Assembly: GCA_018698135.1 (NCBI GenBank)
Contig: JABINZ010000195.1
Span: 1 to 36,012 of the forward strand
Source: Bacteroidota bacterium
GTDB lineage: Bacteria; Bacteroidota; Bacteroidia; CAILMK01; JAAYUY01
Reading direction: 5' to 3'
DNA length: 36,012 nucleotides
Below the pieces are notes generated by a model, which worked only from the letters and a program-made list of their open reading frames with translations, did not search any database and was not told the origin of the DNA. A program made the translations under genes and the position numbers. Positions 1 through 36,012 of the stretch are shown here, piece after piece (position 1 is the first letter of the stretch; each line of letters begins with the position of its first letter).

Positions 1-420
1 GTGTTATTCCCATTTCTTAAAATATTCCAAATCAATTCGATTGCAACTATTAATTGCCTAAGCGTGTACCTGTCATCTATATTGTGGAAAACTCAGAAAT
101 TGAATAAAATTACTTGCTATGTTTGTCCCTGATTAGTTACTGATTTTTAATGATTTAATAAAAATGTTATGTAAAAAATAATTCTCCAGGAAAACCCAAT
201 AAGTCTTAGCAGACCCTGACGGGAATTTCCATTATAAAGCAGAATATGAGGAAGTATTGCTTCATATTTTTAGAAGTAGGCTGCAAACCTACAAAAAAAA
301 TCATATTTACTTTATGCAAATACGCTGAAATTTTTCTTGTAAACTTCTAATGCAACTACTTATTTTCACTTAGAAATATTGACTGATTAAATATAAAACG
401 CTTGCCTGAGAATGAAAATA
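1..420. other. Gene-free left edge
   Basis: I see no credible coding region here. A small imperfect hairpin near 245-270 (GAAG, 5-nt loop, CTTC, then ATATTTTTAG) could be a weak plus-strand terminator for a gene left of the window. A second short hairpin (GTAGG/CCTAC near 276-292) is followed by A residues and does not fit a plus-strand terminator. The region lies downstream of the minus-strand DUF116 gene, but no strong minus-strand terminator is visible. Confidence 0.4.
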
Positions 421-1245
421 TCATTTACATTTCTTTTCCAATAACTCTTCTAATTGCACCAAATCCGTATTTGTCTGATGCATTTTACCCATCCACTTCG
501 GACAACGATTGGCATTCAATGGGTGTCCAATAACAGGGATTCCTGCTTGACTCACTTTTTTCATTCCTTCTCTTAACTCAGGAATACAAGCTATTCCCAA
601 CACCCCAATGCTTTCGTTTCTATTTCTATATTGCTTGAATAATGGTTTTAAGCTTTTCCCACTCCACAAATAAGCTTCAATTTTGTGCTTTTTAAGAAAA
701 GAACTAATCACACCCAATAAACAAGCTGTTGAACAATTGACACAAACCTTTTCAAAATCTTTTTTTATCGACTTGCATTCAAGGTTTTCATCTCGCAAAC
801 AATAGGGAAGTAAAGCTATTCTATTTTGGCAATTCTTAAATCTGGACAAATTGATCCTATTCAGAATTCCAATTTCCAACATAAACAGATGATGTTGTTT
901 TTCTGTGGTCCAAACAACTTTTTCTCGAAGTTTGAAACGACTTAGTTGCTTGAGGTGATTTTCGGTGCCTGAGGTATAGGCAGATAGTTTGTCAAAAATT
1001 AAATCACTTATTTCATTCTGAATTGATCTATCTGCATTTGCTTTTTGAATTACTCTTGTAGTAAAAGAAAGTTGACTCTGTTTGCGAACTTCCTGAAGCA
1101 AAGAATTCAAATCGGAATCAATCAAAAGCTTGTCAATTATTGACTCAATCGTTCTGAAGTATTTGTAGGTTGTTATGCCATCAAATAAACTATATGTTTG
1201 GCCTTGAACAGGAGTATATGTATTTCTTAAAAACGGGATCGTCAT
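421..1245 (-). CDS. DUF116 family protein
   Basis: This is a 274-residue protein whose C-terminal half matches the DUF116 pattern. There is an LPYCLR segment followed by a cysteine cluster (C149, C157, C168, C171, C175), then a GIACIPEL-type segment with C220 and a further C248. The spacing suggests a metal or Fe-S site, but the molecular function of DUF116 is not established. The N-terminal ~100 residues are helical-looking and I do not recognise them. The ATG at 1245 diverges from the DmsB-DmsC-like gene that starts 58 bp away. A promoter-like TATCTTTG element for this gene lies inside the first codons of that neighbour. The family assignment is fairly secure; a role in redox chemistry with the neighbour is inference. 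Confidence 0.75.
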   Translation of the reverse strand: MTIPFLRNTYTPVQGQTYSLFDGITTYKYFRTIESIIDKLLIDSDLNSLLQEVRKQSQLSFTTRVIQKANADRSIQNEISDLIFDKLSAYTSGTENHLKQLSRFKLREKVVWTTEKQHHLFMLEIGILNRINLSRFKNCQNRIALLPYCLRDENLECKSIKKDFEKVCVNCSTACLLGVISSFLKKHKIEAYLWSGKSLKPLFKQYRNRNESIGVLGIACIPELREGMKKVSQAGIPVIGHPLNANRCPKWMGKMHQTNTDLVQLEELLEKKCK

Positions 1246-1303
1246 AAATTCTTAACTTGCAGGCTGATTATTTATTGTTTAGATAATTGCACTTAATTCA
1301 CCG

Positions 1304-2629
1304 ATGCCAAAGATAGCAGCTAAAATACAAACCAAAGGCTTCATTTTCGACCAAAATAAATGTGTTGGTTGTCAGGCTTGTGTATTGGCTTGTCAAATTG
1401 AAAACAAAACAGAATTAGCTTACAATTGGCGAAACGTACACAATTCAAACAGCTATCAGCAATCCCAAATTCCACTTTTCTATCTTTCTATTGCATGCAA
1501 TCACTGCGAGGAAGCACCCTGTATGAAAGGATGTCCAAGCAATGCATACCATAGAGATGCTAAAACAAATGCTGTATTAATTGATAGCCGAAAATGTATT
1601 GGTTGTAGCTATTGCTCATGGGTTTGCCCCTATGATGCTCCAAAATTGCAAAATGGGATTATGCAGAAATGCACTTTCTGCGAACACAAATTACAGGAAA
1701 ATGAAAAACCTGCTTGTGCCTTGAATTGTCCTGTCGGTGCATTGGATTATGGAATTATATCCGACAGTAAGAATCAAATCCCAAGTTTTACAGAATTCGG
1801 TATAAAGCCTAAAATTGATATAATCCCACTTTTCAATAATCGCAAGACTCCTTTTATGGATGTTGATGTTTTAAAACCAGCAGGATGTCCAGAAATTATT
1901 ATAGAAGAAAAAGTGGAGCAGAAAATCAAGCTGAAAGATGAATGGCCATTAGCCTTATTCAGTTTTATTGTAGCCACTTTAGTTGGATATTATTTTTCCT
2001 GTTTAGCTGGCAATATTCAGTTTCACCCCATTCCATTTTTCACAGCTGCTCTGGCAGGCTTAGGTTTGAGCTTAATTCACCTTGGCAAACCAATAAGGGC
2101 TTTCCGAGCCATTTTGAATTTCAAATATTCATGGCTAAGCAGGGAGATTGTCTTTTACACTCTTTTTGTCGGAATTATGGCTTTTGGATATTATGTAGAT
2201 ATCAAATCAATTACGCTGCTTGTGTTGTCTGTTGTCCTTGCTCTACTGAGCCTGATCTCTGTCGATCAGTTGTACAGAAAAGCAGCTACTAGTCAGAAAA
2301 GGATATTCCACACAGGAGAAACCATATACATTGCTCTTTTCCTGTTTCTTATTTCTTTCCCACAACTACTTGTTATAGTTGTTTTGGCAAAAAATCTTAT
2401 TTACCTGATCAGGAAATTGTTTTTTGTAAAAAAGGATGAGCAAAAACTGCTAAACCTGACTGTAGTCAAACTCTTTTTTGCCATAGTGATTCCGGCAATT
2501 GCATATTCAACTCAACCTATTATTCTATTTGCTTCACTTGCCATAAGTGAATTGATTGATCGCTTTGAGTTCTATTTGGAAATGAAGATTGTAACGCCTG
2601 AAATACAGTTGAAAGAAACGAATACTTAA
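1304..2629 (+). CDS. Fused DmsB-DmsC-type electron-transfer and membrane-anchor protein
   Basis: One 441-residue polypeptide combines the two electron-transfer subunits of a DMSO-reductase-type complex. Residues ~15-150 carry four cysteine quartets for four [4Fe-4S] clusters: C20/23/26/30, C65/68/73/77, C98/101/104/108 and C123/126/138/142. Residues ~190-420 form a multi-helix DmsC-like quinol-binding anchor with an HLGKP-RA segment followed by SWLSREI, the DmsC signature. In known systems this module passes electrons between the quinone pool and a molybdopterin catalytic subunit. No such subunit lies in this window: DUF116 is upstream and a convergent TonB receptor downstream. The partner is therefore encoded elsewhere or is unconventional. 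The start at 1304 places the first cluster normally. Confidence 0.85.
   Translation: MPKIAAKIQTKGFIFDQNKCVGCQACVLACQIENKTELAYNWRNVHNSNSYQQSQIPLFYLSIACNHCEEAPCMKGCPSNAYHRDAKTNAVLIDSRKCIGCSYCSWVCPYDAPKLQNGIMQKCTFCEHKLQENEKPACALNCPVGALDYGIISDSKNQIPSFTEFGIKPKIDIIPLFNNRKTPFMDVDVLKPAGCPEIIIEEKVEQKIKLKDEWPLALFSFIVATLVGYYFSCLAGNIQFHPIPFFTAALAGLGLSLIHLGKPIRAFRAILNFKYSWLSREIVFYTLFVGIMAFGYYVDIKSITLLVLSVVLALLSLISVDQLYRKAATSQKRIFHTGETIYIALFLFLISFPQLLVIVVLAKNLIYLIRKLFFVKKDEQKLLNLTVVKLFFAIVIPAIAYSTQPIILFASLAISELIDRFEFYLEMKIVTPEIQLKETNT
1308..1335 (-). promoter_or_regulatory. Candidate promoter for the DUF116 gene
   Basis: On the minus strand, TTG (1333-1335) is followed after 17 bp by TATCTTTG (1308-1315). 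This fits the Bacteroidota TTG / TAnnTTTG promoter pattern. It lies within the first codons of the divergent DmsB-DmsC-like gene, so the two transcription units would overlap at their 5' ends. Confidence 0.45.
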
Positions 2630-2645
2630 TCTTTGAGAAGATTAA
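2626..2645. terminator. Weak hairpin between convergent genes
   Basis: TTAATCTT and AAGATTAA form an 8-bp stem around a TGAG loop, spanning the stop codons of the two convergent genes, which are only 12 bp apart. It is AT-rich, and neither strand has a convincing U tract, so a termination role is only possible. Confidence 0.3.
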
Positions 2646-5050
2646 AAACTTCCTTTTAAAGCCAGAATAAAATTTCTACCTGGAGCAACAATACCAGAAG
2701 AATAAGGGCGGTATCGTAAATTGGTTATGTTTTCTATACCTGCATTGATTTGAATATGCGAATTAATTTGATACATGGCTTTAAAATTCAATGTACCCCA
2801 AGCAGGTGAATAGGGATCACCATGCGCATCAGTAGCATACATATAGCTTTTGCTGATTTCTATAGGAGATAGGTCTTTATGGGAAATCATGGCGTTATAG
2901 CGCCCATACAAATCGGCACGAAAACGCTGAATTTGATACACAAAATGTACGCTTGCAAAGGTAGGAGCAGCATGCCTTAAGGGAACATAATCGCCACTTT
3001 TTTCATCCTTTTCCATCCCTCTGGTATACGTTAAACTTGCCTTGATAATTATAGGAGTGCTGATATCTGCATTTACACCTATATGAAATCCATAAACGTA
3101 GGCACTACCTGTATTGACCAAAGCTTGAACCTGACTCATCTCACCATCGTAGACAATCGAATCAAGACCATCGAAAAGAAAATCTCTACGAACCATGGCA
3201 TCCAATAAATAAGTTGCAAAAGTGGTTGCTTCTATCTGGAGGAATTCTCCAAATGACTTTTCAGCACCTAAATCCAGATTAATGGCATATTCAGGTTTGA
3301 GATCAGGATTGGGAACAACTACCGCTCCCGGCTCTGAGTCAAATACCTTTCCAATATCATCTATATTTGGCGCTCTAAATCCAGAAGCCAAACTTGTATT
3401 GATTTGCCAGCTTTCATCAGGATGCCAGACTAAGCCAGCACTGGCATTAAATGCACCTGTATTGATCGTAATATCTTTAAAAGGAAACGAATAAAAGCTC
3501 GTGTCAAAAATTGAATAAATAAATACGCGACTATAGCGCATGCCTGTTACAAAAGTTAATTTTTTACTGATGTTTTTTTTATAATTCCCATAAACAGCTA
3601 AACTCAGGTATTGCGATCCATCAGGATATCTACTCGCGTAATCATTTAATGCTGCTGTTTTAGTGTTGTAAATTGTTGCTGATGAAGAAATGGAATTGTA
3701 TGATCCATCGATTCCATAAAAAATATATGAATCTTCTTTAAGCTTCTTTTCATTATCAAAATTCAATGTATAAACTATAACTTCTTCAAATCGGTTATAC
3801 CTATTTTCATCCCAAATTTTTCGGCTATGCCTGCTTTCTTTATAATCTTGTCGGGCAAAAATAAACTTCATTTTATCCGTCCATTTTCGTTGCTTTTTAT
3901 TGACATAGGTTAAAGAATTCATCATCCAAACTTGTGGACCATAAGACCATTCAGCATATTTCAAATTTGAATCACTATTGTATTGTGTTAACCTATCGTA
4001 TCGGGGAACATCAGATGTTTGGGAATAATGAAAAGCATAAATCCAATCAGAGTATTCATTAGGTCGAAAACGGAATTTTTGCATAAAGTTCATTTGGCTG
4101 TATGCGGTTTGAACCTGCCTGTTTCTATTTGCATTCTTAAAAACATGATCACTATCGCTTACTTGATGCACATATTCTTTCCTTGTATATTCTTCAAATC
4201 CCACATTGCCCATCATCAAATCATCATACTCGCTCATGGTAAAGCTGGTAACACTGGCAAAACGACATCTGCCAAAATTCAAATCAAAATGAGTGCTTCT
4301 TTCCTGATTGGCAGAGGCATAACGCATCCAGGCTGAGCCAGAATATTCGGATACATTGGCCACAGAAAGTTTTGGCTTTAAGGTATGGAAATCCATCACT
4401 CCACCAAGGGCATCACTTCCATAAATCACTGAACCTGGTCCAAAAATGACTTCTGTATTTTCAATAGCTGCTGCATCTAACGAAATTACATTTTGCAAGT
4501 TTCCACTACGATAAATGGCATTATTCATTCGAACACCATCCACAACCAATAGTAATCTATTTGCGGAAAATCCACGTATCATAGGGCTTCCTCCACCTAA
4601 TTGGCTTTTTTGAACAAAAACTTCCTCCGAAATGCTTAATAAATCAGCTGCTGTTTGTGGATTTTCGAAAGATATATGTTTTTGATCAATTGTAATTATT
4701 TTAACAGGAACCTCTAGCTTACTTTGTTCCCATTTGTCAGAAGTAACTACAAATACAGGCAAACTTATAGCACTTTCAATCATTTGGATTTTAAAGCCTG
4801 CTTCCTTTAGTTCGCTATATGATGTTACAATTTTTTTATAGGATTGCCTGAGAAAAAGAATGCTATCTGTTTTTGAAAAAATGCCAATTTCAGCATATCC
4901 TAAAGTATTAGTTGAAACCGATTGTCCTCCACAGTAAATATAAACATCAGCTAATGGCTGAAGATTCGTATTGTCCAATACTTCAACTTTTTGTGCAAAA
5001 TTAAACGTACTAATAAATAGTGATAGCAGTATAGAAATTGGAATCCTCAT
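2642..5050 (-). CDS. TonB-dependent outer-membrane receptor, haem/haemoglobin-type
   Basis: This 802-residue protein has a signal peptide (residues 1-19, ending near FAQ), a short carboxypeptidase-regulatory-like domain (~20-95), a plug domain (~110-225, with MIRGFSANRLLLVVDGVRM) and a 22-strand-type barrel ending in phenylalanine. An FRAP motif (558-561) followed by NPDL (581-584) resembles the FRAP/NPNL boxes of haem and haemoglobin receptors, so iron or haem uptake is the best guess for the substrate. The barrel would import ligand using TonB-ExbBD energy; no TonB, haem chaperone or inner-membrane transporter lies alongside. The ATG at 5050 gives a proper signal peptide. The gene is convergent with the DmsB-DmsC-like gene and diverges from the PLP enzyme. 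Confidence 0.88.
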   Translation of the reverse strand: MRIPISILLSLFISTFNFAQKVEVLDNTNLQPLADVYIYCGGQSVSTNTLGYAEIGIFSKTDSILFLRQSYKKIVTSYSELKEAGFKIQMIESAISLPVFVVTSDKWEQSKLEVPVKIITIDQKHISFENPQTAADLLSISEEVFVQKSQLGGGSPMIRGFSANRLLLVVDGVRMNNAIYRSGNLQNVISLDAAAIENTEVIFGPGSVIYGSDALGGVMDFHTLKPKLSVANVSEYSGSAWMRYASANQERSTHFDLNFGRCRFASVTSFTMSEYDDLMMGNVGFEEYTRKEYVHQVSDSDHVFKNANRNRQVQTAYSQMNFMQKFRFRPNEYSDWIYAFHYSQTSDVPRYDRLTQYNSDSNLKYAEWSYGPQVWMMNSLTYVNKKQRKWTDKMKFIFARQDYKESRHSRKIWDENRYNRFEEVIVYTLNFDNEKKLKEDSYIFYGIDGSYNSISSSATIYNTKTAALNDYASRYPDGSQYLSLAVYGNYKKNISKKLTFVTGMRYSRVFIYSIFDTSFYSFPFKDITINTGAFNASAGLVWHPDESWQINTSLASGFRAPNIDDIGKVFDSEPGAVVVPNPDLKPEYAINLDLGAEKSFGEFLQIEATTFATYLLDAMVRRDFLFDGLDSIVYDGEMSQVQALVNTGSAYVYGFHIGVNADISTPIIIKASLTYTRGMEKDEKSGDYVPLRHAAPTFASVHFVYQIQRFRADLYGRYNAMISHKDLSPIEISKSYMYATDAHGDPYSPAWGTLNFKAMYQINSHIQINAGIENITNLRYRPYSSGIVAPGRNFILALKGSF

Positions 5051-5214
5051 GAAGTATATAATACTATGATTTGATTATTAATTGTTTAAAATTCGGGAGA
5101 TGCAAAAATCGGACACAATTTTATATAATAGACGATTTCATTTTTGTTTTTAACTATTTGAATGATTTTAAGGAAATTCGTTTCAAGGTTTATCAATACA
5201 ACTCAATTTTTATC

Positions 5215-6390
5215 ATGCTAAAAAACAAGATCAATTCCATTCAAAGTCCAATTTATCAAGATGCTGGCTTTGCATTCGAAAATGTTGAACAACTAAAACA
5301 AGCATTTTCAGAAGAACAAAACCATCCGCATGAACCTGATAACTACATTTATTCCAGATATCGCAATCCTGTGGTTGTTGATGCTGAGAAAGAGTTAGCC
5401 AAAATTGAAGGCAGTGCCTGGAGCTTGCTGACCCAATCAGGTATGTCGGCAATAGATTTAGCATTATCCCTATTTCACAAGGGAAAATCGACCAAACCCT
5501 GGCTGTTTTTTTCTGAGATTTACGGAGGAACAAATTCTTATATCGATTTGGTTCTCAAAGAAAAACGGGGAATTGATGTACATACTTTCTTTGCTGATGA
5601 TGGCTCCTATAATTTAGATAAGCTTGATGCAATATTAGCAGAAATTCGCCCTGAGGTAGTTTATTTTGAAGCTGTTTCCAACCCAATGCTTATTGTGGCT
5701 GATGCAAAAGAAATAATAAAACTTGCCAAAAGGCATGGTGCTAAAGTACTGGTTGACAATACTTTTTCAACACCCTTACTTTGGAAGCCCTTAGAAGATG
5801 GTGCTGATTTAGTAATTCATAGTGTTACAAAATATTTTGCCGGACATGGAAATTTAACGGCAGGAGCGGTTATGGGAAATGATATGGATGATCTTAAGCA
5901 AATGATTAACTATCGAAAATGGATAGGTCATATGATAAGCCCTGTAGATGCCTCCAGATTACTATCATTTCTCAAAACTTTTGAAATCAGATTTTTAAAA
6001 CAATGTGAAAATGCATTCAATCTGGCTAAAATACTAGCACAACATCCTGCCATTGATTTTGTGCACTATCCTGGGATCAAAACTCACCCTACACATAATA
6101 ATGCAGTGAAATTAACCAGAGGCAATGCTTTTGGAGCTATGATTACTTTTGATATTGCCGGAAAAGATAATTCCGAGAAAGAAAAAAATTGTCTTGCTTT
6201 TATTGAAGAAATAAAAGAACAAATCCCTATTGTTCCAACTTTAGGAGATGTTGATTCTATTATGCTTCCGGTTGAAGCTGTTTGGGGTGCTAAATATCCC
6301 TATCCGGGGATGATCAGGCTTTCTGTAGGAATTGAAAATTTCGATCTTTTAAAAAATGACCTAATCAAAGCATTAGATCAATTAAAGTAA
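5215..6390 (+). CDS. Trans-sulfuration-family PLP-dependent enzyme
   Basis: This encodes a 391-residue fold-type I PLP enzyme of the Cys/Met metabolism family (cystathionine gamma-synthase, cystathionine lyase, methionine gamma-lyase and O-acyl-homoserine sulfhydrylase group). Visible signatures are YSRYRNP (~46-52), SGMSAI (75-80), the PLP-contacting aspartate in VDNTFSTPL (D181), and the Schiff-base lysine K206 in HSVTKYFAGHGN. I chose the ATG at 5215. The frame is open back to 5071, but those 48 extra residues do not resemble the family, and 391 residues is the usual family length. The precise reaction cannot be read from sequence alone; sulfur amino-acid metabolism in the cytoplasm is likely. 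No met or cys genes adjoin it. Confidence 0.85.
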   Translation: MLKNKINSIQSPIYQDAGFAFENVEQLKQAFSEEQNHPHEPDNYIYSRYRNPVVVDAEKELAKIEGSAWSLLTQSGMSAIDLALSLFHKGKSTKPWLFFSEIYGGTNSYIDLVLKEKRGIDVHTFFADDGSYNLDKLDAILAEIRPEVVYFEAVSNPMLIVADAKEIIKLAKRHGAKVLVDNTFSTPLLWKPLEDGADLVIHSVTKYFAGHGNLTAGAVMGNDMDDLKQMINYRKWIGHMISPVDASRLLSFLKTFEIRFLKQCENAFNLAKILAQHPAIDFVHYPGIKTHPTHNNAVKLTRGNAFGAMITFDIAGKDNSEKEKNCLAFIEEIKEQIPIVPTLGDVDSIMLPVEAVWGAKYPYPGMIRLSVGIENFDLLKNDLIKALDQLK

Positions 6391-6436
6391 TCGCTTAAGG
6401 CGAAACATACACAAAAGAAATAATAATTGGCAATAA

Positions 6437-6781
6437 TCAGGCTTTGGAGTTTCCTGCAATGAATAAAGAAGCACCAATAAATGCAGCATAAGTGGTAATG
6501 GCCATTTTTGAACCTGCCAAATTCGGCAGATATAAAATCAGAATAAACACCAGAATAATAGATGCAAGGGCAAATCCAGCAATTCGTGCTTTATAATTAA
6601 TAGCCATGCTTATACCAGCTAAAATAAAAATTGCTCCGGTAGCATATACCCATATCTCAGGGAAAGGAATATAATCAGGAATGTAGGAGGCAGCTTTAGC
6701 TGTTTGACGAAAATGATTAATTCCGTAGGCGATAAAGGAAAGTGCGAATAGCACACGTCCGAAAAGGGATGTTATCTTCAT
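6437..6781 (-). CDS. DoxX-like small membrane protein
   Basis: This is a 114-residue protein with four predicted membrane helices and an N-terminal RVLFALSFIAYGINHF segment, resembling DoxX/DoxD-like membrane proteins of Bacteroidota. Family members have been linked to quinone or thiosulfate redox chemistry and to oxidative stress, but most, including this one, have no assigned function. It is convergent with the PLP enzyme (46 bp apart) and divergent from the methyltransferase gene. The ATG at 6781 is the natural start, because the first helix follows directly. Confidence 0.65.
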   Translation of the reverse strand: MKITSLFGRVLFALSFIAYGINHFRQTAKAASYIPDYIPFPEIWVYATGAIFILAGISMAINYKARIAGFALASIILVFILILYLPNLAGSKMAITTYAAFIGASLFIAGNSKA

Positions 6782-6966
6782 AACTTTGTTTTAATGCCAT
6801 AAATTGTTCAATAATGATGCAAACAATTAATAATTAATAGCTTAGAGCTTGCTTTCTGATGAAACAAAAGTGATTCTTTTAGCTTATTAACAATCACAGA
6901 ATAAGATGATAGAGGCAGGAATAAGCCTTTTCACGAACTTCGCAATGTTTTAGAAGCAAGCAAAAC

Positions 6967-8943
6967 ATGAGTAGCACATTTAGCATAAAAGAAACAGCAA
7001 GGCAACTTGGCATTACAACTACCACTGTACAAAATTGGGAAAAACAGGGTTATTTAAAGCCAATTAAGAAAAATAACACCCTGCTGTATCAAAAGCGGCA
7101 AGTATTGCATTTGAAAGAACAAATAGAAAATGGCGAAATTGGAAGATTGGGAAACAGAGCCAATAAAAAGAATTCAAATCGCACATTTGTTCCAGAAGAA
7201 TATACTGGAAATCCCGAGGACGTTCCTCTTATCGAGATTATTATCAATATTGTCAACAAAAACAAGCTTGAAGTTGCCGAGAGCATTTTTGTTTTATGTT
7301 TAAATAAGTTGGTTCAGGAAAAGATATTTGACAATTTACCCCTTCAGGAATTACTCAAGTTTTACAATAAAAACAGCCTACACGAAAACATCAGTCAAGA
7401 ACTTAATTTATGGCAGCTGGATTTAAATCTGGAATCTAAAATCGATAAATATCAACCGCTTTTAGATGTTCGGATTGCCTTAGATGGTGATTTCATTGGC
7501 AGTATATATCAATCTATTTTAACGGAAGGCCACAAATCAAAAGAAGGCTCCTATTATACACCATCAGAGCTATGCGAAAACATGGCAGGTGAGTATCTCA
7601 ATCAAATAAAAGGACAAGTGAAAATCTTGGACCCTTGCTGTGGAACCGGTCAATTTTTAATAGCAGCAGGGAAACAGATTAAAAAAATGGGTCGCTTAAT
7701 TAAACCTGAAAATATTTGGGGTTATGATATCGATCCCATTGCTGTGAAAATTGCTCGATTAAATTTAATGATATTATTCAGGGATTTTAATTTTAGTCCC
7801 AATATTTATACAAGAGACATTATTTATAATTATTCGCTTGACGATAAAATTCACAAAAACAGAAAATTTGATTTAATTATCAGCAATCCGCCATGGGGAG
7901 CAGAATTTCAGGTTGAGCAACTCAGTTTTTTAAAGGAAAATTATCCCTCCATTTTAACACTCGAATCATTCTCCTATTTTGTATTTATCGGTTTGAACTT
8001 GTTGAACCAGGGAGGTTTCTTGTCCTATATATTACCAGAATCCATTCTGAACATCAAATTTCATAAAGATATCAGGCAGTTTATTTTGCAGAATGCAAAA
8101 GCCATAAAAATCTTTAACTACAATCGGATTTTTAGCAATGTATTTACTCCGGTTATTCGATTGGATTTGCAAAAAATTCCTGAACATAATATCAGTTTGC
8201 CCATTATCACAAATGGAGATAGCTACACCATTAACTCGAGTCGTTTTCAGCGAAACAAGGATTTGGTTTTTGATATTTACAATACTAATGAAGATGCGCG
8301 CATAATTGAAAAAGTTTATTCATTAGAACACCAAACGCTTCAAAATCAGGCTGACTGGGTTTTAGGAATTGTAAGCGGAAACAATAAGGAATTTTTAGCT
8401 CAATCGCCAAAAAAAGGTTGGCAGGTTATTTTAAAAGGCACTGATATTCAGAAATTCCAAATAAAAAATGCTAAAAACTGGATTAGGTTCGATCGGGACA
8501 AGCTTCAGCAAGCAGCACCATTAATTCGCTATAAGGCTAAAGAAAAACTCATTTATAAATTTATTTCCAACAAATTGGTTTTTGCCTACGACAACAAACA
8601 GCGATTAAGCTTAAACAGCGCCAATATAGTGATCCCCAAAATACCTGACTACTCCATAAAAGCAATAATGGCTCTTTTTAACTCTACTTTATATCAATTC
8701 ATTTTCAAAAAGAAGTTTTTTGCGTTGAAAGTTCTTCGAAGTCATTTGGAGCAATTACCCTTGCCTTTATTCGAGACACAGACGCTTGAACGTTTGGAGA
8801 AATTTTCTGACCAACTCATGCTGGCATCTGCCGATGAGGAACTTTACGAAGAAAGATTTGCTGAGTTGGATGAGATGGTATTTAATTTGTTTGGATTAAC
8901 TAATGCTGAAATAAAAAGGATACAAACTGAAGTCACCAAATAG
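6967..8943 (+). CDS. MerR-type HTH fused to an N6-adenine DNA methyltransferase with a TaqI-like specificity region
   Basis: Residues ~4-52 form a MerR/excisionase-like winged helix (FSIKETARQLGITTTTVQNW). Residues ~85-160 are a helical linker. Residues ~175-400 are a class I SAM-dependent adenine methyltransferase: SYYTP (195-199), motif I LDPCCGTGQF (221-230) and catalytic NPPW (307-310). The C-terminal ~200 residues resemble TaqI/Eco57I-type target-recognition regions and end with a helical LDEMVFNLFGLT segment typical of type IIG enzymes. At 658 residues it is shorter than most type IIG restriction-methylases. I see no PD-(D/E)XK nuclease motif and no restriction gene beside it, so it looks like a solitary methylase. 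The HTH in place of an N-terminal nuclease is unusual and suggests targeting or regulation by DNA binding. The start at 6967 retains the whole HTH. Confidence 0.85.
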   Translation: MSSTFSIKETARQLGITTTTVQNWEKQGYLKPIKKNNTLLYQKRQVLHLKEQIENGEIGRLGNRANKKNSNRTFVPEEYTGNPEDVPLIEIIINIVNKNKLEVAESIFVLCLNKLVQEKIFDNLPLQELLKFYNKNSLHENISQELNLWQLDLNLESKIDKYQPLLDVRIALDGDFIGSIYQSILTEGHKSKEGSYYTPSELCENMAGEYLNQIKGQVKILDPCCGTGQFLIAAGKQIKKMGRLIKPENIWGYDIDPIAVKIARLNLMILFRDFNFSPNIYTRDIIYNYSLDDKIHKNRKFDLIISNPPWGAEFQVEQLSFLKENYPSILTLESFSYFVFIGLNLLNQGGFLSYILPESILNIKFHKDIRQFILQNAKAIKIFNYNRIFSNVFTPVIRLDLQKIPEHNISLPIITNGDSYTINSSRFQRNKDLVFDIYNTNEDARIIEKVYSLEHQTLQNQADWVLGIVSGNNKEFLAQSPKKGWQVILKGTDIQKFQIKNAKNWIRFDRDKLQQAAPLIRYKAKEKLIYKFISNKLVFAYDNKQRLSLNSANIVIPKIPDYSIKAIMALFNSTLYQFIFKKKFFALKVLRSHLEQLPLPLFETQTLERLEKFSDQLMLASADEELYEERFAELDEMVFNLFGLTNAEIKRIQTEVTK

Positions 8944-8972
8944 GTACATCTTTTAAGACTGAATTAAATCCT

Positions 8973-8980
8973 TAAATTCG
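8973..8980 (+). promoter_or_regulatory. Possible -7 element for the VWA gene
   Basis: TAAATTCG, a near match to TAnnTTTG, lies 27 bp before the TTG start at 9008. No clear TTG -33 element is found at the expected distance. Confidence 0.25.
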
Positions 8981-9007
8981 CAGCAATAAACACTTTAATA
9001 AAAGTCA

Positions 9008-11113
9008 TTGTTAAGTACAGTTTACCCACATTGGTTCATTCTCATTTGCATTTTTACAGGTGCATCATTTGCCTTTTCACTCTATTTTGTAAATTATTTC
9101 CGCAAAGGGAAAGGCATATTTACTTTTCCTTCCTGGATCATGTTCGCCATTCGCTTTGTGGTTATCAGCTTGATCAGTTTTTTTTTACTATCTCCATTTT
9201 TGAAAAAGAACTTCAGGAAAGATGAAAAACCAATAATCATTTTAGCAGCTGATAATTCAGCTTCTATTTTACTTAATAAAGATTCTGTTTATTATTCCTC
9301 TGTTTTTGAAGAAGACTTAACCAAATTGCGAAATCAACTTAAAACTAAATATACCATTGTTGATTACACCTTTGGAAACAACGTAAATTCTGGAATTGAG
9401 CTTGATTTCACTGATAGCAGAACAAATATGTATGAAATACTGAATCATATTTATGAACAGAATTACAACAAAAACATAGGTGCCATCATAGTTGCTTCAG
9501 ACGGAAACTACAATGCAGGGAGAGACCCATTAGGATTAATCAACGACTTTAAAGCACCCTTTTATACAATTGCTTTAGGCGACACAAGTCCTTCAGCCGA
9601 TTTGTTAATCAGTAAAGTTCGGCATAATCAAATTGCCTATTTAGGAAATACTATCCCAATCAAAATTGGGGTAAATGCCGAAAAATTCAAAAACAAAAAA
9701 TTGGCATTAAGCTTATCCAATAATAATCAGGTGATTAAAAATTGGAATTTTGATATTAACCATCAGCATTTTTCACACACAATTGATTATTTATACGATG
9801 CAAATAAAAGTGGACTTCAGCATTTTACATTACAGATTAAAGAGCTTGATGGAGAAATAAGCTTTGCCAATAATTATGCGGATTTTTACATTGATGTGCT
9901 GGAAAGCAGAAAAAGCGTTGTTTTGCTGGCTAACTCTCCCCATCCAGACATAAACGCTTTAAGACGATCTATTGAAAAGAACGATAATTTTAAGCTTAAA
10001 ATTATTATTGCCTCTGAAATAAACAGAAATCCTCAATTATATCAAAATGAAATTCTAAATGCAGACTTGGTTATCCTACACCAGCTTCCTTCGGTATCTA
10101 ATCCACTGCAACAGTTATTTGCCAGCTTAGAAAAAAACAGTATCCCAATGCTTGTTATTTTAGGTAGTCAAACGGCTCTTCCCCAATTGAACAAATTGAA
10201 CTTAGGACTCACAATTCAATACCGAAATCAATCGTTCGAGGAAGTTTTTGCAGAACCAAATTCTGCGTTCAGCTATTTCAGTTTATCAACTAAAAACACA
10301 AGCATTATCAAAGATTTGCCACCTTTAATTGCTCCATTTGGACGTTACAGCATCAATCTTGAAAATGAAGTTCTTTTCAATCAAAAAATTGGTCAGGTTA
10401 TAAGTCCATACCCCCTTATTTTTTACGTTCAGGATATCGATAAACGACTGGGTTTCATATGTGGTGAAGGGATTTGGCGATGGCCTCTTGCCGAGTTTAG
10501 AATAAATCAAACACAAACATATTTTAATGACCTGATTCAAAAAAGCATTCAATTTATTTCGATTAAAGAGGATAAAAGATATTTTCATTTGAAGGATTTC
10601 AATGGTGATTATTTTGAAGATCAGGCTGTTCAAATGGAAGTTGAGCTTTACAATAAAAGCTACGAAAAGTTCCCTCATGCAAAAATTGAATTGGAAATAA
10701 TTCAAGATGGAATTAAATCGACTTTTCAATTCATAGAAACAGAAGAAGGCTATCGAGCTAATCTAGGGTATTTAAAGGCAGGAAAATATAGTTTTACAGC
10801 CTCTACCACAAGCGCAGGAAGTCTGCAAAAACTAACTGGAAGCTTTTTTGTCAAAAAAGTTGAAGTTGAATACATTAATACGACAGCCAACCATCAACTG
10901 ATGTATCATTTAGCTGAAGCACAAAATGGAAAAATGCTCTATCCTGATCAAATGGGTGATATAGAAAACTTGATTGAGAATCTAAATTTGAAAAGCCGAA
11001 GTAGTTTCGAAATGGAATCACGGGATTTAATTGAACTGAAATGGTTATTTTTTCTGATTATACTATTACTCGCAACAGAGTGGTTTTTCCGCAAGTTTTT
11101 TGGATCTTACTAA
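9008..11113 (+). CDS. Membrane-anchored von Willebrand factor A domain protein
   Basis: This 701-residue protein has two N-terminal membrane helices (~8-30 and ~42-64), a VWA domain beginning at ~75 with an intact DxSxS MIDAS motif (D82, S84, S86) and a later ASDGNYNAG loop, a long beta-rich region, and a C-terminal membrane helix (~680-697). The layout resembles BatA/BatB-like and related Bacteroidota VWA proteins that expose a metal-dependent adhesion domain. The partner is unknown, and no MoxR ATPase or other bat genes adjoin it. Translation appears to start at a TTG: an in-frame stop lies just upstream, and the first in-frame ATG (residue 45) would remove the first membrane helix. Confidence 0.75.
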   Translation: MLSTVYPHWFILICIFTGASFAFSLYFVNYFRKGKGIFTFPSWIMFAIRFVVISLISFFLLSPFLKKNFRKDEKPIIILAADNSASILLNKDSVYYSSVFEEDLTKLRNQLKTKYTIVDYTFGNNVNSGIELDFTDSRTNMYEILNHIYEQNYNKNIGAIIVASDGNYNAGRDPLGLINDFKAPFYTIALGDTSPSADLLISKVRHNQIAYLGNTIPIKIGVNAEKFKNKKLALSLSNNNQVIKNWNFDINHQHFSHTIDYLYDANKSGLQHFTLQIKELDGEISFANNYADFYIDVLESRKSVVLLANSPHPDINALRRSIEKNDNFKLKIIIASEINRNPQLYQNEILNADLVILHQLPSVSNPLQQLFASLEKNSIPMLVILGSQTALPQLNKLNLGLTIQYRNQSFEEVFAEPNSAFSYFSLSTKNTSIIKDLPPLIAPFGRYSINLENEVLFNQKIGQVISPYPLIFYVQDIDKRLGFICGEGIWRWPLAEFRINQTQTYFNDLIQKSIQFISIKEDKRYFHLKDFNGDYFEDQAVQMEVELYNKSYEKFPHAKIELEIIQDGIKSTFQFIETEEGYRANLGYLKAGKYSFTASTTSAGSLQKLTGSFFVKKVEVEYINTTANHQLMYHLAEAQNGKMLYPDQMGDIENLIENLNLKSRSSFEMESRDLIELKWLFFLIILLLATEWFFRKFFGSY

Positions 11114-11252
11114 TGCCTTATCAACAAATACTTTCAAGCCTTTTTGATTAAATTTTGAATCTAAAATTGTATTATTTATCAATTTTATATAATATTTTAA
11201 CTTCAGATGCGTTGTTATGATAAATTAAAGAAATTAATAAATTGAAAAGCCT

Positions 11253-11492
11253 ATGCAAAATAGCTACACTGATGAAGATATTCTTCAATATTTATACAAT
11301 GAAACCGATCCATTAAAGCAGGAGGAATTTGAGTTACAAATGGATCAAAACATCTTTCTAAAGGAAGATTACAACATTCACTTACAAACCTTGAGTATTA
11401 TGGATCAGGCTTTTGCTATGCCCAATCCAACAAGTATTGAATTAATTTTAGAATACTCAAACGCTCGTAAAAGTGCTGAAACCATTAGCTGA
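11253..11492 (+). CDS. Small acidic hypothetical protein
   Basis: This encodes 79 residues rich in Glu, Asp, Gln and Leu, predicted to be helical, with no signal peptide or membrane segment. The opening (TDEDILQYLYNETD followed by an E/Q-rich stretch) resembles short Bacteroidota proteins and the N termini of anti-sigma-like proteins, but it has no zinc motif, so no function is assigned. It stands alone, 139 bp after the VWA gene and 79 bp before the LOG-like gene. Codon use looks like its neighbours and the ATG is well placed. Confidence 0.6.
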   Translation: MQNSYTDEDILQYLYNETDPLKQEEFELQMDQNIFLKEDYNIHLQTLSIMDQAFAMPNPTSIELILEYSNARKSAETIS

Positions 11493-11543
11493 TCAATTGC
11501 CTTGACTTCAGTTCTCTTTCACAATATTCCTGTTTTCTTTGCC

Positions 11544-11551
11544 TAAATTTG
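11544..11551 (+). promoter_or_regulatory. Candidate -7 element for the TIGR00725 gene
   Basis: A perfect TAAATTTG (TAnnTTTG class) lies 20 bp upstream of the ATG at 11572. No good TTG element is seen at -33. It could drive the 11572-12658 gene pair. Confidence 0.45.
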
Positions 11552-11571
11552 TAGGCTAATTCGAACTATTT

Positions 11572-12171
11572 ATGAGTGAGCATATAAGCCGTAAACTGAG
11601 TATAGGTGTTATTGGTGATGCCGGTATTGAAACCGGATCTGCAATATATTTACTGGCACAAGAACTTGGAAAAACATTAATCGACCATGATTTTCGTATT
11701 CTGAGTGGCGGAATGACTGGTATTATGGAAGCAGTTGCCAAAGGAGCTAAATCATCTACAAAATATTATGATGGATTGTGTATTGGCATATTGCCGGGTT
11801 TCGATCCCCAATACTCAAATAAATATTCGGACGTGGTTATAGCCACTGGACTTGATACTTATCGCAATGCTATTGTTGCTAATTCCGATATAGTTATTGC
11901 CATGGGCGGACGAGCCGGAACACTTTCGGAAATGGCCTTTGCCTGGACTTTCAAACGTATGCTTTTGGCCTATGATGTTCCCGGTTGGAGTGGGAAACTG
12001 GCTGGTACCCGCATTGATGACAGAAAACGTGTGGATTGGGAAGGCGATAAGGTTTTTAAAGTTTCTACTGCCAAAGAAGCAATCGATTTAATTCAAGCTC
12101 ATGCCCATCATTATACCAAAAGACACCAAAGCATTATTACTGCAATGAAAGATAATAACTACAGTTTATAA
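11572..12171 (+). CDS. TIGR00725/LOG-like Rossmann-fold protein
   Basis: This is a 199-residue protein of the TIGR00725 branch of the LOG/lysine-decarboxylase-like superfamily. It has GVIGDAG near the N terminus, a nucleotide-binding SGGMTGIMEAV segment (~44-54), and AMGGRAGTLSE (~109-119), the equivalent of the family GGxGTxxE motif. Relatives include cytokinin-riboside phosphoribohydrolases and molybdenum-cofactor carrier proteins; the substrate here is unknown. The following RNase H gene starts 7 bp after its stop, so the two are probably co-transcribed. Confidence 0.75.
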   Translation: MSEHISRKLSIGVIGDAGIETGSAIYLLAQELGKTLIDHDFRILSGGMTGIMEAVAKGAKSSTKYYDGLCIGILPGFDPQYSNKYSDVVIATGLDTYRNAIVANSDIVIAMGGRAGTLSEMAFAWTFKRMLLAYDVPGWSGKLAGTRIDDRKRVDWEGDKVFKVSTAKEAIDLIQAHAHHYTKRHQSIITAMKDNNYSL

Positions 12172-12178
12172 TCCTATT

Positions 12179-12658
12179 TTGGCACTCAAAATCATAATAT
12201 ATACCGATGGATCTGCCTTGGGAAATCCTGGCCCGGGCGGCTACGGAATCGTATTGAAATTTGGCAATAAACGAAAAGAATTCTCAAAAGGATTTTACCA
12301 TACAACCAACAACCGCATGGAGCTGCTGGCTGTAATTGAGGCGTTGAAATCGCTGAAAAGAACTGACTTGGATATTGTTATTCACAGCGACTCGGCCTAT
12401 GTGATTAATGCCATTACAAAAGGCTGGGTATTCGATTGGCAAAAAAAAGGATTCAAAAACAAAAAGAATCCAGATTTATGGCAGGAATTATTAAGAATTT
12501 ATCCCAAATTTAAGATTGAATTTAAATGGGTAAAAGCTCATGTTGGGATTCCAGAAAATGAACGTTGCGATCGATTAGCCAAAGAGGCAGCAGAGCGTCC
12601 TTCTGAAAAAGACAGTTTCTATGTGGACAATGAAAATTCATTAAATTTAAAGCTTTAG
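12179..12658 (+). CDS. rnhA: Ribonuclease HI
   Basis: This 159-residue type 1 RNase H degrades the RNA strand of RNA-DNA hybrids during replication and repair. All catalytic acids are present: D10 (YTDGSALGNPGPGG), E48 (NNRMELLAV), D71 (HSDSAY) and D131, with H121 in the flexible loop. The handle region (GWVFDWQKKGFKNKKNPDLW) is also present. The start must be the TTG at 12179, since no ATG precedes the TDGS motif and the length then matches the family. It begins 7 bp after the preceding gene. Confidence 0.93.
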   Translation: MALKIIIYTDGSALGNPGPGGYGIVLKFGNKRKEFSKGFYHTTNNRMELLAVIEALKSLKRTDLDIVIHSDSAYVINAITKGWVFDWQKKGFKNKKNPDLWQELLRIYPKFKIEFKWVKAHVGIPENERCDRLAKEAAERPSEKDSFYVDNENSLNLKL

Positions 12659-12662
12659 GCTC

Positions 12663-12708
12663 TTGAACTGTAAAATCAGAGCTAAATTCGCTCATGAAAA
12701 TATATTTG
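12663..12708 (+). promoter_or_regulatory. Candidate promoter region for radA
   Basis: TTG (12663-12665) is followed after 17 bp by TAAATTCG (12683-12690). A perfect TATATTTG lies further on at 12701-12708. Either could give a transcript starting shortly before the radA ATG at 12728. Confidence 0.35.
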
Positions 12709-12727
12709 TTATCCTGATCATTATTCA

Positions 12728-14092
12728 ATGGCAAAACTAAAAAGCATTTTCATTTGTCAAAATTGTGGGACAAATTCTGTGAAGTGGCAAGGCAAATGTG
12801 CCAGCTGCGGAGAATGGAATACCTTTGTGGAAGAAATTGTAGCGGATAAAAAAACAGCAAACAAATTGCGGTTAAAAGGTTCGGCTGCACCCACTGAAAC
12901 GTTGGGGAATTACGATTCCATTGCGCTAAGTCGAATTCCATTACCCGACAAAGAACTTCACCGAATTATTGGAAATGGTTTGGTGCCCGGCTCCTTACTT
13001 CTTTTGGGTGGAGAACCAGGTATTGGCAAATCTACACTACTATTGCAGCTTGCTCTTCAGATGAAAGACAGCATTGTCCTATATATTTCAGGGGAAGAAA
13101 GCATTAATCAAATTAAGTTAAGAGCACAAAGACTTGGCTTGGTAAATTCAAATTGCCATTTATTACCCGAAACCAATCTGGAAATTATCATTCAAACTAT
13201 AGAATCACTTTCTCCTTCAATTTTAATCATCGACTCCATTCAAACCCTTAGTACATCTCTTGTTGAAAGCACTGCAGGAAGTGTTGTTCAAATTAAAGAA
13301 TGTACCGCACGAATTTCAGATATTGCTAAGAAAAATAATATCAGCGCGTTTTTAATTGGCCACATTACCAAGGAAGGATATATCGCTGGCCCCAAAATTC
13401 TGGAACACATGGTTGATACGGTTCTTTATTTTGAGGGTGACAGAAATTATGATTATCGGATTTTACGAACCATTAAAAATCGATTTGGCTCAGTTTCCGA
13501 CATTGGCATCTATGAAATGAATGAAAAGGGACTGGAAGGAGTGTTGAATCCATCTGAGGTTTTATTGTCACAAAGAGACATTGATTTAAGCGGTATTTCT
13601 ATAGCTGCTACCTTAGAAGGCATACGCCCCATGCTTATTGAAATCCAAGCACTGGTTACACCCAGCTATTATGGAACACCCCAGCGCACCAGCACCGGCT
13701 TTGACAACAGACGACTTTCAATGCTTCTTGCGGTACTGGAGAAAAGATGTGGATTGAAAATGATTTCGCAAGATGTTTTTCTAAATATTGCTGGAGGTAT
13801 TAAGGTTGAAGATCCCTCAACAGATTTAGCTGTATTTTCAGCTCTTGTCTCTTCTTTCTATGACAATCCAATTAGTAATAACAGCTGTTTTGCTGGTGAA
13901 ATTGGACTTTCTGGAGAAATCAGACCTGTAAGACAATTGGGTAAAAGAATTTCAGAAGCAGAAAAATTGGGTTTCGATCAGATTTTTGTTTCCAGTTACA
14001 ATAAAAAAATTCAAGCACATTCAAGTAAGATAAAAGTTATCGCTTTAGAAACCGTTCAGCAATTATTGAAAAAATTATTTATCACTTCATGA
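12728..14092 (+). CDS. radA: DNA repair protein RadA (Sms)
   Basis: This 454-residue protein has the three expected parts. A zinc finger (C10, C13, C24, C27) is followed by a RecA-like ATPase with Walker A GEPGIGKST (95-103) and the RadA signature KNRFG (250-254). A Lon-protease-like C-terminal domain (~290-450) completes it. RadA promotes branch migration and processing of recombination intermediates. Length and motifs are intact. The stop overlaps the start of the next gene in ATGA at 14089-14092, implying translational coupling to the DUF4271 gene. Confidence 0.95.
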   Translation: MAKLKSIFICQNCGTNSVKWQGKCASCGEWNTFVEEIVADKKTANKLRLKGSAAPTETLGNYDSIALSRIPLPDKELHRIIGNGLVPGSLLLLGGEPGIGKSTLLLQLALQMKDSIVLYISGEESINQIKLRAQRLGLVNSNCHLLPETNLEIIIQTIESLSPSILIIDSIQTLSTSLVESTAGSVVQIKECTARISDIAKKNNISAFLIGHITKEGYIAGPKILEHMVDTVLYFEGDRNYDYRILRTIKNRFGSVSDIGIYEMNEKGLEGVLNPSEVLLSQRDIDLSGISIAATLEGIRPMLIEIQALVTPSYYGTPQRTSTGFDNRRLSMLLAVLEKRCGLKMISQDVFLNIAGGIKVEDPSTDLAVFSALVSSFYDNPISNNSCFAGEIGLSGEIRPVRQLGKRISEAEKLGFDQIFVSSYNKKIQAHSSKIKVIALETVQQLLKKLFITS

Positions 14093-14931
14093 TCCGCCTT
14101 TCCTTCATATTGCTTTTTTTGTTTTTTTTGACGAATAATTCTGTCTCAAACACCGCAGATAATGTTTCTGATTCAATAACGTCATTTGAAAAAGACAGTA
14201 TAACTTCAGCTAACACAACTGCTCTATATGAATTAAATATAGCCGATATATCTACTATTTCGGTTGAAGAGGAAAATACTTTTATCAAAAAAACCAAGAG
14301 TCCCTATGCCAACACGCATATGTTTTTTGGTTTCATTATTCTTTTCATCATCATAATTTATATCCGATTGGTTAGTCCTGAGTATTTTAGAGATCTTTTT
14401 TTATTTGCTGCCAATGGAAATTATCTATTAGCTAATTATCACAAAAAAAATGTTATACTATTAATTAATAATATTTTACTTGACTTCATATTTATTGGCT
14501 CAATATCAATACTCTTATACAGCTTGCTTAACATAAAACATTCAGCTCATTTTGAATTATTTTTTGCAGGTGTAGCTGTTTTTTTTATCGCACAATTAAT
14601 TGTTATACTCATCGGTTACAATACTTTTTTCGACACTTCTGTTTTCAACATTCATATTTCTAACATATTAATTTTCAACCGGGTATTAGGAATTGTATTA
14701 GCCCCTACATTATTCATTGCTTCCTATCTCAAAGATTCCTACCAGTTTACCGCATTTGCAATTTTGTTAGTTGTGGTTATTGCCATTTTTGTCTTTCGGA
14801 TTTTTCGAATTTATTTTTTGATAAAAAAATCATATCAATTTAATAGTATCTATATAATTCTGTATCTTTGCGTTTTTGAAATATCACTCTATTTGCTCTT
14901 TATTAGAGAATTTAGCTGGTTTATTAATTAA
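14089..14931 (+). CDS. DUF4271 membrane protein
   Basis: This 280-residue integral membrane protein has an N-terminal hydrophobic segment (~3-20), a Ser/Asp-rich stretch (~20-75), then about six membrane helices. It matches the Bacteroidota DUF4271 family, often found immediately upstream of uroporphyrinogen-III synthase, as here. An NYxLxNYHKK-type segment between the first helices and an aromatic-rich C terminus are visible. Its function is unknown. It overlaps radA by 4 bp, and the hemD-like gene begins 11 bp after it. Confidence 0.75.
   Translation: MIRLSFILLFLFFLTNNSVSNTADNVSDSITSFEKDSITSANTTALYELNIADISTISVEEENTFIKKTKSPYANTHMFFGFIILFIIIIYIRLVSPEYFRDLFLFAANGNYLLANYHKKNVILLINNILLDFIFIGSISILLYSLLNIKHSAHFELFFAGVAVFFIAQLIVILIGYNTFFDTSVFNIHISNILIFNRVLGIVLAPTLFIASYLKDSYQFTAFAILLVVVIAIFVFRIFRIYFLIKKSYQFNSIYIILYLCVFEISLYLLFIREFSWFIN
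14873..14880 (+). promoter_or_regulatory. Candidate internal -7 element before hemD
   Basis: A perfect TATCTTTG lies inside the 3' end of the DUF4271 gene, 62 bp before the hemD TTG start. No TTG -33 element is visible, so internal initiation is only possible. Confidence 0.3.
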
Positions 14932-14942
14932 ACGCTATACAA

Positions 14943-15686
14943 TTGAGAATAAAGAATATTTTAATATCACAGCCCGAGCCTCAAGATAAGAAATCACCCT
15001 TCATCGATTTGGCTGACAAGTACAATGTAAAAATTACGTATAAGAAGTTCATTCGTGTGGATCAGATTCCCGCCATGGAATTTCTCAAAGAAAGAATTCG
15101 CATTCTTGATCATACGGCCATTATCATGACCAGCAGAACAGCAATCGAAAATTTCTTTAGGATTTGCAAGGAAACTCGAGTGGAAGTTCCTGCCAACATG
15201 AAATTTTTCTGTATCAGTGAAGCTTTTGCATTGTATCTCCAAAAATTCACTACTTACCGGAAAAGGAAAATATTCTTTCCCAAAACAAAGGACAAAAGCA
15301 TCAAAGACATCATCTTAAAACACAAAGATGAAAGATTCTTTTTTCCATGCTCAAACATCAGTAATAGTGACATCCCTTATTTCATGGATTCACAAAAAAT
15401 CCCCTATACTACAGGAATCCTATACAAAACAGTTTCTGAAGATTTGACGGATATTGCTATTGATTCTTTTGATATTATTTCTTTTTTCAGCCCTGCAGGT
15501 ATCACTTCTTTGCATGAAAATTTTCCAAATTTCAAGCAAGGTGATATTAAATTTGCCTCCTTTGGTGAAAACACAGCCAAAGCGGTTACTGAGTCTGGAT
15601 TAAGATTAGATATTGAAGCACCAACACCCCAAGCTCCATCTATGAAAATGGCTCTTGAGCAATTTATCAAAAATTTCAATAAATAA
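14943..15686 (+). CDS. hemD: Uroporphyrinogen-III synthase (HemD-like)
   Basis: This 247-residue protein is of the HemD family, which cyclises hydroxymethylbilane to uroporphyrinogen III in haem synthesis. Bacteroidota HemD proteins are very divergent. Recognisable features are the ISQP opening, a TSRTAIENF segment (~62-70), the SFFSPAGITSL segment in the second domain (~180-190), and the FASFGENTAKAV segment typical of the C-terminal lobe. Translation appears to start at TTG 14943, since the family N terminus (KNILISQP) begins immediately. It sits between DUF4271 and the PorP-like gene; no other haem genes are nearby. Confidence 0.8.
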   Translation: MRIKNILISQPEPQDKKSPFIDLADKYNVKITYKKFIRVDQIPAMEFLKERIRILDHTAIIMTSRTAIENFFRICKETRVEVPANMKFFCISEAFALYLQKFTTYRKRKIFFPKTKDKSIKDIILKHKDERFFFPCSNISNSDIPYFMDSQKIPYTTGILYKTVSEDLTDIAIDSFDIISFFSPAGITSLHENFPNFKQGDIKFASFGENTAKAVTESGLRLDIEAPTPQAPSMKMALEQFIKNFNK

Positions 15687-15748
15687 TTGAAAATTAATAC
15701 GTCAGAGTCTCCCACCTATTTACATTTTTTCATATATTGCATTCTTTT

Positions 15749-15762
15749 TACTACTAGTAGTA
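15749..15762. repeat. 14-bp perfect palindrome upstream of the PorP-like gene
   Basis: TACTACTAGTAGTA is an exact inverted repeat lying 29 bp before the ATG at 15792. It could be an operator or part of a leader hairpin. No T run follows, so it is unlikely to be a terminator. Confidence 0.4.
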
Positions 15763-15791
15763 GAGGGTTTTCAACGTTTAATGCAATTAAT

Positions 15792-16778
15792 ATGAGGGTA
15801 AACAAATTACACTTCTCAGGATTAATGATGTTTTTCTTACTGTTTTTAAGCTCTTATCAGCTTAAAGCTCAGCAAGATCCACTGTATACCAATTTCATGT
15901 TTAACAAATTGGTTTACAATCCAGCTTTTGCTGGCACAAATCCTGAGTTTATTTGTGCAACGTTTCTGCTCCATAACCAGTGGAGTGGCTTTGGGAGCGA
16001 TGCAGACGAATATGTAGGCGCAGCTCCAACCACCAATACATTTAGCCTACATGCACCCATCCCAAACAGCAATACTTTTGGTGGCGTAGGTATGTATGTA
16101 TTAAACGATGTTGAAGGCTATAACCTAACAACAACGGCAAATATCGCCTTTTCATTAAAGCGCTATTTTAGTTTTGGAGCCGTTTATTTAGGCATTAATG
16201 CTGGAATAATCCAAAAAGGGATTAACAATACTTTCTGGAGAGCACCAGATCCTAACGATCCAACAATTCCTTCTGGACAACAAAGTGCCATTCGACCTGA
16301 TTTGGGTGCCGGCCTTTATGTATTTTCTCAAAATAAATTTTTTGCAGGAATTTCATCACAACACCTTATTCCCGGTACATTTAACTGGGGAGGCCCACAA
16401 TATGAAATTGTTCGCCAATCATATTTAACCGCTGGATATTCATTTGTCCTGCCATCAAATCCTTTTATTGAATTCCAACCTTCCGTTCTATATAAAATCG
16501 ATAAAGCAAGAAAACAATTTGACATTAACATGAATGTGATGTATAAAGATCGGTTTTGGGGAGGATTACAATATCGACAAGGAGATGCTGTTTCGGCACT
16601 TTTGGGGCTGAAATTGACATCTAATTTAAAATTTGGATACGCTTACGACTTAACAGTGACAGAGTTAAATAAATATAGCCAAGGTACGCATGAAGTGCTC
16701 ATAAGTTATTGTTTCAAAATTGTGATTAAACCACGTGTAATTATCCCGAATATTATCTGGACGCCCAGATACTTATAA
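15792..16778 (+). CDS. PorP/SprF-family type IX secretion outer-membrane protein
   Basis: This encodes about 328 residues with a signal peptide (MRVNKLHFSG to LKAQ) followed by the family opening QQDPLYTNFMFNKLVYNPAFAG and an outer-membrane beta-barrel. PorP/SprF proteins associate with the type IX secretion machine and with surface attachment of its substrates. I place the start at the ATG 15792. An upstream in-frame TTG at 15687 would add 35 residues before the signal peptide that do not fit. It lies directly upstream of gldK, the usual porP-gldKLMN order. With PorP/SprF paralogues common, I cannot say whether this is the core PorP. Confidence 0.87.
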   Translation: MRVNKLHFSGLMMFFLLFLSSYQLKAQQDPLYTNFMFNKLVYNPAFAGTNPEFICATFLLHNQWSGFGSDADEYVGAAPTTNTFSLHAPIPNSNTFGGVGMYVLNDVEGYNLTTTANIAFSLKRYFSFGAVYLGINAGIIQKGINNTFWRAPDPNDPTIPSGQQSAIRPDLGAGLYVFSQNKFFAGISSQHLIPGTFNWGGPQYEIVRQSYLTAGYSFVLPSNPFIEFQPSVLYKIDKARKQFDINMNVMYKDRFWGGLQYRQGDAVSALLGLKLTSNLKFGYAYDLTVTELNKYSQGTHEVLISYCFKIVIKPRVIIPNIIWTPRYL

Positions 16779-16873
16779 CAATAAAATTGTGGATAAGTCG
16801 TTATTTAAAAACAATAAAAAAAAGAAACAATAAACACCTGAAATAATAACTTTGAATTAATTGCGTTAATATT

Positions 16874-16904
16874 TTGGTTTAAATAATTTTTAATTTTAAT
16901 TTTG
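16874..16904 (+). promoter_or_regulatory. Promoter for gldKLMN
   Basis: TTG (16874-16876) is followed after 20 bp by TAATTTTG (16897-16904), a full match to the Bacteroidota TTG / TAnnTTTG pattern. Transcription would begin near 16911, about 17 nt before the gldK ATG. A second -7-like TAACTTTG lies at 16847-16854 without a matching upstream element. Confidence 0.6.
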
Positions 16905-16927
16905 CTCATTGATTAATTATCAACATC

Positions 16928-18241
16928 ATGAGAGTTTATAAAAACATCAGACTTCTAACTTTCGGAACTATCTGCTTAGGTCTATTCCTACAGAGCTGTG
17001 GCCTTAACAATACCAAAGGTCAACTCGTAGGGGTAAAAGGCAGAATGATCTGGAATCACCCTCAGCCATTCGGTACTGTCAACATTCCAACTGGAACTTA
17101 TCACATGGGCCAAAGTGATCAGGACATTATCTACGCGCTGACATCACGTCCCATGCAGGTTACCGTGCAATCCTTCTTTATGGATGACACGGAAATAACC
17201 AATAATGAGTATCGCCAGTTTGTACACTGGGTACGAGACTCAATGGCCAGAAAAATGCTTGGGGATGAATATGTACTTGAAAATGACAATGGTGATGAGT
17301 ACATTAATTGGAAAACCAAGCTCAGATACAGCGATCCTGAGGTAAAAGAGAATATTACCGAAATGTTCTACCAGGGAGATGATATTTTCGAAGGCGATAT
17401 TTACGAATTTGATATTCGTGGATTCAAATACGATTATCATTGGATGGATCTGCATGAAGCTTCTAAAAGAATCTATTATGAAGATACACGAAAAGGAAAT
17501 GCACCTAGCAGAAGTACTTTCCGCAGAGATGAGATGGTTCCGGTTTATCCTGACACTTTATGTTGGATTCGTGACTTTACCTATTCATTCAACGATCCTT
17601 TAACACAGCTTTATTTCTACCATCCAGGATATGATGACTATCCTGTAGTTGGTGTAAGCTGGAAACAAGCAAAAGCATTTGCTCATTGGAGAACCAAATA
17701 TCTGAATGATTATTACAAATCAATAGGCATGCCCAAAGTCAATGAATTCAGACTACCAACAGAAGCAGAATGGGAATATGCAGCTCGTGGTGGCAGAGAC
17801 TTTAACCCATATCCATGGGGAGGACCTTATTTAAGAAACAGTAAAGGTTGTTTCTTGGCTAACTTCAAACCTCTGCGTGGAAATTATAGTGAAGATGGTG
17901 GCTACTACCCCGTAAAAGTTACTTCTTACTTCCCAAATGATTATGGCTTGTATTGTATGGCTGGTAATGTATCGGAATGGACTGATAATGCGTATAATGA
18001 AGGAATAAATGCAGTTATCGATGATATGAACCCATTCTACTATTACGATGCTTCTGAGGATGATAATGGAAGTATGAAAAGGAAATCCATTCGTGGCGGC
18101 TCTTACAAAGATGTAGGATATTGGTTACAAAACGGAACTCGTACTTTCGAATATCAGGATACAGCAAAAGCATATGTAGGTTTCCGTTGTGTAATGACTT
18201 ATATGGGTCGTTCCATCAAGGACAAAAACTCGAATTATTAA
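16928..18241 (+). CDS. gldK: Type IX secretion ring lipoprotein GldK/PorK
   Basis: This 437-residue lipoprotein has lipobox LQSC with lipidated Cys24, followed by an FGE/sulfatase-modifying-factor-like domain (IPTGTYHMGQSD near the start, RLPTEAEWEYAARGG, and the late GNVSEW, IRGGSY and VGFRCV motifs). GldK and GldN form the periplasmic ring of the type IX secretion system on the outer membrane. The enzyme-like fold is used structurally here, with no known catalytic role. It is first in the gldKLMN unit, has its own promoter-like element, and lies 39 bp before gldL. Confidence 0.93.
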   Translation: MRVYKNIRLLTFGTICLGLFLQSCGLNNTKGQLVGVKGRMIWNHPQPFGTVNIPTGTYHMGQSDQDIIYALTSRPMQVTVQSFFMDDTEITNNEYRQFVHWVRDSMARKMLGDEYVLENDNGDEYINWKTKLRYSDPEVKENITEMFYQGDDIFEGDIYEFDIRGFKYDYHWMDLHEASKRIYYEDTRKGNAPSRSTFRRDEMVPVYPDTLCWIRDFTYSFNDPLTQLYFYHPGYDDYPVVGVSWKQAKAFAHWRTKYLNDYYKSIGMPKVNEFRLPTEAEWEYAARGGRDFNPYPWGGPYLRNSKGCFLANFKPLRGNYSEDGGYYPVKVTSYFPNDYGLYCMAGNVSEWTDNAYNEGINAVIDDMNPFYYYDASEDDNGSMKRKSIRGGSYKDVGYWLQNGTRTFEYQDTAKAYVGFRCVMTYMGRSIKDKNSNY

Positions 18242-18280
18242 TTAATCAATAAATATCTAACTAAATCAAATTAATTAAAC

Positions 18281-19261
18281 ATGGCAAAGGCGAAAAAAGC
18301 AAAGAAGGAAAAATCAGGCAATTTTTTTGAAAGTAAAGCTTTCAAATCTTTCATGGCCAAATTATACGGATGGGGAGCTTCCATTGTTATCCTCGGTGCA
18401 CTCTTTAAAATTATGCACTGGAAAGGAGCTGGAATTATGCTTACCCTTGGTCTGTCAACAGAGGCATTAATTTTCTTTATATCTGCATTTGATACACAAA
18501 AAGAATTTGACTGGGCTAAAGTATATCCAGAATTAGCTGTTGAAGATGTTGAAGGAGAAGAAAGAGTCAAGAAAAGTGTTTCAGCAGAAATTGACAAAAT
18601 GTTGGAAGATGCAAAAATCGAATCACACATGGTGAATCGTTTAGGTGAAGGAATGAATAAATTTTCAAACACACTGGATGGTCTTAAAGAGGTAAGCAAT
18701 GCAAATCTTGCAACATCTGCTTATACAGAAAAAGTAAATGCAGCATCTGAGAATTTAGCAAAAGCCAATGAATCTTACGGTAAAGCTGCCGAAGCTATGT
18801 CTACTTTATCTGAAGCTTCAGGTTCTGGTAAGGAGTATTTCGATCAACTCCAAACAGCTTCAACAAATCTTTCTTCATTGAATGTAATGTATGAGAAAGA
18901 AATTGAAGAAACTAATAAGCACATTAAAGGTTTAGGTGAATTTAATGAAAACTTCACCACTGCAATGTCTCAATTAGGAAGTGCTACACAAAATACACAA
19001 GGATATTTTGATGAAATAAGCAAAGCAACACAGCATTTAACATCATTGAATTCAATGTATGAAGTTGAATTAAATGAGCAGTCTAAACATAAAGAAGCTC
19101 TTAACCAATATCAGGAGAAATTAGGTGACGTTTTAGGTAACCTTTCTGATGCAGGAGCATTGTCAGTTCAGTTGAATGAAGGATTTTCTAAACTAAATGA
19201 GAATCTATCATCGTTGAATAATATTTATGGCAATATGCTCAGCGCAATGTCCATGAAATAG
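18281..19261 (+). CDS. gldL: Type IX secretion motor protein GldL/PorL with repeated coiled-coil tail
   Basis: This 326-residue inner-membrane protein has two membrane helices (~28-45 and ~50-70). The glutamate E61 in helix 2 is probably the conserved proton-path glutamate of GldL. With GldM it forms the proton-driven motor that powers secretion. The cytoplasmic tail is long and helical and contains repeats. The motif S-L-N-x-(M/I)-Y occurs at 199-204, 255-260 and 311-316, exactly 56 residues apart, with a degenerate tyrosine at 148. YFD sequences at 186 and 242 keep the same phase. The protein is longer than the ~215-residue Flavobacterium johnsoniae form. gldM follows 46 bp later. Confidence 0.93.
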   Translation: MAKAKKAKKEKSGNFFESKAFKSFMAKLYGWGASIVILGALFKIMHWKGAGIMLTLGLSTEALIFFISAFDTQKEFDWAKVYPELAVEDVEGEERVKKSVSAEIDKMLEDAKIESHMVNRLGEGMNKFSNTLDGLKEVSNANLATSAYTEKVNAASENLAKANESYGKAAEAMSTLSEASGSGKEYFDQLQTASTNLSSLNVMYEKEIEETNKHIKGLGEFNENFTTAMSQLGSATQNTQGYFDEISKATQHLTSLNSMYEVELNEQSKHKEALNQYQEKLGDVLGNLSDAGALSVQLNEGFSKLNENLSSLNNIYGNMLSAMSMK

Positions 19262-19307
19262 TGGAAATTGATTATTTCTTTATGTTAACTTTTAAATTTA
19301 TAAAAGA

Positions 19308-20897
19308 ATGTCTGTAGGAAAAACAAACCCGATGCGCCAGATGATGATCAATATGATGTATCTGGTGTTGACGGCTCTACTTGCACTGAATGTATCTGCT
19401 GAGATTCTCAAAGCTTTCCAGACTGTGAATGATGGTATGACCAAATCAATTGAATTGATTGATCAGAAAAAAGGTCAAACCATGGAACAGTTTGCAAATC
19501 TCATGAGTAAATCCGCAACCGCTGCTTCAGCAGAAGATTTCAATAGAAGAGCAAACAATGTAAATAAAATATGTGACGATCTTTATGATCATGTTGAAAA
19601 TTTAAGAAAACGCGTTATTTGGGAAAGTGGTGGACAGGATCCGGAAGAGGATACTGAAATTACCACTGATAGTCTCATGAGGGACATGAAAAATCTTGAA
19701 GTAGCTCCACGCCTTTTCATCAACCTTGGATTAGGAGATCTCTTGGAAGAAAAGATTGGAGAGTCTCGCGATGATCTGCTTGTTCAAATTAAAGACGTCA
19801 AAGAAATTGATTACAATAACTTTTTACCAAACGTTACTTTAAAAGTAGATGAGCCAAAAAAGGCAAATACTACTTGGGCAGAAGAAAGCTTCCACATGGT
19901 TCCTGCCATTGCTGCTGTTACATTACTAACTAAAATACAGCAGGATATCAGAACAACTCAAGCAAACATTATTGATGCTTTGCTTAATTCAATTGGAAGA
20001 GATGACTATAAATTTGACAAGCTCATTCCTGTAGTAAATGTAACAACCGGAAAAAGTGCTGTTGCTGTTGGTGAACAATATACTGCTGAAATTTTATTAG
20101 CAGCATATGATTCAAAACAACAACCACAAATTTTTATTGGTGGTAAAGAATATGAAGTAATTGATGGTAAAGCAACTTTCGAAGGAGCTACCAATCAGCA
20201 AATGTCTTTCGATCAGGAAGGTGAAATAGTTGTTGCTAAAAAAGGTACTGATGAAGTTACAAGATATCCGTTTCGTTTAGCATATGATGTGTTTAACGCA
20301 CCCGCTATTATTTCTGCAACCAAAATGAACGTACTTTATATTGGACTAGAAAATCCGATGGAGATTTCCGTACCTGGTTATCGCCCACAAGATATCAGAG
20401 CCAATATTGCTGGCGGTTCATTAACTTCAGGAAAGCCTGGCCAGTACATGGCTAAGGTAAATGATAGTAAGGGTAAAATCCGTGAAGCAAAAATCAGTGT
20501 TTCTGTAAAGCAACCTGATGGATCTTATAAGGGAGTAGGTGCACCCTCTGTATTTCGTATAAAAAGAGTACCAAACCCAACCCCTTATTTTGGATCAAAA
20601 GCTGGTGGCGAAATCAGTGCAGGTGAAATTCGTATTGTCAATTTCATTTCTGTTCGATTAGAAAACTTCCCATTTGACCTGAAGTATAAAGTTACTAAGT
20701 TCAAATTTGTATATCAACCAAAGAAAGGACAAGCCATTTTCTATCCTGGAAATGGACCAAACATTACTAGTGCTATGAAAAGTGCTATGGGAAGTCCTCA
20801 GAGAGGAGATATTATTATCATCTCTAATATTTACGCAACTGCTCCAGGTGTGCCTAATAAGCAATTACCAGGTGCTATTGTATTAACTGTAAAATAA
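19308..20897 (+). CDS. gldM: Type IX secretion motor protein GldM/PorM
   Basis: This 529-residue protein has a short cytoplasmic start, one membrane helix (~10-32, MINMMYLVLTALLALNVS) and a large periplasmic region of helical and then beta-sandwich domains, as in GldM/PorM. It forms a dimeric periplasmic shaft that couples the GldL motor to the GldK-GldN ring. The first residues (SVGKTNPMRQMMINMMYLVLTALLALNVSAEIL) are the conserved family start; only a short part is quoted as motif. The length is normal. It lies between gldL and gldN with 7 bp to gldN, indicating co-transcription. Confidence 0.95.
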   Translation: MSVGKTNPMRQMMINMMYLVLTALLALNVSAEILKAFQTVNDGMTKSIELIDQKKGQTMEQFANLMSKSATAASAEDFNRRANNVNKICDDLYDHVENLRKRVIWESGGQDPEEDTEITTDSLMRDMKNLEVAPRLFINLGLGDLLEEKIGESRDDLLVQIKDVKEIDYNNFLPNVTLKVDEPKKANTTWAEESFHMVPAIAAVTLLTKIQQDIRTTQANIIDALLNSIGRDDYKFDKLIPVVNVTTGKSAVAVGEQYTAEILLAAYDSKQQPQIFIGGKEYEVIDGKATFEGATNQQMSFDQEGEIVVAKKGTDEVTRYPFRLAYDVFNAPAIISATKMNVLYIGLENPMEISVPGYRPQDIRANIAGGSLTSGKPGQYMAKVNDSKGKIREAKISVSVKQPDGSYKGVGAPSVFRIKRVPNPTPYFGSKAGGEISAGEIRIVNFISVRLENFPFDLKYKVTKFKFVYQPKKGQAIFYPGNGPNITSAMKSAMGSPQRGDIIIISNIYATAPGVPNKQLPGAIVLTVK

Positions 20898-20904
20898 AGG
20901 ACCT

Positions 20905-21750
20905 ATGAATAAAGTCAGGATTTTTTGGCTCATCGTTCTCGTATCAGTTTTATCTGGTGTTTTTACTGCCAGTGCACAAACTGAATATGGAGATTTTACT
21001 TACGAGAAAAAAGCCATAAAAGAACGTAAAATAGTACCCTATCCTCCTCTTAGAGAGGCTGATGTGATGTACGCTATGAGAATTCACCGGGTAATTGATA
21101 CCCGTGAAAAGATCAATGTCATTATGAAATGGCCAAGAAATCCACTTTATAGAATTATTTATGAATCTGCTACAACTGGTTACGGAAGTGCTCCAGTTAC
21201 AGCTTATACAAATGATTCTTTGATCCGCTTTTATACAGCCGAAGAAGTGCTTACCCGCGGTGGAGAAGAAGAAGTAATTGAGGTGTGTCCAGATCCGGAT
21301 TATCCAGATTATTGCTACGACTCTACAGTTATCAATCCTTTCCGACCTTCTGATATAACAAGGTATAAAGTAATGGAAGACTGGGTTTTCGACAAACAAC
21401 GTTCTATGTTTTTTGTGCGAATTATTGCCATTGCTCCTTTATTTAACCTCATGGTAGCTGGTCAGGATTTAGGTGAGCAAGAATTGTTCTGGACAAAGTG
21501 GGATGACTTTAAGAAAGTGATTGTAAGTCAGGAAATTTTCAATAGGCAAAATGATGCCATGCGTTTGAACTATCTCGATTTCTTTGAAATGAGAATGTTT
21601 ACCAGTTATGTGGTGAAAGAATCAAATGCATTTGACAATGCTATTGCTGAATTTGAAGAATTCAAAACAAACCCATTTGATGCTTTACTTGAAGCAGAGA
21701 AGATTAAGAATAAATTATTTGAATGGGAACACGATTTATGGTCATGGTAA
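20905..21750 (+). CDS. gldN: Type IX secretion ring protein GldN/PorN
   Basis: This 281-residue secreted protein has a signal peptide (1-24, ending TASAQ) and the GldN-specific central pattern of paired Tyr/Trp residues: READVMYAMRIHRVIDTREKIN near 50-70 and KVMEDWVFDKQRS near 155-167. GldN binds GldK to make the periplasmic ring. It starts 7 bp after gldM and ends the block; a strong terminator follows at 21772-21797. Confidence 0.93.
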   Translation: MNKVRIFWLIVLVSVLSGVFTASAQTEYGDFTYEKKAIKERKIVPYPPLREADVMYAMRIHRVIDTREKINVIMKWPRNPLYRIIYESATTGYGSAPVTAYTNDSLIRFYTAEEVLTRGGEEEVIEVCPDPDYPDYCYDSTVINPFRPSDITRYKVMEDWVFDKQRSMFFVRIIAIAPLFNLMVAGQDLGEQELFWTKWDDFKKVIVSQEIFNRQNDAMRLNYLDFFEMRMFTSYVVKESNAFDNAIAEFEEFKTNPFDALLEAEKIKNKLFEWEHDLWSW

Positions 21751-21764
21751 AAACCATATGATAC

Positions 21765-21797
21765 AAAAAAAGGGAGCATTTAGCTCCCTTTTTTTTT
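21765..21797. terminator. Bidirectional intrinsic terminator between gldN and purA
   Basis: GGGAGC (21772-21777) and GCTCCC (21783-21788) form a GC-rich stem around a 5-nt loop. A run of T residues follows on the plus strand (21789-21797) and a run of A residues precedes it (21765-21771), giving a U tract on the minus strand too. It serves the convergent gldN and purA units. Confidence 0.88.
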
Positions 21798-21858
21798 GTA
21801 CTTGCTCCAATTGAGCTTTACTGTTCTTTCAACCTGAGTTCAGGGAAAAAACAATAGT

Positions 21859-23124
21859 TTATGATTTCATAATCGTTTCAGATCTTTCGGGTCCAACAGA
21901 AATCATCCATAGTTTCTGCCCCAATTCACCTTCGATAAAATCTACGTAGTCGTTAAATTCTGTAGGAAATTCGCTATACTCCTTCAATTTGGAAATATCC
22001 TTCGACCAGCTTTTTAATTTCTTGTACTGTGGTTTTAAACCATCGATATAATACTGCTCTGTATAATTTCTTTGTTCATTATTATCGTCCATAAAAGCGG
22101 TGCAAACCTCAATATCATCCAAATGTGTTAACACATCCGATTTTGTCATAATAAGCTTGTTTACTCCATTGAGCATAATTGCATATTTCAATGCCACCAA
22201 ATCCAGCCATCCACAACGCCTTTCCCTACCCGTAGTAGAACCATATTCGTGTCCTTTTTCAGTTAGCAATTCACCAATTTCATTTTGCTGTTCAGTCATA
22301 AAAGGGCCTTCACCAACGCGGGTTGTATAGGCTTTAAAAACACCATAAATATGTCTGATTTTATTGGGTGAAATACCCAAACCTGTGCAAGCTGAAGAAG
22401 AAATAGTGCTCGAAGAGGTAACATACGGAAAAGTACCATAATTAATATCAAGCAAAGTGCCTTGCGCACCTTCAGCTAAAATATTTGCATTTTCATCATA
22501 GCGTTTGCTCAAATACTCTTCTGCATCAATTAAATCGAACTCACGCATAAAATCAATGGCTTCCATCCATAATTTTTCTTCTGCATCAATTTTCGACTTG
22601 CGTTCCTCATCAATAAAAGCACAGTGTTTTACTTTAAGCCTTTCATATTGATCGACAAAGCTTGACTTTAAAATGTCACCAACTCGAATTCCTACTCGTG
22701 CTATTTTATCCTGATAAGTTGGCCCAATTCCTTTTAAAGTAGACCCAATTTTCTTATCACCTTTTACCTCTTCATAAAAAGCATCCAAAAAGCGATGAGT
22801 TGGTAAAATCAGATGCGCATTCCTAGAAATTAAAATACGTCCTCGGGTAGGAATATTTTCCTTTTCAAGTGTTTCGATTTCTTTTTTAAAAGTGATTGGA
22901 TCGATAACCATTCCGCTTCCCAATACATTAACCGTTTCGTGACGAATTACGCCAGAGGGTAGTGTGTGAAAAACAAACTTTTTATCATGAATTACTAAGG
23001 TGTGTCCGGCATTAGGGCCACCCTGAAAACGTGCTACCACATCGTAATCAGGACTTAAAATATCAATAATTTTCCCCTTACCTTCATCACCCCATTGAAG
23101 GCCAACAAGAACATCAACAGGCAT
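21859..23124 (-). CDS. purA: Adenylosuccinate synthetase
   Basis: This 421-residue enzyme converts IMP and aspartate to adenylosuccinate using GTP, the first committed step to AMP. The N-terminal GDEGKGK phosphate-binding loop (12-18), the GGPNAGHT segment (~35-42), GSTLKGIGPTY and the TTGRERRCGW segment are all intact. It is the last gene of the minus-strand rel-fur-purA cluster and starts 43 bp after fur. A TACCTTTG element at 23158-23165 may give it a promoter of its own. PurA enzymes are known to be inhibited by ppGpp, which makes the adjacent rel gene notable. Confidence 0.96.
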   Translation of the reverse strand: MPVDVLVGLQWGDEGKGKIIDILSPDYDVVARFQGGPNAGHTLVIHDKKFVFHTLPSGVIRHETVNVLGSGMVIDPITFKKEIETLEKENIPTRGRILISRNAHLILPTHRFLDAFYEEVKGDKKIGSTLKGIGPTYQDKIARVGIRVGDILKSSFVDQYERLKVKHCAFIDEERKSKIDAEEKLWMEAIDFMREFDLIDAEEYLSKRYDENANILAEGAQGTLLDINYGTFPYVTSSSTISSSACTGLGISPNKIRHIYGVFKAYTTRVGEGPFMTEQQNEIGELLTEKGHEYGSTTGRERRCGWLDLVALKYAIMLNGVNKLIMTKSDVLTHLDDIEVCTAFMDDNNEQRNYTEQYYIDGLKPQYKKLKSWSKDISKLKEYSEFPTEFNDYVDFIEGELGQKLWMISVGPERSETIMKS

Positions 23125-23157
23125 AATATGCTTTAATTAAGTAAATAAAAGAAGAGA

Positions 23158-23165
23158 CAAAGGTA
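23158..23165 (-). promoter_or_regulatory. Candidate -7 element for purA
   Basis: On the minus strand this reads TACCTTTG, a full match to TAnnTTTG, 33 bp upstream of the purA start. No TTG is seen at the -33 distance. Confidence 0.35.
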
Positions 23166-23167
23166 AA

Positions 23168-23620
23168 TTATTTCTCCTTTGGTTTGCCATAAAGTGTAAA
23201 GGAATAATGTGTGATTTCGTAATCATACTCATTCCCAATAGTTTTCACTATTTCTTGTAATCGCTCGTCACGAAACTCAATTACACTTTTGTTTTCAATA
23301 TTTATTAAATGATCATGCTGCTTGGAACCATAGGCTTTCTCATAGGAACCGGCTTTGGTTCCAAAACTATGCTTTACAATCAACCCACAATCCAACAAAA
23401 GATCAATTGTGTTATAAATGGTTGCACGACTGATATGATAATTCTTATTCTTGAGCGTTAAATACAATGTTTCCACTTCAAAATGCTCATCTATAGAATA
23501 GATTTCATATAAAATATCGTAACGACCTTGTGTTTTACGGTAGTCTTGTGCTTTAAGATAGTTTGTGAAAATGCCTTTTACCTCATCAAATAGGTCTTTC
23601 CTGGGTTTTTTCATAATCAT
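23168..23620 (-). CDS. Fur-family transcriptional regulator lacking structural zinc cysteines
   Basis: This 150-residue protein has the Fur winged-helix (ISRATIYNTIDLLLDCGLI, ~63-81) and dimerisation domain (KQHDHLINIENKSVIEF, ~100-116). Candidate regulatory-metal ligands H46, E94, H102, H104 and E115 are visible. The only cysteine is C78, inside the DNA-binding domain, so the CxxC structural zinc site of classical Fur/PerR is absent. Whether it senses iron, peroxide, zinc or something else cannot be decided. The frame opens with two near-adjacent start codons (ATG ATT ATG), so the true start may be residue 3. It lies between rel and purA. Confidence 0.85.
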   Translation of the reverse strand: MIMKKPRKDLFDEVKGIFTNYLKAQDYRKTQGRYDILYEIYSIDEHFEVETLYLTLKNKNYHISRATIYNTIDLLLDCGLIVKHSFGTKAGSYEKAYGSKQHDHLINIENKSVIEFRDERLQEIVKTIGNEYDYEITHYSFTLYGKPKEK

Positions 23621-23636
23621 TACTTCTAATTTCGTT

Positions 23637-23644
23637 CAAAGTTA
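23637..23644 (-). promoter_or_regulatory. Candidate -7 element for fur
   Basis: On the minus strand this reads TAACTTTG (TAnnTTTG), 16 bp before the fur start and inside the 66-bp rel-fur gap. The -33 element is unclear. Confidence 0.35.
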
Positions 23645-23686
23645 ATAAAATATTGAATACGGACTTATTCTTTAATTGTATTATTT

Positions 23687-25882
23687 CTAATCAATTGTTT
23701 CGTCAACATGGAAACGTGATACATGATCGATACCATCTACTTCCCTGATTTTATCAATCAGTTGATCCAAATGCTCAGTGTCATATATATTTACGACAAT
23801 TGATCCAGCAAAAGCACCATCTTTTGAAGCTGCATTAATCGATTTCATATTTATTTCAAACTGCTTCGAAATAACATCTGTTAGCACACTTAAAAGACCA
23901 ATGTTATCATATCCATGGAATTTAATACCAACCGGAAAATATTCAACTTCTTTAAATTCTTTTTTTGCCCATTCAGCACTGATGATTCGATATCCATAAT
24001 TCGACATCAGTTTAATTCCTGTCGGGCAATTCGTTCGATGAATAATAATTCCCTCACCGATTGTTACAAATCCAAAAACATCATCTCCTGGAATAGGATT
24101 ACAACAACCAGCCATGGCATATTCATCTCCATTAATAGCACCCAGTTCAATTACATTTGGATTTCCTTTTTTTTCCTCTTCTTTAGCAGTCTCTTTTTCT
24201 GATTGATCACCCAGCTTCAATATTTTAATAGCGTTATTCAAATCAGTAATATTAATATTTGAATTTCCGATCTGAATATAGAGTTCGAAATCGGAGCTTT
24301 TATTAAAATAGTCGATGAGCAAAGGCAGGGCATTCTGCTGATTGTAATCAGTCAGAAAATCCAGTTTTTTACTTAATAATTGCTGCCCTTTATCGGCCAC
24401 ACTCTTCCTCTCTTCTTTAAGAGCGTGCTTTATTTTTGATTTTGCTTTTGCCGTTATAACATAATCAATCCATTCTGTTTGAGGCTTTTGTTTTTTAGCT
24501 GTGATAATTTCAACCTGATCTCCATTTCTCAACCGATGACTTAACGGAACAAGTTTGTTGTTTACTTTAGCGCCTATACTTTTCACACCAATATCAGTAT
24601 GAATGTCAAAAGCCAAATCAAGTGCTGTAGATTTAGATGGAAGAATCCGCATATCTCCTTTTGGCGTAAAAACATACAGCTCGTGCGTAAAAAGATTCAT
24701 TTTAAACTCATCAAAAAACTCAATAGCAGAGCCGTCTTGAGACCTCAATAGCTCACCCACTTGTTTTATCCAGTCGTCCAATGTTGTGTCGGCTTGTTCA
24801 TTAGTATCCTTATACTTCCAATGAGCAGCGTATCCCTTTTCCGCAATATCATCCATTCGTTGGGTACGAATCTGCACTTCAACCCATCGGCCATTTGGCC
24901 CCATTACAGTTGTATGCAACGACTCATATCCATTCACTTTAGGTGTAGAAAGCCAATCTCTTAATCGTTCTCTATTCGGTTTGTAGAAATCAGTAACTGT
25001 TGAGTACACTCGCCAACAATCAGCCTTTTCATCCACTGCATTTTCCAGAATTATCCGAATAGCAAATAAATCATAGATTTGATTGTAGTCGATATTACGG
25101 GATTTCATTTTTTTATAAATGGAATAAACCGATTTAAATCGGGCTTTGGTTTCATAATGAAAGCCCTGCTTCTGCATCGACTCATGAATGGGTCGCATAA
25201 ATGTTTTCAAATAAGTATTCAGGCGTGTTTGCTGAAGCTTTATTTTCGCACTTAAGGTTTGGTAAATTTGTGGTTCGGTATATTTAATACTTAAATCTTC
25301 CAATTCGCTTTTGATCGTAAAAAGACCCAGGCGATGCGACAGCGGTGCAAAAAGCTCCAGCGTTTCAGAAGCAATTTTCAGTTGATTTTTTTTAGAGACG
25401 GCATCCAATGTGCGCATGTTGTGAAGCCTGTCAGCAATTTTTACTAAAATTACTCGAATATCTTCCGACATGGTCAGCAAAATTTTTCGGAAATTTTCTG
25501 CTTGCATTGACCTCGTATGACCAATTACTCCACTAATTTTGGTTAAACCATCAATTATTTTGGTAACCTTTTTACCAAATATTCCTTCTATTTCTTCCAG
25601 ACTTACATCAGTGTCTTCCACCACATCATGAAGAAGACTGCACACAATAGATGTGGTACTTAATCCCATTTCCTTAACCACAATTATAGCAACCGACAAA
25701 GGGTGGAAAATATAAAGCTCACCGGATTTCCTTCGAACACCCGCATGTGCATTTAAGGCAAAATTGAAAGCTTTTCTGATAATTTTTTTCTCCTCAACGC
25801 TAACATAACTGTTGCACGCATTTAATAAAGTGCGATACATATTAGCCAATTGACGGTTTTCTTTCTCTGAATTTATAACCAT
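23687..25882 (-). CDS. Bifunctional (p)ppGpp synthetase/hydrolase (Rel/SpoT type)
   Basis: This 731-residue protein has the complete RelA/SpoT architecture. The HD hydrolase domain includes H60, H85-D86 and EDT (89-91). The synthetase domain carries RERLRDWLSTPKVNGYESLHT and the EVQIRTQRMDDIAEKGYAAHWKYK region. A TGS domain (~390-455), a zinc-finger-like helical region (AGCCNPIPGD near 580) and a C-terminal ACT domain (~655-731) follow. With the HD catalytic residues present it should both make and degrade (p)ppGpp. It heads the rel-fur-purA cluster; a TAAATTTG element 45 bp upstream is a likely promoter. Confidence 0.95.
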   Translation of the reverse strand: MVINSEKENRQLANMYRTLLNACNSYVSVEEKKIIRKAFNFALNAHAGVRRKSGELYIFHPLSVAIIVVKEMGLSTTSIVCSLLHDVVEDTDVSLEEIEGIFGKKVTKIIDGLTKISGVIGHTRSMQAENFRKILLTMSEDIRVILVKIADRLHNMRTLDAVSKKNQLKIASETLELFAPLSHRLGLFTIKSELEDLSIKYTEPQIYQTLSAKIKLQQTRLNTYLKTFMRPIHESMQKQGFHYETKARFKSVYSIYKKMKSRNIDYNQIYDLFAIRIILENAVDEKADCWRVYSTVTDFYKPNRERLRDWLSTPKVNGYESLHTTVMGPNGRWVEVQIRTQRMDDIAEKGYAAHWKYKDTNEQADTTLDDWIKQVGELLRSQDGSAIEFFDEFKMNLFTHELYVFTPKGDMRILPSKSTALDLAFDIHTDIGVKSIGAKVNNKLVPLSHRLRNGDQVEIITAKKQKPQTEWIDYVITAKAKSKIKHALKEERKSVADKGQQLLSKKLDFLTDYNQQNALPLLIDYFNKSSDFELYIQIGNSNINITDLNNAIKILKLGDQSEKETAKEEEKKGNPNVIELGAINGDEYAMAGCCNPIPGDDVFGFVTIGEGIIIHRTNCPTGIKLMSNYGYRIISAEWAKKEFKEVEYFPVGIKFHGYDNIGLLSVLTDVISKQFEINMKSINAASKDGAFAGSIVVNIYDTEHLDQLIDKIREVDGIDHVSRFHVDETID

Positions 25883-25926
25883 TAATAGGAGCTTATTGAG
25901 GAATTATTGCCAGTTTTGTCATGCCA

Positions 25927-25934
25927 CAAATTTA
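25927..25934 (-). promoter_or_regulatory. Candidate -7 element for rel
   Basis: On the minus strand this reads TAAATTTG, a full match to TAnnTTTG, 44 bp upstream of the rel ATG. No TTG is present at -33, only a CTTT. Confidence 0.45.
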
Positions 25935-26118
25935 TGAATTATAGTAGATTAAAGCACATGTTTAATCAACACTTGGCGCCATCGTTTTGATAACTAAAAA
26001 AAATATTTAGGAATAAAATATAATCTCAAAAAAGTAGCTGCAATTCTTTAAATCTAAACAGACTAATAAATCTCTCAAAACCTCTTTTTCCATATAAAAA
26101 TCAAATCAGTGTAAGTGG

Positions 26119-26148
26119 TTGTTAATTAATAATCTTGGTGTAAATTTG
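26119..26148 (+). promoter_or_regulatory. Promoter for the secDF-cyclophilin-tRNA unit
   Basis: TTG (26119-26121) is separated by 19 bp from TAAATTTG (26141-26148), a textbook Bacteroidota promoter arrangement. It predicts a start near 26155 and a leader of roughly 130 nt. Confidence 0.6.
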
Positions 26149-26287
26149 CGACTCTATTAAAAGTGACTTTTTTAATTAGTTAGATAAATTTAACAAAGTA
26201 TATAGACCATATGAATTTAACCAAATGATAGTTTCAGTTTAATTATCTATTATTTTCATTTGACTTTAATCATCAAAACGTACAAAC

Positions 26288-29200
26288 ATGAAAAACAAAG
26301 GCACGATCAAGTTTTTTGCTATTGCCTTAGCATTAGTTTCAATCTTCCACCTCTCATTTACGTTAAAGACATATCTTGTTGAAAACAAGGCTAAGAAATA
26401 TGCAAGCGAAGAGGTTCATTGGGAAAAAATCAGACCTGAATTTGAATCAGTTGATATTGAAAAGAAATATGTCGATTCTTTAGAAAATAGTCTGGAGAAG
26501 CATTATATCGATTCCATCTCCCACAAAGATGTCTATAACATCCTACTAAGAAAATACACTTATTCAGAGTGTAAAGAAAGAGAGATCAATTTGGGTCTTG
26601 ACCTTCAGGGTGGTATGCATGTAATGCTGGAAGTAGCACTTGAAGATTTGGTTATTGAATTGTCAGGTGATAATCAGGAGAAAACATTCAAAAAAGCAAT
26701 TGAGTTAGCAAAAAAGAACCAATCATCAAGTCAGAAGGATTTCATTACCCTTTTTGATGAAGCTGTTCAGGAAATTGATCCAGGGGCTGATCTTTCTGTG
26801 TTTTTTGCGACCATTGATAATAAGGATGAAATTAAATTGGGTGCACCTCATGATAAAGTAATCAGCTTTTTAAGAAGAAAAGCTACTGGAGCACTCGAAA
26901 GTACACACGAAGTACTGAAAAAGAGAATTGACAAATTTGGTGTGACACAACCAAATATTCAATTACTGGAAGGAACCGAAAGGATACTAATTGAATTACC
27001 AGGTATCGATGATCCTGAAAGAATCAGGAAATATTTACAAGGTGCTGCCAAATTAGAATTTTGGGAAACATATGATAATGGTGAAGCTGGCCCATATATT
27101 TTAGAAGCTAACAAAGTCCTCAGCGAATTGCTTAGTTTAGAGGATGATGGATCGCCAACTGATACCACAAAAGCTGACGTAAAAAAAGAAGAGGATGTTG
27201 CTCATTTTACGAAAAAATCCAGTGCATCAGTCAATGATACTAATGGAGTTAGCATTTCTGATACCAGTAGCATATCAGCTTCGGTAAACGACACCAATAC
27301 TGCTATTGATGATACATCTGATTTAGCAAATTTAAGCCAGGATGAAATTGACAAGAAGTTTCCATTAAACAAATATTTAGCTCCATCCGTACGAAGAACA
27401 GATCAAGGAGCTTATTATACTGACGGACCTGTTGTTGGAACAGCTATGTTTTACGACACTGTCAAAATTAATAAGTATTTGAACATGCCGGAAGTCAGAC
27501 AAGTTTTGCCTCCTGATATGTTTTTTGCATGGACAGCCAATCCAATTCCAACAGAAGATAAATTAGAAATTTACCAACTGATTGCCTTAAAAATTACCAC
27601 TCTGGACAACAAAGCACGTTTGGATGGAACTTATGTGACAAATGCCCGTGTTGATGTATCTCCTTTAGGTGAACGTGAAGTAACCCTAAACATGAATAAT
27701 GAAGGAGCAAAAATCTGGGAAAGAATGACAGAAGACAATATTGATAAAAGTATTGCCATTGTTCTTGACGGATTAGTGTATTCCTTCCCAAATGTTAGTG
27801 GTAAAATTTCAGGAGGAAGGTCTTCCATTACTGGAGGTTTTACAAGCAATGAAGCACAAGATTTAGCCAATATTCTGAATTCAGGTAAACTGGATGTAGG
27901 TGTTAATATTATTGAAGAAGCCATCGTAGGTCCTTCATTGGGTAAAGAATCCATTAGATCAGGTTTAGCTTCTATTTTGATAGGCTTGTTGCTTGTGTTG
28001 ATTTTTATGGTTTTATATTACAACCGAAGTGGTTGGATTGCTAACCTAGCACTTTTTGCCAACTTGTTCTTTATCCTTGGTGTACTAGCTTCTTTAGGAG
28101 CCGCCCTCACACTTCCCGGTATTGCTGGAATTGTGTTAACTATTGGTATGTCGGTTGATGCCAACGTACTGATATTTGAAAGGATTCGAGAAGAGATTGC
28201 CAGTGGAAAAGGAATTCGAATGGCGATTAAAGAAGGTTATTTGAAAGCCTATTCATCCATTATAGATGCGAACGTTACTACTTTACTGGTAGGTATTATT
28301 CTTTACACTTTCGGTTCAGGTCCTATTCACGGTTTTGCCATTATATTGATAATTGGTATTCTTTCATCACTGTTTAGTGCTATCCTGATTACACGGATAA
28401 TTTTTGACACACAGTTGAACAAAGAAAAGGTACTAAAGTTTTCAAATTCAATTACTGAAAACGTTTTGAAGAAGGTTAATATTGACTTTTTAGGTAAACG
28501 TAAGATAGCTTATATCATTTCAGGTATCATCATTATCGCAGGTATCGCATCCATGTCATCACAAGGATTAAAATATGGTGTTGACTTTAAAGGAGGTTTT
28601 TCCTATGTAATAAAGTTCAAAGAGGATGTGAAACCGCTTGAAATTACCGGATTGTTAACAGCACCTTTTCAGGATAATAAGCCTGAAGTAAAAGTATTCG
28701 GACCCAAGAATCAGGTAAAACTAACCACCTCATTTTTGATTAATAATACGGCTCCTAATGTGTCTGACTCCATTGAAACGATTATCAGAACAACAATGGA
28801 AAAAGCCTTTCCAGATAATCCAATGGAGATTTTAAGTACACAAAAAGTAGGACCAACCATTGCTGATGATATTAAAATCTCTGGTTTATGGTCTATTATC
28901 TTTTCCATGGTCGTTATTTTCTTATACATATTTATTCGATTCAGGAAATGGCAATATGCTGTTGCAGCAACCTTAACACCTTTGCACGATGTGTTGGTTA
29001 TCTTGGCTGTATTTTCTATTTTCCAGGATATTCTCCCATTTTCCTTAGAAATTGATCAGGCATTTATTGCTGCCTTGTTAACCATTATTGGTTATTCGAT
29101 TAACGATACCGTGGTTGTTTTTGACCGTATACGTGAAAAATTGAGCCTCATTAAAAACAGGCCATATTTTGCAACAGTTAACATGGCCTTGAATGAAACT

Positions 29201-29413
29201 TTAAGTAGAACATTGATCACATCGCTGACTACCTTATTTGTTGTATTTATTCTATTTGTATTTGGTGGTGAGGTCATACGTGGTTTCTCATTCTCATTAC
29301 TCCTTGGTATTATTGTTGGTACTTATTCATCGATATTCGTTTCCACACCAATTCTGGTTGAATTTTCGAAGAAAGATGAAAAGAAAATCAGGGATAAAAA
29401 TAAAGAATCATGA
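26288..29413 (+). CDS. secDF: Fused protein-export membrane protein SecDF
   Basis: This 1041-residue protein joins SecD and SecF, the usual Bacteroidota arrangement. The SecD half has an N-terminal helix (~8-27), the LGLDLQGGMHVML motif (~97-108), a periplasmic domain and five to six helices (SVDANVLIFERIREE). The SecF half begins near 730 with KYGVDFKGGFSY and ends with the matching NDTVVVFDRIREKL motif. SecDF uses proton flow to assist Sec translocation. The SecD periplasmic part contains a low-complexity Ser/Asp/Thr insert at ~312-345 with SASVNDTN present twice (312-319 and 330-337). The last 4 bp overlap the cyclophilin gene (ATGA). Confidence 0.96.
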   Translation: MKNKGTIKFFAIALALVSIFHLSFTLKTYLVENKAKKYASEEVHWEKIRPEFESVDIEKKYVDSLENSLEKHYIDSISHKDVYNILLRKYTYSECKEREINLGLDLQGGMHVMLEVALEDLVIELSGDNQEKTFKKAIELAKKNQSSSQKDFITLFDEAVQEIDPGADLSVFFATIDNKDEIKLGAPHDKVISFLRRKATGALESTHEVLKKRIDKFGVTQPNIQLLEGTERILIELPGIDDPERIRKYLQGAAKLEFWETYDNGEAGPYILEANKVLSELLSLEDDGSPTDTTKADVKKEEDVAHFTKKSSASVNDTNGVSISDTSSISASVNDTNTAIDDTSDLANLSQDEIDKKFPLNKYLAPSVRRTDQGAYYTDGPVVGTAMFYDTVKINKYLNMPEVRQVLPPDMFFAWTANPIPTEDKLEIYQLIALKITTLDNKARLDGTYVTNARVDVSPLGEREVTLNMNNEGAKIWERMTEDNIDKSIAIVLDGLVYSFPNVSGKISGGRSSITGGFTSNEAQDLANILNSGKLDVGVNIIEEAIVGPSLGKESIRSGLASILIGLLLVLIFMVLYYNRSGWIANLALFANLFFILGVLASLGAALTLPGIAGIVLTIGMSVDANVLIFERIREEIASGKGIRMAIKEGYLKAYSSIIDANVTTLLVGIILYTFGSGPIHGFAIILIIGILSSLFSAILITRIIFDTQLNKEKVLKFSNSITENVLKKVNIDFLGKRKIAYIISGIIIIAGIASMSSQGLKYGVDFKGGFSYVIKFKEDVKPLEITGLLTAPFQDNKPEVKVFGPKNQVKLTTSFLINNTAPNVSDSIETIIRTTMEKAFPDNPMEILSTQKVGPTIADDIKISGLWSIIFSMVVIFLYIFIRFRKWQYAVAATLTPLHDVLVILAVFSIFQDILPFSLEIDQAFIAALLTIIGYSINDTVVVFDRIREKLSLIKNRPYFATVNMALNETLSRTLITSLTTLFVVFILFVFGGEVIRGFSFSLLLGIIVGTYSSIFVSTPILVEFSKKDEKKIRDKNKES

Positions 29414-30045
29414 AAAGACAGTTTGCATTAGCATTATTAGTTTTTATAACCTTTGCTATACAAATAAACGTTTCTAAGGCACAAACAGCAAAACACTTTG
29501 AGCTTGTTCAAATTAGTACTGATTTTGGAGATATCGTTATTTGGTTATATGATCAAACACCTATACACAAGGCAAATTTTCTAAAATTAGCTAAAGAAGG
29601 ATTTTACAATGGAACTACTTTCCACCGTATCATTAATAATTTCATGGTACAGGGAGGCGATCCGAACTCAAAAGGGAGTGATCCGAGCAAAATAGGTGGT
29701 GGAGGCCCTGGCTACACCCTGAAAGCCGAGATAATGCCAAGTCTGACACATACTTATGGAACAGTTGCTGCGGCTCGTATGGGCGACCAAATGAACCCCG
29801 AGAGACGTTCCAGTGGTTCTCAGTTTTATATTGTTGACAACAAACAAGGTACACCCCATTTAAATGGTGCTTATACCGTTTTTGGAAAAGTAATTTCAGG
29901 AATGAATGCGGTTGAAACGATTTCGGTACAACCAAAAGGCCAGCGTGATATGCCAACCAAGAATATTGTCATGAAAGAAGTAAAGGTTTTAAGTTTAACA
30001 AAAGCTGATCTCAAAACAAAATATAATTTCGTAGTTCCACAATAA
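29410..30045 (+). CDS. Secreted cyclophilin-type peptidyl-prolyl cis-trans isomerase
   Basis: This 211-residue protein has a signal peptide (1-24, ending SKAQ) and a single cyclophilin domain. The family core is evident: NFLKLAKEGFYNGTTFHRII, then FMVQGGDP, the arginine-phenylalanine site region, and SGSQFYIV. It should assist proline isomerisation in proteins after export. It overlaps secDF by 4 bp, so translation is likely coupled to that of the translocation motor. The stop is 13 bp before tRNA-Val. Confidence 0.93.
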   Translation: MKRQFALALLVFITFAIQINVSKAQTAKHFELVQISTDFGDIVIWLYDQTPIHKANFLKLAKEGFYNGTTFHRIINNFMVQGGDPNSKGSDPSKIGGGGPGYTLKAEIMPSLTHTYGTVAAARMGDQMNPERRSSGSQFYIVDNKQGTPHLNGAYTVFGKVISGMNAVETISVQPKGQRDMPTKNIVMKEVKVLSLTKADLKTKYNFVVPQ

Positions 30046-30058
30046 GGAGCTACAGTTT

Positions 30059-30136
30059 GGGACATTAGCTCAGTTGGTTTAGAGCGCTTGCTTGACAGGC
30101 AAGAGGTCGGCAGTTCGAATCTGCCATGCCCCACCA
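30059..30136 (+). tRNA. tRNA-Val (GAC anticodon)
   Basis: A complete cloverleaf can be drawn: D stem GCTC/GAGC, anticodon stem CTTGC/GCAAG around TTGACAG (anticodon GAC), a 5-nt variable loop, T stem GGCAG/CTGCC around TTCGAAT, and an encoded CCA (30134-30136). The acceptor stem GGGACAT/ATGCCCC has one A-C mismatch (positions 4 and 69). The D loop is one T longer than the common form. The gene begins 13 bp after the cyclophilin stop, so it is probably processed from the secDF transcript. Confidence 0.93.
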
Positions 30137-30145
30137 ACAAACAAA

Positions 30146-30179
30146 GGGTTTTCAAGGAATTGAAAATCCTTTTTCTTTT
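30146..30179 (+). terminator. Intrinsic terminator after tRNA-Val
   Basis: GGGTTTTCAA (30146-30155) pairs over 10 bp with TTGAAAATCC (30160-30169), with one G-T pair, around a GGAA tetraloop. A T-rich tract follows to 30179. It closes the secDF-cyclophilin-tRNA unit. Confidence 0.85.
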
Positions 30180-30458
30180 GATAGCGTAAACAAAGGAACA
30201 ACATTCTCTTTGGCATTTGCAAACCATTTACAAACATTTATGGATATACTCAATAAATGAATTTCTGAACAAACCTCTTGACATTTTAATATTCAAGGAC
30301 GAAAAAAACAAAGAGAAGAATATTCAAATAATTTTCTGATACAGCCATGCTATGAGGCTGTTCTGTAACAAAGAAAAGCAATTATTCCGATTTAAAAATG
30401 TACCTTGTCTTGGCAGAATAGATTTCATTAAGAAGAGAAGATAAAACCCAATACTAAA
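30180..30458. other. Gap between tRNA-Val terminator and methyltransferase
   Basis: No credible gene lies in this 279-bp AT-rich stretch. A hairpin ACAGCC (30341-30346) / GGCTGT (30356-30361) with a 9-nt loop is present but has no U tract. I see no duplicated tRNA 3' end or integrase remnant that would indicate an integrated element. Confidence 0.4.
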
Positions 30459-31100
30459 ATGATATGTACACTTTGCAGTTCGCCTCTTACAAATAAAAAG
30501 GATGAGTATTATTATGATTGTGACAATTGTAAAGCAATTGTAAAAGATGAAATATATTACATAACAGCTGACAAAGAAAAAGCAAGATATGAAACCCACA
30601 ACAATGACGTAAACAATATTGGTTATCAAAACTTTACAATGCCAATTACCAATTATGTAAAAGAGAAATTTTTACCAGAGCATAAAGGATTAGATTTTGG
30701 AAGCGGTACTGGCCCCGTTATTTCTAGTATGCTAATGAAGAAAGGTTATGACATTGTTCAATACGATCCATTCTTTACTCCTAATCAAAACTTATTGAAT
30801 AATATGTATGATTATATTGTTTGTTGTGAGGTAGTTGAACATTTTCATAAGCCTAAAATAGAAATTGATAGCCTTACATCCTTATTAAACGCTAATGGGG
30901 TGTTGCTAATCATGACAATGCTATATAATGACCAGATTGATTTCAAAGGCTGGAATTATCGAAACGACTCAACACATGTTTTTATATATAGAAAAGAAAC
31001 GATCGAATATATTGCGAATGAAATGAAACTTGAAATAGATATTTTAACAGACAGATTCATAGTGTTAAGAAAAACTACACCATCAAATATCTGCCCTTGA
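30459..31100 (+). CDS. Class I SAM-dependent methyltransferase with N-terminal zinc ribbon
   Basis: This is a 213-residue protein. Residues 1-30 form a zinc-ribbon-like CxxC...CxxC element (C3, C6, C21, C24). The remainder is a Rossmann-type methyltransferase with motif I LDFGSGTG (~77-84), an acidic YDPFF segment after strand 2, and the CCEVVEHF motif (~125-132) typical of UbiE/type-11/12 methylases. The substrate is unknown. The last 4 bp overlap the start of the pseudouridine synthase as TTGA (31097-31100), suggesting translational coupling and perhaps RNA-related work. Confidence 0.75.
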   Translation: MICTLCSSPLTNKKDEYYYDCDNCKAIVKDEIYYITADKEKARYETHNNDVNNIGYQNFTMPITNYVKEKFLPEHKGLDFGSGTGPVISSMLMKKGYDIVQYDPFFTPNQNLLNNMYDYIVCCEVVEHFHKPKIEIDSLTSLLNANGVLLIMTMLYNDQIDFKGWNYRNDSTHVFIYRKETIEYIANEMKLEIDILTDRFIVLRKTTPSNICP

Positions 31101-31810
31101 AACTAGAAATCTTATATCAAGACGATTACCTGGTCGCGATCAACAAACCGAATGGCTTACTGGTTCACCGTACAAAAATGGCCTCTGATGCTACTGAGTT
31201 TGCACTACAAAAATTACGTGATCAATTGGACAAACAAGTTTACCCTTGTCACCGCCTTGATCGTAAAACAAGTGGTCTGTTATTATTTGCCTTGAATGAA
31301 AGCACCAACAGCCTTATGCAACTACAATTTTCAGAAGGCAAAATAAACAAAAGGTATTTGGCCATCGTTCGAGGCTTTGCCCCAACTGAGGGACTGATAG
31401 ATTACCCACTAAAAAAAGATAATGGCAAACCACAAGATGCCATTACAAAATATAAAACAGTGGATCGTGCCGAAATGAAAATTCCTTTTGCAGGGCATAC
31501 AACATCTCGTTATTCGCTGCTGGAAGTAGAGCCCTTAAGTGGACGGATGCATCAAATCAGAAAACATTTGGCTCATATTTTTCACCCCATCATAGGCGAC
31601 AGGCCACATGGCTGCAATAAACAGAATAAACTATTCAAAGAAAAGTGGAATATGATGAGCATGATGCTGCATGCAAGCTCGATAACATTTTCTCATCCTA
31701 TTACTAATGAGAAAATTAATATTATTGCTCAACCATCAGAAGAATTTTTAAGGACATCTCAATTTCTTGGATTTAAAATCAGTTTCGAAAATGAATTATG
31801 TATTTCTTAG
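31097..31810 (+). CDS. TruC-like RluA-family tRNA pseudouridine synthase
   Basis: This 237-residue member of the RluA/TruC family has catalytic D55 in the HRLDRKTSGLL motif (52-62), the opening ILYQDDYLVAINKPNGLLVH, and the LSGRMHQIRKHLAHI segment (~150-164). The short form without an S4 domain and the overall pattern best fit TruC, which modifies U65 of tRNAs, but I did not exclude other RluA relatives. Translation starts at TTG 31097, overlapping the preceding stop; no upstream ATG is in frame. Confidence 0.85.
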   Translation: MKLEILYQDDYLVAINKPNGLLVHRTKMASDATEFALQKLRDQLDKQVYPCHRLDRKTSGLLLFALNESTNSLMQLQFSEGKINKRYLAIVRGFAPTEGLIDYPLKKDNGKPQDAITKYKTVDRAEMKIPFAGHTTSRYSLLEVEPLSGRMHQIRKHLAHIFHPIIGDRPHGCNKQNKLFKEKWNMMSMMLHASSITFSHPITNEKINIIAQPSEEFLRTSQFLGFKISFENELCIS

Positions 31811-31916
31811 GAAAACAACTTATGAATTAAACAATAATATTTAAATGTTGGGAATTGACCTAAAAAATTGAAGAAAAGGTGTATTTTTAAAATGAAAATA
31901 ATAATAATTATCAAAA

Positions 31917-32573
31917 ATGAAAAAAGTAATATTGAATAGTGTGTTTTTAAGTTTGCTGATTCTAATGAGTTGTAACAACTCAAAAGAAGTTGAAGAAACA
32001 AAAGATAGCCTTGTAAAATCAGATCAAGAAAAAGTGAAAGATTATTCTGGCACCATAAAAGATTTAATGCCCATAGAGCAAGGCCAAAATTTTGTTATGC
32101 AAACACAAAATGAATTGGCTAAGAATCTAATGAATGAAATCAATACAAAAGGAACAGAACATGCTTTGACTTTTTGTTCTGCTAAAGCATATCCCTTAAC
32201 CGACAGTATGGCGCAGTCATTAGATATACAAATTAAAAGAGTTTCAGATAGAACCAGAAATCCAAACAATAAGGCAAACAAACATGAGGCGGCCTACATA
32301 ACCAAATCAAAAAGGCTCCTTGCAAAAGGAGAAATAATAAAACCGGAAATGACTGAAACAAATAAGAAAATGGTGGGATATTATCCAATACTGACAAATA
32401 AAATGTGTATGCAATGTCATGGAAATCAGGATACAGAAGTTTTATCAGAAACCCTTGTACAAATTAAAAAATTGTATCCAAATGACAAAGCCATAGATTA
32501 TAAAACTAATGAATTGAGAGGAATATGGGTAGTAGAAATGAATAATAAAAATACACTACACAATAGTATATAA
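31917..32573 (+). CDS. DUF3365 (Tll0287-like) haem-c lipoprotein
   Basis: This 218-residue protein begins with a lipoprotein signal (lipobox LMSC, Cys19) and continues with a DUF3365/Tll0287-like domain. A single haem-binding CxxCH (C164-M-Q-C167-H168) sits in the C-terminal third. The family-typical RVSDRTRNPNNKAN segment (~108-121) precedes an acidic, charged stretch. Relatives are periplasmic c-type haem proteins or the sensing domains of kinases. Here the domain is free-standing, membrane-tethered and not next to a kinase or oxidase, so it may be a small periplasmic electron carrier or redox sensor. Its partner is not visible. Confidence 0.8.
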   Translation: MKKVILNSVFLSLLILMSCNNSKEVEETKDSLVKSDQEKVKDYSGTIKDLMPIEQGQNFVMQTQNELAKNLMNEINTKGTEHALTFCSAKAYPLTDSMAQSLDIQIKRVSDRTRNPNNKANKHEAAYITKSKRLLAKGEIIKPEMTETNKKMVGYYPILTNKMCMQCHGNQDTEVLSETLVQIKKLYPNDKAIDYKTNELRGIWVVEMNNKNTLHNSI

Positions 32574-32621
32574 TTGCTAGCGTAAGCCTAAACAATAATC
32601 TATACCGAATAGTTATTAAGA

Positions 32622-32882
32622 ATGGAATATTATTGTAACAAACATGTACTAATGGTTTGGGAATTATTAGGCGATAATGTAAAGGCTGCAACTGTTGAGA
32701 AAGGTGTATTTGATGAAACCCCTGATTCACCACCAACATTAATTGCAATGGGAAATCTATATTTTAAATCAATCGAGGAATTTGAAAGTTCCTTTGGCAC
32801 AAATGCTGATAAAATAATGGCAGATTTGCCGAATTTTACAAATATTGAGCCTACTATTCAAATCAGTGAAGTGGTCATTTAA
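32622..32882 (+). pseudogene. EthD-family protein, N-terminally incomplete
   Basis: The 86 codons match the C-terminal ~85% of EthD-family stress/ether-degradation proteins: NKH near the start, a GNLYFKSIEEFESSFG segment (~44-59), and IMADLPNFTNIEPTIQISEV at the end. Complete members begin with a strand ending in LYPN followed by ~6 residues before the MxYYxxKH segment. Just upstream, CTATACCGAATAG could be a decayed LYPN codon run, but an in-frame TAG at 32610-32612 and frame changes interrupt it. The usual HxPxV motif reads HVLMV, so a key proline is lost. It may be a decaying gene or a shortened functional protein. It is 48 bp after the DUF3365 gene. Confidence 0.55.
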
Positions 32883-32899
32883 ATTGTGAAGAAGAATTA

Positions 32900-32952
32900 G
32901 CTTATAAATAAAGCATGTATAAAAGCAATGCATTTATACACTCGTTATGAGC
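32900..32952. repeat. Imperfect palindrome resembling an attC-type recombination site
   Basis: There are two nested pairs of arms. The outer arms are GCTTATAA (32900-32907) and TTATGAGC (32945-32952), 7 of 8 paired. The inner arms are TGTATAAA (32916-32923) and TTTATACA (32933-32940), a perfect 8-bp stem. They are separated by unequal unpaired spacers of 8 and 4 nt. This layout recalls the R and L boxes of integron attC sites, and the right end reads GTTATGAGC. No integron integrase is present, so the assignment is only suggestive. Confidence 0.35.
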
Positions 32953-33202
32953 AATGAAATTAACAGAAGAAAAATTTGGGGTAAAATCATATTTACTTCA
33001 TTGGTCTCTTTTTCCCTCCCTTTGAAATGAAGGCAGATAATACCCCTATTACAATAAAGAAACCATCACGAAATAAATGTATAATTTCAACTTGTAAACT
33101 TAAAACCTCTTTATCATACTGTTTTATCGGCAGCTTACTCTGTTTATGTTTTCGGTTTACTGTCTGAATTATTATATGTTGAAAGAATGGATTCATAACG
33201 AG
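32941..33202. repeat. 10-bp inverted repeats bounding a 262-bp segment
   Basis: CTCGTTATGA (32941-32950) and TCATAACGAG (33193-33202) are exact reverse complements. The right copy includes, on the minus strand, the ATG of the small ORF 32993-33196. The left copy is part of the imperfect palindrome. The segment could be a relic cassette or MITE-like element. Confidence 0.4.
32993..33196 (-). CDS. Doubtful small membrane-segment ORF, possibly a degraded fragment
   Basis: These 67 codons run from an ATG that lies exactly within the right inverted repeat. Most of the protein is basic and unremarkable, and one hydrophobic segment (~43-58, HLFRDGFFIVIGVLSA) resembles the start of YitT-type membrane proteins. 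The conserved continuation is missing and replaced by a basic tail. I regard it as a fragment or chance ORF; its position between repeats is the main reason to list it. Confidence 0.25.
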   Translation of the reverse strand: MNPFFQHIIIQTVNRKHKQSKLPIKQYDKEVLSLQVEIIHLFRDGFFIVIGVLSAFISKGGKKRPMK

Positions 33203-33467
33203 CTGAAATCTAAAATATCTACGTATTTTTTTTACTAGTGTAAATTAATAAGATAGAAAATTGAGCAATACATAATTTGACAGCATGCATATTAACTGAA
33301 TAATTCTATCAAGATGATACAGCTAAGTTACTATTATTAAACACATTTTGATATTAAAATAAGTAAAAAGGGTGATTTTGCTAAGAAGACTGCCTTCCAT
33401 TCAGTGCCTATTAAAGTCAATTAAAGTGATATCATACAGAAATAGTTAACAAATACAAAAAAACAAC

Positions 33468-33475
33468 TACCTTTA
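33468..33475 (+). promoter_or_regulatory. Possible -7 element for the antiporter gene
   Basis: TACCTTTA differs from TAnnTTTG in its last base and lies 27 bp before the TTG start. A TTA 19-20 bp upstream is a weak -33 match. Confidence 0.25.
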
Positions 33476-33502
33476 TAGACGATGGATCATTATAAGTAAA
33501 TA

Positions 33503-35407
33503 TTGATATATGTCCTCGGTTTTGTCTGGGTATTATTTGCATCCGATTACTTTGCAAAATTCTTTCAAAAAATTCGTTTACCACTAATTACCGGTTTTTT
33601 GGTTACAGGAATTATCAGTGGACCACATGTATTGAACCTGATTGAGGAAGATGCAATTAATAAGCTCGGTTTTATTAATGATATCGCACTTGCATTCATT
33701 GCATTTGCAGCGGGTGCTGAGTTATATTTAAAGGAATTACGAAGCCGATTTAAAAGCATAGTTTGGAATACAATTGGGCAGCTTTTTGTCACTTTTTTTG
33801 CCGCCTCCACAGCTATTTACTTCCTGGCTGAATTCATTCCGTTTATGCAAAATATGACAACAGGATACAAAATTGCGGTTGCTATATTAGGTGCCACTAT
33901 TTTTATCGCACGATCTCCATCATCCGCTATTGCTGTTATAAGTGAAATGCGTGCTAAAGGTCCGTTTACCCAAACAGCAATGGGAGTAACAGTGGTAATA
34001 GATGTATTAGTTATTGTACTATTTACAATATGTTTTTCCATAGCCGTTCAAATAGTATCCGGAGTTGATTTTAACCTAAGTTCAATTGTAATTTTATTAT
34101 TAGAACTACTGCTTGCTTTGTGTTTAGGATATGTACTTGGCAAATTAATTTCAGGAATCCTTTCTTTATCTTTAAGCCTTATCCTAAGAACCGTAATTAT
34201 TCTGGTTACAGGATACGGAACATTCATTTTTACGCATTTAATAAGAGATATTAGTCCCACCTACTTACAATTTGAATTACACATTGAACCTTTGCTTATA
34301 TGTATTGTTGCAAGCTTTTTAGTAACTAATTACAGTAAGTACCGACATGAATTTCAGAAAATTTTACATGATTCAGGCCCCATGATCTATGTAGCTTTTT
34401 TTACGCTTGTTGGAGCCATGTTGTCACTTGATATCTTAGCGAAGGTTTGGATAATTGCTTTAGTGTTATTTGCTGTAAGGTTAATTACCTTAATAATAGG
34501 TGCTTACATCGGTGGAATCATGGCAGGTGATCCTCCAATTTATAAACGCATTGGCTGGATGCCCTATGTAACACAGGCAGGAATTGGGCTGGGTCTTGCT
34601 ACAGAAATTGCTGGTGAATTTAATGGTTGGGGAGCCGAATTTGCTACAATAATTATGGCAGTAATTGTATTGAACCAGTTTGTTGGCCCCCCTCTATTTA
34701 AATGGGTAATTTCTTATATTGGCGAAGCCCATATAAGGGCTGAAACACCCGTATTTGATGGTGAACGAGATGTAATAATATTTGGACTGGATGACCAATC
34801 TCTTGCACTGGCAAGACAACTCAAAAGTCATAATTGGGGGGTTAAAATAGCCTCATTAAGAAAAAGTGATGATGTTAATAATATTTCAGATGTTTATGTT
34901 GAGTTTATTAATGAATTAAATCTGAATGCAATAAAAACACTGGAAACCGATAAAGCAGAAGCGATAGTGTTGATGCTTTCTGATGAAGAAAATTTTAAAA
35001 TTTGCGAACTAGTGTATGAGAATATTGGAACAAAAGAAATAGTTGTGAAGTTAAATGACAGATCATTCTTTAATCAATTTCATGAAATGGGAGCTTTAAT
35101 TGTTGAACCTGCAACAGCAATGGTTGGTTTACTAGATCATTTTGTACGTGCACCTCTTGCGACTTCTATGATTCTGGGGATGGATGAGAAACATGATACT
35201 GAAGATATTGAAATACTTGATAAAGACTATCATGGTATTTCATTACGCGATTTAAAATTGCCGGTTGATGTTCTAATACTTTCAGTAAACCATAACGGAC
35301 ATATCGTAGTAACCCATGGTTATACCCGACTTAGATTAGGTGATATTATCACAGTTGTTGGATCACCTGAAAGCATTGAAGAATTGAGGTTGAAATTTGA
35401 GGTTTAG
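33503..35407 (+). CDS. CPA2-type cation/proton antiporter with C-terminal RCK domains
   Basis: This 634-residue protein has about 12 membrane helices forming a Na+/H+ exchanger (KefB/CPA2) domain (~1-410), an RCK_N-like domain (~420-545) and an RCK_C/TrkA-C domain (~565-634). The family start (RLPLITGFLVTGIISGP, ~26-42) is near the N terminus, as usual. In the RCK_N domain the nucleotide-binding loop reads IFGLDDQSLALA (426-437) instead of the usual GxGxxG, so NAD(H) binding may be lost or altered. It probably exchanges K+ or Na+ for protons at the inner membrane. Translation starts at TTG 33503; the next in-frame ATG lies well inside the membrane domain. Confidence 0.85.
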   Translation: MIYVLGFVWVLFASDYFAKFFQKIRLPLITGFLVTGIISGPHVLNLIEEDAINKLGFINDIALAFIAFAAGAELYLKELRSRFKSIVWNTIGQLFVTFFAASTAIYFLAEFIPFMQNMTTGYKIAVAILGATIFIARSPSSAIAVISEMRAKGPFTQTAMGVTVVIDVLVIVLFTICFSIAVQIVSGVDFNLSSIVILLLELLLALCLGYVLGKLISGILSLSLSLILRTVIILVTGYGTFIFTHLIRDISPTYLQFELHIEPLLICIVASFLVTNYSKYRHEFQKILHDSGPMIYVAFFTLVGAMLSLDILAKVWIIALVLFAVRLITLIIGAYIGGIMAGDPPIYKRIGWMPYVTQAGIGLGLATEIAGEFNGWGAEFATIIMAVIVLNQFVGPPLFKWVISYIGEAHIRAETPVFDGERDVIIFGLDDQSLALARQLKSHNWGVKIASLRKSDDVNNISDVYVEFINELNLNAIKTLETDKAEAIVLMLSDEENFKICELVYENIGTKEIVVKLNDRSFFNQFHEMGALIVEPATAMVGLLDHFVRAPLATSMILGMDEKHDTEDIEILDKDYHGISLRDLKLPVDVLILSVNHNGHIVVTHGYTRLRLGDIITVVGSPESIEELRLKFEV

Positions 35408-35979
35408 AGTCTTTTCTTATAATGTCAGTGTTGCCTTAAATAGACATAACATTCCAATTATCTGATTTAAACATCAAGATTCGATTTCACTCAATATGTC
35501 TCATACTTGTTGTGTCTTTCGAAATAAATCTGTTTTTCAACAGGCAAGGTACAAATCAGAAGACTTTTTTAAACTGAATAGCAAATGGAAATAGGTCACT
35601 GGTTCTCAGCCCCAAAAACAAAAGCTATCCTATAAATTGAGATTGCTTTTATTATTTTCTTTATACGTCTTTTATTAATTCTAATATCAGGAAGTTTTAT
35701 CAGGCTGTATGTATACTCTTTTTAGGCATATCCCTCGCAAATCATATCCACACATCACATATTAAGTATTTGCAAATATGACTACTCAAGCTCTTTATTG
35801 TCCATATTGATGATATGTAAATAATTAATCATTTATTTAAAATCCAAAAAATAATAAATTGAAGATTATAATTGCACTATTTGCAATAAGTCTCTCAATA
35901 CAAGACCGTTGCATGGTAAATGTGGATAAACACGAGCAAAAAACGAATCCAAGAACCTGTTAATCAGCGCGATAGATTG

Positions 35980-35987
35980 TATATTTG
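35980..35987 (+). promoter_or_regulatory. -7 promoter element at the right edge
   Basis: TATATTTG fully matches TAnnTTTG. An ATG lies only 5 bp downstream (35992), so a transcript from here would be nearly leaderless. No TTG is seen at the ideal -33 distance. Confidence 0.4.
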
Positions 35988-35991
35988 TAGT

Positions 35992-36012
35992 ATGAAATTA
36001 CAAAAAGCCCTA
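35992..36012 (+). CDS. Possible start of a gene cut by the window edge
   Basis: ATG followed by six codons (MKLQKAL) runs off the window. The promoter element just upstream is the only support, so product and reality are uncertain. Confidence 0.3.

Follow-up and report, generated by a model that had tools for sequence, protein, structure and literature searches.

The methylase gene and its domains

The window, the whole stretch of DNA that was analysed, is an entire contig (C195; 36,012 bases) of a draft Bacteroidota-type genome (G000; 4.2 Mb, 287 contigs, 96.95% complete). On its forward strand, an open reading frame (ORF) at 6967-8943 that opens with ATG encodes an intact protein of 658 amino acids. 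The gene, its parts and the flanking features are as follows:

6967..8943, forward strand: gene for a helix-turn-helix (HTH)-N6-adenine DNA methyltransferase, 658 aa
6979..7116, forward strand: MerR-type winged HTH, residues 5-50 (Pfam, PADLOC, AlphaFold2 model)
7132..7476, forward strand: all-helical segment, residues 56-170, resembling the N-terminal helical domain of HsdM-type subunits (alignment, model, fold comparison)
7486..8175, forward strand: N6-adenine methyltransferase core, residues 174-403 (Pfam)
7630..7656, forward strand: motif I, DPCCGTGQF, residues 222-230 (sequence, alignment)
7885..7896, forward strand: motif IV, NPPW, residues 307-310 (sequence, alignment)
8425..8763, forward strand: TaqI-like C-terminal specificity domain, residues 487-599 (Pfam)
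6884..6923, no strand: candidate upstream block (conservation with the congener G001)
6437..6781, reverse strand: DoxX-family gene, conserved left neighbour, a place marker outside the system (Pfam, synteny)
9008..11113, forward strand: large putative membrane protein, conserved right neighbour, a place marker (synteny)

Pfam matched MerR_1 at residues 5-50 (29.6 bits, above the gathering score of 21.6), N6_Mtase at 174-403 (4.8e-23), Eco57I at 248-387 (1.2e-21) and TaqI_C at 487-599 (4e-24), which bears out the sequence-only reading of an adenine methylase that carries a MerR-type HTH and a TaqI-like region. Motif I, motif IV and the C-terminal TRD (TaqI_C) follow one another in the gamma order of TaqI/Eco57I-like enzymes, and the majority of letters in both motifs were invariant across seven homologues. 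We take motif I to bind SAM and motif IV to serve catalysis, as in the family. An N-terminal HTH and a methylase thus share one polypeptide, as in regulatory (HTH-fused) methyltransferases. Among the window proteins scanned, which were part of the ORFs (20 proteins by Pfam and 16 by PADLOC), no restriction endonuclease (REase) was found near the methylase, and neither these scans nor the predicted structure revealed a nuclease motif in the protein itself, in agreement with what had been read from the letters.

Predicted structure

The AlphaFold2 model of the 658-aa methylase, built from five input sequences, had a mean pLDDT of 68 and a pTM of 0.58. It contained a predicted winged HTH at residues ~4-54 (H7-14, H18-26, E32-35, E38-42, H43-54), followed at residues ~59-166 by helices only and then by the methylase core; the specificity domain was poorly predicted in parts (pLDDT <50 at residues 515-555). 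When aligned with VIA-align, model residues 81-440 overlaid on the HsdM-type subunit 7vs4_B (Z 26.6, rmsd 4.0, 348 aligned) and residues 86-439 on 2okc_A, also HsdM-type (Z 26.1, rmsd 5.0, 333 aligned). Because the model is all-helical here and overlays on HsdM-type subunits, residues ~59-166 are, as modelled, the helical domain of a methylase rather than a nuclease. This segment was largely missing from the aligned sequence of the REase-paired relative in genome G523. The top Foldseek matches of the model were CamA (7lni_A, E 5.5e-18), BrxX, M.BseCI and M.TaqI.

A nuclease in residues 60-170 was ruled out by Pfam and the predicted fold: a PD-(D/E)XK fold there, which the sequence-only reading had named as evidence against itself, appeared in neither. 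A type IIG restriction enzyme was likewise rejected, with no nuclease domain in the chain and residues 56-170 helical, HsdM-like and free of nuclease family matches.

Chromosomal place and selection

The methylase is the sole gene between the DoxX gene and the gene at 9008. It sits among 14 window genes with their order kept in the congener G001, and among 10 in G003, a member of a second genus. In G002, a fourth member of the family, only ~230 bases (L071 8698-8929) separate the DoxX gene from the homologue of the 9008 gene, with no methylase between them, and this provides a natural empty site. The ~44% identical copy of G002 lies on a separate contig, next to a gene whose sequence suggests an M48-type peptidase; that contig ends ~260 bases upstream of the methylase, leaving that side unseen. 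Since the 9008 gene tree left the order of G002, G003 and the pair G000+G001 unsettled, the trees do not separate a gain by a common ancestor from a loss in G002. A copy was present in all four sampled family members, and the best matches in the eight remaining genomes of the order were generic methylases (E 7e-10 or weaker).

Some further features lie around these loci. An AAA_14/DUF4143 ATPase is encoded on the reverse strand ~1.7 kb away from the methylase copy of G002 (L021 1871-3169; PADLOC candidate PDC-S01, 292 bits), and upstream of the same methylase, tandem repeats of ~26 bases reach the contig end (L006 3400-3689, reverse strand). In the window, a Type IX secretion/gliding cluster at 15687-20897 (PorP/SprF, an FGE-sulfatase-domain protein, GldL and GldM) shares one conserved block with the methylase.

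Comparison of the whole methylase between the window and G001 gave a pN of 0.142, a saturated pS of 0.81 and a pN/pS of 0.175; because dS was saturated in most comparisons, pN/pS alone is reported. By part, pN/pS was 0.133 for the HTH, 0.102 for the core, 0.126 for the TRD and 0.422 for the tail, while the comparison genes RadA, LOG and the 9008 gene gave 0.146, 0.185 and 0.245, respectively. The ORF is more than chance, its frame being kept at 78% identity in the congener at this pN/pS, and the methylase is under purifying selection at its fixed place. Between the window and G003, the HTH was 36% identical and the core 69%; the HTH may diverge faster over this longer distance, as would be expected if it tracks its own operator.

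Upstream of the gene, the block at 6884-6923 is conserved in G001 at 33 of its 40 positions (the best of 60 shuffled pairs reached 26), and a dyad, CTTATT-N11-AATAAG at 6883-6905, overlaps it; AT-rich dyads are common. The block was not kept in G003, and conservation of this kind is not unique to the methylase gene, as a comparable block (35/40) lies upstream of LOG. From sequence conservation, we consider it a candidate promoter or operator.

Relatives and their pairing with an endonuclease

We found the HTH-methylase architecture at 12 distinct loci. Identities to the window protein were 78% in G001, 57% in G003, ~44% in G002, 44% in G494, 35% on an Acetobacter plasmid, 33% in G523 and 29% in G950, and the 78% identical copy lies in the metagenome-assembled genome Bacteroidetes bacterium BS150m-G14. 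The phage-contig members are L033 and L034 (identical in sequence), L035, L036 and L051. In four of the 12 loci (three of 11 without L051, a locus that came in by way of its REase, through a scan for that protein family), the HTH-methylase directly adjoins a gene for a PD-(D/E)XK-type endonuclease, and these endonucleases belong to a single family. The arrangement varies: methylase then endonuclease on one strand in G523, endonuclease then methylase on the L033/L034 phage contigs, and convergent genes in L036 and L051. A profile built from three small proteins encoded next door, searched against 49 sequences, matched at E<0.5 only the neighbours in G523, L033/L034 and L036; two further matches (E 0.58 and 0.94) were chance-like. 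The gene is solitary in the window, G001 and G003. Constant pairing of homologues with a restriction subunit, a further finding that had been named as counter-evidence, thus holds for part of the family and fails for the window gene and its closest relatives.

The HTH is a feature of the whole family, and its presence alone points neither to a new system nor to a special orphan. The earlier likening to type IIG enzymes, with the place of the nuclease taken by a DNA-binding domain, has to be dropped: the HTH is shared by a whole family of stand-alone type II methylases, and the endonuclease of several relatives is a separate, adjoining PD-(D/E)XK-type gene.

Searches of larger collections returned few relatives. 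At a query coverage of at least 80%, 72,556 plasmids contained one (Acetobacter pasteurianus, 35%) and 50,697 phage records none. A first scan of viral contigs with profile A1 detected no relative; the wider profile A2 yielded 15 loci, four being family HTH-methylases (L033, L034, L035, L036) and 11 other methylases. Matches at E<=1e-40 occurred in 4 of 395 class genomes and 3 of 395 phylum genomes, while with the limit at E<=1e-60 one sample had matches in 3 of 341 genomes and another in 2 of 245; the samples overlap between groups, and the window's own genome is counted where listed. The branching order of the methylase tree is unsettled at deep nodes, and an order of "paired first, orphan later" is therefore one that we infer.

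In G494, a 123-aa Dam-family fragment and a HARE-HTH protein with a weak type II REase match (29 bits) lie close to the HTH-methylase (L028 6610-7757, reverse strand) and are perhaps a second, broken R-M unit. The stretch at L028 6987-7757 was rejected as the partner of the G494 methylase, its REase match being weak (PDLC03534, 29 bits) and its position ~1.2 kb off, not adjacent.

The partner endonuclease family

The PADLOC type II endonuclease model PDLC03414 (REase_II) matched the partner in G523 with 386 bits and the phage partners with 26-39 bits. NCBIfam gave no match for the paired endonucleases of G523 and phage L034, and Pfam no above-threshold match for that of G523. The L034 endonuclease model, built from nine rows (mean pLDDT 87.4, pTM 0.83), had the NhoI endonuclease as its nearest solved fold (Z 11.2, rmsd 3.1-3.2, 122 aligned), followed by Eco15I (Z 10.6, rmsd 8.1, 136 aligned) and, lower, I-Ssp6803I (Z 8.5) and PvuII (Z 6.4). 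Residues D54, E65 and K67 were invariant in the nine-row alignment (A6), which comprised the loci from the REase-family scan together with L034 and L036 and left out same or partial copies (L033, L050, L057, L059, L060, L061). In our reading, this pattern fits a PD-(D/E)XK site.

With profile A3, the partner family was found in one of seven genomes, G523 alone, which served as the positive control, and was absent from G000, G001, G002 and G003. A search of G000 with PDLC03414 gave no match, and no positive control matched in that search. By its neighbourhood, as far as the scanned proteins go, the window methylase is an orphan; in the draft genome as a whole, the absence covers the partner endonuclease family.

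The endonuclease family also occurs without an adjoining methylase of the HTH family, on phage contigs and a Bacillus licheniformis plasmid that bears phage genes (L052, L053, L055, L058, L062).

Comparison with known systems

The PADLOC model PDLC03348 ('MTase_II', 727 positions) aligned with the HTH region (residues 5-96 on positions 11-103) and with the methylase through to the C terminus (residues 171-656 on 198-712), and PDLC03356 matched two other HTH-methylases, those of G523 and phage L035, almost end to end. Both are sequence-built models, and some of their members have an REase, whereas the window copy has none. Because PDLC03348 combines HTH and methylase, the architecture is already in type II collections, and an HTH and a type II methylase in one chain are a kind of enzyme already known. 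Our literature search found no paper that describes an adenine methylase with a MerR-type HTH.

The core and TaqI-like specificity domain resemble those of M.TaqI and M.BseCI, which to our knowledge are R-M enzymes without the MerR-type HTH of the window protein. In the scheme given in section 10 of a review (PMC12707154), HTH-fused regulatory methyltransferases repress their own promoter, and M.SsoII, a cytosine-C5 methylase (PMC3978073), is an example. The window protein resembles the M.SsoII type in having an HTH ahead of a type II methylase; it differs in that a MerR-type HTH sits on an N6-adenine enzyme, with no REase promoter to share. CamA of Clostridioides difficile, described in PMC8187626 as an orphan N6-adenine methylase with host functions, shares with it the fold of catalytic core and TRD, the orphan state as judged by neighbourhood, and retention in a lineage. 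Identity is, however, ~18-20%, and the window protein adds the HTH and the helical domain.

Interpretation

Taken together, the window gene probably encodes an orphan type II N6-adenine methylase, retained in its lineage, that comes from an R-M family with a built-in HTH autoregulator; its catalysis, target site, autoregulation and host role are what we infer. It would descend from R-M methylases with an N-terminal MerR-type HTH, adjoined in several loci by a PD-(D/E)XK-type endonuclease, and in the family of the window genome it would have been kept alone between the DoxX and membrane-protein genes. The TaqI-like domain would recognise a short site at which the core methylates adenine, while the HTH, by analogy with M.SsoII-type regulatory methylases, may bind an operator in the promoter of its own gene, limiting the methylase level. 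The precedents that we read for such autoregulation come from outside the window protein's family, and M.SsoII acts on cytosine-C5, so the analogy calls for caution. The resulting genome-wide mark may be retained for host use, either epigenetic or as a shield against incoming cognate R-M systems. Read in this way, the gene would tie what looks like an orphan adenine methylase with a fused HTH to a family of type II R-M systems in bacteria and phages.

The conserved place and the purifying selection on HTH and core would also suit a dedicated epigenetic regulator, in which the HTH directs the methylase to selected promoters, or a genome-wide mark sets a gene programme as in CamA, the best Foldseek match and itself an orphan N6-adenine methylase. 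We regard this as unlikely: the match reflects a shared methylase fold (18% identity), the term "helix-turn-helix" is absent from the text of the CamA paper (PMC8187626), and the HTH, being present in REase-paired relatives too, does not single out an epigenetic function. A relic that outlived its endonuclease, weakly retained or useful solely as protection from the cognate R-M system, would account for the pairing in some loci and for the empty place in G002, but the intact frame, the pN/pS against G001 like that of housekeeping neighbours and retention down to 57% identity in G003 make it improbable. It is very improbable that the gene supplies the methylating component of a defence system, for example MADS or BREX, with its effector encoded elsewhere. 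The HTH does match PADLOC mad1 (1e-12), which we take to be a MADS component, and the core matches mad2 (8.8e-22); the NCBIfam MAD2 score, however, was 58.6 bits where the cut-off requires 720, and the PglX score was 54 where BREX-1 requires 500, lower for other PglX models, and no other MADS or BREX gene was present among the window proteins scanned. Among the three options offered by the sequence-only reading, the self-regulated orphan methylase is the best supported, and nothing was found in these scans in support of a defence system with a distant effector.

Starting from the preferred orphan methylase, a bolder extension, which we hold to be doubtful, is a fixed epigenetic switch of this Bacteroidota lineage: the HTH would guide the methylase to its own promoter and to others, the mark would alter HTH binding, and this feedback would have replaced the restriction partner. 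The natural series of paired genes, solitary genes at a fixed place and an empty place suits testing both how a methylase is retained without its endonuclease and what use is made of its built-in HTH.
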